From Parapedobacter sp. SGR-10 (lineage in GTDB: Bacteria > Bacteroidota > Bacteroidia > Sphingobacteriales > Sphingobacteriaceae): a DNA stretch of 64,000 nucleotides. The position numbers were made by a program, and so were the translations under genes. The notes under the pieces were generated by a model. It was not told the DNA's origin. It saw nothing but the letters and a program-made list of their open reading frames with translations, and made no database searches. The DNA lies in NCBI RefSeq assembly GCF_011030405.1, contig NZ_JAAJTJ010000002.1, positions 62,001 to 126,000 on the forward strand, written 5' to 3'. Positions 1-64,000 of this stretch are shown here, piece by piece (the first letter of the stretch is position 1; each line of letters starts with the position of its first letter).

Positions 1-1621
1 TTCCTTTTTCGGCTTCAAACTTGGGTTTGGTTTGTAGGCCAATGCTATCCCAATCTATGTTACGCCATCCTTGGGTCAGCATCAATTGATCCAGTTCATG
101 CTCTTTTACTTTATCATCCTTAAAGTAATATCCGGGATTTTCGATAAAGCCTTTCAAATCCGTGCTCAGTAGCAAAGCGCTTAAAATATTGGGAGCGCCT
201 TGGTAATCATCCTTTATCTTGGAAAGATTCAATACACTGGCCGATAGCGCAGATAGGCGGATACTGTCCTGGTTGGTCCCGGCCTCGATATTGACCTGAA
301 CACGATCCCTGGTCTTATAGTTGGCTTTGTCCAATGAAATTGCCAAAGGGAGGTTATCACCCTCTTGGTAATTGAATACAACACGCTCTACAACAGGTTC
401 GAATTGGCTGTTGAGGATACTTATCGTAATAACACCAGTCGGCAGCTTTGCCCTATCTACGTTGAACACCAGCTCATTTTTGCTTGCCTTTTGTTTGGAG
501 ACAAAATATACCTGTCCCAGATGATGCACGACAAAATAGAGCTCTTTTTGATCCATGTATTGATTGGAAACATTGATCTGGCTGACTATGCGTTGCTTGT
601 TTTTTGTATTCACAATAATAGAATAGCCCTCAGAAACAATCTCCGGGAGGATGACATCTTGTGTTGTTCCGTCGTCAAAGGTAGCTGTGGCAGAGATCGG
701 CATGTTGTCTCCAACAAAGATGTAGGAGGATCCCATACCCAACTCGTTGGTCTCAATGAATGCCAAAGTATCGGTCGGCGATTTTATCAAAACCTTGGAT
801 TTGACGCCTAGCCCTTGTGGGTTGATGGATTTGACGGCAATATTGTTCAGGTTTCCGGCTAGGATCTTTCCTCCTTCGGCCAATAATTGTACACTGTTTT
901 TGGCTACGGCTGGGGCAGGCCTTATGATTTTGTTGACAGTCATTTTCTCCAGGTTTTCAAAACGTAGTTTGATTAATGCCCCTTGGTGTTTTTTGTCAAC
1001 TTCAATCTTCAATATGCCCTCTTCGTTCGTGTTTGTTCGTTTCCGGCTTACACTTTCTCCATCTTTGATCAGTTCGTAGCGAACGGGGATCTTGCTTAGC
1101 GGAACTCCGCTCAGACTTTTGAGCGAAATGGTGTAGATATCCTCTTTTTCTGCATAGGATACAGCTGTCTCGGTCTGAATGTTGTCTGCCCGACCGTTGC
1201 TAATCTGTATGGTGCGGTCGTAAAAATAGCTGTCATCGTAATTGCGCATCCAATTCGTATAGGCACGCAAGCGATAAGATCCTGCTGTCAATGTATCGAT
1301 AAGGGATATATCGCCTATACCTATCCCGTTGATGAGCGGTATCTTTTGGCTACTGAAAACTCTACCGGACGGGTCTATCAGTTCTACATAGCCTAGATTG
1401 CTCAAGTTGGAAAATAGGTTTTGGATACCTATAGTAGCGTAAGCTTTGAACCAGATAGTCTCTCCGGCCGTGTACGAAAATTTGTCCAGGTGCAGGTATA
1501 TTTTTTCCTGTGGATTGTGCTCAGCGGTGTGCGAGACTTTCGCTAAAACTTCTTGGATATCTTGACCTTGTGTCTGTTGGAAGCAGAATATTATAAACAG
1601 AATATAAAAGGCTCTTTTCAT
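1..1621 (-). CDS. MG2-domain surface protein, C-terminus outside window
   Basis: About 540 codons are open on the minus strand from ATG at 1621 to the window edge, so the C-terminus is missing. The protein starts with a signal peptide (MKRAFYILFIIFCFQQTQGQ). The segment KIYLHLDKFSYTAGETIWFK follows around residues 38-57; it is the typical opening of the Bacteroidota MG2/alpha-2-macroglobulin-like family, which often ends in a carboxypeptidase-like or TonB-plug domain. Several Ig-like beta segments follow. By family, these are large periplasmic or outer-membrane-associated proteins of unclear substrate. Convincing over its whole visible length; the plus-strand ORFs lying across it are shadows. 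The exact function is not known. Confidence 0.85.
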   Translation of the reverse strand, partial: MKRAFYILFIIFCFQQTQGQDIQEVLAKVSHTAEHNPQEKIYLHLDKFSYTAGETIWFKAYATIGIQNLFSNLSNLGYVELIDPSGRVFSSQKIPLINGIGIGDISLIDTLTAGSYRLRAYTNWMRNYDDSYFYDRTIQISNGRADNIQTETAVSYAEKEDIYTISLKSLSGVPLSKIPVRYELIKDGESVSRKRTNTNEEGILKIEVDKKHQGALIKLRFENLEKMTVNKIIRPAPAVAKNSVQLLAEGGKILAGNLNNIAVKSINPQGLGVKSKVLIKSPTDTLAFIETNELGMGSSYIFVGDNMPISATATFDDGTTQDVILPEIVSEGYSIIVNTKNKQRIVSQINVSNQYMDQKELYFVVHHLGQVYFVSKQKASKNELVFNVDRAKLPTGVITISILNSQFEPVVERVVFNYQEGDNLPLAISLDKANYKTRDRVQVNIEAGTNQDSIRLSALSASVLNLSKIKDDYQGAPNILSALLLSTDLKGFIENPGYYFKDDKVKEHELDQLMLTQGWRNIDWDSIGLQTKPKFEAEKG

Positions 1622-2010
1622 GTATCTTTATGCTGAAACGTTTTATTGCTAAGGAAAGTTAAAAAATATTTATATCAAAATGCTTTTTTAATTTAAAAAT
1701 TTATTTTTCCAGTGTAAAAATCTTTGGGAGATGAGTGTATATTTTGAAGCATAAGTGATATAATATCAGTATTTTACTGACCCTGGCAGGTTGTGGGTTT
1801 ATCATTTGCCGGATGATAATTTTTCTCAAACATCCGACTTTATCGAGTCAACTATAATATGACTATTACTCTTAATTGACTATTGAATTTTCCAGATTCT
1901 CTAAACACTAAAAATAATCTTTTGAAAAAACTTAAAATATATCGTTGTACAAGATGATTTTTTGCGATTGGGCATGCGTGAATTCGAAGCATTTTATCTA
2001 AGTTTGTGAC
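1622..2010. other. AT-rich divergent intergenic region
   Basis: This region separates the divergent MG2 gene and purD. It is very AT-rich with no plausible ORF and must hold both promoters. The only clear element is the purD -7 box at its right end. I saw no structured RNA or convincing repeat. Confidence 0.6.
1999..2006 (+). promoter_or_regulatory. -7 box of purD (TAAGTTTG)
   Basis: TAAGTTTG matches the Bacteroidetes TAnnTTTG box. The purD ATG begins only 4 nt downstream of it, so the transcript would be leaderless or nearly so. No good TTTG -33 element lies at the usual 19-nt spacing. Confidence 0.5.
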
Positions 2011-3285
2011 ATGAATATTTTAATAGTTGGATCAGGTGGCCGTGAGTCTGCCTTTGCGTACAAAATATCCCAAAGCCCTCGACTTTCTAGCCTGTATATA
2101 GCCCCCGGTAATGCCGGAACAGGCCAATATGGTACAAATGTCAATTTAAAAGTAACGGATTTTGAGGGCATTGCAGCCTTTGCTCTGGCAAATGATGTCT
2201 CGCTTATTGTCGTAGGTCCCGAAGAACCTCTGGTAAAAGGTATTCATGATTATTTCCTGTCCCGCGAAGATATACGGCATATCGCTATCATCGGCCCGCA
2301 ACAACAGGGTGCACAACTGGAAGGGTCCAAAGATTTTTCCAAAGAGTTTATGCAGAGGCATGATATTCCTACAGCGGCGTACCGGTCATTTGACAGATCT
2401 AATCTGGAGGAAGGCTTGGCGTATCTGGAGACACAAAGCCTACCCATTGTACTCAAAGCCGATGGTTTGGCCGCAGGTAAGGGGGTGCTGATCTGCGAAA
2501 CATTGAAAGATGCCAAAGCGGAACTGAAAGCCATGATTGCCGATGCAAAATTTGGAGCGGCAAGTAGTGTCGTCGTGATCGAGGAATTTCTCAAGGGGAT
2601 AGAATTATCTGTCTTCGTACTGACGGACGGGGAATCGTACAAGGTACTGCCTTCTGCAAAAGATTACAAGCGCATCGGCGAAGGCGATACCGGACTGAAT
2701 ACAGGTGGTATGGGATCGGTTTCTCCAGTACCTTTTGCCGATGAAGCTTTCTTGGCAAAGGTAGAAGAGCGGATTATCAAACCGACCGTCGAGGGACTGA
2801 AAACGGATAATATCCCTTACAAGGGTTTTATTTTTATCGGCTTGATGAATGTGGGCGGTGATCCGTATGTAATCGAATACAACGTGCGCATGGGCGATCC
2901 GGAGACGGAATCAGTACTGCCACGTATCGAATCAGATCTGGTTGATCTGTTGGAGGGTGTGGCAAAAGGTGACCTGGCCAATCGCTCGTATACCGTAAGC
3001 CCCAAAACGGCTGCGACAGTAGTGTTGGTGTCGGGCGGGTATCCGGGAGACTATGGAAACGGCAAAGCAATCTCTAACATCGAAAATGTCAAAGAATCTA
3101 TTGTATTCCATGCGGGGACTAAAGAGCAAAACGGCGAAGTGCTTACGGCAGGAGGACGTGTGCTGGCGGTGACAGCGTTGGAAGATGATCTATTTTCGGC
3201 TTTGCAACAGGCTACAGCCGATGCAGGACGGATATTTTTTCAGGGTAAGTATTTTCGTACGGACATAGGTTTCGACCTGATCTAA
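2011..3285 (+). CDS. purD: phosphoribosylamine-glycine ligase (GARS)
   Basis: PurD catalyses the ATP-dependent joining of glycine to 5-phosphoribosylamine, the second step of de novo purine synthesis, in the cytosol. The 424-residue length is normal for the family. The N-terminal nucleotide-fold motif ILIVGSGGRES, the ATP-grasp region from about residue 105 to 300 (LKADGLAAGKGV, VIEEFLKGIELS, NTGGMGSVSP) and the ligand-binding stretch EYNVRMGDPETE are all present. The usual GGREHA signature reads GGRESA here. The gene is a single unit followed by a strong hairpin terminator and tRNA-Glu. Confidence 0.97.
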   Translation: MNILIVGSGGRESAFAYKISQSPRLSSLYIAPGNAGTGQYGTNVNLKVTDFEGIAAFALANDVSLIVVGPEEPLVKGIHDYFLSREDIRHIAIIGPQQQGAQLEGSKDFSKEFMQRHDIPTAAYRSFDRSNLEEGLAYLETQSLPIVLKADGLAAGKGVLICETLKDAKAELKAMIADAKFGAASSVVVIEEFLKGIELSVFVLTDGESYKVLPSAKDYKRIGEGDTGLNTGGMGSVSPVPFADEAFLAKVEERIIKPTVEGLKTDNIPYKGFIFIGLMNVGGDPYVIEYNVRMGDPETESVLPRIESDLVDLLEGVAKGDLANRSYTVSPKTAATVVLVSGGYPGDYGNGKAISNIENVKESIVFHAGTKEQNGEVLTAGGRVLAVTALEDDLFSALQQATADAGRIFFQGKYFRTDIGFDLI

Positions 3286-3292
3286 AAATAAT

Positions 3293-3331
3293 TTTTTCGC
3301 TTTCAGTGATTTATCACAGCAAAGCGAAAAA
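3293..3331 (+). terminator. purD terminator hairpin
   Basis: An 11-bp perfect stem pairs 3293-3303 with 3321-3331. The 17-nt loop can form a further 5-bp stem (GTGAT/ATCAC). It lies just after the purD stop codon and, with its A/T-rich arms, should work in both directions. Confidence 0.75.
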
Positions 3332-3382
3332 TATTTTGTCCTTTTCAAAAGAAGTTCTATATTTGCAGACCTTTGGAAATAA

Positions 3383-3454
3383 GGCCCGTTCGTCTAGGGG
3401 TTAGGACGCAAGATTTTCATTCTTGAAACAGGGGTTCGATTCCCCTACGGGCTA
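3383..3454 (+). tRNA. tRNA-Glu (UUC)
   Basis: A 72-nt cloverleaf can be drawn by hand. The acceptor stem GGCCCGT/ACGGGCT has a G-T first pair, and the discriminator is A3454. The anticodon stem CAAGA/TCTTG encloses the loop TTTTCAT, giving anticodon UUC. The T arm is AGGGG-TTCGATT-CCCCT. CCA is not encoded. Its 3' half is shared with the antisense end of the serine recombinase gene, which marks it as the integration site of the island on the right. Confidence 0.97.
3417..3454. other. presumed attL within tRNA-Glu 3' half
   Basis: The recombinase reading frame runs antisense through the T arm and variable region of tRNA-Glu and stops (TGA, 3417-3419) in the anticodon loop. Its last 12 residues, VARRGIEPLFQE, are therefore written in host tRNA sequence. 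Integration into tRNA 3' ends is the usual arrangement for such islands. The crossover point itself cannot be seen, and I found no second copy (attR) of this tRNA segment in the window. Confidence 0.55.
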
Positions 3455-4982
3455 CTAAACAGGACAAATGAAATATATTTTCGTTTGTCCTGTTCTTTTT
3501 TAGGGCTAATCCGTTGTTTAGCTGAAAGATATGATTTGCGATTACGTTCATTCGGGCGGTTCGATAAGTTTTTCCATCAAACTCTAATTTTTCTGGGAAT
3601 ATCGAACCAATTATCGCTCTCTTTGTTTGAATTCCGCCTTCTCTATACAGTTTCGGGATGTTTTGAATATGCTGTAATGCTTTGTCCAAAGTCTTGTCGA
3701 TATTGGTTTTCTTGGTATTCAAACCGTCCTTGCTCAACTGTTCTTCCAGCCGTTCGATTTTCTCTTTGCACTCTCTTTTAATGTCGAGGTATTCCTCGTC
3801 ATCAATGGTTTCCGAAAGCAGTTTGTTCCGGGCAACGGATAACCGTGCGTTCAGGCGATCAATTTCTTCCGAAATCCTCTTTTTCTCGTTCATCGGACTT
3901 TGTACAAACTTTTTGTAGTTGTCCAACAGCAGCTTTTTAAGGATGTTCTTTATACCATCGTTTAGCTCGAACTGGAGCAGTCCGTTTTCAAAAATAGCGT
4001 TGGCATTTCCGGCTTGCTCTCTGAAGCCACAGGAGGCAATGCAATGGTAATAGTAATAGCGGTTCGTTCTCCCTTTGGATGCACTGCCTGTGAGATTACG
4101 ACCACATTTCGGACAGGTCAGAAAACCCCGTAACGGCAGGTTCTTATCGGACAGAATTTTCGTGTTCGGGCGTTCTACCCTTTTATTGCCGTCCAGTATC
4201 AATTGTACTTTATGGAAAAGTTCTTCGCTGATTAACGGTTCGTGTTGACCCTGTACCAAATGCGCTTCTTCATCCTGAAATTTAGCAATGAATATTTTTC
4301 CGTAATACAGCGGATTGCGTATAGCTACGTGAAATGCACTCCGGCTTAATTTGGTTGGGCTCTGTGCATTCATCTTCTGCCGTACTTGATCAGCAGCGAA
4401 TACGCCTTTGGCGATTTCATTAAATGCCCATCGCATTGCAGATGCTTGGGGTTCTTTCAGGGCAACATATTTCCTTCCGTCTTCTTTACTTCGGTTGATA
4501 TAACCAAACGGAGCCTTGCCCATCAAACGTCCCTCTTTCCTTGCTCTCCGCATTCCGTAAAACGTATTCAGCGCCCTGCGATCGTTTTCTACTTCCGGTG
4601 CAGCCAAGTAGATGGCCAACATCATCTTGTTTTCGGGAATGGCGAGGTCTAAGGGTTGTTCAACGGCTTGTGGTTCTACGCCAAGTTTGTTGAGGGTGCT
4701 GATCATTTGATAAGCGTCACCCGCATTGCGGCTGAACCTGTCCCATTTGGTAAAGAGGATGAGCGTGGTCTTTGAACTTTTCTTTTTGAGGTTGTTCAGC
4801 AGCTTTATCCATTCCGGACGGTTAAAGGTCTTGGCGGAATGGTCTTCATAGATGATTTGACCGACTGTAATCTTATTGGTGGAACAAAAACGTTTCAGAC
4901 GTTCTTCTTGGTCACGCTGTGAATATCCTTTGTCCGCCTGTTCATCGGTGGAAACACGTATGTATAAATCCGCTCGTTTCAT
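3417..4982 (-). CDS. large serine recombinase (site-specific integrase)
   Basis: Site-specific DNA recombinase, most likely the integrase of the adjacent island. From the N-terminus there is a resolvase domain with the nucleophile in LYIRVSTDEQ (Ser11 with this start), then a Recombinase domain. A zinc-ribbon region follows (CPKCGRN ... CIASCGF), and then a long coiled coil (about residues 360-420 of 521). ATG at 4982 is preferred over the in-frame TTG at 5003. The C-terminal residues are encoded by the antisense of tRNA-Glu. A small gene lies upstream on the same strand. The family assignment is firm; the role in integrating this island is inferred from position. Confidence 0.93.
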   Translation of the reverse strand: MKRADLYIRVSTDEQADKGYSQRDQEERLKRFCSTNKITVGQIIYEDHSAKTFNRPEWIKLLNNLKKKSSKTTLILFTKWDRFSRNAGDAYQMISTLNKLGVEPQAVEQPLDLAIPENKMMLAIYLAAPEVENDRRALNTFYGMRRARKEGRLMGKAPFGYINRSKEDGRKYVALKEPQASAMRWAFNEIAKGVFAADQVRQKMNAQSPTKLSRSAFHVAIRNPLYYGKIFIAKFQDEEAHLVQGQHEPLISEELFHKVQLILDGNKRVERPNTKILSDKNLPLRGFLTCPKCGRNLTGSASKGRTNRYYYYHCIASCGFREQAGNANAIFENGLLQFELNDGIKNILKKLLLDNYKKFVQSPMNEKKRISEEIDRLNARLSVARNKLLSETIDDEEYLDIKRECKEKIERLEEQLSKDGLNTKKTNIDKTLDKALQHIQNIPKLYREGGIQTKRAIIGSIFPEKLEFDGKTYRTARMNVIANHIFQLNNGLALKKNRTNENIFHLSCLVARRGIEPLFQE

Positions 4983-5035
4983 CGCTAATCGTTTTAATTC
5001 CAAAAATGCGTTGGGGATTGGCTAATTTACGAAAA

Positions 5036-5197
5036 TCACTCCACATCGAAGCATTCCCGGATGACGATCATGGTGAGGTTGTAGAGAAAGTCCATAATCC
5101 GTTCGGCTTCTTCCCTATCCACATCAATACCCTCCCTGCGAAGAAGCTCCATTGCTTCCTCGATTGGTATTTTCGTTATGCCTTTCTCCTCCTGCAT
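5036..5197 (-). CDS. 53-residue protein upstream of the recombinase
   Basis: An intact short frame reads MQEEKGITKIPIEEAMELLR and onward, ending in RECFDVE. It is acidic and predicted to be largely helical. It lies 53 bp upstream of the recombinase ATG on the same strand and is probably co-transcribed with it. Position and composition match the small conserved proteins found beside recombinases of Bacteroidetes mobile elements. I know no function for it; it may be a helper or directionality factor, but that is a guess. Confidence 0.6.
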   Translation of the reverse strand: MQEEKGITKIPIEEAMELLRREGIDVDREEAERIMDFLYNLTMIVIRECFDVE

Positions 5198-5927
5198 CGC
5201 CAAACGGTGTTTCCGACTAATTTAATCGGGTAAACAGGTTGAGCTGTGAATGTTGCAGTTAGGGGTAGCATTTGGCTTTCATGGGCGGAATTGTATCTCA
5301 AAAAAGAATAAAAAGGCAGCAAAGCTAAGGCGGACACCCCTCGCACTGTCCAACCAAAAGCTTACGGCATAATGGCTTCGCCACCCTTCGGGACTTATTC
5401 CGTTTCCTTTTGGTTTTTCCGCTTGTCCGCCTTGCCCAAATGGCTTTCTTTTTTTTCTGTTTTTTTGTTTTGGAAACAATTTTAAGGGGGGGATAATCCG
5501 TCAAAGTAGTGGTCTAATCTGCAAGCAGGTTTCCGAGAGCACTCCCTTTCCGGACTGCAAACCGTCAGGCTGGCGGTCTTGCACGCTTGCCGACCGGCAT
5601 TCAGGACTGCTGGCATTTTACCGGTTTTATTGCTACTTGATTCCTGCCTGTTGATGTAGATATTATTGGCACTTAGCGGCAGTATTTGGCATGCTGTGGC
5701 TTACCGCTCGCCCGCTTTTCTTTCCGAAATTTGATACTGGAAATGGACATTTTCTTTGCTAACACTAATCCATCTCGAAGAGTGGATTTTTGTGTTCACC
5801 GGAACACGGCAAGTTGTGTTTTGAGGCACTCGAAATGAAAATAGTGCCTCAAAACTACTTGCCCTTGCGCAGGGGGCTAAACCATTTCTCCGAAGTCGAA
5901 TGGTTGAAATCTTTAAATCGCATTTTT
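5198..5927. other. non-coding mobilisation region
   Basis: About 730 bp lie between the divergent recombinase unit and the MobA-like gene. There is no credible gene. The sequence resembles the non-coding transfer-origin regions of Bacteroidetes mobilisable elements: a short hairpin GTGTTC/GAACAC at 5792-5807, then a large inverted repeat, both just upstream of mobA. The 66-codon minus-strand frame at 5279-5479 looks spurious. Confidence 0.5.
5808..5863. repeat. oriT-like inverted repeat
   Basis: GGCAAGT (5808-5814) plus GTTTTGAGGCAC (5818-5829) pair with GTGCCTCAAAAC (5844-5855) plus ACTTGCC (5857-5863). This is 19 bp of stem with a 3:1 internal loop and a 14-nt apical loop. It sits about 65 bp upstream of a MobA-type relaxosome gene, the classic position of a relaxase recognition hairpin. 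A nic site cannot be assigned by eye. Confidence 0.5.
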
Positions 5928-6404
5928 ATGGAAAGAGAACGGAAGAAAAACAGGAAGAAAGACGGTAGAAAGCCGAAAGCGGATAAGACAAAATACAAAT
6001 ACGCTTTCCGGTTGACGGAGGCGGAAAACGCAAAATTTTTAACACTATTTGACCAATCAGGCATGTCAAATAAAGCCGAATTTGCAAGAAAAGCCATTTT
6101 TGAGAACGACTTAAAGGTGGTCTATTACGATATGGGTGTGTTGAATTTCTATATGAGATTGACGAACTTTTATTCCCTGTTTAGATCGGTCGGAACCAAT
6201 CACAACCAGGTGGTCAAGATTTTATACCGCCATTTTCCGGAAAGGAAAGCGGCAGCCTATCTCTATCGATTGGAAAAACGGACGGCAGAATTGGCGGAAT
6301 TGTTCAGAGAGGTGACGGCGAAGATACAGGAGTTTGAGGGGAAGCATATTACGGAAGGGGTGATTTCAGTGGAGAAAAACAATGAAGGCGTAAGAAAAAT
6401 ATAG
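5928..6404 (+). CDS. MobA-like relaxosome accessory protein
   Basis: A 158-residue basic protein beginning MERERKKNRKKDGRKPKADK. It resembles the MobA/MobC-type DNA-binding accessory proteins of Bacteroidetes conjugative and mobilisable elements, which help the relaxase nick at oriT. A ribbon-helix-helix-like segment (YAFRLTEAENAKF ... KAEFARKAIF) occupies roughly residues 25-65, with a helical C-terminus. ATG at 5928 is chosen over an upstream frame start at 5790 because the extra residues would translate the oriT-like repeat. The relaxase (MobB) that normally follows is absent; defence genes occupy its place. Confidence 0.8.
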   Translation: MERERKKNRKKDGRKPKADKTKYKYAFRLTEAENAKFLTLFDQSGMSNKAEFARKAIFENDLKVVYYDMGVLNFYMRLTNFYSLFRSVGTNHNQVVKILYRHFPERKAAAYLYRLEKRTAELAELFREVTAKIQEFEGKHITEGVISVEKNNEGVRKI

Positions 6405-6431
6405 TCGGCTCGATACGTCACATATTTTTAT

Positions 6432-6439
6432 TAAATTTG
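6432..6439 (+). promoter_or_regulatory. -7 box of the defence operon (TAAATTTG)
   Basis: A perfect TAnnTTTG box lies 24 nt before the TTG start at 6464 and after the mobA stop codon. No TTTG -33 element is obvious. It is the only promoter-like element found ahead of the hsd operon, which then runs almost without gaps to 18244. Confidence 0.5.
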
Positions 6440-6463
6440 TGACAGTAATTAAGCCGTTTCATT

Positions 6464-7081
6464 TTGGAAAGCATCGAAATACGAATACTTGAAAAGGTTA
6501 AGAAAACCAAAAGAGGTACGCTGTTTTTCACGGAGAGTTTTTCGCTGTATGGTAATGCCGATGCGTTACGGAAGGCTCTGGAGCGTTTGGTGAAGGCGGG
6601 TGAATTGGAGCGCCTTGCTGCGGGGATTTACTATCGACCGGTGCTAAGCGATACGTTTGGTAAACTAAAACCCACGCTTGAAGAAGTTGCCCTTGCCATA
6701 GCTGAGCGTGACAGGGCAAGGATTGTTCCCACGGGGGATTTCGCGCTTAACAGTCTGGGGCTTTCCACGCAGGTGCCGGTGAACTTGATTTACCTGACGG
6801 ATGGCTCTGCCCGGAAGATTACTATTGGCAAACGCAGTGTGGTATTCAAAAAAACAACGCCAAAAAATGTCGCTACCATTGGCAAAATAAGCGGGCTGGC
6901 GATTCAGGCACTGAAAACAATCGGTAAAGATAAGGTGCTTGACAAGGAAATAACGCACATCCGGGAACTCTTGAAAAAGGAAAAACCTGAACGGCTAAAG
7001 CATGATATTCAGCTCGCGCCTGCATGGATCAGGGAAATTATGCTGCCTGTTTTAAAACAGTCGACAGATCAACAACAATAA
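6464..7081 (+). CDS. DUF6088/AbiEi-antitoxin-like winged-helix protein
   Basis: A 205-residue protein with an N-terminal winged helix (about residues 5-60) and the AbiEi-like core GIYYRPV ... IVPTGDFALNSLGL ... VNLIYLTDG. These features match DUF6088, a relative of type IV abortive-infection antitoxin AbiEi, which usually acts as a DNA-binding repressor. No AbiEii-type nucleotidyltransferase toxin follows; hsdM begins 14 nt after the stop. It may regulate the restriction operon or be an orphan antitoxin. No ATG is available, so translation likely starts at TTG 6464 (ATT at 6461 is possible); an in-frame stop at 6446 limits the start. Confidence 0.8.
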   Translation: MESIEIRILEKVKKTKRGTLFFTESFSLYGNADALRKALERLVKAGELERLAAGIYYRPVLSDTFGKLKPTLEEVALAIAERDRARIVPTGDFALNSLGLSTQVPVNLIYLTDGSARKITIGKRSVVFKKTTPKNVATIGKISGLAIQALKTIGKDKVLDKEITHIRELLKKEKPERLKHDIQLAPAWIREIMLPVLKQSTDQQQ

Positions 7082-7094
7082 CGAATAGCAATTT

Positions 7095-8633
7095 ATGGCG
7101 AAACAGAACACAACAGAAGAACCCTTAGAGAAACAGCTTTGGAAAGCAGCGGATAAACTCCGTAAGAATATTGACGCTGCGGAATACAAGCATATTGTAC
7201 TGGGGTTAATCTTTTTGAAATATATCTCCGATGCTTTTGAAGAGCTTTATGCCAGACTCCAAGCGGAGGAAGACCAAGGTGCAGATCCGGAGGACAAGGA
7301 TGAATATAAAGCGGAGAATGTATTCTTTGTGCCGCAGGATGCCCGCTGGCACTATTTGCAATCCAAGGCAAAACAGCCCGAAATCGGGAAATTTGTAGAT
7401 GATGCCATGGATGCCATTGAAAAAGAAAATGCTTCCCTAAAGGGTGTGCTACCTAAAGTATTTGCCCGGCAAAATCTCGATCCAACCAGCTTGGGCGAAC
7501 TGATAGACTTGGTTGGCAATATCGCTTTGGGAGATGCCAAAGCAAGAAGTGCCGATGTATTGGGGCATGTCTTTGAATACTTCCTCGGAGAATTTGCCCT
7601 TGCGGAAGGTAAAAAGGGGGGACAGTTCTATACACCAAGAAGCGTAGTGGAATTACTGGTGGAAATGCTGGAGCCCTACAAAGGGCGTGTGTTTGACCCC
7701 TGCTGTGGTTCGGGCGGTATGTTTGTACAATCGGAGAAATTTGTGGAAGACCATCAAGGGAAAGTAAACGATATTTCCATATACGGACAGGAAAGTAACC
7801 AAACCACCTGGCGATTGGCGAAAATGAACTTGGCTATCAGGGGCATTGACAGCTCGCAGGTGAAATGGAACAACGAGGGGTCTTTTCTCAACGACGCCCA
7901 CAAAGACCTGAAAGCTGATTATATCATCGCCAACCCACCGTTCAATGTTAGCGATTGGAGCGGCGATCTGCTCCGTACCGATGGCCGTTGGAAATACGGC
8001 ACACCACCCACCGGAAATGCCAATTATGCCTGGATCCAACATTTCCTGTATCACTTGGCGCCCAGCGGACAAGCAGGGTTTGTCTTGGCAAAAGGTGCAT
8101 TGACTTCCAAAAGTGGCGGTGAGGGCGATATCAGAAAAGCATTGATTGAGGCTGACTTGATCGACTGTATTGTAAACCTTCCGGCCAAACTGTTTTTGAA
8201 CACCCAGATCCCGGCTTCCCTTTGGTTTATGAGCCGAAACCGTAGCAATGGAAAATTCAGAAACCGTAGCGGAGAAATTCTGTTCATCGATGCCCGCAAC
8301 TTAGGGCATTTGATTAATCGTAGAACCCGGGAACTCTCCAAGGAAGATATAGCGCAGATAGCGGAAACCTACCACAATTGGAGAAATCCGGACGGCAATT
8401 ACGAAGATATAAAAGGCTTCTGCGCTTCTGCCACCAAAGAACGGGTAGCCGAATTGGACTATGTACTTACCCCCGGCCGCTATGTTGGGCTGGCCGAGGA
8501 AGAGGATGATTTTGACTTTGCCGAACGCTTTACCAGTCTGAAAGCCGAGTTTGAAGCACAGCTGAAGGAAGAAACGGAATTGAACGAACGGATTATGGCT
8601 AATCTCGATAAAATTCAGATTACCAATGATTAA
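7095..8633 (+). CDS. hsdM: type I restriction-modification DNA methyltransferase subunit
   Basis: The M subunit makes N6-methyladenine at the sequence chosen by HsdS and forms the M2S core of the restriction complex. The 512-residue length is typical. An HsdM N-terminal helical domain ([20 protein letters not shown]) precedes the N6_Mtase domain, with the SAM motif [11 protein letters not shown] at about 199-209 and the catalytic NPPF at about 280-283. It begins 13 nt after the DUF6088 gene and is followed after 13 nt by the PIN-domain gene. Two inserted genes separate it from hsdS. Confidence 0.97.
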
Positions 8634-8646
8634 AAATTAATTTTCT

Positions 8647-10179
8647 ATGAAAGCCCTCTTAGACACAAATATCATTATTCACAGGGAAGCCGGAAGGATT
8701 GCCAACCAGGATATCGGTATTCTGTTTAAATGGCTTGACAAGGTCAAATACCAAAAGTGTATTCATCCGGTTACTGTTCAGGAAATCGAGAAAAATCCCA
8801 ACACCGGTACTGTCGACACCTTTAAAATCAAGATGGACAGCTACGAGCAGTTGCTTACAACGGCTCAAATGACAGATGAGGTAAGTACCATTTCAGATCG
8901 ATTTGACCAAAACGAAAATGATCGGAACGATACCGTTCTATTGAATGAGGTGTTTGTTGGGAGAGTGGATTTGCTGATCTCGGAAGACAAGAAAATCCAT
9001 TCCAAAGCAGATGCATTAGGGATTTCAGATCAGGTATTTACCATTAATTCCTTCCTCGAAAAAGTCTTTGCTGAATTTCCGGAGCTTGTCAAATATCAGG
9101 TATTGGGCGTTCAGCAAAAGCTATTTGGTGAGCTGGACATTAACGATCCCTTTTTCAGTACGCTTAAAGAAGACTACCCCGGTTTTGAAAGGTGGTTTCA
9201 CAAGAAAGCAAACGAACAGGCCTACGTAACCATCAATAATGACAACAATCTCCTACTTTCTTTTTTGTACATCAAAACAGAGGATAGAGATGAAGCATAC
9301 CCTGATATAGCACCAGTTTTTAAACCCAAAAAGAGACTGAAAGTAGGCACCTTCAAAGTCATCAGCAATGGTGTTCGATTGGGGGAGCGGTTTATGAAAA
9401 TAATTTTTGACAACGCCCTTGCCCGAAAGGTTGATGAAATTTACGTGACCATATTTGAAAAACGAGACGAGCAGCAACGACTTATTGCGCTATTGGAAGA
9501 ATGGGGATTTCAAAAATACGGTACGAAGGGAGAAGATGGAGAACAGGTTTATGTCCGCGACTTTTCTCCTAAGGCCGATACAGACCATCCAAAACTGACT
9601 TTTCCATATCTCAGTGCCGAGCAGAATGTTTTTCTTATTCCCATTTACCCGGATTACCACACTGAGCTCTTGCCTGATTCCTATCTGAAGACGGAATCAC
9701 CTCAGAATTTTATTGAACATGAACCCCACCGGAACGCCTTGAGCAAGGTTTATATATGCCGCTCAATTGAAAGGGGCATCAGAAAGGGTGACATCATAGT
9801 ATTTTACCGGACTGCGGAAAAAGGCAAAAGCGCCTATTACAGCAGTGTAATCACTACCATCGCCATTTGTGAGGAAGTGATTGAAGACATTCGGGATGAA
9901 AACGATTTCATCGCCAAGTGCCGAAAAAGGAGCGTTTTCAGTAATGAGGAGCTTAAAAAATACTGGAATTGGAACCCCCGATTCCGACCTTTTATTATCA
10001 ATTTTCTCTACGTATGGTCATTTGGTTTGGGCAACCGGATAAACAGGAAGAGGCTTCTTGAGCTCGGAATATTAAGTGGAGCAGAAAATGAAATAAGGGG
10101 ATTGAAACAAATAACACACGAACAATTTAAAACGATATTGAATGAAACGGGAACAAATGAAAGTCTTATTGTCGATTAA
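8647..10179 (+). CDS. PIN-GNAT-EVE/PUA-like three-domain protein
   Basis: A 510-residue protein. Residues about 1-150 form a PIN-type RNase fold (MKALLDTNIIIHRE, then the acidic LLISEDKKIHSKA). Residues about 230-310 resemble a GNAT fold (RLGERFMKIIFDNALARKVD ... LLEEWGFQKYG). The C-terminal part (about 335-470) resembles an EVE/PUA-like module (RSIERGIRKGDIIVFYRT). Such fusions are known beside restriction and toxin-antitoxin loci, where the PIN domain would cleave RNA. The gene sits between hsdM and hsdS in the same operon and its end overlaps the ASCH gene. Domain calls come from motifs and spacing; the GNAT and EVE parts are less certain than PIN. Confidence 0.75.
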   Translation: MKALLDTNIIIHREAGRIANQDIGILFKWLDKVKYQKCIHPVTVQEIEKNPNTGTVDTFKIKMDSYEQLLTTAQMTDEVSTISDRFDQNENDRNDTVLLNEVFVGRVDLLISEDKKIHSKADALGISDQVFTINSFLEKVFAEFPELVKYQVLGVQQKLFGELDINDPFFSTLKEDYPGFERWFHKKANEQAYVTINNDNNLLLSFLYIKTEDRDEAYPDIAPVFKPKKRLKVGTFKVISNGVRLGERFMKIIFDNALARKVDEIYVTIFEKRDEQQRLIALLEEWGFQKYGTKGEDGEQVYVRDFSPKADTDHPKLTFPYLSAEQNVFLIPIYPDYHTELLPDSYLKTESPQNFIEHEPHRNALSKVYICRSIERGIRKGDIIVFYRTAEKGKSAYYSSVITTIAICEEVIEDIRDENDFIAKCRKRSVFSNEELKKYWNWNPRFRPFIINFLYVWSFGLGNRINRKRLLELGILSGAENEIRGLKQITHEQFKTILNETGTNESLIVD

Positions 10180-10549
10180 GCCGGAATTTGCGGAGCGGAT
10201 CTTTGAAGGTTCCAAAAAATATGAGTTCCGCAAAGCGGTATTCAAGAATAGCGATATAAAAACCGTAGTGGTATATGCTTCTTCACCTACACAAAGGGTA
10301 ATTGGAGAGTTTGACATTGAGACAATCATCAGTGATAGTCCGGAAAATCTCTGGAACAAGACCAAACGATTTGCGGGAATAGATGAAGGTTTTTTTTACA
10401 AGTACTTTGCTGATCGAGAAATGGGGTTTGCCATTAAAATCAAAAAAACCAGAAGATATAAAGAGGCGCTATGCCTGCGCGAACATTTTAACCTTACCCC
10501 ACCGCAATCCTTTCTGTATTTGCGGAATGAAAATCTGGTGAGCCAATGA
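10157..10549 (+). CDS. ASCH-domain (PUA-like) protein
   Basis: A 130-residue single-domain protein opening with MKVLLSIKPEFAERIFEGSK and continuing KYEFRK, a classic ASCH signature. ASCH proteins are PUA-like folds thought to bind RNA or modified nucleotides, and one family member is an amidohydrolase for modified cytidine. ATG at 10157 is preferred because the motif starts there; the frame is open from ATG 10142. It overlaps the preceding gene by 23 nt and hsdS by 4 nt (ATGA), indicating translational coupling. A role with the PIN-EVE protein is inferred from the overlap. Confidence 0.85.
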   Translation: MKVLLSIKPEFAERIFEGSKKYEFRKAVFKNSDIKTVVVYASSPTQRVIGEFDIETIISDSPENLWNKTKRFAGIDEGFFYKYFADREMGFAIKIKKTRRYKEALCLREHFNLTPPQSFLYLRNENLVSQ

Positions 10550-11736
10550 GTGAGTGGAAGGAAATATCGTTAGAAAAGGTTGCGGAAGTAAACCCGACTG
10601 AGAGGCTGCCAAAGGGGACTTTAGCAAAAAAGATTGCAATGGAAATATTGCAGCCATTTACAAAGAAAATAGTTTCTTATACTATTGAGGAATATTCAGG
10701 AGGAACGAAATTCCGAAATGGTGATACAATTGTTGCCAGAATTACGCCAAGTCTTGAAAATGGGAAAACGGCTTTTGTAGATATTCTCGATGAAGATGAG
10801 ATAGCTTTTGGTTCAACAGAATTTATTGTTCTTAGAGAAAAAGCGGGAGAAAGTGATAAACAGTTTCTTTATTATCTTTCGATATCTCCGGATTTCCGAG
10901 ATGTTGCTATTCTATCTATGACGGGTAGTTCAGGAAGGCAACGGGTACAGACAGATGTAGTAAAACAGCATTTGTTCCTTCTTCCCCCTCTCCCCGAACA
11001 ACGCGCCATCGCCTCCGTCCTTTCCAGCTTAGACGACAAAATAGACCTGCTGCACCGCCAAAATGCCACACTCGAAAAAATGGCGGAGACGCTGTTTAGG
11101 CAGTGGTTTGTGGAGGAAGAGTCAGAACTAATTCCACTTGGCGAGTGCATTAAAACAACATCAGGTGGTACACCGTCAAGAAAAAGAATGGATTTCTACG
11201 AAGGTGGTAATTATCAATGGGTCAAATCCAAAGAGCTCAATGGGGGCTACATTTTGGATACAGAAGAAAGAATCACAGTAGAAGCATTGAAAAGGTCCAG
11301 TGCTAAGTTATTGCCTGAGAACAGTGTATTAATTGCAATGTATGGGGCAACGGTAGGTCAGTTTGCAATTATTGGTCAGGAAGCTACATGCAATCAAGCC
11401 ATTTGTGCTTGTCTTCCTAATGATGAATTTCCATACACATTTATTTATCATACAATCAAAGCAAATGTTGATGAACTAAAAAGCAGAGCAGTTGGCTCTG
11501 CTCAACAAAATATTAGTCAGGTTCTTATCAAAAGTTTGGAAATTTCTGTGAATGAAAACATTGAGAAGTTTCATGCAGAAGTTGACCCGATGATGAAGAA
11601 AATCAAATCAAATTATACCCAAATCCGCACCCTTACCGCCCTGCGGGATACGCTGTTGCCGAAGTTGATGAGCGGGGAGGTGAGAGTTGAGGAAGCTAAA
11701 AAGTATAAGGCATGGGCAAATTTCAATTCTATATAA
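10546..11736 (+). CDS. hsdS: type I restriction-modification specificity subunit
   Basis: A 396-residue S subunit with two target-recognition domains (about 1-150 and 195-350). Each is followed by a conserved helix: PLPEQRAIASVLSSLDDKID with FRQWF in the middle, and LTALRDTLLPKLMSGEVRV at the end. It directs HsdM and HsdR to a bipartite DNA site. The start overlaps the ASCH gene by 4 nt; the end overlaps the HerA-like gene by 25 nt. The first domain is more A/T-rich than the flanking conserved helices, as expected from exchange of recognition domains. No inverted repeats suggestive of phase-variable shuffling were seen. Confidence 0.96.
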   Translation: MSEWKEISLEKVAEVNPTERLPKGTLAKKIAMEILQPFTKKIVSYTIEEYSGGTKFRNGDTIVARITPSLENGKTAFVDILDEDEIAFGSTEFIVLREKAGESDKQFLYYLSISPDFRDVAILSMTGSSGRQRVQTDVVKQHLFLLPPLPEQRAIASVLSSLDDKIDLLHRQNATLEKMAETLFRQWFVEEESELIPLGECIKTTSGGTPSRKRMDFYEGGNYQWVKSKELNGGYILDTEERITVEALKRSSAKLLPENSVLIAMYGATVGQFAIIGQEATCNQAICACLPNDEFPYTFIYHTIKANVDELKSRAVGSAQQNISQVLIKSLEISVNENIEKFHAEVDPMMKKIKSNYTQIRTLTALRDTLLPKLMSGEVRVEEAKKYKAWANFNSI

Positions 11737-13691
11737 CGAATAGGTTCATACTGTTCATTCTTGCGTGCTCATTTTTTGTGGGTATTCATTACTTATTTAC
11801 GAATAATCCGTTACCAGACACCAGCACAAAAAACCTGTGGTTTTACTCGGGCTTATTCATGCTGCTATTTTCTATACTATTTATTGAACCTTACTACTCT
11901 TCACCAAAAAATGTCATAACAAATACAATTCCGCTAGTCTTAGTTTATTTATCAGTTAAGGGCTCATTTAACCATGAAGCTGCCTGGTGGGTGTCTATAG
12001 GAGTAATTTTATTTCTCTTAGCTATGGCGATACTTTCACTTGCCTTGTCCAATCAACAGTTTAGTCCGGAAGCTCCGGTTAACAAACTCTCGAATTGGTT
12101 AAAAAATCTAGTTGTGATGTTCGGTCAGGGAAAGGTTATCTATTCATTTGTATTTATTTCAATTCTGTTCCTATACAAAGCACAAATTATCGATCCGGTT
12201 GGAGATAGTTATATGCTTATGATGGTAGGTCTATGGGGAGGGACTTTATTGATAAACTCCAAGAGCATGCATAGCAGATTTCTGTACGGAAAGAAAAAAA
12301 TTAATACTGACGCTATCGGTGAGATATTCGGTGTCCAATCAAAGAAGATTTTCCTTGTAAAGCTATTTGAAGACAGAAAGAGCATCAAAAAATTTGATGT
12401 AGTGAAGTTTAAATACTCCATGCAAGATTCAAATGAGTATGCCATTAGAGGAGTCGTTTTCGATACTTATTTGCTAAATCAGGAAAAATGGGCCAAAGTT
12501 TTGCAACTCAGCACCGACAATGGTAATAACCAAACTTTTGATAAGAACATAGTATACAAAGTCTCAGAAAAAGATGAAAGAGAGGCATTAGAAAAGGAAT
12601 TGAACATTGAAAATTTCGTAGGTGTCATAATAGAGGGCTCAACGATTGGAAGTGTCAAGTTTGAGTATTCTAAAAAGGTAGATGATCTACAAGAGGGTGA
12701 CTTACTCGAATTGAAAACGGGAGGAAAACGATTGTTCTACCAAGTAGTAGGTGGAACAACCGAGTTTGAGAAACTGGAAAACAAAAACGAATCAGGTTTC
12801 ATTGAAGGAGAAGCACTCCAACTCGGTGAATGGCAAAATGAGCAGTTATCATTTCAGAAGTTTGGCTGGGTTCCTCACATCAACACACCAGTATTCAAAG
12901 CAGATACAAGTAACATTGAAGTTCAAGCATTTAAATATCCAGAATATCAATTAGGCGTAATCCCGAACACACAACTACCCTCAGTAATCAATTTACATGA
13001 TGCAGTAAGTCATCATTTGGCATTGTTAGGAGTTACTGGCTCTGGTAAATCTTTTTTGGCAAGAGAAATCATTCGTGAATTAGGTAATGATACAAAAGTT
13101 ATCTGTGTTGACTTTACTGGTGAATGGAGGAAGGAAATTGAAGCTTTAGCACTTACTAAAGATAACATAAACGATTTCTTGACTGGAGATGAGCACACAA
13201 CAGGTCTTATTGAACTACCTGTTATGAGCAACACAGTTGAAGTAATAGCAGCTACTGAAAGACTTTTTAGCACAATATTCGATTCAGCAAAAGCCGCTTA
13301 TGATGCCGATGATCCATTAAAAATTTGCTTGGTTCTTGAAGAAGCACATACCATCGTTCCCGAGTCCAATTTTCTCGGTGTAAATAATTGGGATAGCAAA
13401 GCTATAGTGAATAAAATGGGGCAAATTGCTTTACAAGGAAGAAAATATGGTGTTGGCCTTATGGTAATAGCTCAACGTACAGCTAATGTTTCAAAAACGG
13501 TACTAACACAATGCAATACGATTGTTTGCTTTCAGGCATTTGACGAAACGAGCTTCATTTTCTTATCAAATTACATCGGAGGTTCTCTTGTCCAAGCATT
13601 ACCAAACCTCAATAAATATCATGCAGTGGTTACAGGTAAAGCAATTCGAGCCAACATTCCAATGATTGTGAATCTTGAAAGAAAAGTCTAA
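11712..13691 (+). CDS. membrane-anchored HerA/FtsK-like ATPase (DUF87)
   Basis: A 659-residue protein. Residues 1-185 contain about five or six membrane helices (near 10-28, 43-60, 70-82, 92-112, 143-160, 166-182). A linker follows, then a HerA-type P-loop ATPase with Walker A GVTGSGKS (about 440-447), Walker B LVLEEAH (about 540-546) and GRKYGVGLMVIAQRT as sensor region. HerA-like ATPases pump or unwind DNA and pair with nucleases in several defence systems. Here the gene is locked between hsdS (25-nt overlap) and hsdR (1-nt overlap). A. T-rich codon use differs from hsdR. A membrane-bound translocase inside a type I restriction operon is unusual. Confidence 0.88.
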   Translation: MGKFQFYITNRFILFILACSFFVGIHYLFTNNPLPDTSTKNLWFYSGLFMLLFSILFIEPYYSSPKNVITNTIPLVLVYLSVKGSFNHEAAWWVSIGVILFLLAMAILSLALSNQQFSPEAPVNKLSNWLKNLVVMFGQGKVIYSFVFISILFLYKAQIIDPVGDSYMLMMVGLWGGTLLINSKSMHSRFLYGKKKINTDAIGEIFGVQSKKIFLVKLFEDRKSIKKFDVVKFKYSMQDSNEYAIRGVVFDTYLLNQEKWAKVLQLSTDNGNNQTFDKNIVYKVSEKDEREALEKELNIENFVGVIIEGSTIGSVKFEYSKKVDDLQEGDLLELKTGGKRLFYQVVGGTTEFEKLENKNESGFIEGEALQLGEWQNEQLSFQKFGWVPHINTPVFKADTSNIEVQAFKYPEYQLGVIPNTQLPSVINLHDAVSHHLALLGVTGSGKSFLAREIIRELGNDTKVICVDFTGEWRKEIEALALTKDNINDFLTGDEHTTGLIELPVMSNTVEVIAATERLFSTIFDSAKAAYDADDPLKICLVLEEAHTIVPESNFLGVNNWDSKAIVNKMGQIALQGRKYGVGLMVIAQRTANVSKTVLTQCNTIVCFQAFDETSFIFLSNYIGGSLVQALPNLNKYHAVVTGKAIRANIPMIVNLERKV

Positions 13692-16600
13692 TGAGAATAA
13701 CTGAAAACCATATCGAACAGTTGGCGATTGAGCGCCTGGAGGAACTGGGTTACGAATACATCTATGCCCCGGACATAGCTCCCGACGGTGCTACGCCTGA
13801 ACGGGATAATTATGCGCAGGTGCTGTTATTGCACAGGCTGCAACAGGCGGTGAAGCACATCAACCCCGGTATTCCTGCTGATGCACAGGCAGAAGCCATC
13901 AAAGAAATCCAGCGTATCGCTTCGCCGGAACTTTTAGCGAACAACGAGACCTTTCACCGTTTGTTGACGGAAGGTATTCCGGTTTCCAAACGGGTAGATG
14001 GGGACGACCGCGGCGACCGGGTTTGGCTGGTTGATTTTAACGACCCCTATAATAATGAGTTTGTCGTCGCCAACCAATTCACCATCATTGAAAATGGGAA
14101 TAACAAACGACCGGATGTTTTACTGTTTGTGAATGGCATTCCGCTGGTGGTTATTGAATTGAAGAATGCGGCGGATGAAAACACCACGATCCATTCCGCT
14201 TTCAAGCAGGTAGAAACGTATAAAACCATCATTCCGGGTTTGTTTACCTACAACGGCTTTGTGGTAATCTCGGATGGACTGGAGGCGAAAGCGGGTTCTA
14301 TTTCGGCCGGTTTTAGTCGTTATATGGCATGGAAGTCGGCCGATGGAAAAGCGGAGGCCTCGCATTTGGTCAGCCAGCTGGAAACCTTGATACAAGGGAT
14401 GCTGAACAAGGAAACCCTGATTGACATCATCAGGCATTTTGTGGTTTTTGAAAAATCGAAGCGGGAGGATACGGAAACCGGTATCACGACCATCTCAACC
14501 GTTAAAAAATTAGCCGCTTATCATCAATATTATGCCGTAAACCGGGCGGTGGAATCCACGTTGCGGGCAACGGGTTTTAACGTTGAAAAAGAGGCTCCGT
14601 TAAATGTGGCTATGGAAGACCCCGTAAGCTATGGTTTACCTGGCGTAAAAAATCAGCCCATTGGCGACCGGAAAGCTGGTGTGGTGTGGCATACGCAGGG
14701 AAGTGGCAAGTCTTTGTCTATGGTTTTCTATACCGGTAAAATCGTGCTGGCACTGGATAACCCTACCATTTTGGTGATTACCGATCGCAACGATTTAGAC
14801 GATCAGCTCTTTGATACGTTTGCCGCATCCAAGCAACTGCTGCGCCAGGAGCCGGTACAGGCGGACGACCGGAATCAGCTAAAAGACTTACTGAAAGTGG
14901 CTTCAGGAGGTGTGGTGTTTACGACCATTCAGAAATTTCAACCCGAAGAAGGCAATGTGTATGAAACACTTTCCCAGCGGAAGAATATTGTGGTGATCGC
15001 GGACGAAGCACACCGTACCCAATACGGTTTTAAGGCCAAAACCATCGATGCCAAGGATGGGAGGGGAAATGTGGTTGGTAAGAAGATCGTGTACGGTTTT
15101 GCCAAATATATGCGCGATGCTTTGCCCAATGCCACGTATTTGGGCTTTACCGGAACACCTATTGAGAGTACAGACGTTAACACGCCGGCCGTATTTGGCA
15201 ACTATGTGGACATATATGATATTGCCCAGGCCGTTGAAGATGGTGCCACCGTTCGCATTTATTACGAGAGCCGACTGGCAAAGGTGAACCTTAGTGAAGA
15301 AGGCAAGCAACTGGTGGACGAGCTGGATGATGAATTGGAGCAGGAAGAGCTGACCGATACGCAAAAGGCCAAGGCGAAATGGACACAGCTCGAAGCGCTG
15401 GTGGGAAGCGAAAAGCGGATGGCTACAATTGCCAAAGATATTGTTGCGCACTTTAGCCAGCGGCAGGCCGTATTTGAAGGTAAAGGGATGATTGTGTCCA
15501 TGAGTCGGAGAATAGCAGCCGATTTGTACGATGCCATTATCGCCTTGAAACCGGAATGGCATTCGGACGATCTGAATAAGGGCGTCATTAAAGTGATTAT
15601 GACTTCGGCCTCTGCTGACGGCCCCAAAATCGCCAAACATCATACCACCAAAGAACAACGGCGGATGCTTGCCGAACGGATGAAAAATCCGGATGACGAA
15701 TTGCAATTGGTGATTGTTCGGGATATGTGGCTCACGGGCTTTGATGCACCCAGTATGCACACGCTCTACATCGACAAGCCCATGAAAGGGCATAATCTGA
15801 TGCAGGCTATCGCTCGGGTAAACCGGGTGTATAAAGACAAACCCGGCGGTTTGATTGTAGATTATTTGGGAATTGCTTCTGACCTGAAAAAGGCACTGGC
15901 CTTTTATTCGGATGCGGGTGGCAAAGGCGACCCGACCATTGCACAGGAGCAAGCAGTCCAATTGATGCTGGAGAAATTGGAAGTAGTCTCAAATATGTAC
16001 CACGGTTTCACCTACGAAAGTTATTTTGAAGCCGACACGTCCAAAAAATTGTCACTAATCCTTGCGGCCGAAGAGCATATCCTCGGTTTGGAGGACGGCA
16101 AGAAACGGTACATCAACGAAGTAACGGCCTTATCTAAAGCCTTCGCCATAGCCGTTCCGCATGAGCAGGCTATGGATGCCAAAGATGAAGTTTCGTTCTT
16201 TCAGGCTGTAAAAGCGCGGTTGGCGAAGTTTGACAGCACCGGAACGGGAAAAACGGATGAAGAGATCGAAACAACCATTCGTCAGGTGATCGACAAAGCT
16301 TTGGTTTCCGAACAGGTCATTGATGTTTTTGACGCCGCCGGAATAAAGCGGCCGGATATTTCCATCCTGTCAGACGAGTTTTTGATGGAGCTGAAAGGAA
16401 TGGAACACAAAAACGTGGCCCTGGAAGTGTTGAAAAAACTGTTGAATGACGAAATCAAATCAAGGGCGAAAAAGAACTTGGTAAAAAGCCGGTCGTTCTC
16501 CGAAATGCTGGAAAACTCGATTCGGAAATACCATAATAAAATATTGACGGCAGCCGAGGTAATTGAGGAACTCATCAAGCTGAGTAAAGGTATTGTGGAA

Positions 16601-16912
16601 ATGGACAATGAGGCGAAGCAAATGGGCTTGACGGACTTTGAGTATGCTTTTTATACGGCAGTGGCCAATAATGACAGCGCAAAAGAACTGATGCAGCAGG
16701 ATAAGCTGCGCGAACTGGCGGTGGTACTGACGGAAACGATCCGGCAAAATGCGTCGATCGACTGGACGATTAAGGAAAGTGTGAAAGCGAAGTTGAAGGT
16801 TGCGGTAAAACGGATTTTAAGGAAGTATGGCTATCCGCCGGATAAGCAGATGCTGGCAACTGAAACCGTGTTGAAACAAGCGGAGATGATAGCAAACGAA
16901 ATAACAAGGTAG
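13691..16912 (+). CDS. hsdR: type I restriction endonuclease subunit R
   Basis: A 1073-residue translocating nuclease of a type I system. The N-terminal PD-(D/E)xK-type domain contains VVIELKNA (about 153-160). Helicase motif I is TQGSGKS (about 335-341) and motif II DEAH (about 438-441), with later motifs GFTGTPIES and MQAIARVNRVY, then a helical C-terminal domain. It uses ATP to pull DNA and cuts unmodified foreign DNA with the HsdM/HsdS complex. Its ATG overlaps the stop codon of the HerA-like gene (TAATG). Long antisense ORFs across it are shadows. The subunit is complete, so the restriction system looks functional. Confidence 0.97.
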   Translation: MRITENHIEQLAIERLEELGYEYIYAPDIAPDGATPERDNYAQVLLLHRLQQAVKHINPGIPADAQAEAIKEIQRIASPELLANNETFHRLLTEGIPVSKRVDGDDRGDRVWLVDFNDPYNNEFVVANQFTIIENGNNKRPDVLLFVNGIPLVVIELKNAADENTTIHSAFKQVETYKTIIPGLFTYNGFVVISDGLEAKAGSISAGFSRYMAWKSADGKAEASHLVSQLETLIQGMLNKETLIDIIRHFVVFEKSKREDTETGITTISTVKKLAAYHQYYAVNRAVESTLRATGFNVEKEAPLNVAMEDPVSYGLPGVKNQPIGDRKAGVVWHTQGSGKSLSMVFYTGKIVLALDNPTILVITDRNDLDDQLFDTFAASKQLLRQEPVQADDRNQLKDLLKVASGGVVFTTIQKFQPEEGNVYETLSQRKNIVVIADEAHRTQYGFKAKTIDAKDGRGNVVGKKIVYGFAKYMRDALPNATYLGFTGTPIESTDVNTPAVFGNYVDIYDIAQAVEDGATVRIYYESRLAKVNLSEEGKQLVDELDDELEQEELTDTQKAKAKWTQLEALVGSEKRMATIAKDIVAHFSQRQAVFEGKGMIVSMSRRIAADLYDAIIALKPEWHSDDLNKGVIKVIMTSASADGPKIAKHHTTKEQRRMLAERMKNPDDELQLVIVRDMWLTGFDAPSMHTLYIDKPMKGHNLMQAIARVNRVYKDKPGGLIVDYLGIASDLKKALAFYSDAGGKGDPTIAQEQAVQLMLEKLEVVSNMYHGFTYESYFEADTSKKLSLILAAEEHILGLEDGKKRYINEVTALSKAFAIAVPHEQAMDAKDEVSFFQAVKARLAKFDSTGTGKTDEEIETTIRQVIDKALVSEQVIDVFDAAGIKRPDISILSDEFLMELKGMEHKNVALEVLKKLLNDEIKSRAKKNLVKSRSFSEMLENSIRKYHNKILTAAEVIEELIKLSKGIVEMDNEAKQMGLTDFEYAFYTAVANNDSAKELMQQDKLRELAVVLTETIRQNASIDWTIKESVKAKLKVAVKRILRKYGYPPDKQMLATETVLKQAEMIANEITR

Positions 16913-16924
16913 TAAAATAACAGG

Positions 16925-18244
16925 ATGTCAGAATCTCAAAACATAGAATACAAGCAGAGTTGGCGAGACGAGTACCTGAAGTGGATTTGCGGTTTTGCAA
17001 ATGCCAATGGAGGTACTATTTTCATCGGTAAGTACGATAACGGAAAAGTGGTCGGCGTGGCTGATGCGAAACAGTTGCTGGAAGAAATCCCCAACAAAGT
17101 AAGAGATGTCTTGGGGATTGTGGCAGAAGTGAATTTACACCAAACCAAGGCCGGTGATTATCTGGAAATCGTAGTGGAGCCCTACCCCAATGCGGTAAAT
17201 TACAAAGGGCAATACCATTACCGAAGTGGAAGCACCAAACAGGAATTAAAGGGCGCTGCTTTGGATAAATTTTTATTACAGAAAAAAGGCAAGCGTTGGG
17301 ATGGTGTTCCGGTACCCAAGGTATCTGTCGGTGATTTGAAGTCGGAAACTCTGGAATTTTTTAAGAAAAGAGGTATCCGGAGCAAACGTCTTAGTGAAGA
17401 AGCCTTATCCGAAGACAATACGCACCTACTGGAAAACCTGAAACTGATTGAGGGTGACTATTTGAAACGGGCGGCCATTTTGCTGTTCCATCCCGATCCG
17501 GAAAAGTTTGTAACAGGCGCTTACATCAAAATCGGGTATTTTGAGAATGAAGCCGATTTGATTTTTCAGGACGAGGTTCACGGAAATTTGTTTGAACAGG
17601 TGGAAAAAACGGTTGACTTGCTTTTTACCAAGTACATCAAAGCGCTGATCAGTTACGAAGGCATACACCGGGTGGAAACATACGAATATCCGAAAGAAGC
17701 GGTACGCGAAGCCTTGCTCAATGCCATAGCTCATAAAGATTATTCAGGTTTGACACCCATTCAAATCCGCGTTTACAAGGATAAAATTATGATTTGGAAC
17801 GAGGGACATCTGCCGGAGAACTGGACGGTAAGCAACCTGTTGAAAAGCCATTCGTCCAGACCTTATAATCCAGATATTGCCAACGCATTTTTCCGTAGCG
17901 GCTATGTAGAATCATGGGGCCGCGGCATCAGTAAAATGACGGAACTGTGTGTTGCCGAAGGACTTCCCGAACCGACTTACCTTGTGGAGGGATCGGACTT
18001 TTGGGTAGTGTTTAAGAAAGATATTTATGACGCCGAGTACTTAGAAGCACTTGGATTGAATAACAGACAAGTAAAGGCTGTTTTGTTCGCAAAAGAAAAA
18101 GGAAAAATCACCAATAGTGACTATCAATCCTTGAATGATGTCTCAAGAGAAACAGCAACACGAGACATAAAAGAATTGACAGACAAAAAGCTGTTCAAAT
18201 CAAGCGGACAGAAAGGAGCAGGAGCTTTTTACACCTTAAATTGA
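16925..18244 (+). CDS. AlbA_2/Schlafen-like ATP-binding regulator
   Basis: A 439-residue protein with an N-terminal AlbA_2 domain (about 5-110; EYKQSWRDEYLKWICGFANA ... GGTIFIGKYDNGKVVG). A GHKL-type ATPase segment follows (about 260-340; EAVREALLNAIAHKDYS ... GRGISKM), and then a C-terminal winged helix (about 370-439). This architecture is common in bacterial regulators often found beside type I restriction genes and was formerly annotated as RecG-like helicase. It lies 12 nt after hsdR, so it is the last gene of the operon. Function is not established; DNA or RNA binding and control of the operon are plausible. Confidence 0.88.
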   Translation: MSESQNIEYKQSWRDEYLKWICGFANANGGTIFIGKYDNGKVVGVADAKQLLEEIPNKVRDVLGIVAEVNLHQTKAGDYLEIVVEPYPNAVNYKGQYHYRSGSTKQELKGAALDKFLLQKKGKRWDGVPVPKVSVGDLKSETLEFFKKRGIRSKRLSEEALSEDNTHLLENLKLIEGDYLKRAAILLFHPDPEKFVTGAYIKIGYFENEADLIFQDEVHGNLFEQVEKTVDLLFTKYIKALISYEGIHRVETYEYPKEAVREALLNAIAHKDYSGLTPIQIRVYKDKIMIWNEGHLPENWTVSNLLKSHSSRPYNPDIANAFFRSGYVESWGRGISKMTELCVAEGLPEPTYLVEGSDFWVVFKKDIYDAEYLEALGLNNRQVKAVLFAKEKGKITNSDYQSLNDVSRETATRDIKELTDKKLFKSSGQKGAGAFYTLN

Positions 18245-18385
18245 ATTGCGTCATAATTGCGTCAATTGCGTCAGGGTAGAACAAAAATTGCGTCAATGGA
18301 GTCAAAATAAATACAAGTATCCTACAAGACAGTCGGGCAATAGTGGGGCAAAAAGAGCGATAGTGGGGCAAAAGTCGGGCAATAT
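18245..18385 (+). repeat. short repeat cluster upstream of the primase-helicase
   Basis: Four copies of ATTGCGTCA lie at 18245-18253, 18256-18264, 18265-18273 and 18287-18295. Two copies of TAGTGGGGCAAAA (18341-18353, 18361-18373) follow, flanked by GTCGGGCAATA (18332-18342 and 18374-18384). The block ends just before the -7 box of the next gene, so it may be an operator. Alternatively the first part is a degenerate tail of the AlbA_2 gene. Confidence 0.6.
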
Positions 18386-18401
18386 AGCATGAAATGAGCC
18401 C

Positions 18402-18409
18402 TATATTTG
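18402..18409 (+). promoter_or_regulatory. -7 box (TATATTTG) of the primase-helicase gene
   Basis: A TAnnTTTG match lies 90 nt before the ATG at 18500. The -33 position falls in the repeat cluster and has no TTTG, which would fit a promoter needing an activator bound to the repeats. The promoter use is inferred. Confidence 0.4.
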
Positions 18410-18499
18410 TTACCGATAACTTGGCGATCACAAGCATTTAAGTTGTCACGTATTCGTAAAATAGAAAATAATGATTTAAAGGTCGATTTAAGAGATTAG

Positions 18500-21460
18500 A
18501 TGCCAGATATTCCCTCAACAAATACAAATCTGTTTCGTTCCCTGTTTCGAGGCCGTGAAGACGTGTTTGCTATTCGCTGGGAGAAATCCGGAAAAACGGG
18601 CTATATGCCGGCTTATCAGTTTGACCCTTATCATTACGGGGTACACAAAATGAATGGTGGGACATTTGCCAACTATCCACATAAAACCTACTTACCACTT
18701 ACGGACAATGAAATCCAAAAGCATTTAAACGGTGCGCAGCAAATTGGGATTTATCCCCTGTTACAGGATAATACGTCGTGGTTTTTGGTTGCGGATTTTG
18801 ACAAGCAAAACTGGCAAGAGGAAGCGGTGAACTTCTTAAATGCTTGCAAGGAGAAAAATATCCCCGCCTATCTGGAACGTTCCCGGAGTGGGAATGGCGG
18901 ACATGTTTGGATATTTTTCGACAAACCCTATCCGGCAGTTCGAAGCCGTAAGATTTTCATCTCCATTTTGGAGCAATCGAACGCTTTTTCCATGTTTGAC
19001 AAGAGCTCCAGTTTCGACCGGTTATTCCCCAATCAGGACTTCCTTTCCGGAAAAGGCTTGGGTAATTTGATAGCACTTCCATTTTTCAAACCTGCGATGG
19101 AAAAAGGAAACAGTTGTTTTATCCATCCCGAAACATTCGAGCCTTATCCCGACCAATGGCAATTTTTGAATGAGATCGAAAAGGTACCTACTAACATATT
19201 GGAAGGCTTGTATCAGGAAATTTCATCCGCTGTATATAATCCAACGAGAGGGTGTAGTGGGAAACTCATCATTTCACTCAAACAGAACATCCGTCTTCAG
19301 CGGGAGATGCTCACCACGCCGTTAATTAACTTTTTGAAGGAAGAGCTGAATTTTGCCAATGCTGAATTCTTTATCAAGAAGAAGTCCGGCAAAAACACGT
19401 TTGGAACGGAACGCTATTTTAAGCTCATTGAAGAAAATGAAAAGGACATTATCATCCCAAGGGGCTTTATCAGAAAACTGCTCCGGTTTTGTAATGAACA
19501 GAATATCGAATTTGATTTTCGGGATGACCGGAAACTGAAGGGAGAAATTGCATTTTCATTCCAGGCAAGCTTGAGAAATCATCAGGAAAAAGTCGTTGAA
19601 GCGGTTTCAAAAAAGGATTTCGGGGTGATCGTTGCCCCGCCCGGTTCGGGTAAAACGATCATGGGCTTAAAAATTATTGCCGATAAAAAGCAGCCCGCTT
19701 TGATCGTCGTTCACCGTAAACAACTATTGGAACAATGGCAGGAACGGGTTCAGGCATTTCTTGGAATTCCAAAGCAGGAAATAGGCATCATTGGAAAAGG
19801 AAAGGCTAAAATCGGTAAGCAAATTACCGTTGCGACCATTCAAAGCTTGCCGAAGCAGATGGAGCAAATCCAAACGCATTTCGGGGCTATCCTGGTAGAT
19901 GAATGCCATCATATTCCTGCCGAAACCTTCCGAAATACGATAGGCAAGTTAGAAACATTTTACCTGTACGGATTGACGGCTACTCCCTTCCGAAAGTATA
20001 ATGACGAGAAATTGATTTTTGCATTTCTTGGAGAAATCATTTCAACCGTTGATTCCGCCGAAATTGAAAACTTCAAGCATGCGCAGGTTTTTGTCAAGAA
20101 CACGGATTTGGACGTCCCTTTCAATTCCAAGACAGACAATTTCGAAACACTTTCAAAGATTCTGATTCACGATTCTCAGCGGAACAAACTTATTCTGAAC
20201 GACATCAAAGGAGAACTTTCCAAAGGGAAACGGATTGCCATTATCACGGAAAGGAAAGAACATATTGACACGCTTTACCTTTTCTTAAAGCAATCCTATG
20301 AGGTTGTTACGCTAAGCGGGGACGATTCGGAAAGCAATAGGAAATTAAAATGGCAGACTTTACGGCAGGGTAATTTTCAGGTGTTGATCACTACCGGACA
20401 ATATTTTGGTGAAGGTTCGGATTTATCCAATATCAGTTCGTTGTTTTTAGTGTACCCCTTTTCTTTTAAGGGGAAGTTGATTCAATACATTGGTCGTGTG
20501 CAACGTTCAGAAATCAATCCGACTATTTACGATTACCGCGACATTAAAATTGACTACCTCAATAAACTGTTTCTGAAACGAAACACCTATTATCGTCAGA
20601 TAGCCAAGCAGGCCAGTTTATTTGATGAGCCTACCGAATTGGCTTCGGAAAGACAAAGTGTGGTCATTGAAGCGCAAATAAAAGTAGGAATAACAGATCT
20701 GGATTTCAGATACGGCAATGTTGGTTTTGAATACGTCGATAAAGGAAGTGATCAGCGATTTGATTTTGAGATAGAAAATGAAGAATTCCGTCCGGAATTT
20801 GACGTGTTAAAACCGTACTTCATCAAGGTGTTGAAATCAAAATCAGTGAGGGTTGACATCTATGCGGAGATCGAGAATGGCGTAATCCTATCGCAATTGG
20901 CAACTTCTGCTGACATTGAAAACATCGACAAGGAGATTGTGGAGAGTGTAAAGTTTCAGTTTCTCCATAAAAGTTTTATTGGACAAACTCCGCCATCGAA
21001 ACAAAATATGCTTACCGCAAATGAGCTTCCGGAGAACAAAAATATTTATACCGATGCGGAGGCCATTTTGAATGATTTACTAAAAGGCAAGCAATATAGA
21101 CATTCCCGACATATTCAGTTTTTAGCAGAAAAGCACGAACGAAATATCATGAAACTGCGCTTTGTTTTGCAGCCGTTTTCTTTTGTGTTCTTAATTGCAG
21201 GCGAACAGAATTATCATATCGTTCTGGAGACGCTGGATACGGAAGAAGCAACATACATCTGGCATACGGATAAAAGTAAGGCTGCCCTGATGGATACGAT
21301 TAAACAAATCGACAAGGAGCTGAACGTCATCCGAGAGAAAGGAAGACAAGCTTACCTGGAAACCGATCCGCAATATTTTTCAAGAATCGTACACGACTAT
21401 TCCGATAACAACAAAGGGTTTATTCTCTGGAAGGGATTGCTGGAAGAACGCTTGACATAA
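18500..21460 (+). CDS. TOTE-type primase fused to DEAD/DEAH helicase
   Basis: A 986-residue fusion. The N-terminal third is an archaeo-eukaryotic-type primase as in TOTE conflict systems, with the metal-binding pair in LVADFD (about 96-101) and RSRSGNGGHVWIFF (about 126-139). The middle is an SF2 helicase with APPGSGKT (about 379-386), DECHH (about 467-471), GLTATPFRKYN and the motif VI region YIGRVQRSE. The last 270 residues are unassigned. Proteins of this type are found in mobile elements and defence islands and may act by copying or unwinding invading nucleic acid. It has its own promoter region 255 bp after the restriction operon. Confidence 0.85.
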   Translation: MPDIPSTNTNLFRSLFRGREDVFAIRWEKSGKTGYMPAYQFDPYHYGVHKMNGGTFANYPHKTYLPLTDNEIQKHLNGAQQIGIYPLLQDNTSWFLVADFDKQNWQEEAVNFLNACKEKNIPAYLERSRSGNGGHVWIFFDKPYPAVRSRKIFISILEQSNAFSMFDKSSSFDRLFPNQDFLSGKGLGNLIALPFFKPAMEKGNSCFIHPETFEPYPDQWQFLNEIEKVPTNILEGLYQEISSAVYNPTRGCSGKLIISLKQNIRLQREMLTTPLINFLKEELNFANAEFFIKKKSGKNTFGTERYFKLIEENEKDIIIPRGFIRKLLRFCNEQNIEFDFRDDRKLKGEIAFSFQASLRNHQEKVVEAVSKKDFGVIVAPPGSGKTIMGLKIIADKKQPALIVVHRKQLLEQWQERVQAFLGIPKQEIGIIGKGKAKIGKQITVATIQSLPKQMEQIQTHFGAILVDECHHIPAETFRNTIGKLETFYLYGLTATPFRKYNDEKLIFAFLGEIISTVDSAEIENFKHAQVFVKNTDLDVPFNSKTDNFETLSKILIHDSQRNKLILNDIKGELSKGKRIAIITERKEHIDTLYLFLKQSYEVVTLSGDDSESNRKLKWQTLRQGNFQVLITTGQYFGEGSDLSNISSLFLVYPFSFKGKLIQYIGRVQRSEINPTIYDYRDIKIDYLNKLFLKRNTYYRQIAKQASLFDEPTELASERQSVVIEAQIKVGITDLDFRYGNVGFEYVDKGSDQRFDFEIENEEFRPEFDVLKPYFIKVLKSKSVRVDIYAEIENGVILSQLATSADIENIDKEIVESVKFQFLHKSFIGQTPPSKQNMLTANELPENKNIYTDAEAILNDLLKGKQYRHSRHIQFLAEKHERNIMKLRFVLQPFSFVFLIAGEQNYHIVLETLDTEEATYIWHTDKSKAALMDTIKQIDKELNVIREKGRQAYLETDPQYFSRIVHDYSDNNKGFILWKGLLEERLT

Positions 21461-21801
21461 GTTTAGTTCTATGCTATTTCCGACTCCAATTCCACCAACC
21501 TTTCCAAATCTTCCAAAAAATGTTTCGAGATTTGTTCGGTTTCGGCTACTAGAAACGCATCAATCACACCGATTGGTGCTTTTTTTATGCCATGGGGCGA
21601 GAAATAGGGCGAATTTGGTTTGGGCTTTTTTGACTTGTTTTGGATAGTTTACTTCCCCCATAGCTTCCTCCTTTTCTTTGAACAAACCAAATCTTGAAAA
21701 AATGAGTTGTTTTTAAACAAAGGTGCTTGGATGGTTTGTGGTGTTGAGACAGGTTGTCCGAATGCTTGGTGACATAATTTGTGCAGTATCGTGATAGCGT
21801 G
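21461..21801. other. island tail with decayed coding traces
   Basis: No intact gene is visible. On the minus strand a 59-codon open stretch without ATG ends at 21469 and reads ETEQISKHFLEDLERLVELE near its end; the frame switches around 21560-21660. This looks like a decayed small mobile-element gene. No copy of the tRNA-Glu end is present here, so this is not shown to be the right border. Confidence 0.4.
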
Positions 21802-22836
21802 TCATTGTCCATAATATTTATTTTTCAACCACAAGCTTGCTCTCACCAAAAGTATCAATATTGGTACTTCGACAAGTGGGCCGATAACGCCCACAAATGC
21901 CTGTGGTGAGTGTATACCAAATACGGCGATAGATACGGCTATTGCCAACTCAAAATTGTTCCCTGTGGCAGTGAATGCGATGGATGCATTTTTGTCGTAA
22001 GAGACACCCAACGATTTATTGATAAAGAAACTCACGAAAAACATCAGTACAAAATAGATGATTAACGGTACAGCTACTTTTACGACATCCATGGGCAGTT
22101 CCAATATTTTATCGCCCTTCAGACTGAACATTAACACGATAGTAAACAGTAAAGCATACAGTGTAATGGGCGATATCTTGGGTATGAATTTTCTATTATA
22201 CCATTCTATACCTTTTGACTTTACAAGCGTATAACGGCTTAAAAAACCTGCGAAGAAAGGAATACCCAAATATACCAACACACTTTCGGTTACATCTTTC
22301 ATGGATACGCTTACGTTGAAATTGGCTAAACCTAATTTGTTGGGCAATACGTTGATGAACAGCCAAACAAAGAAGCTGTACGTTATTATCTGAAAGATAC
22401 TGTTCAGTGCGACCAATAATGCCGTGTATTCCCTGTTCCCTTTTGCCAGATCACTCCATACGATGACCATTGCGATACATCTTGCCAAACCAATCAGTAT
22501 CAGGCCTGTCATATAATCGGGTTCGTTCCGTAGGAACAGAACGGCTAAACCGAACATCAGTACGGTACCGACAACCCAATTCAGCAATAAAGATATGCCG
22601 ATTACTTTGGTATCTTTAAGAGCTTTGGGCAACAATGAATAATCCACCTTGGCCAACGGAGGATACATCATCAATATAAGCCCTATTGCCAAAGGAATAT
22701 TGGTCGTACCTACGGATAAGGCATCCATAGCATTGGAAATGTTCGGAAAGAAATATCCCAAGCCTACGCCTGTCGCCATGGCAAGAAATATCCATAAGGT
22801 AAGGTAACGGTCAAGAAATTTTAGTTTGGGTTGCAT
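21802..22836 (-). CDS. acr3: ACR3-family arsenite efflux permease
   Basis: A 344-residue integral membrane protein with about ten hydrophobic helices that exports arsenite (and often antimonite) across the inner membrane. It matches the ACR3 (BASS superfamily) layout, with [18 protein letters not shown] carrying the conserved cysteine near residue 118 and [19 protein letters not shown] near residue 300. It is the last gene of a minus-strand operon, 3 nt after arsC, and is controlled by the ArsR-type operator upstream of DUF6428. The older label arsB is sometimes used for this family, but the sequence is of the ACR3 type. Confidence 0.95.
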
Positions 22837-22839
22837 CGG

Positions 22840-23454
22840 CTAACTCTTAATCATTGAAAAAACATAGAACATTTCTGTTGCTATCTGTAAACTTCTTTCT
22901 GTATACACCTGTGCCTGTTCGGGTGAACCGTCCGAAATCTTAGGATCTTCATATGTGATGGGTATTCTCTTTTCCGCTCCGGCGATGAAAGGGCATCCGC
23001 CGTCTGCCTGCGAACAGGTCATAATGGCGACAAATGCCGATGCAGGATTGAAAGGACTATCGTATTTTTTGGAAAACCCGATGATTGGCAAGGCATTATC
23101 CTCGTATTTTATGGCATATACAGGATTATCGGTTTCCGCAATCTTGAAAATGGTAAATCCTTGATTGGTCAATGTTTCCGCTACTTTCGGGAACAGTGCT
23201 GTGTCTTCCGTACCGCCCGAATAGCAATGCACATTCGGAATATTGAAGTATGCACTTGCCACTTGCGCCCATACCTGTGCTAAATGGCTTCTACGTGAAT
23301 TATGGGTACAGATAAAATTGAGGTTTATATCCTCTGCGCTGTCCGCTTTTTGCTGTACAAAGTCTATCAGCGGTTGCAGTATCGTTTTGCGTTCCTCGCT
23401 TACGGTCTGGACGTCAATAATCCCCTTTATGGTTTCAGTTAAATTCTTATACAT
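22840..23454 (-). CDS. arsC: arsenate reductase, low-MW phosphatase type
   Basis: A 204-residue protein with the phosphate-binding loop CTHNSRR (C49-R55) of low-molecular-weight tyrosine phosphatases and thioredoxin-coupled arsenate reductases. Further cysteines lie in MTCSQADGGCPFIAG, the expected place for the resolving pair. It would reduce arsenate to arsenite for export by ACR3. An N-terminal extension of about 40 residues precedes the catalytic domain, as is usual in Bacteroidetes homologues. It lies between DUF6428 (19 nt gap) and acr3 (3 nt gap). Confidence 0.93.
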   Translation of the reverse strand: MYKNLTETIKGIIDVQTVSEERKTILQPLIDFVQQKADSAEDINLNFICTHNSRRSHLAQVWAQVASAYFNIPNVHCYSGGTEDTALFPKVAETLTNQGFTIFKIAETDNPVYAIKYEDNALPIIGFSKKYDSPFNPASAFVAIMTCSQADGGCPFIAGAEKRIPITYEDPKISDGSPEQAQVYTERSLQIATEMFYVFSMIKS

Positions 23455-23473
23455 TACGGTTGGTCTTTAGTGT

Positions 23474-23938
23474 TTAGCAACATCCCGAATCAGGTGCACA
23501 GCACGTGCTGTGCAGTTCCGATAATTTTACTTTCTGTTTCTCCGCAGGAATACCGCAAGCATCGCTTGCCAAACAAGCCGTCTGTTTGTTCTTTAGGATG
23601 AAATGCTTACCGTCAAAACCCAAGTCAAACTTGCCAATCGTTTCATTTTGGTATTCCACCTCTATCTCGGTATCTTCAATACCCAATTTTTCTTCGGACA
23701 GCTTGATAATGTTCAATAGCTTGGTCGGCTTTAATCTGTGTTCATAGTCGTTAGCATCCCACAATTGGAAGTTTACCGCTTTCTCTGTACGGACTACACC
23801 ACCGCAATCAATAAAATGTTTGATGATCTGTCCTACTTCCGTAACATGGAAATGTTCGGGAACAGATGTTCCGTTCTCTAATTGAAATTCAACATTGTCC
23901 AATGTCGGTAGGATTTCTTTGATTTGTTCAAGTGTCAT
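23474..23938 (-). CDS. DUF6428 family protein of the ars operon
   Basis: A 154-residue cytosolic protein (MTLEQIKEILPTLDNVEFQL) matching DUF6428, found almost only in Bacteroidota arsenic operons. It contains ACLASDACG and a Cys-rich tail STCCAPDSGCC that could bind arsenite or another soft metal. ATG at 23938 is preferred over a longer frame start at 23971. It opens the arsC-acr3 transcription unit and has its own ArsR-type operator upstream. No biochemical role is known to me; metallochaperone or sensor is conjecture based on the cysteines. Confidence 0.85.
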   Translation of the reverse strand: MTLEQIKEILPTLDNVEFQLENGTSVPEHFHVTEVGQIIKHFIDCGGVVRTEKAVNFQLWDANDYEHRLKPTKLLNIIKLSEEKLGIEDTEIEVEYQNETIGKFDLGFDGKHFILKNKQTACLASDACGIPAEKQKVKLSELHSTCCAPDSGCC

Positions 23939-24029
23939 ATTTGTTTTTTTTAAGGTTTTCACGAACCGCAAGCGGTTTTTGATAGTTTCATAAAAGTAAA
24001 ATTTGAAAATTTATATTAAACCATATATT

Positions 24030-24042
24030 GCAATATTACGAT
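24030..24042. promoter_or_regulatory. ArsR-type operator before DUF6428-arsC-acr3
   Basis: GCAATATTACGAT is identical to 13 bases of the operator in front of arsR. It lies 92 bp upstream of the DUF6428 start in the 122-bp gap after arsR, indicating a second ArsR-controlled promoter. Confidence 0.65.
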
Positions 24043-24060
24043 GATAAAGGTCAAAAAAAT

Positions 24061-24393
24061 TTATGAACAGCAACTGGCTACTTTTACCTCTTGATTGAAG
24101 AACGTATTAAATTCCTCTTGGATTTGTTTCCATAGTTTTTCATCAATGCAATAGCACACGGATTTACCCTCGATTGTTCCTTGAATGATACCTATATTCT
24201 TTAGCTCCTTTAAGTGCTGTGAAATGGTAGCCTGTGCCAATCCCAATTCATCGACCAGATCGTTACAGATACAGGCTTTCTGATTGATGATATATTGAAG
24301 AATGGCAACCCTTGCAGGATGTCCCAAAACTTTAAACAAAGAAGCCAATTTGTTCTGTTCATCTGTAAATATTTCTGACTTTGTAAGTCCCAT
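24061..24393 (-). CDS. arsR: ArsR/SmtB-family repressor
   Basis: A 110-residue winged-helix repressor. A dimer binds the operators on both sides and is released by arsenite. The HTH region spans LGHPARVAILQYIINQKACI to GLAQATISQHLKELK (about 23-66). Metal-binding cysteines are likely C41 and C43 in ACICNDL and possibly the C-terminal VASCCS. It is transcribed separately from the DUF6428 unit, since each has an operator copy. The divergent neighbour is the dioxygenase operon. Confidence 0.95.
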   Translation of the reverse strand: MGLTKSEIFTDEQNKLASLFKVLGHPARVAILQYIINQKACICNDLVDELGLAQATISQHLKELKNIGIIQGTIEGKSVCYCIDEKLWKQIQEEFNTFFNQEVKVASCCS

Positions 24394-24409
24394 ATTGCAA
24401 CATTTTATA

Positions 24410-24425
24410 ATCGCAATATTACGAT
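24410..24425. promoter_or_regulatory. ArsR operator upstream of arsR
   Basis: ATCGCAATATTACGAT is an imperfect 16-bp palindrome (14 of 16 positions symmetric), 17 bp before the arsR start codon. It shares 13 bases with the site at 24030. Confidence 0.7.
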
Positions 24426-24517
24426 AATAATATTGAATATCAAAATGTTATCACCTAAAAAATTAGTAAAACTGTGAAATAGAAAAGCCTGCTTCGGATA
24501 AGACCTGCCCGACTCCA

Positions 24518-24566
24518 CTTTCTTAAACTAGTTAAACGTAATCAGAAAATACCGCGCGTAACTTTG
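24518..24566 (+). promoter_or_regulatory. stress promoter A: shared 16-bp motif plus -7 box
   Basis: CTTTCTTAAACTAGTT (24518-24533) contains the palindrome AACTAGTT and lies exactly 41 nt (start to start) upstream of the -7 box TAACTTTG (24559-24566). The same motif at the same distance precedes the pirin gene at 28715. The -33 region has no TTTG, so activation by a bound protein is likely. Confidence 0.7.
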
Positions 24567-24586
24567 TTCCAATAAATAATTAAATC

Positions 24587-25519
24587 ATGGGAAATAGAAT
24601 ATTAGGACTGCATCATATTACTGCCATTGCAGATAATGCAAAAAGGAATCTGGATTTCTACACCAAAGTACTGGGTGTACGCTTGGTGAAGAAAACCGTA
24701 AATTTTGACGATCCCGGCACATATCACTTTTATTTCGGCGATGAACGTGGAACTCCCGGTACAATATTGACATTCTTCCCGTGGGAAGGTATGGGGCCCG
24801 GAAGACCGGGAGCAGGAATGGCTACCCACATCGGTTATGCTGTGCCACAAGGAACATTGGGCTTTTGGGAACAACGTCTAAAAGATAACGGTGTACAGGT
24901 AGAACGAGGAGAAATTTTCGGCGAGAGACTGCTTTCTTTTAAAGACCCAGATGGTCTTCAGTTACAGTTGATCGAACCTTCGCTCGTAGACTCCCGCAAA
25001 GGCTGGGCTACGCAAGAAGTTCAAGAAGACAATGCTTTGAAGGGGTTCCATAACGTCACGTTGACTTTACTACAGGCTGACCGTACGGCCAAAATATTGA
25101 CCGATATATTGGGCTATGAATTGCAGCAACAAGAGGGCAACCGCTACCGTTTCGCGACCAATGCGATCGACACGGCCAATCTGTTGGATATCGTCGAAGA
25201 CAAAAATGCACCGAGGGGCCATAATGCGGCAGGGACCAATCATCATATTGCTTTTCGCGTAAAAGACGACAATATCCTGATGGAATACCGTGAAAAGGTA
25301 CTTTCTGCAGGACTTCAGATTACGCCAAAAATAGATAGGGACTATTTCTATTCGTTATATTTCCGCGAACCGGGAGGCGTTCTTTTTGAAATCGCTACAG
25401 ACAATCCCGGCTTTACTAGGGATGAATCCTTGGAAGAATTGGGCAGCAACTTGAAACTTCCCAAACAATACGAAAGAATGCGTTCGGAAATCGAAAAAGT
25501 ATTACCGGGATTATCGTAA
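24587..25519 (+). CDS. ring-cleaving dioxygenase, MhqO/MhqA-like
   Basis: A 310-residue vicinal-oxygen-chelate protein with two glyoxalase/bleomycin-type halves. The first runs from GLHHITAIADNAKRNLDFYT to GLQLQLIEP (about 7-127), the second from GFHNVTLTLLQA to GGVLFEIATD (about 150-275). His and Glu positions fit the metal site. Homologues in Bacillus (MhqA/MhqO) are induced by hydroquinones and catechols. It is the first gene after promoter A and heads a same-strand run of six genes to 27862. The family assignment is firm; the substrate is inferred. Confidence 0.92.
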   Translation: MGNRILGLHHITAIADNAKRNLDFYTKVLGVRLVKKTVNFDDPGTYHFYFGDERGTPGTILTFFPWEGMGPGRPGAGMATHIGYAVPQGTLGFWEQRLKDNGVQVERGEIFGERLLSFKDPDGLQLQLIEPSLVDSRKGWATQEVQEDNALKGFHNVTLTLLQADRTAKILTDILGYELQQQEGNRYRFATNAIDTANLLDIVEDKNAPRGHNAAGTNHHIAFRVKDDNILMEYREKVLSAGLQITPKIDRDYFYSLYFREPGGVLFEIATDNPGFTRDESLEELGSNLKLPKQYERMRSEIEKVLPGLS

Positions 25520-25545
25520 ATTTATCGAAACTAAACAGGATTGAT

Positions 25546-25842
25546 ATGGAAACAACAAATGTCATCATCAATGAGAAGAACCGCGGAGAGGTGCAATTGA
25601 TCTCTGATGGAAAACAAGCAGGTAAAATGGATATATCCGTGCATGGTGAACGATTGACGGTCTACCATACCGAGGTAAGCGAACAGTACGAAGGCCGTGG
25701 ATTTGCGAAAATCCTGTTGGAGAAGCTGGTGTCCTACGCGCGGGAGAACGCACTGAAAATCGTTCCGCTATGTCCTTATGTTCATGCGCAGTTCCAGCGT
25801 CATCCGGAAGAATATAAGGACGTGTGGCTCAAAAAAGATTAG
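25546..25842 (+). CDS. small GNAT N-acetyltransferase (YjdJ type)
   Basis: A 98-residue protein of the short GNAT subfamily. It contains the acetyl-CoA binding stretch EQYEGRGFAKILLEKLV (about 46-62) and the conserved CPYVHAQFQRHPEEY near the end (about 78-92). Members lack part of the usual GNAT fold and their substrate is not known. It follows the dioxygenase by 26 bp in the same unit. Confidence 0.9.
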   Translation: METTNVIINEKNRGEVQLISDGKQAGKMDISVHGERLTVYHTEVSEQYEGRGFAKILLEKLVSYARENALKIVPLCPYVHAQFQRHPEEYKDVWLKKD

Positions 25843-25896
25843 CTCCTATCCCACTAAGGATTTTGATTAATGTTACTCATAACTCATAATTAGAAA

Positions 25897-26520
25897 ATGA
25901 TCCATACCCTAAACATAAAAACAGCAGGAATCGCTTTAGAGAACACCGAAAAAGTACTTGTTATGATACACGGACGTGGAGGCAGTGCCGAGGATATACT
26001 GAGCCTTTCACAGCATCTGAAGGTCAGTGACTATGCCCTTTTGGCTCCGCAGGCCAGCAACCATACCTGGTATCCGCATTCCTTTATTGCCCCTGTCACA
26101 CATAACGAACCGTGGCTAAGTTCTGCTATCGACATTGTAGGTCAGACAGTACAGACCGCCCTCGGTGCAGGTATCAAACCAGAGAATCTCTATTTCTTCG
26201 GTTTTTCGCAGGGGGCCTGTCTTACCTTGGAATTTATCACAAGGCATGCACAGCGATTCGGTGGAGCAGTAGCCATTATCGGAGGGGTAATAGGCGAAAC
26301 AATCAACCGAAACAACTACAAGGGCGATTTTGGACAAACCCCTGTTTTCATCGGGACAAGCAATCCGGATTTTCATGTGCCTATCGAACGCGTATATGCC
26401 ACAGAAAACATCTTGAAAGAAATGAATGCGGATGTGACATTGGAGGTGTATGAAGGCTTTGGCCATTCTATCAACACACAGGAAATAGAACTTGCCAATA
26501 AATTGGTTTTTAACAAATAA
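25897..26520 (+). CDS. carboxylesterase/phospholipase-like alpha/beta hydrolase (MhqD-like)
   Basis: A 207-residue alpha/beta hydrolase. The oxyanion-hole motif is MIHGRGGSAED (about 22-32), the nucleophile elbow FGFSQGA has Ser near residue 107, and a late His lies in GFGHSI near 190. In Bacillus, MhqD is encoded with the hydroquinone dioxygenase, so this gene probably belongs to the same detoxification pathway. The reaction on ring-cleavage or quinone adduct products is inferred from context. Confidence 0.9.
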   Translation: MIHTLNIKTAGIALENTEKVLVMIHGRGGSAEDILSLSQHLKVSDYALLAPQASNHTWYPHSFIAPVTHNEPWLSSAIDIVGQTVQTALGAGIKPENLYFFGFSQGACLTLEFITRHAQRFGGAVAIIGGVIGETINRNNYKGDFGQTPVFIGTSNPDFHVPIERVYATENILKEMNADVTLEVYEGFGHSINTQEIELANKLVFNK

Positions 26521-26566
26521 CTACATCATAACCTTCTTCACTTTTATAACTTTATAACAAAATCAA

Positions 26567-27136
26567 ATGAAAATAATAGCTTTTGGAGCATCATACAGCA
26601 AGAACTCCATCAATAAAAAGTTTGCGGCTTACGCGGCCTCTCAATTCAATAACATCGAAGCCGAGGTACTTGATCTGACCGATTATTGGTTGCCGCTCTT
26701 TACGACAGATGTGGAAGCGGAATTCGGCCATCCGGGAGAAGTTACCGATTTTTTATCCAAACTGGAAGAAGCTGATCTACTCATTATATCGCTGTCCGAA
26801 CACAATGGTAGTTATGCTACAGCGTTTAAAAATCTTTTTGACTGGGCTTCTCGCGTGAAATTGAAAATGTTTGAAGGCAAAAAGATATTGCTGCTTGCTA
26901 CTGCTCCAGGTGCCAGAGGAGGCATATCCGTTCTTGAAGCGGCAAAACAAAGATTCCCTATCCATGGTGCTGAAATCGTGGGTACTTTTTCGCTCCCGAA
27001 TTTTCATGATAATTTTTCGGAAGAATCAGGCATCTTGCACACCGAATTAAAAGCAAGCTTCCAACATATATTGTCCTCGGTCAAATTAAAATATAACACG
27101 TCGTTGAGCTATGAAAGTAACTCGCATCTACAGTAA
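26567..27136 (+). CDS. NAD(P)H-dependent FMN reductase
   Basis: A 189-residue flavodoxin-like oxidoreductase: IIAFGASYSKNSINKKFAAY binds FMN phosphate near the N-terminus and LSEHNGSYATAFKNLFDW is the typical flavin and dimer motif (about 76-93). Such enzymes reduce quinones or azo compounds by two electrons, which fits the operon. Its end overlaps the cupin gene by 26 bp, so translation of the two is coupled. Confidence 0.92.
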   Translation: MKIIAFGASYSKNSINKKFAAYAASQFNNIEAEVLDLTDYWLPLFTTDVEAEFGHPGEVTDFLSKLEEADLLIISLSEHNGSYATAFKNLFDWASRVKLKMFEGKKILLLATAPGARGGISVLEAAKQRFPIHGAEIVGTFSLPNFHDNFSEESGILHTELKASFQHILSSVKLKYNTSLSYESNSHLQ

Positions 27137-27458
27137 CGAAAATGGAGATTCTGTTTTTGAAGAGATGGAAATCTCCTTGACAGACAGTGGCGAAATCGGA
27201 CAGCTCTCTGATCATTTCGCGGTTAAGGCCCTCCAGTTTAGGAAAGTATCGGCCGACTATGATTATGATTTTCACTGTGCACCGCAAAGGCAATTTATCG
27301 TGTTACTTGACGGAGGTGTGCAGATCGAAAACTCGCTCGGGGAAACACGTGTCTTTCAAACAGGTGAGATCCTGTTGGTGGAGGACACGACAGGAAAAGG
27401 ACATAAAACGAAAAATCTGGAACAGCGGGAGCGGATATCGTTATTTATCCATATCTAA
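27111..27458 (+). CDS. cupin-fold protein
   Basis: A 115-residue single-domain cupin. The beta-barrel motifs are HCAPQRQFIVLLDGGVQIE (about 55-73) and FQTGEILLVEDTTGKGHKTK (about 81-100). The metal ligands are incomplete compared with classical cupins. It starts inside the reductase gene (26-bp overlap). The role is unknown; a stress-operon dioxygenase or small-molecule binding protein would fit. Confidence 0.85.
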   Translation: MKVTRIYSNENGDSVFEEMEISLTDSGEIGQLSDHFAVKALQFRKVSADYDYDFHCAPQRQFIVLLDGGVQIENSLGETRVFQTGEILLVEDTTGKGHKTKNLEQRERISLFIHI

Positions 27459-27517
27459 AACTGTGTCATTAACATGGTTGTAGTGGTAGTATTGAATACT
27501 TATAAATAACTATTTCA

Positions 27518-27862
27518 ATGAAAATACTTCATTTTTTAGTGATCGGGAAGAACCAGGAAATACTGGCTACCCTAAAAAGGATTATTGAAAACAATACAGG
27601 ATGGTATGCCTATCTGATGGAAGATGAGAACGAGTTGCAATCCTTTCTGGACCGGCATAAAATAGATGTTATCCTGCTGAGTTCGGGTCTATCCGAACTG
27701 ACGGAGATCGGTATCAAGGCCTATGCGCTTTCTATTGATGACAATATCAAGGTTGTCCAGCATTTCGGTGGAGGAAGTGGGTTGTTAAAAAATGAAGTCT
27801 ACCAGCTTTTCCCGGAGTTGTGCCCACAGACCGACCTGTCAGAACAAACTATACGAACCTAA
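27518..27862 (+). CDS. degenerate response-regulator receiver-like protein
   Basis: A 114-residue protein with a flavodoxin-like alternation of strands and helices resembling a receiver domain (ILHFLVIGKNQEILATLKRI ... DVILLSSGLSE). The position of the phosphorylated aspartate after strand 3 is serine, so it probably is not phosphorylated. No output domain is present. It lies 59 bp after the cupin gene; the intervening sequence has no terminator, so it may be co-transcribed. Function unknown. Confidence 0.65.
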   Translation: MKILHFLVIGKNQEILATLKRIIENNTGWYAYLMEDENELQSFLDRHKIDVILLSSGLSELTEIGIKAYALSIDDNIKVVQHFGGGSGLLKNEVYQLFPELCPQTDLSEQTIRT

Positions 27863-27939
27863 CTACTGAAAATTAGCACCCTATGACCCATTTCCCGAAC
27901 TGGTACAAGATAAGGCCTTTCTCAGCCGGACAAAACCAT

Positions 27940-27966
27940 ACTCACCAGTGATGTTCTCTGGTGAGT
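27940..27966 (+). terminator. hairpin after the receiver-like gene
   Basis: A 9-bp perfect stem ACTCACCAG/CTGGTGAGT closes a 9-nt loop, 77 bp after the stop codon. There is no T tract after it, so it may be a weak terminator or an RNA-stability hairpin. Confidence 0.4.
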
Positions 27967-28070
27967 GGGAGACATGCATTGGATCAAATCGTGTTTAAAG
28001 AATCATCAGGAAAATTTTTTGGAAGTTTGATCCGTTGTCTTATAATTGTACTATCTAAATTATATGCGCT

Positions 28071-28649
28071 ATGTACGCCAATATCATACACAATGTAACA
28101 AAATGCATCAACCTGACCAATGACGAGAAACAGGTGTTTACCAATCTTTTGAAGGTGAAAACTGTCCCGGCAAAGACCAAACTCCTGGAGGAGGGTGAGA
28201 TCTGTCAGTTTGAGGGATATGTGCAGAAAGGATGTATACGCATTTACTATGTCAATGAAAATGGGCTTGAAGTGACTGTATCGTTTGCCGTTGAAGATTG
28301 GTGGGTAAGCGATATAGCGTCTTTTCATGAGCAGAAGCCTTCGCGGTTATATATCGAGACATTGGAGGATACCGAGTTATATGTATTGACACCCACGACA
28401 AAAGAGAAGCTCCTGCAGCAGATCCCTAAGTTTGAGCGGGTATTTCGAATACTTATACAACGTAACCTCACCGCTCTTCAAAATAGGCTGATTAATACGA
28501 TTTCTCAAAAAGCGCCGGAGAGATACCTGGAATTTATCCAACTATATCCCTCCATACCCCAGCGCGTGGCGCAGTATTATATTGCCTCTTATTTGGGGGT
28601 GTCTCCGGAATTTGTGAGTACGATCCGAAAGCGGCTTGCGGGCAAGTAA
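28071..28649 (+). CDS. Crp/Fnr-family transcription regulator
   Basis: A 192-residue protein with a cyclic-nucleotide-binding-like N-terminal barrel (about 20-120; VPAKTKLLEEGEICQFEGYV ... VEDWWVSD) and a C-terminal helix-turn-helix (QYYIASYLGVSPEFVSTIRK, about 168-187). These Bacteroidetes regulators usually act on neighbouring genes, often without a known ligand. It stands between the dioxygenase operon and the pirin gene, which share a 16-bp palindromic motif, so it is the best local candidate to bind that motif. That link is inference. Confidence 0.9.
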   Translation: MYANIIHNVTKCINLTNDEKQVFTNLLKVKTVPAKTKLLEEGEICQFEGYVQKGCIRIYYVNENGLEVTVSFAVEDWWVSDIASFHEQKPSRLYIETLEDTELYVLTPTTKEKLLQQIPKFERVFRILIQRNLTALQNRLINTISQKAPERYLEFIQLYPSIPQRVAQYYIASYLGVSPEFVSTIRKRLAGK

Positions 28650-28714
28650 GCAATTCTACATAGAAAGAGAAGCGGACAGAATTCCTCGACTTTTTATTTT
28701 TTCTTCTTTTTTTC

Positions 28715-28763
28715 CTTTCTTAAACTAGTTCAATGAACGGGGCTTTTCTTCTTCCTAATTTTG
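28715..28763 (+). promoter_or_regulatory. stress promoter B: shared 16-bp motif plus -7 box
   Basis: CTTTCTTAAACTAGTT (28715-28730) is followed, 41 nt start to start, by the -7 box TAATTTTG (28756-28763). Motif and spacing are identical to promoter A at 24518. The pirin start codon lies 9 nt (28773) or 21 nt (28785) after the box, so the leader is very short. Confidence 0.7.
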
Positions 28764-28772
28764 AGGTGTCAA

Positions 28773-29663
28773 ATGAGAACAACAATGGAAAGAAAAGATT
28801 TCTTAAAAAAAGGATTGGTCGGAACGGGGATGTTTGCCACCACCGCGAGTTTGGGAAATATCCTGAAAAATGAAATTGACGAACTTGAACCGTTAGAGCT
28901 TATCGGGTTCTGCCATATACCCAATACGGAATCCAAAATCAAGGACAACTCTGTGCTGCATAAAGCAGAAACCAGAGGACATGCAGACCACGGATGGTTG
29001 CTGAGCCACCATACCTTCAGCTTTGCAAACTACCACAATCCGGAGCGGATGCATTTCGGTGTACTGCGTGTCCTTAATGATGATAGAGTGGAGGCCGGGA
29101 GAGGCTTTGGTACGCATCCTCACGACAATATGGAGATCATCAGCATCCCTTTGGAAGGAGACCTGGAGCACAAGGATAGTATGGGAAATACCACCATTAT
29201 CCGAAATGGTGATATTCAAGTAATGAGCGCCGGAACAGGTATCATGCACAGCGAATTCAATAAAAATGACGACCGTTGGGTCAAGTTTCTGCAGATCTGG
29301 GTGTACCCCAATAAGCGTAATGTGACTCCCCGGTACGATCAGCTGACGCTTGATGTGACGCAACGGCATAATAAGTTTCAGCAGATACTTTCCCCTAATC
29401 CAGATGACGAAGGTGTATGGATACATCAAGATGCCTGGTTTCATCTAGGGAGATTCGATGTAGATATTGTATCGACCTATCAGGTCAAAAAAGAGGGCAA
29501 CGGCGTTTATGCTTTCGTGATCAAAGGGAGCGCTTCTATTGAAGGGCAAGAAATAGGAAGCCGGGATGGTTTGGGAGTATGGGATATCACGGACCTGGAA
29601 ATCACGGTGACATCACCGGATACGGAGATCCTGTTGATGGACGTACCGATGACGTTGGCATAA
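28773..29663 (+). CDS. pirin-family protein with Tat-like leader
   Basis: A 296-residue bicupin of the pirin family. The iron site is expected in FGTHPHDNMEIIS (about 107-119) and near GTGIMHSEFN (about 153-162). Bacterial pirins include quercetinase-like enzymes and redox-responsive regulators. Unusually, the protein starts with a leader-like segment RKDFLKKGLVGTGMFATTAS that resembles a Tat signal but has RK instead of RR. Starts at 28773 or 28785 are both possible; 28761 would be TTG inside the promoter. It shares its promoter motif with the dioxygenase operon and precedes yceI. Confidence 0.9.
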   Translation: MRTTMERKDFLKKGLVGTGMFATTASLGNILKNEIDELEPLELIGFCHIPNTESKIKDNSVLHKAETRGHADHGWLLSHHTFSFANYHNPERMHFGVLRVLNDDRVEAGRGFGTHPHDNMEIISIPLEGDLEHKDSMGNTTIIRNGDIQVMSAGTGIMHSEFNKNDDRWVKFLQIWVYPNKRNVTPRYDQLTLDVTQRHNKFQQILSPNPDDEGVWIHQDAWFHLGRFDVDIVSTYQVKKEGNGVYAFVIKGSASIEGQEIGSRDGLGVWDITDLEITVTSPDTEILLMDVPMTLA

Positions 29664-29712
29664 TTAAAACGATCGTAAATAAATCAAAATAAAAAAATAA
29701 ATTTTTAAAATC

Positions 29713-30243
29713 ATGGCAAAATCAATCTGGGCAATCGACCCAACCCACTCAGAAATTGGATTTAAAGTAAAACACATGATGTTTACCAACGTATCCGGAA
29801 AATTCAACGCTTTTGAAGCTACTATTGAAAACGAAGATGATCAATTCGACACTTCTGTGGTGTCTTTTTCGGCCGAAGTCAATTCTGTTGACACCAACAA
29901 TGCAGACAGGGACAACCACCTAAGAAGCGCTGATTTCTTCGATGTAGAGCAATTCCCTAAAATTTCGTTCAAATCGACAGAGATCAAAAAAATTAACGAG
30001 GGCCAATTTAAGGTATCGGGCGATTTGACGATAAAAGACGTGACGCAGAACGTCACGCTAGACGCGGAATACAGCGGGTTGATGAAAGATCCCTGGGGAA
30101 ACACAAAAGCAGGTGTATCCCTAAACGGAAAGATCAACCGTAAGGAATTTGGACTGACGTGGAACGCAGCGCTTGAAACAGGCGGTGTACTAGTCGGGGA
30201 AGACATCAAATTAGCGGCAGAAGTACAATTGATTAAACAATAA
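29713..30243 (+). CDS. YceI-family lipid/polyisoprenoid-binding protein
   Basis: A 176-residue lipocalin-like protein with family motifs WAIDPTHSEIGFKVKHMMFT at the start, DNHLRSADFFDVEQFPKISF in the middle and NRKEFGLTW near residue 140. YceI proteins bind polyisoprenoids or quinones, consistent with an electrophile-stress group. There is no signal peptide, unlike E. coli YceI, so it should be cytoplasmic. It follows pirin by 49 bp and is probably co-transcribed. Confidence 0.93.
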   Translation: MAKSIWAIDPTHSEIGFKVKHMMFTNVSGKFNAFEATIENEDDQFDTSVVSFSAEVNSVDTNNADRDNHLRSADFFDVEQFPKISFKSTEIKKINEGQFKVSGDLTIKDVTQNVTLDAEYSGLMKDPWGNTKAGVSLNGKINRKEFGLTWNAALETGGVLVGEDIKLAAEVQLIKQ

Positions 30244-30255
30244 TAATTTTGAGAT

Positions 30256-30304
30256 CGAGATGTAAATAATCCCTACCCTGTGTGGGAAGAGGATCTACAT
30301 CTCG
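30256..30304 (+). terminator. hairpin after yceI
   Basis: CGAGATGTA (30256-30264) pairs with TACATCTCG (30296-30304), and GTTTCATT follows. It lies just after the yceI stop and before the convergent CinA-like gene. The U tract is weak. Confidence 0.45.
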
Positions 30305-30449
30305 GTTTCATTACTTGGTTTCAGACTGGAAGTTATCTCAGGAACATAGGGATCTGGGAAAGATATTTTGTTTTCTGGGGCAATGGCGCAATTTAAGTTT
30401 TGATAATGGAACGGCCGGCTTCGTATACGAACATCGTGATTGCAGTTTC

Positions 30450-30983
30450 CTACGTTTCGGGAGTCCCTGTCCCTGCGACTGGTGCGCGTGTGACGATATA
30501 AAGAATACGTTCCATCATATATTCGACTGCTTGGATGCGTATGGCATTACGACGGTCGGATGTCTCCTTTGGCTCAAGCAAGGTTTCGTAGCGATGTAGC
30601 TCGTCCTGATAGAAGAGACTCAGATATATCTGTCCTTCGGGTGCGGCGTTGTCGGAGGTTTTCTCCGCTACACCTGTAATGGCCACAAAAAGATTAGCAT
30701 ATGGATAGAGCTGGCGTAGGCCTTGGCACATGGCATCGGTGGTTTCTTGCGACTCTGCCGTATAGTGCTCGATAAGCTGCTCGGGAACGTGTAGAAGCCG
30801 TGTTTTTACTGCGGTATCATAAGCAATAATTCCTCCCTTTAAGACTTCCATTGCCCCTTTTGCGGCACTAATGCTACTGGCAAATAAGCCTCCGGTCATG
30901 CTTTCGGCACATACCAGCTCTATCCCTTTTTGTTGGAGTATCGTATTGAACGTTTCGATGACATCCGGTGGAATAGGATACAT
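30450..30983 (-). CDS. CinA-like nicotinamide-nucleotide amidohydrolase
   Basis: A 177-residue protein matching the CinA C-terminal (PncC) domain: LVCAESMTGGLFASSIS (about 23-39), GGIIAYDTAVKTRLL (about 51-65), AITGVAEKTS and PEGQIYLSL. It deamidates nicotinamide mononucleotide for NAD recycling. Only the PncC domain is present, without the MoCF-like half of full CinA. A 3-nt gap separates it from the small lipoprotein gene upstream. The last 20 residues (RAPVAGTGTPET) look unstructured. Confidence 0.92.
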   Translation of the reverse strand: MYPIPPDVIETFNTILQQKGIELVCAESMTGGLFASSISAAKGAMEVLKGGIIAYDTAVKTRLLHVPEQLIEHYTAESQETTDAMCQGLRQLYPYANLFVAITGVAEKTSDNAAPEGQIYLSLFYQDELHRYETLLEPKETSDRRNAIRIQAVEYMMERILYIVTRAPVAGTGTPET

Positions 30984-30986
30984 ATG

Positions 30987-31211
30987 TTAGTTTGTCGGTG
31001 TTTTAGGATACATGGGATCTCCTGCTATCGGAGGCACCAATGTATCTATTCGGGCCGAATCCTGATCCACGGAGTCTGTGGGAAGGGGAGTTTGATCCTC
31101 AATAAGATCATCTATACGTTGTTCGTCCCGATCCCTTGGCGGATTGTTACAAGAAAATAATGCGAATGAGGACACAAGGAATAAACTTGTTAATGACGAT
31201 ATCCTTTTCAT
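30987..31211 (-). CDS. small lipoprotein
   Basis: A 74-residue protein with signal peptide and lipobox FALFSC (Cys21), then a short acidic, Pro/Asp/Thr-rich tail. It would be lipid-anchored and has no recognisable domain. It is followed after 3 nt by the CinA-like gene in what looks like a two-gene operon. Function unknown. Confidence 0.75.
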   Translation of the reverse strand: MKRISSLTSLFLVSSFALFSCNNPPRDRDEQRIDDLIEDQTPLPTDSVDQDSARIDTLVPPIAGDPMYPKTPTN

Positions 31212-31457
31212 AACCGTTCTGTTTTTTGTTGTATATGATATAACAAGTCAACAGGGTTCGGGTTTGGGAAAATTTTTATTTACCGTATACTATGGTGTTA
31301 GGAGACCTGCTATGCTGCATCATGATAGATACGCAGTTGTTTTATCCATATAATTTAGGGGATTTTTATGTTGATTCAGATAGTATTGTTACTTTAGTAA
31401 GTGTAGCTTCAACATTGAGTTTAGGAAATGAGATGTAGCAGTTCAAAAACAAAGCGT

Positions 31458-32567
31458 ATGAATCAAGCATGGATAAAAGTCTTTCTTGTGTTGTTATTTA
31501 TCGGAGCACGAGATATGGTGCTGGCCCAGCAGCTAAAGCCTGGTTTCGAAAAAAGTGAATTCAAAGAGATGGTACTTATTTCGGCGAGAACCACGGCCGA
31601 CTCTGCCTATGCCAACAAATTTCCCGAACCGCAGCATTTCAAGATGATATACCAATCGCAACCGATAGGTCTGGACAACCTTTGGGATCTCTGGGTATCA
31701 GATACTAAGGTTGCTGTGATCAGTATACGAGGTACTACACAGAAGACAGAAAGCTGGTTGGCTAATCTATATGCGGCCATGGTTCCGGCACGAGGCATAT
31801 TACAGATCAACGGTAGCGATACCTTTTCCTACAATCTGGCTGCCGACCCCGATGCTGCGGTACATGTCGGTTGGTTGTTGAGTACGGCATATCTATCGAA
31901 AGAAATCGTGCCCAAGGTGCAGGAGCTTTATGGACAAGGCTACAAAGATATGTTGATCACAGGGCATAGCCAAGGTGGAGGCATCTCCTACCTGTTGACG
32001 TCCTATCTATACCAATTGCAAGAAGAGGGTACTATCCCTGCGGATATCCGTTTCAAAACTTATTGTTCTGCTGCCCCCAAACCGGGTAATTTGTATTACG
32101 CCTATGACTATGAGGCTAAGACACAGGGAGGATGGGCTTTCAATGTCGTCAATAGGGCCGATTGGGTTCCCGAGGTACCGATGTCTATCCAGACCTTAAA
32201 GGACTTTAATGCGGTCAATCCTTTTGTCAATGCGGAGATGATGATCAACAAGCAAAAACTCCTCAAAAGATTGGCATTGAGACATGTTTATAATAAGTTG
32301 AGCAAACCGACACTTCGTGCCCAGAAAAATTATGAGAAATACCTGGGCAAGATGACGTCCAAGATGGTACAGGAACATATCAAGGGCTATGTTCCGCCAA
32401 AATATTACAACAGCAACCACTATGTGCGTACCGGAAATACCATTGTACTGACGCCAAATGAAGATTATTACAAGCAATATACCGATGATTCGTCGGAGAT
32501 ATTCGTCCATCATCTGCATGCTCCCTACCTGTTGTTGTTGGAGCAGCTTGATGAGACAGTGCATTGA
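31458..32567 (+). CDS. secreted lipase (class 3-like)
   Basis: A 369-residue protein with a signal peptide (MNQAWIKVFLVLLFIGARDM, cleaved around VLAQ). The alpha/beta-hydrolase core has KVAVISIRGTTQK near residue 94 and the nucleophile elbow ITGHSQGGG with Ser near 170. It resembles class 3 lipases acting on acylglycerols in the periplasm or outside the cell. ATG at 31458 is preferred over an upstream frame start at 31428 because the signal peptide starts there. It is a single gene with its promoter in the 246-bp divergent gap to the lipoprotein. Confidence 0.85.
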   Translation: MNQAWIKVFLVLLFIGARDMVLAQQLKPGFEKSEFKEMVLISARTTADSAYANKFPEPQHFKMIYQSQPIGLDNLWDLWVSDTKVAVISIRGTTQKTESWLANLYAAMVPARGILQINGSDTFSYNLAADPDAAVHVGWLLSTAYLSKEIVPKVQELYGQGYKDMLITGHSQGGGISYLLTSYLYQLQEEGTIPADIRFKTYCSAAPKPGNLYYAYDYEAKTQGGWAFNVVNRADWVPEVPMSIQTLKDFNAVNPFVNAEMMINKQKLLKRLALRHVYNKLSKPTLRAQKNYEKYLGKMTSKMVQEHIKGYVPPKYYNSNHYVRTGNTIVLTPNEDYYKQYTDDSSEIFVHHLHAPYLLLLEQLDETVH

Positions 32568-32767
32568 ACGCTTCTTGCAGAATCTTGTTTGCGGCAAGCA
32601 ACCGATGCGATGGCGCAGCCTTTTTATTTAACCAATCTTCCTGTCATTTCTGACGATCTAAAAACATTTGTCTTTGAAAACAACTACGCTATTATTTTGT
32701 ATATATATTCAATAGTTTATAAAAATTAATTGTTACTTTGTAACTTGTTTTTGAACTTTTTAAAGGA

Positions 32768-34696
32768 ATGCAGATAGAAGCGGGAGCACTTTTAAAAAAT
32801 ATTCAGTATCCTACGGATCTTCGTGAGTTGAAAGAATCTGACTTGGAGCAGGTCTGTAAGGAACTTCGGCAATATATCATTGATGTGGTGTCTGTACATG
32901 GTGGCCACTTTGCGGCTAGTTTGGGCGTGATCGAGCTGACCGTGGCTCTCCATTATGTATTGAATACACCTTATGACCAACTGATCTTTGATGTCGGACA
33001 TCAGGCATACGGACACAAGATTTTGACCGGGCGGAGAGAAGTCTTTCATACCAATCGGATTCTGGGAGGTATTTCGGGCTTTCCGAAGCGGGGTGAAAGC
33101 GAGTACGATGCCTTCGGCGTAGGCCACTCCTCTACCTCGATTTCGGCGGCATTGGGTATGGCTGTAGCTTCTGCCTATAAAGGGGAGCATGACCGGCAGC
33201 ATGTGGCTGTCATTGGCGACGGAGCTTTGACCGGAGGGATGGCTTTTGAGGCGCTGAACCATGCAGGGATCGAAAAATCCAACCTATTGGTTATCCTGAA
33301 TGACAATTGTATGTCTATCGACCCCAATGTAGGGGCATTGAAAGAATACCTGACGAGCATCACCACCTCCAAGAGCTACAATCGTTTTCGGGATGAGTTG
33401 ATCGCTGTGCTGGCCAAGATTTCCAAAAATGGGCCGGATGCCTACGGTTGGGCCAAAAAATTGGAGCAGAGCGTCAAAGGCACATTGTTGAAGAATGCCA
33501 ACCTGTTCGAATCCCTTAATTTTCGCTACTTCGGCCCGGTAGATGGCCATGATGTCAATAAGCTGGTCAAGACCATTGAAGATCTCAAGCATATCAATGG
33601 CCCTAAACTGCTACATGTGGTCACGGTCAAAGGTAAGGGCTATACTCTGGCTGAAAAAGACCAGACGACATGGCACGCCCCTGGTCTCTTTGACAAAATC
33701 ACGGGCGAGATCAAGAAATCAATACCGGAAAAACCCCAGCCGCCAAAATATCAAGACGTTTTTGGCCATACCTTAGTGGAACTTGCCGAGAGCAATCCTA
33801 AAATCATGGGCATTACGCCGGCTATGCCGAGCGGGTCGTCCATGAATATCATGATGAAGGCCATGCCCGATAGGGCTTTTGATGTGGGCATCGCGGAGCA
33901 ACATGCGGTGACGTTCAGTGCCGGCTTGGCCACCCAGGATCTGGTGCCCTTCTGCAATATCTATTCTTCTTTTATGCAGCGTGCCTATGACCAGGTGATA
34001 CATGATGTCGCCCTGCAAAAACTGAATGTAGTGTTTTGCCTGGACAGAGCCGGTCTGGTCGGTGCAGACGGACCTACGCACCACGGGGCGTATGACATTG
34101 CCTACATGCGTTGCATCCCCAATATGACTGTCGCCTCTCCGATGAATGAAGAAGAGTTGCGCAACCTGATGTACACTGCCCAGTTGGAGGATATGGGGCC
34201 CTTTGCCATCCGCTACCCCCGAGGCAACGGGGTTATGGTGGACTGGAAAAGACCTTTTAAAAAACTGGAAATAGGAAAAGGCCGAAAACTGGTCGACGGA
34301 GAGGACGTAGCCATATTGAGCCTTGGCCATATCGGCAATGAGGCGTCCAAAGCGATCATGACACTGAATGCCGAAGGGATATACCCTGCACACTACGATC
34401 TGAGGTATGCCAAGCCGTTGGACGAAGCCTTGCTGCACGAGGTATTCACCAAGTTCCAAAAGGTCATCACCGTAGAAGACGGTTGTCTACCGGGAGGCAT
34501 AGGTTCCGCTGTCATTGAATTTATGTCCGACCATCATTACAAGGCTCAGGTCGTCCGTTTGGGCATACCCGATGCTGTCATCGAGCATGGCGAACAGGCG
34601 GAGCTGTGGCATATCTGTCGTTATGACGAAAAGGCTATTGCCGAGGAATGTCGTAAATTGACCAAGGCCATCCCTACAAAGACATTGGTGGGCTAA
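32768..34696 (+). CDS. dxs: 1-deoxy-D-xylulose-5-phosphate synthase
   Basis: This thiamine-diphosphate enzyme condenses pyruvate and glyceraldehyde-3-phosphate, the first step of the MEP isoprenoid pathway. It has 642 residues, as usual. Visible motifs are [14 protein letters not shown] (about 76-89), the TPP/Mg motif [18 protein letters not shown] (about 151-168), [12 protein letters not shown], the catalytic [16 protein letters not shown] (about 372-387) and [15 protein letters not shown] (about 426-440). It is followed by a hairpin terminator and the dnaA region. Confidence 0.97.
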
Positions 34697-34724
34697 AAAG
34701 ACCAACCTACATACGATTTGAGGA

Positions 34725-34753
34725 AGCTACAAATTTTTTGTGGCTTTTTTTTT
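34725..34753 (+). terminator. dxs terminator
   Basis: The stem AGCTACAAA/TTTGTGGCT (one G-T wobble) is followed by a run of eight T. It lies 29 bp after the dxs stop codon. Confidence 0.8.
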
Positions 34754-34793
34754 GAAAATCAGATGAATAATAAGTAAATTTACCTACCTAAAG

Positions 34794-35020
34794 TTTTCCA
34801 CAATCTAAGCGTGTTTATAACGAAAGGAGGGTCGATCATATCGAGCTATATGGATTTTTGAAGTGTGTGGAAAAGTAAATTTTGTGTTGGTTTTTAAGGT
34901 AAAGTCAGGGTTGTTTTTTGTGCAAAAAATTGTCTTTCAATGAATTGTATTTTTTTTGGTTTTTCATTTTTTTACCTCACTAATTTTTGTCATCTTCGTT
35001 GAAAGCGAAAGTTATACACA
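34794..35020. other. DnaA-box cluster and AT-rich stretch upstream of dnaA (candidate oriC)
   Basis: Three DnaA-box-like 9-mers lie in this gap: TTTTCCACA (34794-34802), its inverted form TGTGGAAAA (34866-34874) and TTATACACA (35012-35020), each one base from TTATCCACA. Between them, roughly 34905-34980 is highly T-rich and could serve as an unwinding element. This fits a replication origin, or at least DnaA autoregulation of its own gene. Only three boxes are evident. Confidence 0.5.
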
Positions 35021-35065
35021 GTTTTTTTGTCAATAGTTGGTTATCAAGTTATTAACATTTTTAGA

Positions 35066-36493
35066 ATGGAAAAAACATCTTCAAGCGTTTGGAATAGTTG
35101 CCTCCAGGTCATCAAAGACAACATACCCCCCCAGAGTTTCAAAACATGGTTCGAACCAGTGAAGGCTCTTCGGCTAGAGGGTAATGTCTTGACTATTCAA
35201 GTGCCGAGTTTGTTTTTTTATGAGTGGTTGGAAGAGCATTATGTTGGTATTCTTCGTAAGACAGTAAAGAAATTTTTGGGTGAGCAAGGAAGACTGGAAT
35301 ACAACATCGTCGTTGAAAAATCGTCGACCAATACACCCTATACGACCAACCTGCCTTCCAACGGAAACGGCGCTGAGGCGAAGAAACAATCTATTCCTGT
35401 CCCTGTAGCTTTAAATAAAAATATAAAGAATCCCTTTGTCATTCCGGGGCTTAAAAAAATGGATGTAGACCCCCAATTGAATCAGCACTATACCTTCGAC
35501 AATTTTATTGAAGGAGAATGTAACCGGTTGGCACGTTCGGCGGGGTATGCAGTGGCCAATAAGCCCGGAGGGACCTCTTTCAACCCGTTGATGGTCTACG
35601 GCGGGGTAGGGTTGGGAAAGACGCATCTGGCACAAGCCATCGGCAACGAGATCAAAAAGAATCTTCCCGATAAATTGATCATTTATGTCTCCTGTGAAAA
35701 ATTCTGCCAGCAATTTGTCGACTCCCTAAAGAATAACACGATCAATGATTTTGTGAATTTCTACCAGGCTATGGATGTCATCATCATGGATGATGTGCAC
35801 AATTTTGCCGGGAAAGAGAAAACCCAGGATATTTTCTTCCATATTTTCAACCATTTGCACCAGTCACAAAAGCAGATCATCCTGACATCGGACAAGGCAC
35901 CCAAAGATCTTTCCGGTTTGGAAGAAAGATTGCTGAGCCGCTTTAAGTGGGGATTGTCTGCAGACATACAGGCTCCCGATCTGGAGACGAGAATGGCCAT
36001 CCTGAAAAAGAAAATGTATTCGGATGGCATAGAGTTGCCCGACAATGTGGTGGAATATGTAGCTACACAGATCGACAACAGCGTCCGTGAGTTGGAGGGA
36101 GCAATGGTTTCTTTGTTGGCGCAGTCCACATTGAACAAAAAGGAAATCGACCTGAACCTGGCCAAATCTATGTTGAAGAACTTTGTGAAAAACACGCACA
36201 AAGAGATCTCGATGGAATATATCCAAAAACTGGTCTGCGAATATTTCGAAGTGCCGATAGAAATGGTCAAGTCCAAAGTACGCAAGCGCGAGATTGTACA
36301 GGCCCGACAGATATCGATGTACCTCGCCAAGAACCACACCAAAGCTTCGTTGAAATCAATCGGTAGCTTTTTTGGGGGCCGTGACCATTCGACGGTCATC
36401 TACGCCTGCCAAACAGTAGAAGACCTGATCGAAACAGACAAAAAGTTCAAGACGTATGTACAGGATATACAGAAGAAATTGAAGAATTCGTAA
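35066..36493 (+). CDS. dnaA: chromosomal replication initiator protein
   Basis: A 475-residue DnaA. Domain I (about 1-85) includes the typical SVWNSCLQVIKDNIPPQSF and KTWFEP. A short linker follows, then the AAA+ domain with Walker A GGVGLGKTH (about 179-187) and Walker B VIIMDDVHNF (about 237-246). The C-terminal box-binding helix-turn-helix carries the signature GGRDHSTVIYA (about 437-447). ATG at 35066 fits the family N-terminus; a longer frame from 35027 is open but unlikely. A terminator pair follows. DnaA-box-like sites upstream suggest self-regulation. Confidence 0.97.
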   Translation: MEKTSSSVWNSCLQVIKDNIPPQSFKTWFEPVKALRLEGNVLTIQVPSLFFYEWLEEHYVGILRKTVKKFLGEQGRLEYNIVVEKSSTNTPYTTNLPSNGNGAEAKKQSIPVPVALNKNIKNPFVIPGLKKMDVDPQLNQHYTFDNFIEGECNRLARSAGYAVANKPGGTSFNPLMVYGGVGLGKTHLAQAIGNEIKKNLPDKLIIYVSCEKFCQQFVDSLKNNTINDFVNFYQAMDVIIMDDVHNFAGKEKTQDIFFHIFNHLHQSQKQIILTSDKAPKDLSGLEERLLSRFKWGLSADIQAPDLETRMAILKKKMYSDGIELPDNVVEYVATQIDNSVRELEGAMVSLLAQSTLNKKEIDLNLAKSMLKNFVKNTHKEISMEYIQKLVCEYFEVPIEMVKSKVRKREIVQARQISMYLAKNHTKASLKSIGSFFGGRDHSTVIYACQTVEDLIETDKKFKTYVQDIQKKLKNS

Positions 36494-36498
36494 ATACA

Positions 36499-36553
36499 AA
36501 AAAGGGATCGAAAATTTTCGATCCCTTTTTTATAGCCTTTTTACTAAAAGGCT
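36499..36553. terminator. tandem bidirectional terminators
   Basis: A 16-bp perfect inverted repeat (36499-36514 with 36515-36530; core GGGATCGAAAATTTTCGATC) has A and T tracts on both sides. It is followed by a second hairpin AGCCTTTT/AAAAGGCT (36534-36552). They serve the convergent dnaA and MRJP-like genes. Confidence 0.85.
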
Positions 36554-36599
36554 TTATACCTTCTTCTAAGGCCCCTTAAGGTAGGAACGATAAATTTTA

Positions 36600-37694
36600 T
36601 TATTCCGGTAGCTTTACCTTAAACGCCTTATAGGGATATTCGGTTTTATCCTGGCCACCGTTCCATTGTGGCAATCGTTGCATCTGTGCACACGTGAAAT
36701 ACAGATATCCGTCCGGGCCTATTCCGAAAGAGTCCGGCCATAGCAAGTTGGGGTCTTCTATTAGCGTCTTTAGCCGTCCATCGGCGTCGATATAGGATAT
36801 GTTGTAATTTTCTGAGGAAGCGAAAAAGATATTTCCTTTGCCATCGGCGATCATCCCATGCGTGATGCCCACTTCTCCCCTATCTTCTACCTTAGTGGCC
36901 AGGTCATCGTCCGTAAGTTCCTGATCAGCCAGGTACCGGGTTTCAATCCTATACAGATTCTGCTTATTGATGGGTTTGAAATAGAAATACTTATAGTCCC
37001 GTGTCAAGGCTATGCTATTGATGTTGGACGAAAAAGGCTTTCCATCTTTGTCCTGCATTTTTATGCCATCATATTCCAGTGTGATCTTATCGGCCAGCGT
37101 GTAGGACATTTGTGCCAACACGCTTCTGGACGTTTTGCTTTGCAGATCCAGCACGATGATGGCAGCCTGGCCGGGATCCGACAGATAGGCCAATTGCTTG
37201 TCGACATCGACACGGACATCATTGAGGGCAGATTTTGATTTGTCGAGATCTTCAAACAGAAAGGTGTCTTCGACCTTATCCGTTTTGGTGTTGATCTTTA
37301 CCAACTTGAACAAGCCTTGCGCCTCTCCCTGCCCATCGCCAAAGATATTTCCGGCAGATCCCGGTTTGGAGTCCAGCACCCATAGGAAATCCTGTGCATC
37401 CACATATATATCCTGCACCCTTAAAAAATGGTGACCGTAGTCTCCCTTTGTGTTCCATTCGGTATCGGGATAGGGGTGTAGGCTGCCGTCGATGATTTCG
37501 GCCAGGGCGAGGTTGCCAACCCCATTGTAGTTTGGAAACGAGACAAAAATCCTATTTTCTGTATTGACGCTCAGCCCGATGGCCATACTGTGGCCAAATT
37601 CAGCGACCTGAACGAGCTTCCTATTCTCTAAAGACCTTTGGCAGCCCATCATTGTACAAATGGTAATAGCTATTGGTAAAATAAATTTTTTCAT
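36600..37694 (-). CDS. MRJP/yellow-like lipoprotein (beta-propeller)
   Basis: A 364-residue secreted lipoprotein (signal peptide, lipobox TMMGC with Cys18). It matches the major royal jelly/yellow family, six-bladed beta-propellers related to dopachrome-conversion proteins: VQVAEFGHSMAIGLSVN, DAQDFLWVLDSK, ITHGMIADGKGNIFF and LWPDSFGIGPDGYLYFTCAQ are spread through it. In bacteria the substrate is not known. It is convergent with dnaA and stands alone. Confidence 0.88.
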   Translation of the reverse strand: MKKFILPIAITICTMMGCQRSLENRKLVQVAEFGHSMAIGLSVNTENRIFVSFPNYNGVGNLALAEIIDGSLHPYPDTEWNTKGDYGHHFLRVQDIYVDAQDFLWVLDSKPGSAGNIFGDGQGEAQGLFKLVKINTKTDKVEDTFLFEDLDKSKSALNDVRVDVDKQLAYLSDPGQAAIIVLDLQSKTSRSVLAQMSYTLADKITLEYDGIKMQDKDGKPFSSNINSIALTRDYKYFYFKPINKQNLYRIETRYLADQELTDDDLATKVEDRGEVGITHGMIADGKGNIFFASSENYNISYIDADGRLKTLIEDPNLLWPDSFGIGPDGYLYFTCAQMQRLPQWNGGQDKTEYPYKAFKVKLPE

Positions 37695-37808
37695 TGCTTT
37701 TTTTTCAGAACCTCTTCCTGGGGAACGACAGCGTATGGGTACTAAACCCTTTCAGGCATTAAACATTTTGTATGGCCTTTTGTTTTATCTCTTTTTCTTC
37801 TTCTCCTG

Positions 37809-38005
37809 CTATTTGCCGGCAATGACTTCTTTTTGCTTGGGTAGTGTCTTTACCAATCGCAAGTAGTACAATCTAAGGCTCCAGCCGGATTTGCCCTTTT
37901 ATGGGTCTTTTCTACATATTTGCCAAAAGTCTTGGAGAGCCGGGCTCCTGACAGGAAGATGATCGCTTTGTCCCGGCAATCCGCATGGATCCTATCGAAT
38001 CGGTG
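37809..38005 (-). pseudogene. relic of the XRE-like regulator at 52.6-53.2 kb
   Basis: The minus strand encodes LSGARLSKTFGKYVEKTHK in one frame, then after a frameshift GKSGWSLRLYYLRLVKTLPK and a TAG at 37809-37811. Both parts align with LIGDRLSKTFKAYILKTNKK and the following GKSKSGRGRRPYYFRLIKVL of the intact protein at 52594-53214. The N-terminal DNA-binding part is not recognisable; the ATG-started 76-codon frame at 37850-38080 is a by-product. A decayed paralogue. Confidence 0.7.
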
Positions 38006-38138
38006 AGACTGCCATAGATGAATTATTTTGCGCGGATTAAAAATATTCTCTACCTTTGCCTCAATTCTTGATTTATTCATCTTTTAAATATCAAGGAATC
38101 ATGACAGAGCATATCTACATATCACCCCTTTTGCTCAT

Positions 38139-38201
38139 TGCCTAATTAGGCAGCCAATCCCCTGTTTTTTTAATAATTAAGCAGTTGTATAAGTAACTTA
38201 T
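38139..38201. promoter_or_regulatory. two perfect palindromes upstream of rtcB
   Basis: TGCCTAATTAGGCA (38139-38152, 14 bp) and ATAAGTAACTTAT (38189-38201, 13 bp) are both perfect palindromes. A weak -7 match AATGTTTG follows at 38205-38212. They are candidate operators for the rtcB-prfH unit; the binding protein is unknown. Confidence 0.45.
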
Positions 38202-38369
38202 GCAATGTTTGTCTGCCTTCACAATTCCATAGGACTTTTCAGAGCACTTGTAGAGGGGTATCCTTGCACAAGGACGAACTGAGATCAGAAATCAAATTCA
38301 ACAAAAATTAATAACATTCCCAGATGCAGCCTAAAAGAGGCTTGTCTGGAGCTAGATATATAAACCTGT

Positions 38370-39770
38370 ATGGGAAATTTAAGAACAAAAGATTTAAGTA
38401 AAATTGGTTATCATAACGATCAATTACGAAGCCTGGTTATTGGCATAGTCTCCAAAAATTTCAAACACCACAGTAAGCAACAGTTACTCGATCTGTTGCT
38501 GCGTATTAAGGATGATCCGGAGGCATTTTTGGATAATGAACTGACACGTAAGATAGCCGAGAAAGTAATTGGTAAAGCGGAAGGACCATCGTTTAAAACT
38601 TACACGTTACGCGATGAACCGGTATGCTTCAAAACATATGGCGGTAAGGGTATCGAACCATCGGCCAAAAAGCAAATAGAACTTGCCAGCCTGCTGCCAG
38701 TAAGCGTACAGGGTGCGCTAATGGCCGATGCACATATGGGGTTTGGCCTGCCTATTGGCGGTGTGCTGGCTACAGATGGCGCTGTGATTCCGTACGCAGT
38801 AGGCATGGATATCGGTTGTCGAATGGCACTTTCTATTATTGATGAAAGCGAAGGTTTTATAAAAAGGTTTGCATACCAAATCAAACAGGCGTTAAAAAAT
38901 CATACTCATTTTGGAATGGAAGGCGGCTTGGATATCCGGCAGGAACATGAGGTTCTAGATAGTTCGGTGTTCCACGAAATACCCTTTTTGAAACCGCTAA
39001 GGGGAAAAGCCGTAAGGCAATTAGGGACATCCGGTAAAGGTAATCATTTCGTGGAGTTTGGTGAAATGGAGTTGCTGGCCGATAATGTTTTGGGATTACC
39101 GGGCGGGAAGTACATGGCGTTATTGACGCACTCCGGAAGTCGTGGTTTGGGTGCAGCCATAGCTCAGCATTACACAAAACTCGCAATGGACAGCTGTAAG
39201 TTACCCCGGCATGCACAATCACTGGCTTGGCTGGATATGAATAGCGAAGCAGGCCAGGAGTACTGGCTTGCGATGACGTTGGCCGGTGATTATGCTAAAG
39301 CCTGTCATGAGCGCATTCACGCGAACCTGTTAAAAGCATTAGGGCTAAAGGTGCTCTATGTAGTGGAAAACCATCACAACTTTGCCTGGAAAGACAAATT
39401 GGTCGATGGCAGAGAAGTGATCATACACCGTAAAGGCGCAACACCGGCGCACAAAGGTGAACTGGGGATTATTCCCGGCAGCATGACCACGCCTGCTTAT
39501 CTGGTGGCGGGTAGAGGAAGCGGCGATGCACTGTACTCTGCATCCCATGGCGCAGGCCGTGCGATGAGCAGGCAAAGGGCCAAGGAGAGTATGACCGCAT
39601 CAGCCATGAAAAAACTGCTCAGTAATGCCGGCGTTACCTTAATCGGGGGAACGGTTGAAGAAAACCCATTGGCTTATAAAGATATTGAAACCGTCATGAC
39701 TGCACAACATGACCTGGTTGATATCCAAGGTAAATTTTATCCACGTATTGTTAGAATGAATAAGGAGTAG
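38370..39770 (+). CDS. rtcB: RtcB-type RNA ligase
   Basis: A 466-residue GTP-dependent ligase that joins 2',3'-cyclic phosphate or 3'-phosphate RNA ends to 5'-OH ends. Active-site motifs are present: AVGMDIGCRMAL (metal-binding Asp and Cys, about 148-159), GTSGKGNHFVEFG, LTHSGSRGLG, VVENHHNFAW and HRKGATPAHKGE. It is followed after 2 nt by prfH; this pairing is known to repair and rescue ribosomes cut in 16S rRNA. No archease or sigma54 RtcR gene is nearby. The long leader (about 200 nt) carries palindromes. Confidence 0.95.
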   Translation: MGNLRTKDLSKIGYHNDQLRSLVIGIVSKNFKHHSKQQLLDLLLRIKDDPEAFLDNELTRKIAEKVIGKAEGPSFKTYTLRDEPVCFKTYGGKGIEPSAKKQIELASLLPVSVQGALMADAHMGFGLPIGGVLATDGAVIPYAVGMDIGCRMALSIIDESEGFIKRFAYQIKQALKNHTHFGMEGGLDIRQEHEVLDSSVFHEIPFLKPLRGKAVRQLGTSGKGNHFVEFGEMELLADNVLGLPGGKYMALLTHSGSRGLGAAIAQHYTKLAMDSCKLPRHAQSLAWLDMNSEAGQEYWLAMTLAGDYAKACHERIHANLLKALGLKVLYVVENHHNFAWKDKLVDGREVIIHRKGATPAHKGELGIIPGSMTTPAYLVAGRGSGDALYSASHGAGRAMSRQRAKESMTASAMKKLLSNAGVTLIGGTVEENPLAYKDIETVMTAQHDLVDIQGKFYPRIVRMNKE

Positions 39771-39772
39771 CG

Positions 39773-40390
39773 ATGAAGAAAATGATGATACAGATTACAT
39801 CAGGCAAAGGCCCGGCAGAGTGCTGTCGGGTCGTAGCCTGTGTGCAGAGTCTAATGATGAAACAAGCCAGACAGCAAGGCTTTCAAATGGAGGTCCTTGA
39901 AAATAAGGTCGGCGAATTGAACGGGACACTCCTGTCTTCCACCATGATGCTTGCAGGCAATGATCTGGATGACTTTTTAAAAGAATGGACAGGAACCATA
40001 CAATGGATAGCACCAAGCCCATACCGTAGATATCACAAACGCAAAAACTGGTTTATAGGTGTTGCCGTTTTCGATGCGAAGATACTTATGCAATGGAACC
40101 TTAGGGATGTCAAGCTGGAGACCTGCCGCTCGTCGGGGCCAGGCGGACAAAACGTGAATAAGGTGGAGACAGCGGTGCGGGGGACACACCTGCCATCCGG
40201 GATACAAGTACTGGCCACGGATACACGCTCACAGTTGGAAAATAAAAAGCTTTGTCTGGCCAGATTGGAGGCTAGAGTATTGGTTTGGCAAGCAGAACAG
40301 CTGATGGAACAACAGCAAAACCAATGGCAGCATCATAATGAGCTGGAACGCGGCAATCCGGTCAAAACGATCAAACGAGATTTGTTTTGA
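39773..40390 (+). CDS. prfH: peptide chain release factor H
   Basis: A 205-residue release-factor-like protein that lacks the stop-codon recognition domain of RF1/RF2 but has the catalytic loop SSGPGGQNVNKVETAVRGTH (GGQ at 124-126). RF-H proteins hydrolyse peptidyl-tRNA on stalled or damaged ribosomes and are commonly encoded next to RtcB. The 2-nt gap indicates one mRNA with rtcB. The N-terminal part (MIQITSGKGPAECCRVVACV) matches the family opening. Confidence 0.95.
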   Translation: MKKMMIQITSGKGPAECCRVVACVQSLMMKQARQQGFQMEVLENKVGELNGTLLSSTMMLAGNDLDDFLKEWTGTIQWIAPSPYRRYHKRKNWFIGVAVFDAKILMQWNLRDVKLETCRSSGPGGQNVNKVETAVRGTHLPSGIQVLATDTRSQLENKKLCLARLEARVLVWQAEQLMEQQQNQWQHHNELERGNPVKTIKRDLF

Positions 40391-40447
40391 TGGGTGGCGT
40401 TTGTTGTTACGAAGTTCTATGTATTGGTAATATTGTCAAAAACGTAG

Positions 40448-40597
40448 TTATAATGGTTTTGCAAACTTGATGCCTTTTTTATCCAGTTCCTGAAGAGATG
40501 TCTTTCCCTTGATGTATGAACATACGATTTCTTTATCAGCGATCATCTTTGATACTGACTTGACAATATTGTCCTTTTTGATTTCGAGTTTTTTCAC
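40448..40597 (-). CDS. 49-residue hypothetical protein, GTG start
   Basis: A short frame starting GTG at 40597 and ending TAA at 40448-40450. It reads VKKLEIKKDNIVKSVSKMIA, continues DKEIVCSYIKG and ends KKGIKFAKPL. The Lys/Ile-rich composition and clean ends look coding. It is convergent with prfH and divergent from the imuA promoter. No function known. Confidence 0.5.
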   Translation of the reverse strand: MKKLEIKKDNIVKSVSKMIADKEIVCSYIKGKTSLQELDKKGIKFAKPL

Positions 40598-40722
40598 CCT
40601 TAATTCGCATTATAAACAATCGGATTCTGAGAGCCAATCAAACATAGCTTGTGGATTCATGAAATCATAGTACTGTGACAACAACTGTTAAGGAAGTTTA
40701 CTAAGGGTAAGCATGAAAAGAT

Positions 40723-40754
40723 TTTGTTTGCTAAAAATATTAGTATTAAATTTG
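40723..40754 (+). promoter_or_regulatory. imuA promoter (TTTG / TAAATTTG)
   Basis: TTTG at 40723-40726 and again at 40727-40730 precede the -7 box TAAATTTG (40747-40754) with 20 or 16 nt between. This is the best full Bacteroidetes promoter match in the window, 21 nt before the imuA start. No LexA-type site could be recognised with confidence. Confidence 0.65.
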
Positions 40755-40775
40755 TTGTCCTAACTTGAAATAGTC

Positions 40776-41516
40776 ATGGCAGTGGACAGTAAACGAGAAC
40801 TGATAGACAAGCTCAGGCAGGATATCCTGCGGATGCAGGGCTTTGCCCCTCCGGAAAGCCGGGCGGCTGGCGGCATTGGCCTCGGACCTGTCGAGAATGC
40901 CTTCCCCAATGGGATCTTCCCCCGGGGTACCGTCCATGAGTTCATCAGCACTAGCAGGGAACAGGGAGCCGCTACCTGTGGCTTTATCGAGGGGCTGCTG
41001 TCCCGCCTGATGGACGGAGGAGGTGTCTGCTTATGGATAGGTACATCCACCATACTCTTCCCACCGGCAGCTAAATCTTTCGGGGTAGAACCCGACCGTA
41101 TCGTGTTCGTGACCATGCGCCGTGAGCGGGAAGTGCTATGGGCCACAGAGGAAGCGCTCAAATGCAAGGGACTGGCCGCAGTGGTGTCAGAACTGCAGGA
41201 AATGGACTTTGCGCAGTCACGCAGACTGCAACTGGCCGTGGAGAAAAGCAAGGTCACGGGTCTGGTGATCCGGCACAGCCCCCGCCTGATCGGGTCAACG
41301 GCATGTGCTGCACGTTGGCAGATCAGGCCCCTGCCCAGTGCGCTCGAAGAAGGCCTGCCGGGAGTTGGCAGCCCGCAGTGGGAGGTGGAACTGCTGAAAG
41401 TGCGCAACGGCCATACGGGAAGCTGGCAGGTGGGGTGGTCGGAAGACGGTTTTGTGCCGATGGCGAAACCGACTCTGGTGGGCACTCAAGATAAAAAATG
41501 GATAAAGACAGGCTGA
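40776..41516 (+). CDS. imuA: ImuA-family (RecA-like) mutasome protein
   Basis: A 246-residue RecA-fold protein of the ImuA/SulA2 group (VHEFISTSREQGAATCGFIE ... GGGVCLWIGTS ... RIVFVTMRREREVLWATEEA). It lacks an intact Walker A motif. It cooperates with ImuB and the DnaE2 polymerase in SOS-induced translesion synthesis. It is the first gene of a GC-rich three-gene operon with 6 nt to imuB. Codon choice (many GGC, CTG, CGG) contrasts with the A/T-rich flanking genes and suggests transfer. Confidence 0.9.
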   Translation: MAVDSKRELIDKLRQDILRMQGFAPPESRAAGGIGLGPVENAFPNGIFPRGTVHEFISTSREQGAATCGFIEGLLSRLMDGGGVCLWIGTSTILFPPAAKSFGVEPDRIVFVTMRREREVLWATEEALKCKGLAAVVSELQEMDFAQSRRLQLAVEKSKVTGLVIRHSPRLIGSTACAARWQIRPLPSALEEGLPGVGSPQWEVELLKVRNGHTGSWQVGWSEDGFVPMAKPTLVGTQDKKWIKTG

Positions 41517-41522
41517 TGGATT

Positions 41523-43025
41523 ATGGAGAGACGTTTTGCATCGATCTGGTTCAGGCACCTGAGCACCGACCGGATGGCCATCCGGCAGCCGGAGCTGCGG
41601 GAGGTACCGTTCGTCATGGCCACCCCTGTACATGGCCGCATGGTCGTGTCGGCAGCGAACATCCTGGCCGAGTCACAGGGCGTATCGGCAGGTATGGTCG
41701 TGGCCGATGCCAAGGCCTTCCTCCCCGGACTGGAAGTGATCGACGACCAGCCCGCATGGACAGGCAAGCTGCTCCGTTCGCTCGGGCTCTGGTGTATACG
41801 CTATACGCCTGTCGTTGCCGTGGATCCGCCGGACGGGCTGCTCCTCGACATCAGCGGCTGCGCGCACCTGTGGAAAGGGGAGCGTGCTTACCTGACCGAT
41901 ATCGTCTCCCGGCTACGGAATAGAGGGTACGATGTCCGGATGGCCATTGCCCCGACCGTTGGTACAGCGTGGGCAGTGGCACGCTTCGGAAAGAAAGGGC
42001 CCATTGTGGAAGGCGGCGGAGAACGGGAGGCCCTGATGCACCTGCCGCCATTGGCACTGCGCCTGGAATCCACTGTACAGGAGCGCATGCACAAGCTAGG
42101 GATGCGCACAGTGGGCAGCTTCATGGGGATGCCCCGCGCTGCGTTGCGCAGGCGCTTTGGTGACCAGCTGCTACTGCGGCTGCGGCAGGCCCTGGGGCAG
42201 GAAGATGAATACCTGCTGCCCCTGAAACCCGTACCGCCCTATACCGAGCGCCTGCCCAGTCTGGAACCCATCCGTACCGCTGCCGGGATCGAGATCGCAC
42301 TCCGTCAGCTGCTGGAAACACTCTGTGAGCGGCTGTCCGGCGAAGGCAAGGGGCTACGGACAGCTATCCTGAAATGCTGTCGGATAGACGGCAGGACGGT
42401 ACAGATCGGTATCGGTACCAGCCGGGCCACAGCCAGTGTTTCACACATCTTCAATTTGTTTGCCTTGAAAATCTCCCAGATCGAACCCGCATTGGGCATC
42501 GAACTGTTTATCCTGGAAGCCCCCCGGATCGAAGATATCGATCCGGTACAGGAGGCCCTGTGGGAGACCGCCCCGGGACTGTCCAGTCCCGAACTGGCCG
42601 AGCTGCTCGACAGGCTGACCGGGAAAGGTACGGGTTGTACCGTACACCGTTATCTGCCCGATGCACACCACTGGCCGGAGCGTTCGATCCGCCCTGCCGT
42701 GTCGCTTTCGGAAAAGCCACCTATTCCCTGGACAGATGACAGGCCGAGGCCCACACGTCTACTGGCCAGCCCCGAGCCGATAGACGTCACGGCCCCCATA
42801 CCCGACTATCCGCCCATGCTTTTCAGGTACAGAGGCGAGGTGCATTCCATCAAAAAGGCCGAAGGGCCCGAACGCATCGAACGGGAGTGGTGGGTGGACA
42901 GCGGCGAGCACCGGGATTATTATTATGTGGAAGACCACAAGGGCCAGCGGTACTGGATTTTCCGTTCGGGCCATTACGGAGATGACCGTGCACGGCAATG
43001 GTTTCTGCACGGTTTTTTTGCTTAG
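41523..43025 (+). CDS. imuB: ImuB-type inactive Y-family polymerase
   Basis: A 500-residue Y-family protein. It keeps the fold (RFASIWFRHLSTDRMAI at the start, LLLDISGCAHLWKGE at about 103-117, IAPTVGTAWAVARFG at about 141-155) but the catalytic acidic residues of DinB are replaced, as in ImuB. By family it is a scaffold linking the beta clamp, ImuA and DnaE2. The C-terminal third contains the ImuB-specific extension (PPMLFRYRGEVHSIKKAEGP). It is very GC-rich. Its stop codon overlaps the SD region of dnaE2. Confidence 0.92.
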   Translation: MERRFASIWFRHLSTDRMAIRQPELREVPFVMATPVHGRMVVSAANILAESQGVSAGMVVADAKAFLPGLEVIDDQPAWTGKLLRSLGLWCIRYTPVVAVDPPDGLLLDISGCAHLWKGERAYLTDIVSRLRNRGYDVRMAIAPTVGTAWAVARFGKKGPIVEGGGEREALMHLPPLALRLESTVQERMHKLGMRTVGSFMGMPRAALRRRFGDQLLLRLRQALGQEDEYLLPLKPVPPYTERLPSLEPIRTAAGIEIALRQLLETLCERLSGEGKGLRTAILKCCRIDGRTVQIGIGTSRATASVSHIFNLFALKISQIEPALGIELFILEAPRIEDIDPVQEALWETAPGLSSPELAELLDRLTGKGTGCTVHRYLPDAHHWPERSIRPAVSLSEKPPIPWTDDRPRPTRLLASPEPIDVTAPIPDYPPMLFRYRGEVHSIKKAEGPERIEREWWVDSGEHRDYYYVEDHKGQRYWIFRSGHYGDDRARQWFLHGFFA

Positions 43026-43030
43026 GAGGA
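43024..43030 (+). promoter_or_regulatory. strong Shine-Dalgarno AGGAGGA of dnaE2
   Basis: AGGAGGA overlaps the imuB stop codon and lies 9 nt before the ATG at 43040. It supports this start over the upstream frame start at 42998. Such a site is unusual in Bacteroidota. Confidence 0.7.
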
Positions 43031-43039
43031 TATTACATT

Positions 43040-46000
43040 ATGGCATACGTCGAATTGCAGGTGACATCAAATTTCAGTTTTCTCCGTGGGGGATCCCACG
43101 CGGAGGAGCTCATGGAGCGGGCCGCCGCACTGGGCTATACCGCCATAGCCGTGACCGACCGCAATACCTTTGCCGGACTGGTGCGGGCGCATGTGGCCGC
43201 CAGGAAACACGGTATCCGCCTGATCCCCGCCTGCCGCCTGGACCTGCTGGACGGACCGGGCCTGCTGGCCTATCCCACGGACCGGGAAGCCTACGGACGG
43301 CTTTCGACCCTGCTGAGCATCGGCAACCGCCGTGCTGAAAAAGGGCAGTGCCACCTGTATAAAGCCGATGTCTATGCCTATCACAAGGGCATCGAGTTTG
43401 TTGTGGTGCCTCCCGATAAGCTCGTTTCCGGTTTTGAGCTAGAACCCGATTATATACGGCATATCAAAGAATACCGTGAGGCATTGGGCAGCTACCTTAG
43501 CCTCGGTGCGGTACGCACCTATACGGGCGACGATGCCCGAAAGCTGTTCCGCATCCACCAGCTCTGCGGGCAGCTTGACATGCCCATGGTGGCCCTGAAC
43601 GATGTACACTACCACGGGCCGGAGCGGCGCGAACTGCAGGATGCGCTGACCTGTGTCCGGGAGAAATGTACCGTCCAGACCGCAGGTTTCCGGCTCCATC
43701 CGAATGCGGAGCGGTACCTCAAACCGATGGACGAGATGGAGCGCCTGTTCCGCCAGTACCCCGAGGCCATCCGCCATGCAGAGTCCATCGCCGAGGCCTG
43801 TCGCTTTTCGCTGGACGAACTGGAATACGTATATCCCGAGGAGCTGACCAAGGGAGGGCGAACCCCGCAGGAAGAACTGGTACGGCTCGCATGGGAAGGT
43901 GCACACGAGCGGTTCGGCGATGACATCCCGGAGTCGGTCAGAGCGTCCATCGAACATGAACTGGATTTTATCGAAAGGAAGAACTATGCCTCTTATTTCC
44001 TTACCGTGCATGACTATGTCCGCTTTGCCAGGGAGCGCAACATCCTTTGTCAGGGCCGCGGGTCTGCAGCCAATTCCACGGTCTGCTATTGCCTGGGTAT
44101 CACTTCGGTCAATCCTGCCAAAGTCCGCCTGCTGTTCGCCCGCTTCATGTCGGATGCCCGTGACGAGCCGCCCGATATCGACGTGGACTTCGAGCACGAA
44201 CGGCGCGAGGAAGTGATCCAGTATATCTATGAAAAGTACGGCCGTGACCGAGCCGCTATCGTGGCCACGGTGACGCAGGTACGGGCCAAAGGCGCCGTGC
44301 GTGATATAGGCAAGGCCATGGGCCTGTCACAGGATACCGTGGACCGTCTTGCCGCTACGGTCAGCAGCCATTGGGACGATTACATAGACCTGCAGCTGCT
44401 GATCGAACAGGGCTTCAATCCCGATGACCCACACCTGCGCAAGGTTCTGGAACTGACGGGGCAGTACATGGGGTTCCCCCGGCAGCTGGGACAGCATACG
44501 GGCGGCTTTGTCATCACCCAGGGCAAGCTGCATGAACTGTGCCCGATCATCAATGCCCGCATGGAGGACCGTACTAACCTCGAATGGAACAAGGATGATC
44601 TCGAGGCACTCGGCTTTTTGAAAGTGGATGTGCTGGGCCTTGGGATGCTGACCTGTATCCGCAAGGCATTCGATCTGGCCAGGGCCCACTACGGGCTCGA
44701 CCTCACACTGGCCAATATCCCCGAAGACGATACCGAAGTGTACGATATGATCTGCCGCGCCGATACATTGGGGGTATTCCAGATCGAGAGCCGGGCACAG
44801 ATGTCCATGCTGCCGCGCCTCCGTCCACGGACGTTTTATGACCTGGTGATCGAGGTCGCTATCGTACGGCCCGGCCCTATCCAGGGTGATATGGTGCACC
44901 CCTACCTGCGCCGACGCAACAAAGAAGAACCCGTGGAATATCCTTCTGAGGAAATCAAGGGAATATTGGAGAAGACATTGGGCGTACCCCTGTTCCAGGA
45001 GCAGGCCATGGAGATTGCCATCGTGGCCGCAGGCTTTACGCCCGCCGAGGCCGATGCGCTCCGGCGCAGCATGGCCACGTTCAAAGCCAAAGGGCACGTA
45101 TCGGCATTCCATAAGAAGATGGTCGACGGCATGGTCAGCAAGGGCTACACCGAAGAGTTCGCCAACCGGGTGTTCCGACAGCTGGAGGGCTTCGGTAGCT
45201 ATGGCTTCCCGGAGAGCCATGCCGCTTCTTTTGCGCTGCTCGTGTACGTGTCGTCGTGGATCAAGTGCCACTACCCGGATATCTTTGCAACTTCCCTGCT
45301 GAACAGCCAGCCGATGGGTTTCTATCAGCCCGCACAGATCGTCATCGATGCGCAGAAGCACGGCGTGCAGGTATTGCCCGTGGACGTGAACCATTCCCAT
45401 TGGGACCATACACTGGAAGGGGAGTTCGGTAAAAAACACCATGCACTGCGGCTGGGATTCCGGCAGGTGAAGGGCCTGAACGAAGAAGATATGCAGGTAT
45501 TGGTCGGGGGACGCCACGGCGGCTATCCGTCCATCCCGGCATTGGTCGATGCCGGGATACCCCTATCCGCCATGGAGCGGTTGGCCGATGCGGACGCCTT
45601 CCGTTCGATGGGCCTCGACCGTCGCCGGGCGCTGTGGGAAGTGGCCGCCCTGCAGGACAGGCCGATCGGCCTGTTCGAGGGCCAGCCCTCCGAAAGCACG
45701 AAGGAAGGGCAGATCGAACTCCCCCTGATGACACCGAGCGAGCACGTCGTGCAGGACTACGCCAGCACATCCCTTTCCGTCAAAGCGCATCCCGTAAGTT
45801 TTTTCCGTGAAAAACTGGATCTGCTGCACGTCACACCGACAGTGGCACTGCCCACCATGAAAGACGGCATGTTCGTCAAGCTCTGCGGCATGATCACGGT
45901 ACGCCAACGGCCGGGCACCGCCAAGGGCGTGCTGTTCGTGACCATCGAGGACGAGACGGGATTTGCCAACCTGGTGGTCTGGGGCAAGATGTTTGAGAAA

Positions 46001-46186
46001 TACCGTAGGGAGATCCTGCAGTCCCGGTTACTGATGGTGACGGGCAAGCTGCAGATCGAGGGCGAGGTCATCCACGTGATCGTGCAGCACTGCACCAACC
46101 TGAATGGGTGGCTGCGTAATCTGGCTGCACCGGAAGATGGCGATACGGTAAAAGGGGTGTTCTATAAGGGAAGGAATTTTCAGTGA
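43040..46186 (+). CDS. dnaE2: error-prone DNA polymerase III alpha-type (DnaE2/ImuC)
   Basis: A 1048-residue C-family polymerase. An N-terminal PHP domain (YVELQVTSNFSFLRGGSHAE) is followed by the palm with catalytic acids in EPPDIDVDFEHERR (about 377-390), then the fingers and helix-hairpin-helix region. An OB-fold lies near the end (MITVRQRPGTAKGVLFVTIE, about 955-974). It copies past DNA damage together with ImuA/ImuB and causes induced mutation. It has the DnaE2 length, shorter than replicative DnaE. A strong SD precedes it. It is part of the GC-rich cassette; antisense ORFs up to 396 codons across it are shadows. Confidence 0.96.
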   Translation: MAYVELQVTSNFSFLRGGSHAEELMERAAALGYTAIAVTDRNTFAGLVRAHVAARKHGIRLIPACRLDLLDGPGLLAYPTDREAYGRLSTLLSIGNRRAEKGQCHLYKADVYAYHKGIEFVVVPPDKLVSGFELEPDYIRHIKEYREALGSYLSLGAVRTYTGDDARKLFRIHQLCGQLDMPMVALNDVHYHGPERRELQDALTCVREKCTVQTAGFRLHPNAERYLKPMDEMERLFRQYPEAIRHAESIAEACRFSLDELEYVYPEELTKGGRTPQEELVRLAWEGAHERFGDDIPESVRASIEHELDFIERKNYASYFLTVHDYVRFARERNILCQGRGSAANSTVCYCLGITSVNPAKVRLLFARFMSDARDEPPDIDVDFEHERREEVIQYIYEKYGRDRAAIVATVTQVRAKGAVRDIGKAMGLSQDTVDRLAATVSSHWDDYIDLQLLIEQGFNPDDPHLRKVLELTGQYMGFPRQLGQHTGGFVITQGKLHELCPIINARMEDRTNLEWNKDDLEALGFLKVDVLGLGMLTCIRKAFDLARAHYGLDLTLANIPEDDTEVYDMICRADTLGVFQIESRAQMSMLPRLRPRTFYDLVIEVAIVRPGPIQGDMVHPYLRRRNKEEPVEYPSEEIKGILEKTLGVPLFQEQAMEIAIVAAGFTPAEADALRRSMATFKAKGHVSAFHKKMVDGMVSKGYTEEFANRVFRQLEGFGSYGFPESHAASFALLVYVSSWIKCHYPDIFATSLLNSQPMGFYQPAQIVIDAQKHGVQVLPVDVNHSHWDHTLEGEFGKKHHALRLGFRQVKGLNEEDMQVLVGGRHGGYPSIPALVDAGIPLSAMERLADADAFRSMGLDRRRALWEVAALQDRPIGLFEGQPSESTKEGQIELPLMTPSEHVVQDYASTSLSVKAHPVSFFREKLDLLHVTPTVALPTMKDGMFVKLCGMITVRQRPGTAKGVLFVTIEDETGFANLVVWGKMFEKYRREILQSRLLMVTGKLQIEGEVIHVIVQHCTNLNGWLRNLAAPEDGDTVKGVFYKGRNFQ

Positions 46187-46475
46187 GGGGAGTTCATGCT
46201 TGACAGTTACATCTGGTTGGTACGTATTACTCCACTCCAATTGGCAGGTTTGACAGCATATCCTATTGCCAGATATGTTATTGAACCCAAAAGAATATCT
46301 GCCTGATATTTATGAAGCGAGCAGCTTTGGGCGCTTTTGTTATATCGGGTATGCATGAGGGTACTCGCACCAGCTAGGAAACATATCATATTGTTTTTTC
46401 GCGAATTGTCCTTTTTATTCCGTACCTTGATGCCCCTTCCTACGTGCAGACCTTGTAATAATACGAGACGAAAGT

Positions 46476-48701
46476 ATGCAAGGTTCTAACTTCAAGATCA
46501 TGGCATCTACATCAAAAAAAGGAATAGGCTTCCTTTCGACTTTTCCCCCACGCGCATGCGGTATCGCTACCTATACTACGGACCTCATGAGGGCCATCGC
46601 AGGCAAATTCCATTCTTTTAACCTTATACCCATACCGATCGAGAGCGAGGGTGCTGGACATGCCTATCAGTTTGATACGCCTCAGAGACTGGACGTTTCA
46701 GATCCCGGTTCGTTTGATCGTCTTACAGAATATATTAACACTGCTACGGATATCGATATGGTATGTGTCCAGCATGAATTCGGGCTGTTCAAAGATCAAG
46801 AGGTGGCTTTTCTCTCGTTCATCAGCAATCTGGAGAAGCCCGTGGTACTTACTTTCCATACCGTACTGCCTTCACCGGACCCACTGTTGGCCGAAAAGGT
46901 GAAAGCCCTAGCGGAAGCCTGTTCCCGCGTCTCGGTCATGACCCGGAGTTCAGCAAGCATCCTGATCAACGATTATCAAATATCGGCCGACAAAACTATC
47001 GTGATACCCCATGGTACCCATTTAGCACCTGCAGTCGATAAGAACGAGATCCGTCGGCGGTATGATCTGACCGACAGGAAAATACTGAGTACATTTGGTC
47101 TCTTAGGCCCTGGAAAAAGCATCGAAACAACATTGGAGGCACTTCCGGCGATTATTGCCAGAACGCCAAATGTCATGTTCCTCATTCTTGGCATGACACA
47201 TCCTGCTCTGATCCAACAGGAAGGGGAATATTACCGGGATATGCTTAAAGAGCTGGTCGATAGATACCAGATCGCCGATCACGTCCGATTTGTCAATGAA
47301 TTTTTGTCAACGGAGGATCTTCTGTCATATCTCCAGATTACGGATGTATACCTTTTCACTTCAAAAGACCCACTCCAGGCTGTCAGCGGCACATTCTCCT
47401 ACGCATTGAGTTCGGGCTGTCCGATCGTGTCAACACCCATACCCCATGTGCGTGAAGTGTTGAAAGAGGACATGGGGATCATGATCGGCTTTGAAGCTCC
47501 CGATCAGTTGGCGGGTGCCGTCAACCAGATATTGGACGATACGTCAAGACTCGACAGGATCCGCCATATCAACCTGCAAAAAATGGTGGCCACATCCTGG
47601 CAGAACACCGCGTTGGCACATGTCAATCTGTTCGAAGATATTTTCGGTGAGCAGCGAAGGATAACATATGCTCTCCCCCCTATTAATCTGGATCACATTC
47701 AGCGCATGACAACGGATATCGGGTTTGTTCAGTTTGCCAATATCAGTACGCCCGATGTGGAAAGTGGTTATGCGCTCGACGATAATGCCCGTGCCCTGAT
47801 CGCTATGCTGCACCACTACAGGATATCCGAATCATATGCTGATCTGGCCTTGATCCAGAAATACCTGCAATTTATTGCATACTGTATACAAGATGACGGG
47901 ACGTTCCTGAATTATGTGGACAAGCAAGGCCACTTTACGGGTCAGAATAATCAGGAAAACCTGGAAGACGCAAATGGGCGGGCAGTATGGGCACTGGGCG
48001 AGGTCATCGGCATGTCCCATATGCTGCCCGAAGAAATAATCGCGCTTGCGAATGAGCTGTTAGAGCGGACATCGGTTCATTTTTTGTCCTATCACTCGAC
48101 AAGATCTATGTCCTTTACGATCAAAGGATTGAGTTTTCTGAATCACAATCGCTATATGGATGTGTTGACGACATTGGCAGATCGTTTGGTAGCCATGTTC
48201 GACCATGAAAGCTCAGCGGGCTGGCAGTGGTACGAGTCCTATCTGACTTATGGCAATAGTGCCATTCCTGAAGCATTGCTCGCTGCATACGAAGTCACAG
48301 GTCAGACCATTTATCAAGAAGTTGCATACAGATCGTTTGATTTTCTGCTTGGCAAGATCATGACAGGTGATGAAATCCATGTCATATCCAATAAGGGATG
48401 GGTACAGCGCGGAAATCCCGCAACGGATACCCAAGGAGGGGAACAGCCTATCGACGTGGCCTACACGATCATTGCATTGGATCGGTTTTATAAAGTAAGC
48501 CGGGACGAATCCTATAAGGAAAATATAGGCCGAGCATTTGACTGGTTTCTGGGCCGTAACCATCTCAAACAGATCGTTTACAATCCCGTTACCGGAGGAT
48601 GCTTTGATGGACTCGAAGAGGATACGGTCAATATCAACCAAGGTGCGGAATCAACCCTGAGTTATCTAATGGCAAGGCTTATCATGGAACCTTATGCGTA
48701 G
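46476..48701 (+). CDS. GT4-type glycosyltransferase fused to an alpha-toroid domain
   Basis: A 741-residue two-part protein. Residues about 15-390 are a GT-B glycosyltransferase family 4 module (GIGFLSTFPPRACGIATYTT, VVLTFHTVLPSP, STFGLLGPGKSIETTLEALP, then LSSGCPIVSTPIPHVREVL). Residues about 400-740 resemble an (alpha/alpha)6-barrel glycosidase or epimerase-like domain (DIGFVQFANISTPDVESGYA, DDNARALIAMLHHY, WQWYESYLTYGNSAIPEALL). Such fusions occur in mannan or mannogen-type metabolism beside GH130 phosphorylases, but no GH130 gene is nearby. Start at 46476 or at ATG 46500. The donor and acceptor sugars cannot be told. Confidence 0.88.
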   Translation: MQGSNFKIMASTSKKGIGFLSTFPPRACGIATYTTDLMRAIAGKFHSFNLIPIPIESEGAGHAYQFDTPQRLDVSDPGSFDRLTEYINTATDIDMVCVQHEFGLFKDQEVAFLSFISNLEKPVVLTFHTVLPSPDPLLAEKVKALAEACSRVSVMTRSSASILINDYQISADKTIVIPHGTHLAPAVDKNEIRRRYDLTDRKILSTFGLLGPGKSIETTLEALPAIIARTPNVMFLILGMTHPALIQQEGEYYRDMLKELVDRYQIADHVRFVNEFLSTEDLLSYLQITDVYLFTSKDPLQAVSGTFSYALSSGCPIVSTPIPHVREVLKEDMGIMIGFEAPDQLAGAVNQILDDTSRLDRIRHINLQKMVATSWQNTALAHVNLFEDIFGEQRRITYALPPINLDHIQRMTTDIGFVQFANISTPDVESGYALDDNARALIAMLHHYRISESYADLALIQKYLQFIAYCIQDDGTFLNYVDKQGHFTGQNNQENLEDANGRAVWALGEVIGMSHMLPEEIIALANELLERTSVHFLSYHSTRSMSFTIKGLSFLNHNRYMDVLTTLADRLVAMFDHESSAGWQWYESYLTYGNSAIPEALLAAYEVTGQTIYQEVAYRSFDFLLGKIMTGDEIHVISNKGWVQRGNPATDTQGGEQPIDVAYTIIALDRFYKVSRDESYKENIGRAFDWFLGRNHLKQIVYNPVTGGCFDGLEEDTVNINQGAESTLSYLMARLIMEPYA

Positions 48702-49010
48702 TCGAGCTACCATTTCACAATTTAACAAACATAATGCACTGAATGTCAATTATTATCACTACCTTTAACAAAGTTGTCTGCTATTATTTAATCCCATTCA
48801 GCAGATCAGACATGAAATAGAGCATATTGTTTTATCCTGGATTTTTTAGATTGTCCTGTGACAGTCCCTTTCTTTTTAAAGCAAACAACATTTTTTCAAA
48901 TCGCAAAGACAGCTGATTGACTTGTCCAGGGAGAGACCCAGCCTGCCAACGGCCGATCGTAGAAAACGATTGACATGCGAAAAACACTAACAGTATAAAG
49001 TATACCCATC
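48702..49010. other. non-coding gap
   Basis: No gene or strong hairpin is seen between the glycosyltransferase and the small Lys-rich ORF. The sequence is A/T-rich and should contain the promoter of the downstream genes; the closest -7 match (TACCTTTA near 48757) is imperfect. Confidence 0.4.
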
Positions 49011-49133
49011 ATGAGTAAAGATCAGAAAAAAGCAAAAAGTACGAAAGAGAAGACACAATCTTCTTACCAACAGGAGAAAGATTCGACTTCAAAAGAAACC
49101 ACAGCAAATGTGTTTAGCAAGAAAAAGAAATAG
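49011..49133 (+). CDS. 40-residue Lys-rich protein
   Basis: ATG at 49011 opens a 40-codon frame starting MSKDQKKAKSTKEKTQSSYQ and ending NVFSKKKK. It is highly charged and predicted disordered. Small Lys/Ser/Thr-rich proteins of this kind are frequent in Bacteroidetes and unassigned. It lies 51 bp upstream of the desaturase gene on the same strand. Coding status is supported by composition and clean ends only. Confidence 0.5.
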   Translation: MSKDQKKAKSTKEKTQSSYQQEKDSTSKETTANVFSKKKK

Positions 49134-49184
49134 GCCCTTAAATGGGTCTGCTCTTATCTTTTTTATTACCGTTAATAATTCCAC

Positions 49185-50246
49185 ATGTCACCATCTATAA
49201 AATTCAGCAATGTAAATACATTCTTTTCAAAATCGCTCAGAGTAAGGATAAACGAATACTTTAAGGTGAGCGGCAAGTCTAAAACAGGTGATTGGCGGAT
49301 CGGTTTAAAGGCCGTCATCCTCTTCTCCTCACTTATTTGCCTTTACACGATTCTGGTATTTGTGCAGCCTTATTGGCCGATCAGCATCCTATTGTGTTTG
49401 CTCCTGGGGGTCAATTTTGCAGCAATCGGCTTTAATATCATGCACGATGCCGGGCACAATTCTTTTTCGCACAATACGAAGATCAACACCATTCTCTCGT
49501 ACTCGTTGAACCTTGTGGGAGGCAATATATACCTCTGGAAGCTGAAACATAATATTGCACACCATACGTACACCAATATCGAGGGAGAGGACCATGATAT
49601 TGAGATCAAGTTTATGCGGGTGCATCACGATCAAACGCTCAGGAGTTATCACAAGTATCAGCGATACTACTTTATCTTCCTATATGGCATATCTTACCTC
49701 GCATGGGTTTTCTTTCAGGACTATGAAAAATACTTCCGGCAAAAGCTTGGTAAAAACTCCGAAAGATTTGCTTTTCCGCTGAAAGAGAAAGTTATCTTTT
49801 GGGTAAGTAAAGTGTTCCATTTCGGTATATTTATAGTCATACCTATGATCGTTGTCGGATGGTTGCCGACCCTCATTGGGCTGTTAGTGGCCGGAATACT
49901 GTGTGGGATCTGCTTGGCTACCGTATTCCAGCTTGCGCATGTGGTCGAAGAAACGGAATTCAAAACTATAAATACCGATAAGGTTGAGCAAGAATGGATG
50001 GTACATCAAGTGCAGTCCACAGCTAATTTTGCCACTAAGGATAAGGTGTTGACCTGGTTGCTCGGGGGATTGAATTTCCAGGTGGAGCACCATCTTTTTC
50101 CCAAAATCTGCCATGTGCATTATCCTGCAATCAATAGGATCGTAAAGGAGACCTGTAGGGAGCTTGGTATCAAGAGCGTGGAATACGGAACCTTCCGGGA
50201 GGCATTCAAATCCCATGTCCGGGTCATCCACAGCATGTCCCGATAG
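49185..50246 (+). CDS. membrane fatty-acid desaturase (acyl-lipid/acyl-CoA type)
   Basis: A 353-residue integral membrane di-iron desaturase. The three histidine boxes are present: HDAGH (about 87-91), HNIAHH (about 122-127) and QVEHH (about 299-303). Hydrophobic pairs lie at about 40-85 and 205-250. The QxxHH third box without a fused cytochrome b5 resembles linoleoyl-CoA-type front-end desaturases of bacteria. It would introduce double bonds into membrane lipids, fitting the cold-shock gene downstream, though the two are separately transcribed. Regioselectivity cannot be predicted. Confidence 0.93.
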   Translation: MSPSIKFSNVNTFFSKSLRVRINEYFKVSGKSKTGDWRIGLKAVILFSSLICLYTILVFVQPYWPISILLCLLLGVNFAAIGFNIMHDAGHNSFSHNTKINTILSYSLNLVGGNIYLWKLKHNIAHHTYTNIEGEDHDIEIKFMRVHHDQTLRSYHKYQRYYFIFLYGISYLAWVFFQDYEKYFRQKLGKNSERFAFPLKEKVIFWVSKVFHFGIFIVIPMIVVGWLPTLIGLLVAGILCGICLATVFQLAHVVEETEFKTINTDKVEQEWMVHQVQSTANFATKDKVLTWLLGGLNFQVEHHLFPKICHVHYPAINRIVKETCRELGIKSVEYGTFREAFKSHVRVIHSMSR

Positions 50247-50314
50247 AGGTCTGTTGATGTTTAGTCATAGCACAGTAAAATCGAATGGCCGCTGAAAGAA
50301 AAACAACAGAATTA

Positions 50315-50611
50315 TTTCATTTACAATAAATTACACGTATATTTGACCCGTAATCAGGCTCTGCCGACGCTTTTCTGAAACCGTTAAGTTCATCCTTCTC
50401 TCTCAGTCTTCGCTTTTTCAGCTGCTAATTTTTGTTGACAATATAACGGGTGCAGTACCTTTTTGAACCGGGCTATTTCAAGCCGTTCAAAAAATACAGA
50501 CATCATTTCTTGCGAACAAATGGAATTACCATCGTAGCGATGCCACGATCGAAGCAATAACGGCAGTAGCCAAAAAAAAGAAAAATAATTTATCAATAAA
50601 TACATAACACA
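50315..50611 (+). promoter_or_regulatory. promoter and long leader of the cold-shock gene
   Basis: TTTC (50315-50318), 19 nt, then TATATTTG (50338-50345) form a near-consensus promoter. The resulting 5' leader is about 260 nt, has no credible ORF and contains a hairpin around GAACCGGGCT/AGCCGTTC (50464-50489). Long structured leaders that melt or refold with temperature are typical of cspA-type mRNAs. Confidence 0.6.
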
Positions 50612-50803
50612 ATGCAACAAGGAACAGTAAAATTCTTTAACGTTACCAAGGGTTTCGGTTTTATTACACCAGTAAGTGGTGGTCAGGATGTTTTCGTACA
50701 TTCATCAGGTCTGATTGACGATGTTCGTGAAAATGACTCCGTGACATTTGACGTAGAGAACGGCAAAAAAGGCGTTAATGCAGTTAACGTACGCGTAGCA
50801 TAA
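50612..50803 (+). CDS. cold-shock protein, CspA family
   Basis: A 63-residue OB-fold nucleic-acid chaperone with RNP1 KGFGFITP (about 13-20) and RNP2 DVFVHSSG (about 26-33). It binds single-stranded RNA and DNA and prevents secondary structure, often after cold shock. The length and sequence match the short Bacteroidetes Csp group. It has its own promoter with a long leader and is closed by a strong terminator. An antisense frame over its start (50390-50701) is a shadow. Confidence 0.97.
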   Translation: MQQGTVKFFNVTKGFGFITPVSGGQDVFVHSSGLIDDVRENDSVTFDVENGKKGVNAVNVRVA

Positions 50804-50845
50804 AACTTAAAGAGAAAGACCAACAGTCTTTCCCAGGCTATACTA

Positions 50846-50880
50846 TAGCAGATGACATTCGTGTTATCTGCTATTTTTTT
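50846..50880 (+). terminator. csp terminator
   Basis: TAGCAGATGACA/TGTTATCTGCTA forms a 12-bp stem with a TTCG loop, followed by a T run. A shorter hairpin GAAAGAC/GTCTTTC lies just before (50814-50832). Confidence 0.85.
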
Positions 50881-50903
50881 GGATGTTCTGGTATGATACT
50901 ACC

Positions 50904-51275
50904 CTATTTTTTCATTCTGATCATTATACCGCTAACTACGGCTGCAATAGAATAGCACAAAGGAATTTCGTCCATAAGCAATCCACCTAGCCAACCCAGC
51001 GTTATGGAAATACCTATAATTGTCCATGCGATAAGGATTAATTTAATCCACTTGATTTTGAAGTCATACCTCACTAAAATGTGATAGGCAAAGGTATAGA
51101 TAAATAATGTCGGGAGAGAGAGGGTCAAACTGATTGCCAAGGTTATCGGCATAACTTCGAGTAAGCCAATAACCTCATGAGGATTGCCAAATCCAAATTC
51201 TTTGAATAATTGGGATAGGATGGGAGCTAATATCAATGTACACCCCCAATGTTTAAGTATATATGACCAATCCAT
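50904..51275 (-). CDS. small four-helix membrane protein
   Basis: A 123-residue hydrophobic protein with about four membrane helices (near 8-24, 42-67, 76-98, 104-120). No known family was recognised. It is convergent with the csp gene and shares its terminator region. The regular hydrophobic pattern and a clean start (MDWSYILKHWGCTLILAP) support a real gene. Function unknown. Confidence 0.65.
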   Translation of the reverse strand: MDWSYILKHWGCTLILAPILSQLFKEFGFGNPHEVIGLLEVMPITLAISLTLSLPTLFIYTFAYHILVRYDFKIKWIKLILIAWTIIGISITLGWLGGLLMDEIPLCYSIAAVVSGIMIRMKK

Positions 51276-51428
51276 AATCAGGGTATTTACTTTTATCTAG
51301 GTTCAGACTGCGGACTTGTATATTAGCATACAAAAATGATTAAACCCATAGTTGGTAATAATTATACATAATAAATTAAGATATCGGTCAGAGTTATGCA
51401 CTTAGATAATATTCAGTACATACTCAAA

Positions 51429-51463
51429 GGGCTCTTTGATATAGAAAGAGCCCCTAATTTTTT
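51429..51463. terminator. terminator hairpin after the STAS-like gene
   Basis: GGGCTCTTT (51429-51437) pairs with AAAGAGCCC (51445-51453). The T tract lies on the plus-strand side (TAATTTTTT). For the minus-strand STAS gene, which ends at 51494, the hairpin is in the right place but with a weak U tract. Confidence 0.55.
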
Positions 51464-51493
51464 ATAACTATTAAAACTTTTGGTTAACAGATA

Positions 51494-51859
51494 CTACCAA
51501 GAAAAGGCATAATTGTTTAAGGTGTGCATATCATCGATTTTCACAAAAGATGCTTTCTTTATATTGAGTGACCTTTTATTTTGTGTTTTTTCGACTGTTT
51601 TCAGCATGGCGAGGAAATCGGAGTTCATACCTTTAAATGTAACCGTGACATCAAACTTGTCATCCATGATCATTTTGTGAAGCTCATCCGCAAATGACCT
51701 CGACATAAATACGATACCATGAAAGTTCAAAACGATATCTTTTTCATTAAAGGCTTGAGTCTCTTCCTTTATGACTTTGACTAAGGTTGAAACAGATTCC
51801 CTGGTATCCAAAGAATTGTTAAACAATTCTTTTAATGATATTTCTAACTCTTGTTTCAT
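51494..51859 (-). CDS. STAS-like protein (DUF4325)
   Basis: A 121-residue protein with the STAS-like DUF4325 pattern: LNFHGIVFMSRSFADELHKM in the centre and KGMNSDFLAMLKTVEKTQ after it. In Bacteria these proteins are encoded next to a GHKL-type ATPase, resembling anti-sigma/anti-anti-sigma partner pairs. Here the partner gene immediately upstream (51949-52245) is only a C-terminal fragment, so this protein may be orphaned. The role in any partner-switching pathway is inferred. Confidence 0.8.
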   Translation of the reverse strand: MKQELEISLKELFNNSLDTRESVSTLVKVIKEETQAFNEKDIVLNFHGIVFMSRSFADELHKMIMDDKFDVTVTFKGMNSDFLAMLKTVEKTQNKRSLNIKKASFVKIDDMHTLNNYAFSW

Positions 51860-51948
51860 CGTATAAGAACCTCCTTTCTACAAGGGTTGAATATGGAGCG
51901 CAAATATAACACTTTTAGCAAGTTAAATAAAGTATTTTAATAAAACAA

Positions 51949-52245
51949 CTATTCAAGATAGTTTATATAATTAAATGATGGTGCTATTTTGTTAGGAATC
52001 CGTAAGCAGATGATGACTCCGTCCCAGTACACATGCGGCAATTCCAATTCGGTAATATCCCTTTCCGTCGCATTCATATACGTGAAAGAGTTGCCCGAAA
52101 ACATAAAGAATTTTCCGTTCATCCCTTCACATAGCATCTTCGTGGAGGTACTGATCCCATAACCTCTATCTATCCCTCCCTTTGTCGATTTTCCGGATAC
52201 AAAGCCTCCAATTTGTGAGATACTCAATGATACCCCAAAACGCAA
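51949..52245 (-). pseudogene. truncated GHKL ATPase, partner of the STAS-like protein
   Basis: Only the C-terminal half of a HATPase_c domain remains: RFGVSLSISQIGGFVSGKST, then GGIDRGYGISTSTKMLCEG and CLRIPNKIAPSFNY. The N-box and first G-box are missing. A TGA stop lies just upstream of the remaining frame (which begins with TTG at 52245), and the sequence beyond is unrelated and repeat-rich. The gene seems to have lost its 5' half by insertion or deletion near 52250. Confidence 0.75.
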
Positions 52246-52593
52246 AAAAGGTGGTGTTCAGTGGTATATATTTAAACCACCTTTCCTTTGCCAATCTGCT
52301 TGATTTACTTCACCCTATAAAGATTAGTCCTCTTTTTCTTAGGATGGGGCTGCCATTTTACCACCACCGGATGTAAGATTCTTGCGTCTGGCACTCGGAT
52401 AGCCTTTCTTTATATGCGATACAATCGCATTGCTCATGCGTCCTCGTTGCAAACGAGGACGAGAGAAGGTTATACACGTATTGCCATAGCCAGTCATCTT
52501 TGCAACAAACATTTCACAAATGCCAGTCGATGTATGCAATGTTTGGAAAAACGGAGAGCCTGCATATCAAGGGGGTACAAGAGTTCTTAGAAA
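52246..52593. repeat. repeat-bearing region with REP-like double hairpin
   Basis: ATGCGAT/ATCGCAT (52414-52430) is followed by CGTCCTCGTT/AACGAGGACG (52439-52461): two perfect short hairpins 8 nt apart, as in REP elements linked to RAYT transposases. No transposase is present. The remainder has no credible gene; the 66-codon minus-strand frame over it reads through the hairpins. Confidence 0.55.
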
Positions 52594-53214
52594 TTACTTC
52601 TTTTTATCTCGCCACTTATCGCCTACGGTTTCTTTTGCCTGGTTGACGACTTCTTTGGGTAGTACCTTTATCAATCGGAAGTAATAAGGCCTCCGGCCAC
52701 GGCCAGACTTGGATTTGCCCTTTTTATTGGTTTTTAGTATATACGCTTTGAATGTTTTGGAAAGCCGATCACCTATCAAGGAAGTATCTGTCGTGTCCCC
52801 ACATCTTTCATTTATCATGTCAACAAGTTCTTCAATCAAGAATTCGTCTCCTTCTTTAAAAAACGACAATGCTATAGTAATCTTTTCGTTAAGATCCAGC
52901 GAGTTGTACGTTTCCTGTTTATGAGGGCCTTCTTTTTTTCTATAGGCGATACGATCTTTTGTTTTTTGGGGAAGAGATTCGAAAGCCTGTATTGGATGAT
53001 CAGGGTTGCCGAATTCGTAGTAGTGTAGATTAAAGATTTGGGATATAGCCTCTTGGGTTTCTAGCTCCAGGCTACCAGAATGCTCTAAAATGGAGACGAT
53101 AGTCTTTTTTGTTGACTTGGCCAAATATGCAATATCAATCGGCTCTAATGAAAATGCTTGCATGTATTTTCTTAGTATTTTAGCGTATTCCTTTATTATT
53201 GTTGCATTTGCCAT
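52594..53214 (-). CDS. XRE-like DNA-binding protein with basic C-terminal domain
   Basis: A 206-residue protein. The N-terminal 75 residues resemble an XRE helix-turn-helix (FSLEPIDIAYLAKSTKKTIV ... LETQEAISQIFNLHYYEFGN). The middle is an acidic helical part, and the C-terminus is rich in Lys/Arg (KTNKKGKSKSGRGRRPYYFR). A decayed paralogue lies at 37.8 kb. Upstream are two adjacent palindromes that may be its operators. I know no characterised homologue; a regulator of itself and of neighbouring RNA or repeats is possible. Confidence 0.75.
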   Translation of the reverse strand: MANATIIKEYAKILRKYMQAFSLEPIDIAYLAKSTKKTIVSILEHSGSLELETQEAISQIFNLHYYEFGNPDHPIQAFESLPQKTKDRIAYRKKEGPHKQETYNSLDLNEKITIALSFFKEGDEFLIEELVDMINERCGDTTDTSLIGDRLSKTFKAYILKTNKKGKSKSGRGRRPYYFRLIKVLPKEVVNQAKETVGDKWRDKKK

Positions 53215-53283
53215 TAAAAAATAATAGAAATTTTTTGGATTTTATATTTGTTTTTTTATATTTGTATATTATTAGCGATATAA

Positions 53284-53314
53284 ATAGGGATATCCCTATC
53301 TGTAACGATGTTAC
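53284..53314. promoter_or_regulatory. paired palindromes upstream of the XRE-like gene
   Basis: ATAGGGATATCCCTAT (53284-53299, perfect 16-bp palindrome) and GTAACGATGTTAC (53302-53314, 5-bp arms) lie 70-100 bp upstream of the regulator start. Two TATATTTG boxes on the plus strand lie between (about 53242 and 53258). They are candidate autoregulatory operators. Confidence 0.5.
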
Positions 53315-53392
53315 TCATACAAGAAAACCGTCAATTTTTCCCTATGAGTCGATCGTGAGCTCGCTATCTATTGGATTTTGTTATCTTTGTCG

Positions 53393-53513
53393 ATACTGGT
53401 CCGATAGGGCGAGTCTCATGTAAGTCTTTGGGGAACCATGACTTTGGTCATGGTGGTTCTTGACGGTACCGCTTGCAAAGCATTGAGGCTCGCCCTATTG
53501 GTTTTTAACCAAT
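53393..53513 (+). ncRNA. candidate structured RNA or riboregulatory leader
   Basis: A -7 box TATCTTTG (53382-53389) is followed by a strongly folded stretch. An 18-bp closing stem (53401-53418 with 53484-53501, two G-T pairs) has inner helices TG/CA, CTTTG/CAAAG (53426-53430/53476-53480) and a hairpin CCATGAC/GTCATGG (53436-53442/53447-53453) extended by GAA/TTC. A last hairpin ATTGGTT/AACCAAT (53497-53513) overlaps the 3' arm of the closing stem. Segment 53452-53467 can pair over 16 bp with 53595-53610 in the ORF downstream. It does not match SRP, 6S, tmRNA or the common riboswitches by eye. No Rfam search could be run. Confidence 0.5.
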
Positions 53514-53569
53514 AAGTCTTTCCTCCAAGCTTAGTTGAGTTAAACATTGTCATCATAAATCAAAAGATT

Positions 53570-53686
53570 ATGAAAATGACACGATTAAATAAAAACCGTC
53601 AAGAACTATCCCTACGACTTTCAAAAAGTGTATTGCTGGTTCACTATTCATCATTAATAAAGAACGTCATCACTGCGCCTGAATAA
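53570..53686 (+). CDS. 38-residue ORF downstream of the structured RNA
   Basis: ATG at 53570 opens MKMTRLNKNRQELSLRLSKS, ending NVITAPE. It is basic and not membrane-spanning. Codons 9-14 contain the 16-nt stretch complementary to the upstream structured RNA, so its translation could be controlled by that RNA. Coding status is uncertain, since it is short and has no recognised relatives. Confidence 0.35.
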   Translation: MKMTRLNKNRQELSLRLSKSVLLVHYSSLIKNVITAPE

Positions 53687-53736
53687 AAATTCCTACGGAT
53701 AATACAGAGGAAAGGTGTTCCGTTTGATTAGCACAC

Positions 53737-53764
53737 GTAGAGACGTAAGATCTTACGTCTTTAC
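53737..53764. repeat. 28-bp palindromic repeat (GTAGAGACGTAAGA type)
   Basis: GTAGAGACGTAAGA is followed at once by TCTTACGTCTTTAC, symmetric at 13 of 14 positions. The outer GTAGAGACG is shared with the repeat at 54285, so both belong to one dispersed family. Confidence 0.7.
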
Positions 53765-54284
53765 AGAAAATGGTAAAACGCACCGTTTCCCAAAATATTC
53801 GTACCGACCTTCATTAAAAATTCTGACAATACCAACGATTGACAGATACAATTGGACCGGATTGTTTATTATTCAAGCACAATAAAATTAGCATATCTTT
53901 TCCAATATACCAAAATGATGTGGTTATTTCTCCCCGGAAATGGAGGAGTTGAGAATCAGCTATTTAAAAAAATTAATTGTAGGAGCTTACATGAACAAAA
54001 AGAAACTTTTCAAGAATATTATAAAAAGTCCCGAATAGTTCGGCAGGCTTTCCCATATCGGTGAATGCTGCACGACCACAATTTTAAACCTTATTATAAT
54101 CCGCATTTTCAGCATTCCGACACCAATTCGTGAATTAACTTATTAGACCGATGGCCTGGCATCCGGCCGGATAGAAAGGATGGTATCTTTCTGAAGCGTT
54201 GCCGGGATCAGAGGTCATTTTGAAATAACCTTAAAAATGATGAATTTTGACAAGGGTGGGAGAGGACTGTGCCTGCCACTAAAT

Positions 54285-54333
54285 GTAGAGACGCAATGCC
54301 TGTCTATCCGACAGGTAGACATTGCGTCTCTAC
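54285..54333. repeat. 49-bp inverted repeat of the GTAGAGACG family
   Basis: GTAGAGACGCAATG (54285-54298) pairs perfectly with CATTGCGTCTCTAC (54320-54333); inside, CCTGTC/GACAGG forms a second stem. It lies upstream of the SusC gene. Confidence 0.8.
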
Positions 54334-54427
54334 GAAAAAAACGAAAACACACCACCGCCGTACAACGCGGCGAGATCGGTATCCCCCGATCCGTACAGAT
54401 ATATTTGCAGGTGTGGTTGAAAGTCAC

Positions 54428-54488
54428 ACGTAGGGGCGAAATATCTTTCGCCCAATTGATACGGGCAAATAATCATTTGCCCCTACGT
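54428..54488. repeat. double-hairpin repeat (GTAGGGGCGAA type)
   Basis: ACGTAGG/CCTACGT close the element; inside are two hairpins, GGGCGAAA/TTTCGCCC (54434-54453) and GGGCAAAT/ATTTGCCC (54463-54482). It overlaps the likely start of the SusC gene. Confidence 0.8.
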
Positions 54489-57400
54489 ATATTTTTTATA
54501 TTTTTTGTTTCACTGTTGTTTAGTTTAGAAGCCCGACCGCAGTCTCCCGGAAGCCGGGAGGCTGCCCCCGGGCAGCGACAGGAATTTGTCCGTGAGATCA
54601 ACGGTACGGTGATCGATGCAGTGACCAAAGAGCCGTTGCTCGGTGTGTCGCTAGTGATCTATGTCGACTCGGTCAAGTATGTAGGTCGAGCTAGCCGTGA
54701 CGGAGGACGTTTTGACTTCCGTGGCACACACATCACGCATGGCGTGATGAAGATCAACCACGAAGGCTATATAGCGCAGGAAATCCAATTATCCCCACAG
54801 AACAATGGCCCATATCATATCGCACTACAGCCCGACGCTATTGCCATAGAAGAGGTCGAGGTCATCAGTACGGGTTATTTCTCCGTGCCAAAGGAACGGG
54901 CTACAGGATCTTTTACTCATATTGGTCAGGAACTATTTAGCCGCTCGGTAGGTTCCAATGTCATCGACCGTCTGAAAGACGTTGTACCCGGACTGACTTT
55001 CAATCAGCCCAAGATCGGCAAGTCGACCTTTTTCAACGAGCCAAGCATCTCGATACGGGGGCGCAGTACCATCCGGGGCAATGCCGAGCCTTTGATTATC
55101 CTCGATAATTTCCCCTATGAGGGTGATATTAATGACATCAATCCCGAAGACATCGAGAGCGTGACCATCCTACAAGATGCGGCGGCCGCCTCGATATGGG
55201 GTGCACGTGCAGGCAATGGGGTGATCGTACTGACCTCCAAGAGCGGTAAACTAGATCGGCCGCTACAGATGACCGTACACTCGGATCTCTCCATCTCGGC
55301 CAAGCCCGATCTGTACTATACGCCCACGATGTCGATGGACGACTTTATCGAGGTAGAGCGATTTCTGTTTGACAAAGGTGCATGGAATGCCTATATCAAC
55401 CAAGGGTACAGCTATATTACGCCTGCTGTCGAACTATTGAAACAACACCGCGATGGTGATCTGACCGATACGGAACTGGAAGCGGCACTGGACGTACTCA
55501 AAGGACAGGACGTCCGCCGTGATCTGTCGAAGTACTTTTATCGCCCGGCATCACTGCGCAAGCTGTCGGCCAGCTTTGACGGCGGTGGTAGGTATAACAC
55601 CTATTATTTTTCAGCAGGTTATGACGAGAACAGGAGCACCCAACAGGACAGCGACAACAAACGTATCAGTCTCAATGCAAGAAACAGTTATAGGCTGTGG
55701 AAGGATAGATTACAGTTTGACATGGGAGTGATGTTCAGTAAGAGTATAAGCCATAATCAACGTCTATCGGGCAGTCAATATAATGTGCTGTACGATCGCT
55801 TGGCGGATGATCAGGGCAATCCGCTATCTATCGGCGGATGGAACAGATTCAGGCAGAGCTATATCGATACTGCCGGAAATGGACTGCTGAAAGATTGGAA
55901 CTATAGGCCATTGCAGGAGTTGGGGATGAATACGTTTCGTAACGATGACCTGTCTTATCAAGTCAATACAACGCTACGGGTACGACCATTCGATTGGTTG
56001 ACGCTGTCCGTTCGATACAGATATGCTGCTGGAAATGGAAACTTATATAGTGTGTGGTCTGAAGAGGCTTTTCAGATGCGTAATATGTTTAATCAGTTTT
56101 CGACCATAGATCGTATGACAAATATCGTCACTACAGCTATTCCCTCCGGCGGGCAATTGAATACAACGAGGCATGCCTCTGACCACCACAATGCGCGTAT
56201 TCAGGCTGATCTAAATCACTCGTGGGGAAGACACAAAATGGCTGTCCTGGGTGGAGCTGAAGTCAATAGTTTAAGTGGGTTGAGTGAAATCGATGCCACG
56301 AGGCTTGGTTACCAGTCGGGCACGGAGACTTTCACGCCGATAGATCTGACTGGACGATACCCACAATACCATTTATCCTCGTTAGGAACCTTGTCTGTAG
56401 CTCCGATCCAGCCAACACGTGATCGCAGTGTCAACCGAAATGTGCTACTGTTTGGAAATGCTTCGTACACTTACAGCGATCGTTATACAGCCACAATCTC
56501 CGTAAGGAAAGATGAGGCTAATATCTTTGGCGTGGAAGCCAACCGCAGGGGGAAACCTTTCTGGTCATCGGGATTGCTCTGGCATATACACGAGGAGGAT
56601 TTTGCCCGTGTACCTTGGCTACAAAGGTTGTCATTGCGTGGTACACACGGTATGATGGGCAATGTGAGCACGGCATCGGCATATCTGACATCTATGGGGG
56701 CTTTCACTCCTTATTTCTATACCGATAGGGTGTACCAGTCGATAAGCACGCCCCCAAACCCGATGCTGTCATGGGAGAAGGTGCAGATGACAAATGTGGC
56801 CGTTGATTTTGCGTTATGGCAGGGTGGGCTGTCCGGTTCGGTAGAACGCTACTTTCGGAAGTCTACTGATCTACTGAGTTACAATCCGATGGCACCCTCA
56901 TCGGGGGTATCCCAATTGTATGGCAATTGGTCATCCATGAAGTCTTCGGGATGGGATATCTCGTTGACTAGTCATCAGCTACGGGGCCATTTTTCATGGT
57001 CGTCCAATTTTATATTCAGTCATATCAAAGATATGGTGACCGATTATTATCAAAAACCCAGCAGCGATAGATTGTATCTGACATCCAATATCGGACAGTA
57101 CCCGATCGAGGGAAAACCCCTTAATAGCATTTATTCGCTACGGTATGCTGGCCTGGATGAAGTTGGAGACCCATTGGGCTATATAGGTGGAGAGGAAAGC
57201 AAAAATTATACGGCCATTTACAATAATACCCCACTGTCCGAATATAGGTATCATGGTAGGGCAACACCGGCTACTTTCGGTAGCCTGCGCAATACTTTGG
57301 GGTATAAAGGTGCCGAACTCTCCTTTACCCTTTCTTATCATTTAGGCTATTACTTTCGTCAGCAGGCTTTCTCTTCATCTATGCTCTACAGTGTATTGGG

Positions 57401-57767
57401 ATACGGTACATCTGCATTTCAGTCACATTATGCCGATCGTTGGAAACAAGCTGGTGATGAAATGAAAACACGTGTGCCGGCGGCTTTGTATCCAGTGAAC
57501 GGCAATCGTGAGGTCTTCTATGGTATGGCCGAAGACCATGTACAGCGTGGGGATCATATAAGATTGCGTGATGTACGTATTGCTTACAGTTTTCCGGAGT
57601 TGAAGACGAAGTCCATAAGGGCGATCCAATTGTATGGATATGTGGATAATGTAGGCGTACTATGGGTCGCCAACAGAGAAGGTTATGACCCACAGGCTGT
57701 ACCTGACGTGGGAATGATCTATCCTATACCGATAACCTTTGCATTTGGTCTTAACATTAAAATATAA
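54477..57767 (+). CDS. SusC/RagA-type TonB-dependent outer membrane receptor
   Basis: About 1096 residues from TTG at 54477; the frame is open from 54237. It has a hydrophobic leader (RIFFIFFVSLLFSLEARPQS), a carboxypeptidase-like beta-sandwich (EINGTVIDAVTKEPLLGVSL), then the TonB plug with SIRGRSTIRGNAEPLIILDN and DAAAASIWGARAGNGVIVLT, and a 22-strand barrel. With SusD it takes up large nutrients across the outer membrane. The first 80 codons of the longest frame merely translate two inverted repeats, so the true start is probably the TTG or a nearby codon, placed inside the second repeat. Heads the susC-susD-tlpA unit. Confidence 0.92.
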   Translation: MPLRIFFIFFVSLLFSLEARPQSPGSREAAPGQRQEFVREINGTVIDAVTKEPLLGVSLVIYVDSVKYVGRASRDGGRFDFRGTHITHGVMKINHEGYIAQEIQLSPQNNGPYHIALQPDAIAIEEVEVISTGYFSVPKERATGSFTHIGQELFSRSVGSNVIDRLKDVVPGLTFNQPKIGKSTFFNEPSISIRGRSTIRGNAEPLIILDNFPYEGDINDINPEDIESVTILQDAAAASIWGARAGNGVIVLTSKSGKLDRPLQMTVHSDLSISAKPDLYYTPTMSMDDFIEVERFLFDKGAWNAYINQGYSYITPAVELLKQHRDGDLTDTELEAALDVLKGQDVRRDLSKYFYRPASLRKLSASFDGGGRYNTYYFSAGYDENRSTQQDSDNKRISLNARNSYRLWKDRLQFDMGVMFSKSISHNQRLSGSQYNVLYDRLADDQGNPLSIGGWNRFRQSYIDTAGNGLLKDWNYRPLQELGMNTFRNDDLSYQVNTTLRVRPFDWLTLSVRYRYAAGNGNLYSVWSEEAFQMRNMFNQFSTIDRMTNIVTTAIPSGGQLNTTRHASDHHNARIQADLNHSWGRHKMAVLGGAEVNSLSGLSEIDATRLGYQSGTETFTPIDLTGRYPQYHLSSLGTLSVAPIQPTRDRSVNRNVLLFGNASYTYSDRYTATISVRKDEANIFGVEANRRGKPFWSSGLLWHIHEEDFARVPWLQRLSLRGTHGMMGNVSTASAYLTSMGAFTPYFYTDRVYQSISTPPNPMLSWEKVQMTNVAVDFALWQGGLSGSVERYFRKSTDLLSYNPMAPSSGVSQLYGNWSSMKSSGWDISLTSHQLRGHFSWSSNFIFSHIKDMVTDYYQKPSSDRLYLTSNIGQYPIEGKPLNSIYSLRYAGLDEVGDPLGYIGGEESKNYTAIYNNTPLSEYRYHGRATPATFGSLRNTLGYKGAELSFTLSYHLGYYFRQQAFSSSMLYSVLGYGTSAFQSHYADRWKQAGDEMKTRVPAALYPVNGNREVFYGMAEDHVQRGDHIRLRDVRIAYSFPELKTKSIRAIQLYGYVDNVGVLWVANREGYDPQAVPDVGMIYPIPITFAFGLNIKI

Positions 57768-57772
57768 TCAAC

Positions 57773-59113
57773 ATGAAAATATATACTATATACACTCCCC
57801 TGACCGCGCTGATCCTGTCATTGCTGTCCTGTGGAGAGTATCTCGATACCAAACCGCATTCCAATCTGGTCGTACCGGAAAGTTTGGACGATATGGAGCA
57901 GTTACTGGACAATGGAACAGTATTCACGCCCTATCCGGAGCTGTTGGAGTTGCAGGCCGATGACTTTTATTTTGAACAACCGTATTGGGAAAGCATGTTT
58001 GAGCTGGTGAGTAAAAATGCCTATATCTGGGCCAAAGATATTTACGGCACGACAGAATCTCACTCAGCATGGTCACAACCCTATAGTAGGATCTTTTACG
58101 CCAATGCCGTCTTGGATGGTTTGCAAGGCATAGCCCGCACCCAGGCCACGGCTGCACGTCATGACCATATCAAGGGGTGTGCACTGTTCTTAAAAGCGGA
58201 AGCGGTGTACATATTGGCACAGCTATTTGCCAAAGTGTATGACGAACGTACTGCGCACAGCGATCTGGGTATCCCTATCCCGATCTCGGCTGATGTCAAT
58301 GAACAGGTATCCCGTCCTACGCTTGAATATACTTTTGAATTCATTACCAACAGTCTGACGGAGGCCGAAAAGCTGCTTTCGGCTACTGTAGATTATTCCA
58401 GACCCTCAAAAGCGGCAGCCAATGCTCTCCTCGCACGCGTTTATCTCTACATGGGAAGGTATGAAAATGCACTGGATCATTCCAGCGCATCATTGCAATC
58501 CTTTGATGACGTGATAGATCTGAATACAGCTACTGTTAGAGATTATAAAAATACAATGTTAAACAGGTTTTTGTCTCCTTCCAATGATATCAAGAATCTA
58601 AGGGCTTCTACCCTGATAGATACTGTACTCATCAGGAGCTATAGCCTTTCAGATAAAAGGTTGTCTTCGTTTTATTTGGAGCAGAGCCCTAAGAAGTGGG
58701 TCAAGAAACGTTTTAATAATCTAGTGGATTTGTGTTTCACGGGATTAGATGCGGACGAACAGTACCTCATACGTTCGGAATGCTATGCTCGGGACGGGCA
58801 GTTGGATAAGGCACTTGAGGATCTAAATAACCTTCTAAAAAATAGATTTACTGTCGGTGCGTATGTTCCTTATAGTAGTTCTGATAGAGATGAGGTTCTG
58901 CGTTGGATATTGGAAGAACGTAGAAAAGAATTGATCTTTCGAGGAGTCAGGTGGTCGGATCTTAAACGGTTGAATCGGGAAGGTTTTGATATGAAACTCA
59001 CGCGTATGCTGGGCAACGATGTCTATACTCTGGCTCCCCATGATCCTAAATGGGTACTGCCTATACCATTGAACGAAGTAAGCGTAACTAAAATTATACA
59101 GAATGAGCGTTGA
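57773..59113 (+). CDS. SusD/RagB-type nutrient-binding lipoprotein
   Basis: A 446-residue lipoprotein (lipobox LLSCG, Cys20; then EYLDTKPHSNLVVPESLDDM typical of the family). It has TPR-like helices in the middle and the C-terminal signature LRWILEERRKELIFRGVRWS DLKR. It sits on the outer membrane as the lid of the SusC channel. It starts 5 nt after susC and overlaps the TlpA gene by 11 bp. No glycoside hydrolase genes are nearby, so the cargo may not be a glycan. Confidence 0.93.
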   Translation: MKIYTIYTPLTALILSLLSCGEYLDTKPHSNLVVPESLDDMEQLLDNGTVFTPYPELLELQADDFYFEQPYWESMFELVSKNAYIWAKDIYGTTESHSAWSQPYSRIFYANAVLDGLQGIARTQATAARHDHIKGCALFLKAEAVYILAQLFAKVYDERTAHSDLGIPIPISADVNEQVSRPTLEYTFEFITNSLTEAEKLLSATVDYSRPSKAAANALLARVYLYMGRYENALDHSSASLQSFDDVIDLNTATVRDYKNTMLNRFLSPSNDIKNLRASTLIDTVLIRSYSLSDKRLSSFYLEQSPKKWVKKRFNNLVDLCFTGLDADEQYLIRSECYARDGQLDKALEDLNNLLKNRFTVGAYVPYSSSDRDEVLRWILEERRKELIFRGVRWSDLKRLNREGFDMKLTRMLGNDVYTLAPHDPKWVLPIPLNEVSVTKIIQNER

Positions 59114-60614
59114 TATAAGGAAGCTATTTTTACTATCGGGATCGATCATGATCGCGATGTCGTCCATTGCTCAGAAAAACACGGCACAGCTTACCGTTGT
59201 GTCGGATTACTTAGATGTGCGTGATACTTTGGAACTTTATGTCTGGAGGGATTTGATAGGGTCTGAAATTAATGCTCCTCATGATATCATATCTATGGTA
59301 CAGGATGGTCACGGCACCTATAGAGCTGATATAGCCAGTATGAATACTCATACACATGTCAGCCTGTATTTCTCCTATCAGAAATCCATGAAAATCCCGA
59401 TGTTTGGCATTTTTTCAACTTTGCCACTACGACCGGGAGATGATATTACGATTGAATTGTTTCCGAAAACAGGCCGATACAAAGCAGCTGGAATGGGATA
59501 TGACAATGGTGAGCCTGTGTTTTTAAAGAATTGGTTCTGTGTTTTTTCTGGAGTGGGGGGCAAGCGTATGCATTTGGATTACGAGATGACGGATATCTAT
59601 ACGAATATCACTTACGCGCCATCGCCGAAGGAACAAAAGGTATATATTGAGAGCAAGTGGTATAAAATAGACAGCCTCACAATGGAAGTCGATCAGCTGA
59701 TTTCAAGAGCTGCTCTCCAACTCGATACGCAAGACGCTGATCGCTTGCTCGAGAATGCGAAGGTATGGGCCGTCCTGAGCAAAGTTGAAGTGCTTAAGGA
59801 ATACAGGATGATGAGTCTCATGAATACCGTGAGGCTGGATACCGCTGATTTCTTAGGGCTCATTGATAAAATGTCGGCCGATGTCAATCAGCTGACAAAA
59901 CAATACAATCTATCGATAGCAAGAAATTTTCGGTCGGTAAAGGCTGGCGCTATGCTAGCGGAATATAGTAGTATCATGCGCAGAGGTGTTTCTGGTATAG
60001 CAGATATGTTTTCTGAGACCGTAAACTTATTTGGTGAAAAAATTATGCAAGACCGGATAATCGCAAATCTTATCATTGATCATTTTTCACGTAAGCCGGA
60101 TGGATTGGCTTTGGAAAAAATAATGGAAGGAATTTACGATCCTTATGCCCTGAAGAGAATACAGGAAAAAGGAATTTTTGTGCCGGGTAATGCATTTCCT
60201 GAATTTTCCTTACCTGATATATCGGGCAAAAAACACAATTTGTCGGACTATAAAGGAAAGCTGGTATTGCTAGATTTTTGGTACATGGGCTGTATACCGT
60301 GTAGATATTTTATAAAGAATGAAATAAAACCTTTGGCTGAAAGTGGTATTGATATCGAGATCTTACTGATCAGTACGGATACAAGGAAGGTCTTGGAGAA
60401 AGCTATCATCGACGATGTCATCCCCTCATCGGTTATTGCACTGTATACAGAAGACCAAGGGTTTAAACACCCATATATTGGGCGTTTAGGCATAAGTGGT
60501 TATCCTTATCCAGTACTTTTGGATGGCAAAGGCAAAGTTCTTTTGGTCGGAAATCAGTTGAAAAACGAGCGCTTGATCGATATCATCAGGCGGTACAAAA
60601 ATAGCGGAGAATAA
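59103..60614 (+). CDS. TlpA-family thioredoxin-fold protein
   Basis: A 503-residue secreted protein with signal peptide (SGSIMIAMSSIAQ), a long helical N-terminal region typical of Bacteroidetes TlpA/DUF4369-like proteins, and a C-terminal thioredoxin domain with the redox motif WYMGCIPC (C397 and C400) and the cis-Pro loop SGYPYPVLLD. It should act in the periplasm in reduction or exchange of disulfides. Its start overlaps susD, so it is part of the receptor operon. A shared terminator separates it from the convergent DUF6520 gene. Confidence 0.9.
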   Translation: MSVDIRKLFLLSGSIMIAMSSIAQKNTAQLTVVSDYLDVRDTLELYVWRDLIGSEINAPHDIISMVQDGHGTYRADIASMNTHTHVSLYFSYQKSMKIPMFGIFSTLPLRPGDDITIELFPKTGRYKAAGMGYDNGEPVFLKNWFCVFSGVGGKRMHLDYEMTDIYTNITYAPSPKEQKVYIESKWYKIDSLTMEVDQLISRAALQLDTQDADRLLENAKVWAVLSKVEVLKEYRMMSLMNTVRLDTADFLGLIDKMSADVNQLTKQYNLSIARNFRSVKAGAMLAEYSSIMRRGVSGIADMFSETVNLFGEKIMQDRIIANLIIDHFSRKPDGLALEKIMEGIYDPYALKRIQEKGIFVPGNAFPEFSLPDISGKKHNLSDYKGKLVLLDFWYMGCIPCRYFIKNEIKPLAESGIDIEILLISTDTRKVLEKAIIDDVIPSSVIALYTEDQGFKHPYIGRLGISGYPYPVLLDGKGKVLLVGNQLKNERLIDIIRRYKNSGE

Positions 60615-60626
60615 TTCTCCGCTATT
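60600..60626. terminator. shared terminator of tlpA and DUF6520 genes
   Basis: AATAGCGGAGAA (60600-60611) pairs perfectly with TTCTCCGCTATT (60615-60626) around TAA, the tlpA stop codon. The DUF6520 gene ends at 60631 on the other strand. Confidence 0.75.
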
Positions 60627-60630
60627 GCAT

Positions 60631-60951
60631 TTAATTTGATTTCGGCTGGCGTTCGCCAATACATTCAATCCAATTGTCAACTGCTTCTGGGTGCCCCGGA
60701 GCATAAGTCCAGAAACAAGTTTGTGGTTGCTGACTGTTACACTCGAAGGTTGTGCCTAAAGTTCCCACACTTTGCATGTTGGGTTCGTTAATGGGGGCAT
60801 CCGTAGGATTGGGGAGCCCTTCCTCAATTTTTTCATAACCCGGTGTGCCATCAGTCTGACACGGACTGTCTTCGGCTTGGCTAGCCCAAGCACCTCCTAT
60901 ACCGACCACTATGGCCAGGATAGGTAGGATTTTAAATAAACGATTCATCAT
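60631..60951 (-). CDS. DUF6520 secreted Cys-containing peptide
   Basis: A 106-residue protein with a signal peptide (FKILPILAIVVGIGGAWASQ) and a mature part of about 80 residues with four cysteines (31, 71, 79, 97), Pro/Gly/Asn-rich. It matches DUF6520, small secreted proteins common in Sphingobacteriaceae and often encoded beside MauE-like and TlpA genes. The cysteines may form two disulfides. It lies 11 bp downstream of the MauE-like gene. Function unknown; signal, toxin or redox substrate are all possible. Confidence 0.8.
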   Translation of the reverse strand: MMNRLFKILPILAIVVGIGGAWASQAEDSPCQTDGTPGYEKIEEGLPNPTDAPINEPNMQSVGTLGTTFECNSQQPQTCFWTYAPGHPEAVDNWIECIGERQPKSN

Positions 60952-60962
60952 ATATATTGAAA

Positions 60963-61433
60963 TTAAAGTGTTTCATCTTTACGTTTCTTTTGTTGCTTTG
61001 CCAGCTTCCATAGCATGATAGATGCGACTGCTACGATCCCATTGACCACATAATGCATGTCCCATGATAGGTTCTTGAAAGCACCTTGACAGGAGCAGGG
61101 CAGGAAAGGGGCATAGTTCATTATATAATATATATAGCTTGTGTAGACCATCATTAATACAAGCAGTAATGAATAGACCCACAGCTCTCGGTAGCGGTAT
61201 AGGATCAGAATGGCGAGTCCATATTCTAGTAGCACCACTAGCGCCGTAAGCATGTACGCTACGGTTTTGCCGACATAAGGCAACAGTTCTAAGTGTGCGG
61301 AGAAGGCCTCAATGTCCATCACTTTCTTGGTTGCAGTGTACAATAGGAGTCCGCTCAAGCCAAGCGAGAATAGCCGCATCACAGTAATCCGGGTACCGGA
61401 GTACCGCTCGTTTTTGATAGATAATGTTTTCAT
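60963..61433 (-). CDS. MauE/DoxX-like redox-associated membrane protein
   Basis: A 156-residue membrane protein with four helices (about 22-37, 57-79, 86-104, 127-143) and the cysteine motif FLPCSCQGAFK (C113, C115) between helices 3 and 4. It belongs to the MauE/DoxX-like family, linked to disulfide formation and export of Cys-rich proteins. It is encoded directly upstream of the DUF6520 peptide in one unit, which suggests that it acts on that peptide. Confidence 0.85.
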   Translation of the reverse strand: MKTLSIKNERYSGTRITVMRLFSLGLSGLLLYTATKKVMDIEAFSAHLELLPYVGKTVAYMLTALVVLLEYGLAILILYRYRELWVYSLLLVLMMVYTSYIYYIMNYAPFLPCSCQGAFKNLSWDMHYVVNGIVAVASIMLWKLAKQQKKRKDETL

Positions 61434-61582
61434 AGTATATAATTTGTAGCTATACCCATCGGCATAGAGGGCTTACAATACTCCAAAGATAGATACGATC
61501 GATAGGCAATATTTGGCAAAATGATGCCGACTAATTGGCACTCCCGTCCCTTGGATAGGCATGTGGTGTGTATGCGATGCGG

Positions 61583-62101
61583 TCAGAAGATTTGCCGCAG
61601 ATACTCGCGGCTGAGACAGAGAAAGCTGGCGATTTCGGTTCTGGGAACTAAATTTAGTACATTGCCATAGCGTTGGCGGAATGCCTCGAGGCGGTCACGC
61701 TTGTCCAGTGCCAGCAGATACTCCCTGAATGCGATGTCCTGCTGGTGCCGCTCCCGTAGCAGATCGTACAGGATGATATGGGTAGGATAGCGGATGGACA
61801 GTTCATAGAGGCCCTTGCGGTCCATAAAATAAACCAGGCTGCTCTCGAGGGCAAGTAGCCGGAAGCGGTGTCTTTCCAGTGGGACGAATATCAACTCCTC
61901 CTGTGCGGCATATCGTATGGGCCGTTTGCGCTCATACTTGCCCAGTGTACCGCCGCCCACAAAGTAGATGTCGCCGGGCAGGCAGGGCAGGTGCTCGCCG
62001 CTATCGATCTCCAAACGTTCTATATGATTTGGCAGATCAGGAATCTCTCTCCGCCATGGGGCATAGACGGTATCTAGAAATAGCTCAAATGTGTTTCCCA
62101 T
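61583..62101 (-). CDS. Crp/Fnr-family regulator
   Basis: A 172-residue protein with a cyclic-nucleotide-binding-like barrel (GEHLPCLPGDIYFVGGGTLG ... EELIFVPLERHRFRLL) and a short C-terminal helix-turn-helix (RTEIASFLCLSREYLRQIF). The C-terminus ends immediately after the recognition helix. ATG at 62101 is preferred; the frame is open from 62167. It is upstream of the MauE-DUF6520 unit on the same strand with a 149-bp gap and may control it. Confidence 0.82.
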   Translation of the reverse strand: MGNTFELFLDTVYAPWRREIPDLPNHIERLEIDSGEHLPCLPGDIYFVGGGTLGKYERKRPIRYAAQEELIFVPLERHRFRLLALESSLVYFMDRKGLYELSIRYPTHIILYDLLRERHQQDIAFREYLLALDKRDRLEAFRQRYGNVLNLVPRTEIASFLCLSREYLRQIF

Positions 62102-62422
62102 ATCCCACAGGTCATTGGTAAGTGATCCAGACCGCAAATTTATAGGGAGAAAACCAAAAAGAAGCATTCTTTTCGTATATCACATGTTTTTCCGGTAGGA
62201 TGGCTTTAAGATCTTCGTAGAACGGCTTTTTCCTTCGCAGGGGTATCCGCGAAATCGTGTGCTCGGGCAAAGGCCTTCCTGTCGACAACGTACGATTTTA
62301 TTCTTTTTGCCCGAAAAATGTGTTGCATATTGCCGTCGATTAATCAGCGTACGAATGTTTTGGACGTCTGAAATGGCCAATCGGACGAACCAAACGAGTC
62401 AACACATGTAAACTAAAAAAAC

Positions 62423-62572
62423 ATGAAACAAGTTAAAGAACAGACGCCAATCCGCAATCAAGGAATGCAATTGGAGAATGAGGTAATCACATGGACGCAG
62501 CTACAAAACGTATTTAATGCGAAGAATCCCAAAAAAGACTGGAAATGTCCGATTGTGACGCCGCGGTTCTAG
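62423..62572 (+). CDS. 49-residue peptide, possible modified-peptide precursor
   Basis: ATG at 62423 opens MKQVKEQTPIRNQGMQLENE, ending KDWKCPIVTPRF. The N-terminal part is polar and leader-like; the C-terminal part has one Cys. It stands 68 bp upstream of an HtrB-like acyltransferase on the same strand. This resembles the layout of short precursor genes before modifying enzymes. There is no double-glycine motif. Clean start and end; no recognised family. Confidence 0.55.
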   Translation: MKQVKEQTPIRNQGMQLENEVITWTQLQNVFNAKNPKKDWKCPIVTPRF

Positions 62573-62640
62573 CGGTATAGAATGAGGAGGGGCGAAGAGC
62601 GACAGTTAGACGCCTCTCCATTTTTTTACTTTTTACGATC

Positions 62641-63528
62641 ATGAATAGATATCTAAATGATTGGGACTTTGCACTCTTCAGCGCAAACCTGCACACCTAT
62701 ATGCCAGCTATCGGATGGCATGAGCATCCGGAAATCTATACGGACTGGAGACAGTATCATAGTGGAAAGACAGACATAGACCACTGCCCTCCCCTGAGTG
62801 ATACCGAAAGACTTCGGGCACTGCCCACGGGCATTGTGGTATTGTTTCATCTGGGACACCATATACAGCTACCTTTACGACTTGCACAAGCGGGGCTATC
62901 TTTCGATATTATCCTCGACCGATCGGTATACAGACGATCGCAGCCGCTCTTTGATCGACTGCAGGAGGAGATGGATATACACGGACGTCAGCATGCTTAT
63001 TTATTTAGTGATGACCCGTCTTTGCTCCTGCGCGTACGCGAGCGTTTGCGCAAAGGCAGACATCTGCTGGTCTTTGCAGACGCTGCCTCAGGCGCTGCCT
63101 CGCCATCTACAGCCAAGGACGTACGTGTACCCATTCCCTTCCTGCAGGGAGAGCTGTGGCTTAAAAAAGGTATACCGCTTATGGCTTATTTGTTTGATGT
63201 AGCGCTCTATCCGATCTGCTATCAACATACGACCGAATGCCCGTCGTATGTCCTGCACGAACCTTTGGCTGTGCGAAAGCAGGAAAACCGGGAAGATTTC
63301 ATCCGACGTGCGCTCTGTCAATGCTATGGCCTGCTGGCCGAAACGGTATCCCGTCGCCCTTGGGTATGGGAATGCTGGCCTTATCTGCATAGCAATGGGA
63401 TGCTGCAGATTGTGGACGTGGATATGCTATCGGTCTTGAAAAATGACCCCATGTTGCTGCTCCCTTTGGACAACAAAAATTGCTTATTCGACCGAAGGTA
63501 TTATTATGCGCGAACGTTAACCTTTTGA
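62641..63528 (+). CDS. HtrB/LpxL-like acyltransferase
   Basis: A 295-residue protein resembling the LpxL/HtrB lysophospholipid acyltransferase fold: VVLFHLGHHIQLPLRLAQAG holds the early His motif, followed by HLLVFADAASGA, VPIPFLQGELWLKKGIPLMA (the substrate-binding stretch) and FDVALYPICY. The usual HX4D is replaced by an atypical HLGHH arrangement. It has no obvious membrane anchor. It lies directly after a 49-residue peptide gene and before a membrane protein gene, away from lipid A genes. It may acylate a peptide or lipid; that is inference. Confidence 0.65.
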   Translation: MNRYLNDWDFALFSANLHTYMPAIGWHEHPEIYTDWRQYHSGKTDIDHCPPLSDTERLRALPTGIVVLFHLGHHIQLPLRLAQAGLSFDIILDRSVYRRSQPLFDRLQEEMDIHGRQHAYLFSDDPSLLLRVRERLRKGRHLLVFADAASGAASPSTAKDVRVPIPFLQGELWLKKGIPLMAYLFDVALYPICYQHTTECPSYVLHEPLAVRKQENREDFIRRALCQCYGLLAETVSRRPWVWECWPYLHSNGMLQIVDVDMLSVLKNDPMLLLPLDNKNCLFDRRYYYARTLTF

Positions 63529-63573
63529 TGTATTGATTGAATTATTTATCTTTAGGGCACAATAAGCCTATTG

Positions 63574-64000
63574 ATGAAGATCAATCTGTATTATATCACC
63601 TTATGGAATCTGCTCAGCTTTTTTGTGTTTTTGGGCTTGCTGGTAGGGATAAATATATTTCTGACGAACGAAAATATACCTTTCAATCAGATCATAACGG
63701 CGAGTATACTGTTTTGCATAGTGTATGTGATGCTATTTGCTTCCTCCTGGAAGCTTTTGTCTCCGGCCCGGAAAGACCGTGTAGTCGGCATCGTCTGGGC
63801 ATTACTTGTGTTGGCTTTGGTGGCCTGCTATGCATATCCGTTGATCTACGATTGGCTTCCCCGCTTGGGCGTATACTTTCATCGAGTGGACACAGAATTT
63901 GACGTATTGGAGTTTTGGGAGCGAATTATGTGGGCAATGGCTTTTGTCTGGCTATTGAGTGCAGGGGCGGCGACCACATATCGCTATATTGCTTCACGTA
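63574..64000 (+). CDS. multi-helix membrane protein, N-terminal part
   Basis: ATG at 63574 opens a frame of 142 codons that runs off the window (MKINLYYITLWNLLSFFVFL and onward). Helices are predicted at about 6-27, 38-57, 69-93 and 117-137. It follows the acyltransferase by 45 bp. The 121-codon frame at 63537-63902 is a shadow in another register. With only the N-terminus, a sensor kinase, transporter or plain membrane protein are all possible. Confidence 0.65.
   Translation, partial: MKINLYYITLWNLLSFFVFLGLLVGINIFLTNENIPFNQIITASILFCIVYVMLFASSWKLLSPARKDRVVGIVWALLVLALVACYAYPLIYDWLPRLGVYFHRVDTEFDVLEFWERIMWAMAFVWLLSAGAATTYRYIASR

What the first reader, a model, noticed from the sequence alone, without database searches (positions are those of the whole stretch)
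53382..53686. Undescribed structured RNA complementary to a downstream mini-ORF
A -7 box is followed by about 110 nt with an 18-bp closing stem and several nested helices. The 3' arm of the closing stem competes with a terminal hairpin, and 16 nt (53452-53467) can pair with codons 9-14 of a 38-codon ORF starting 57 nt later. A 12-nt perfect core match at this distance is unlikely by chance. It could be a riboregulatory leader, a cis-acting switch or an sRNA with a linked target. It is not any RNA class I can recognise.
Basis: partly seen in the sequence, partly recalled or inferred. Interest (0 to 1): 0.75.

Follow-up and report, generated by a model that had tools for sequence, protein, structure and literature searches.

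The report
Undescribed RNA-and-peptide leader of SusC transporters
In front of certain nutrient-uptake genes, Sphingobacterium, Pedobacter and their relatives carry an undescribed RNA of about 250 bases that can fold in two conserved ways, followed by a tiny peptide gene whose last residues are strictly conserved, which looks like a new on/off control for an outer-membrane transporter.

Summary
The structured RNA is real, larger than reported, and not in Rfam. It spans about 53305-53550. Copies occur in 66 of 94 genomes of the same genus (Sphingobacterium), in 9 of 25 genera of the family, and rarely elsewhere. An upstream strand (A) pairs with the same middle strand (B) and is about as well supported, so two mutually exclusive folds are conserved.

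The '-7 box' is the apical loop of the A:B hairpin; the conserved promoter lies about 125 nt upstream. The 12-nt match to the mini-ORF occurs only in this window (1 of 58 loci) and is not the mechanism.

The 38-codon ORF is a conserved leader peptide. Its last eight codons are under strong purifying selection (K-N-[VI]-x-x-x-P-x-stop, penultimate Pro in 47 of 47), while its N-terminal part looks neutral. In 38 of 41 loci a SusC-type TonB receptor follows on the same strand, and a small HTH-type gene usually diverges upstream.

Best reading: a cis-acting leader in which a bistable RNA and a regulatory nascent peptide control a SusC/SusD operon. Expression, arrest and ligand are untested.

The parts
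52594..53214 (-). divergent 206-aa gene; its BLAST cluster includes proteins with an N-terminal HTH_3 domain
   Evidence: No Pfam or NCBIfam hit for the window protein itself. It clusters with upstream proteins of 14 loci, one of which scores HTH_3 2e-9.
53257..53264 (+). probable -7 box (TATATTTG) of the leader; a second TATATTTG lies at 53243-53250
   Evidence: TAnnTTTG at this relative place in 60 of 63 copies
53274..53278 (+). AGCGA motif near the inferred transcript start, present downstream of the -7 box in nearly all copies; a sequence-variable hairpin follows (53284-53299)
   Evidence: sequence listing of 63 loci; inverted repeat I3
53305..53550 (+). domain D1, the conserved structured RNA of about 250 nt
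   Evidence: same fold in 14 of 14 copies; CM search finds >100 copies in the genus
53305..53317 (+). 5' strand of closing helix P1 (partner 53536-53550); 53313-53319 can instead pair with 53343-53349 (hairpin H0)
   Evidence: fold; P1 little covarying because little varying; H0 90% of cells paired with changed pairs
53320..53323 (+). 5' strand of P2 (partner 53472-53475)
   Evidence: 90% of cells paired against 52% shuffled, all 4 pairs with changes on both sides
53327..53334 (+). 5' strand of P3 (ACCGUCAA; partner 53460-53467 UUGACGGU)
   Evidence: 99% of cells paired in 51 sequences, 7 of 8 pairs with changes on both sides
53354..53377 (+). strand A; pairs with strand B (53399-53418) to form hairpin P5
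   Evidence: 93% of cells paired, 13 of 22 pairs with changes on both sides
53382..53389 (+).
   Evidence: consensus kept in 30 of 63 copies
53401..53418 (+). strand B; pairs either with A or with A'
   Evidence: both pairings covary
53435..53454 (+). hairpin P6
   Evidence: 8 of 8 pairs with changes on both sides
   Evidence: B:A' 95% of cells paired, 14 of 18 pairs with compensatory changes; 97.6% against 28-49% when slid
53495..53513 (+). terminal hairpin P7, competing with B for A'
   Evidence: folds; weak covariation signal
53570..53686 (+). leader-peptide ORF, 38 codons (alternative in-frame ATG at 53576)
   Evidence: homologous ORF of 34-47 codons in 58 of 63 loci
53617..53629 (+). small hairpin inside the ORF (ACUUU-CAA-AAAGU)
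   Evidence: hairpin centred at this distance from the stop in 36 of 58 loci, 5.9 expected from codon shuffles
53660..53686 (+). conserved C-terminal codons KNVITAPE-stop
   Evidence: last 8 codons syn:nonsyn 1867:949 against 770:2046 expected; penultimate Pro in 47 of 47
53783..53943 (+). place of the downstream stem D3; in the window only a weak candidate (53783-53790 / 53936-53943) without a U-run
   Evidence: canonical ACCGACCU..AGGUCGGU plus U-rich run in 37 of 58 loci
54237..57767 (+). SusC/RagA-type TonB-linked outer membrane protein
   Evidence: TIGR04056, 451.6 bits
57773..59113 (+). SusD-like protein
   Evidence: weak NF033071 hit; position after SusC, conserved as cluster c1

Best explanation
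The sequence is the 5' leader of a SusC/SusD-type TonB-receptor operon. Transcription starts from a conserved TAnnTTTG promoter near 53257, in an intergenic region shared with a divergent, mostly HTH-type gene. The leader peptide starts about 20 nt after helix P1, so ribosome loading there should disturb P1 and couple the RNA switch to translation. The peptide is conserved only at its C-terminus (K-N-[VI]-x-x-x-P-x-stop), which fits a regulatory nascent chain that slows or arrests the ribosome at or near the stop codon. The ribosome's position would then decide how the downstream leader folds (in most copies a stem ACCGACC/GGUCGGU followed by a U-rich run) and so whether the SusC operon is expressed. 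SHOWN by sequence comparison: the RNA structure, both alternative pairings, the transcribed strand, the coding constraint on the peptide end, and the linkage to SusC. INFERRED: cis action, ribosome arrest, the link between the RNA switch and peptide translation, and the kind of output (transcription read-through or translation). UNKNOWN: the signal.
For: Structure: 44 pairs, 23 with compensatory changes, 95.9% of cells paired against 35-45% when slid. P2 and P3 covary strongly. A:B and B:A' both conserved. G-U far exceeds A-C in paired columns (183:5 for A:B, 92:9 for B:A'), so the + strand is the RNA. In the nascent window RNA ending at 53503 the two folds differ by 1.2 kcal/mol; in full D1 by about 11. 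Cis linkage: SusC on the same strand within 6.5 kb in 38 of 41 loci; two of the three exceptions have also lost the mini-ORF. Peptide: 34-47 codons in 58 of 63 loci; purifying selection on the last 8 codons, none seen on the N-terminal part. Distant copies outside the family carry 14-15-residue ORFs ending ..TKPP-stop and ..IGPPE-stop (sequence). Downstream stem in 37 of 58 loci with on average 4.6 U in the next 7 nt.
Against: No transcript data were available. The A:B fold is the more stable one in full D1 in every copy (difference median 19.7, minimum 3.7 kcal/mol), so B:A' would need kinetic trapping, a ribosome or a ligand. The downstream stem is not canonical in the window itself. Penultimate Pro is suggestive of, not proof of, arrest; in TnaC the Pro is the last residue (PMC8429421). 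The peptide-frame choice favoured ORFs with this ending, although the unscored list shows the same peptides.
Confidence: 0.55

Rival explanations
1. D1 is a metabolite riboswitch: the multi-branch fold is an aptamer, and B switching between A and A' is the expression platform for a transporter. The small ORF merely couples translation.
For: A large covarying RNA with two exclusive folds upstream of a TonB-dependent transporter; invariant loop positions.
Against: It does not explain selection on the peptide's last eight codons. Copies sit before different operon make-ups with different divergent regulators, which makes one shared ligand less natural. No Rfam match.
Confidence: 0.2
2. D1 is a separate trans-acting or antisense small RNA that happens to lie before susC, and the mini-ORF encodes a free microprotein.
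For: Bacteroides has susC-associated small RNAs (DonS family, PMC7366714). Up to 5 copies per genome would allow cross-talk.
Against: Same strand and order with susC in 38 of 41 loci. The copies' P3 strands differ but match within each copy. No conserved complement to the ORF. The peptide's N-terminal part is unconstrained in sequence.
Confidence: 0.15
3. D1 binds a protein (for example the divergent HTH-type protein or another regulator) and acts as a protein-responsive leader.
For: A divergent small gene, HTH-type in most tested representatives, is present upstream in nearly all loci.
Against: The upstream proteins belong to several unrelated sequence clusters while the RNA stays the same, so a common protein-RNA interface with them is unlikely.
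Confidence: 0.07
4. One reading: 53452-53467 pairs with codons 9-14 of the mini-ORF to block its translation.
For: 12-nt perfect complement in the window, not reached in 2000 shuffles.
Against: Present in 1 of 58 loci; in the others the longest complement is at most 8 nt. The same RNA segment is already committed to P3, which is 99% conserved.
Confidence: 0.03

Closest known systems
TnaC / SpeFL-type leader peptides (termination arrest, attenuation)
   Same: Short ORF in a long 5' leader of a transport or metabolism operon; conserved C-terminal end; Pro at or next to the stop codon (TnaC).
   Different: No sequence similarity noted; peptide 34-47 aa with the K-N-[VI]-x-x-x-P-x motif; preceded by a large bistable RNA, which I do not know from TnaC or SpeFL; arrest and ligand not shown; different phylum.
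Riboswitches before TonB-dependent receptors (for example cobalamin riboswitch / btuB, from general knowledge)
   Same: Large structured leader RNA with exclusive pairings before an outer-membrane transporter.
   Different: No Rfam match at gathering score, and only chance-level matches by E-value; conserved peptide between RNA and gene; ligand unknown.
DonS family of PUL antisense RNAs in Bacteroides
   Same: RNA linked to susC genes in Bacteroidota.
   Different: DonS-type RNAs are 78-128 nt and divergently encoded to susC (PMC7366714); this is about 250 nt, same strand, and linked to a peptide ORF.
Pedo-repair RNA motif (RF01715)
   Same: Structured RNA candidate from Pedobacter (PMC2864571).
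   Different: Its Rfam model does not match here.

Membership tests
Leader-peptide attenuator (TnaC/SpeFL-like) | short ORF between promoter and first structural gene, same strand | tested here: met
   58 of 63 loci with the ORF; SusC downstream in 38 of 41
Leader-peptide attenuator (TnaC/SpeFL-like) | selection on the peptide sequence near the stop | tested here: met
   syn:nonsyn 1867:949 against 770:2046 expected; Pro at -2 in 47 of 47
Leader-peptide attenuator (TnaC/SpeFL-like) | ribosome arrest at a defined codon | not testable with these tools
   needs toeprinting or ribosome profiling
Leader-peptide attenuator (TnaC/SpeFL-like) | termination signal between peptide and operon | tested here: inconclusive
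   stem plus U-rich run in 37 of 58 loci, not canonical in the window
Riboswitch | conserved covarying RNA with alternative folds in a 5' leader | tested here: met
Riboswitch | specific small-molecule binding | not testable with these tools
   needs in-line probing or ITC
Any family in Rfam 15 | score at or above the gathering threshold | tested here: not met
   no hit at D1 in the window or in ten homologous loci
DonS-type antisense RNA | encoded divergently / antisense to susC | tested here: not met
   same strand as susC; G-U over A-C bias fixes the + strand

The most novel reading that the evidence does not exclude
A new class of two-part leader: a 250-nt bistable RNA and a nascent-chain sensor peptide working as one switch, spread over Sphingobacteriaceae and paired with interchangeable HTH-type regulators, controlling a subset of SusC/SusD transporters.
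Probability: 0.4. Interest if true: 0.85.

Novelty: new variant of a known kind. Interest (0 to 1): 0.74.

Why it matters
SusC/SusD transporters are central to nutrient acquisition in Bacteroidota; this genome alone has at least 56 SusC genes, but only one copy of this leader. An RNA leader with a conserved peptide would add a layer of control for SusC operons that, as far as the searches here show, has not been described, and possibly a nascent-chain sensor in this phylum. The family is large and covaries strongly, so structure and peptide function can be tested directly.

Tried and rejected
(3) Reverse-strand RNA: rejected by G-U against A-C counts. (4) Known Rfam class: none. (5) First MAFFT alignment mixed orientations because loci matched on '-' were not turned; redone. 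(6) Plasmid- or phage-borne element: no BLAST match in either collection. (7) Pattern scan of genome contigs: many hits expected by chance; only those confirmed by the covariance model were used. (8) Literature searches for an earlier description found none in the open-access library; subscription papers and preprints were not searchable. (9) A single common structure for the whole region between mini-ORF and susC was not obtained; only the D3 stem is supported. (10) A dCas12f/guide-RNA link to SusC regulation was considered and searched in the literature without result; no such gene was seen next to the element.

Full report
CHECK OF THE OBSERVATION. The stem, the competing terminal hairpin, the mini-ORF and the 12-nt complement are all in the sequence at the stated places. 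The region folds far better than shuffles (z = -5.5). No Rfam family matches it, and none matches ten homologous loci at gathering score.

HOMOLOGUES. A BLAST of 401 nt against related genomes found 15 matches besides the window's own, all within the genus. After turning the minus-strand loci, 14 full copies folded individually into one architecture. A covariance model of the core (R1) found copies in 66 of 94 genomes of the genus, up to five per genome. It found copies in 96 of 301 genomes of the family (9 of 25 genera) and in 5 of 395 genomes drawn from the class, two of them outside the family. Named records confirmed by the model include Sphingobacterium, Pedobacter, Parapedobacter and Sinomicrobium weinanense (to my knowledge a member of Flavobacteriaceae), whose copy has neither a clear leader ORF nor susC nearby. 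That the window's genus is Sphingobacterium is inferred from these: a same-genus genome shares contig length and locus with Sphingobacterium sp. SGG-5.

STRUCTURE. With 14 sequences, 23 of 44 pairs have compensatory changes and 95.9% of cells pair, against 35-45% when partners are slid. With 51 sequences, P3 (53327-53334 with 53460-53467) is 99% paired with 7 of 8 pairs changed on both sides, and P2 is 90% paired against 52% for shuffles. Closing helix P1 is 84-85% paired but no better than shuffles, because its sequence hardly varies. The alternative A:B hairpin is 93% paired with 13 of 22 pairs changed on both sides. A second exclusive pair exists at the 5' end: ACUC pairs with the 3' GAGU (P1) or with the nearby UAUGAGU (H0). 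G-U far outnumbers A-C in the paired columns, so the + strand is the functional RNA. In silico, A:B is the more stable fold of the full domain (median difference 19.7 kcal/mol over 51 copies).

PROMOTER. TAnnTTTG is the published Bacteroidetes -7 consensus (PMC7366714).

CONTEXT. Of 41 loci (40 fetched with 12 kb, plus the window), 38 have a SusC-type gene within 6.5 kb on the same strand, usually followed by SusD and sometimes preceded by a thioredoxin-like gene or one of two short unnamed genes. Nearly all have a small divergent gene upstream. Of eight representatives tested, five pass HTH_3 and one passes HTH_26, one is sub-threshold, and one has no HTH hit. They fall into several unrelated clusters. 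The window's own upstream protein has no Pfam hit but belongs to the cluster of one that does. The window genome has at least 56 SusC genes but one copy of the RNA.

THE MINI-ORF. 58 of 63 loci have an ORF of 34-47 codons (35-38 typical) at the same place. Its last eight codons show 1867 synonymous to 949 non-synonymous single differences, against 770:2046 expected. The penultimate residue is Pro in 47 of 47 non-redundant copies, with all four Pro codons in use. Lys and Asn at -8 and -7 are conserved in 41 and 43. The N-terminal part shows no selection on the protein sequence (652:2414 against 687:2379). A small hairpin sits about 66 nt before the end of the ORF in 36 of 58 loci, against 5.9 expected. 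The two copies outside the family carry ORFs of 14-15 residues ending in PP-stop and PPE-stop (read from the sequence; loci).

DOWNSTREAM. A long-range stem ACCGACCU/AGGUCGGU with changed pairs (for example CCGAUCUG/CAGAUCGG and CCAGCCCUU/AAGGGCUGG) begins roughly 80-165 nt after the peptide stop in 37 of 58 loci and is followed by a U-rich run. In the window this part is divergent.

INTERPRETATION. Conserved order, strand and distance to susC favour a cis-acting leader. A peptide constrained at its C-terminus, with Pro next to the stop, is what one expects of a regulatory nascent chain. [quoted passage not shown] The bistable RNA ends about 20 nt before the peptide start, so translation initiation and helix P1 are likely to compete; this coupling is inference. 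Arrest, output and signal are untested.

NOVELTY. It works like known attenuators and riboswitches, but no described family was found with this RNA, this peptide or this combination. I rate it a new variant of a known kind. Searches covered Rfam 15 and open-access papers only.

Noticed in passing
window 53991-54038 (+): A second short ORF, MNKKKLFKNIIKSPE-stop, ends in the same K-N-I-I-K-S-P-E-stop motif as the leader peptides; no other locus read here has a second copy.
   Followed up: partly
window 53740-53770, 54285-54336, 54427-54486: Short hairpin repeats (GTAGAGACGYAA.. and GTAGGGGCGAAA.. types) inside the leader and the 5' end of the susC reading frame, resembling small mobile repeats.
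   Followed up: no
window 54237-54540; first downstream gene of many homologous loci: The first gene's frame begins about 100 codons before the signal peptide in the window, and its start carries a conserved motif (ATGCGAAAATTACGCAAAGGGGAGAGCTATG in relatives) with an SD-like run, sometimes outside the coding frame.
   Followed up: partly
63 homologous loci, about 12 nt after the -7 box: AGCGAC motif conserved next to the inferred transcript start irrespective of which divergent gene is present.
   Followed up: no
L071, L078: RNA domain retained but mini-ORF and susC lost or rearranged, which fits decay of the RNA-peptide-susC unit.
   Followed up: no
L172 (Sinomicrobium weinanense), L100, L101: Copies outside Sphingobacteriaceae, suggesting horizontal transfer; L100 and L101 have much shorter leader ORFs.
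   Followed up: partly
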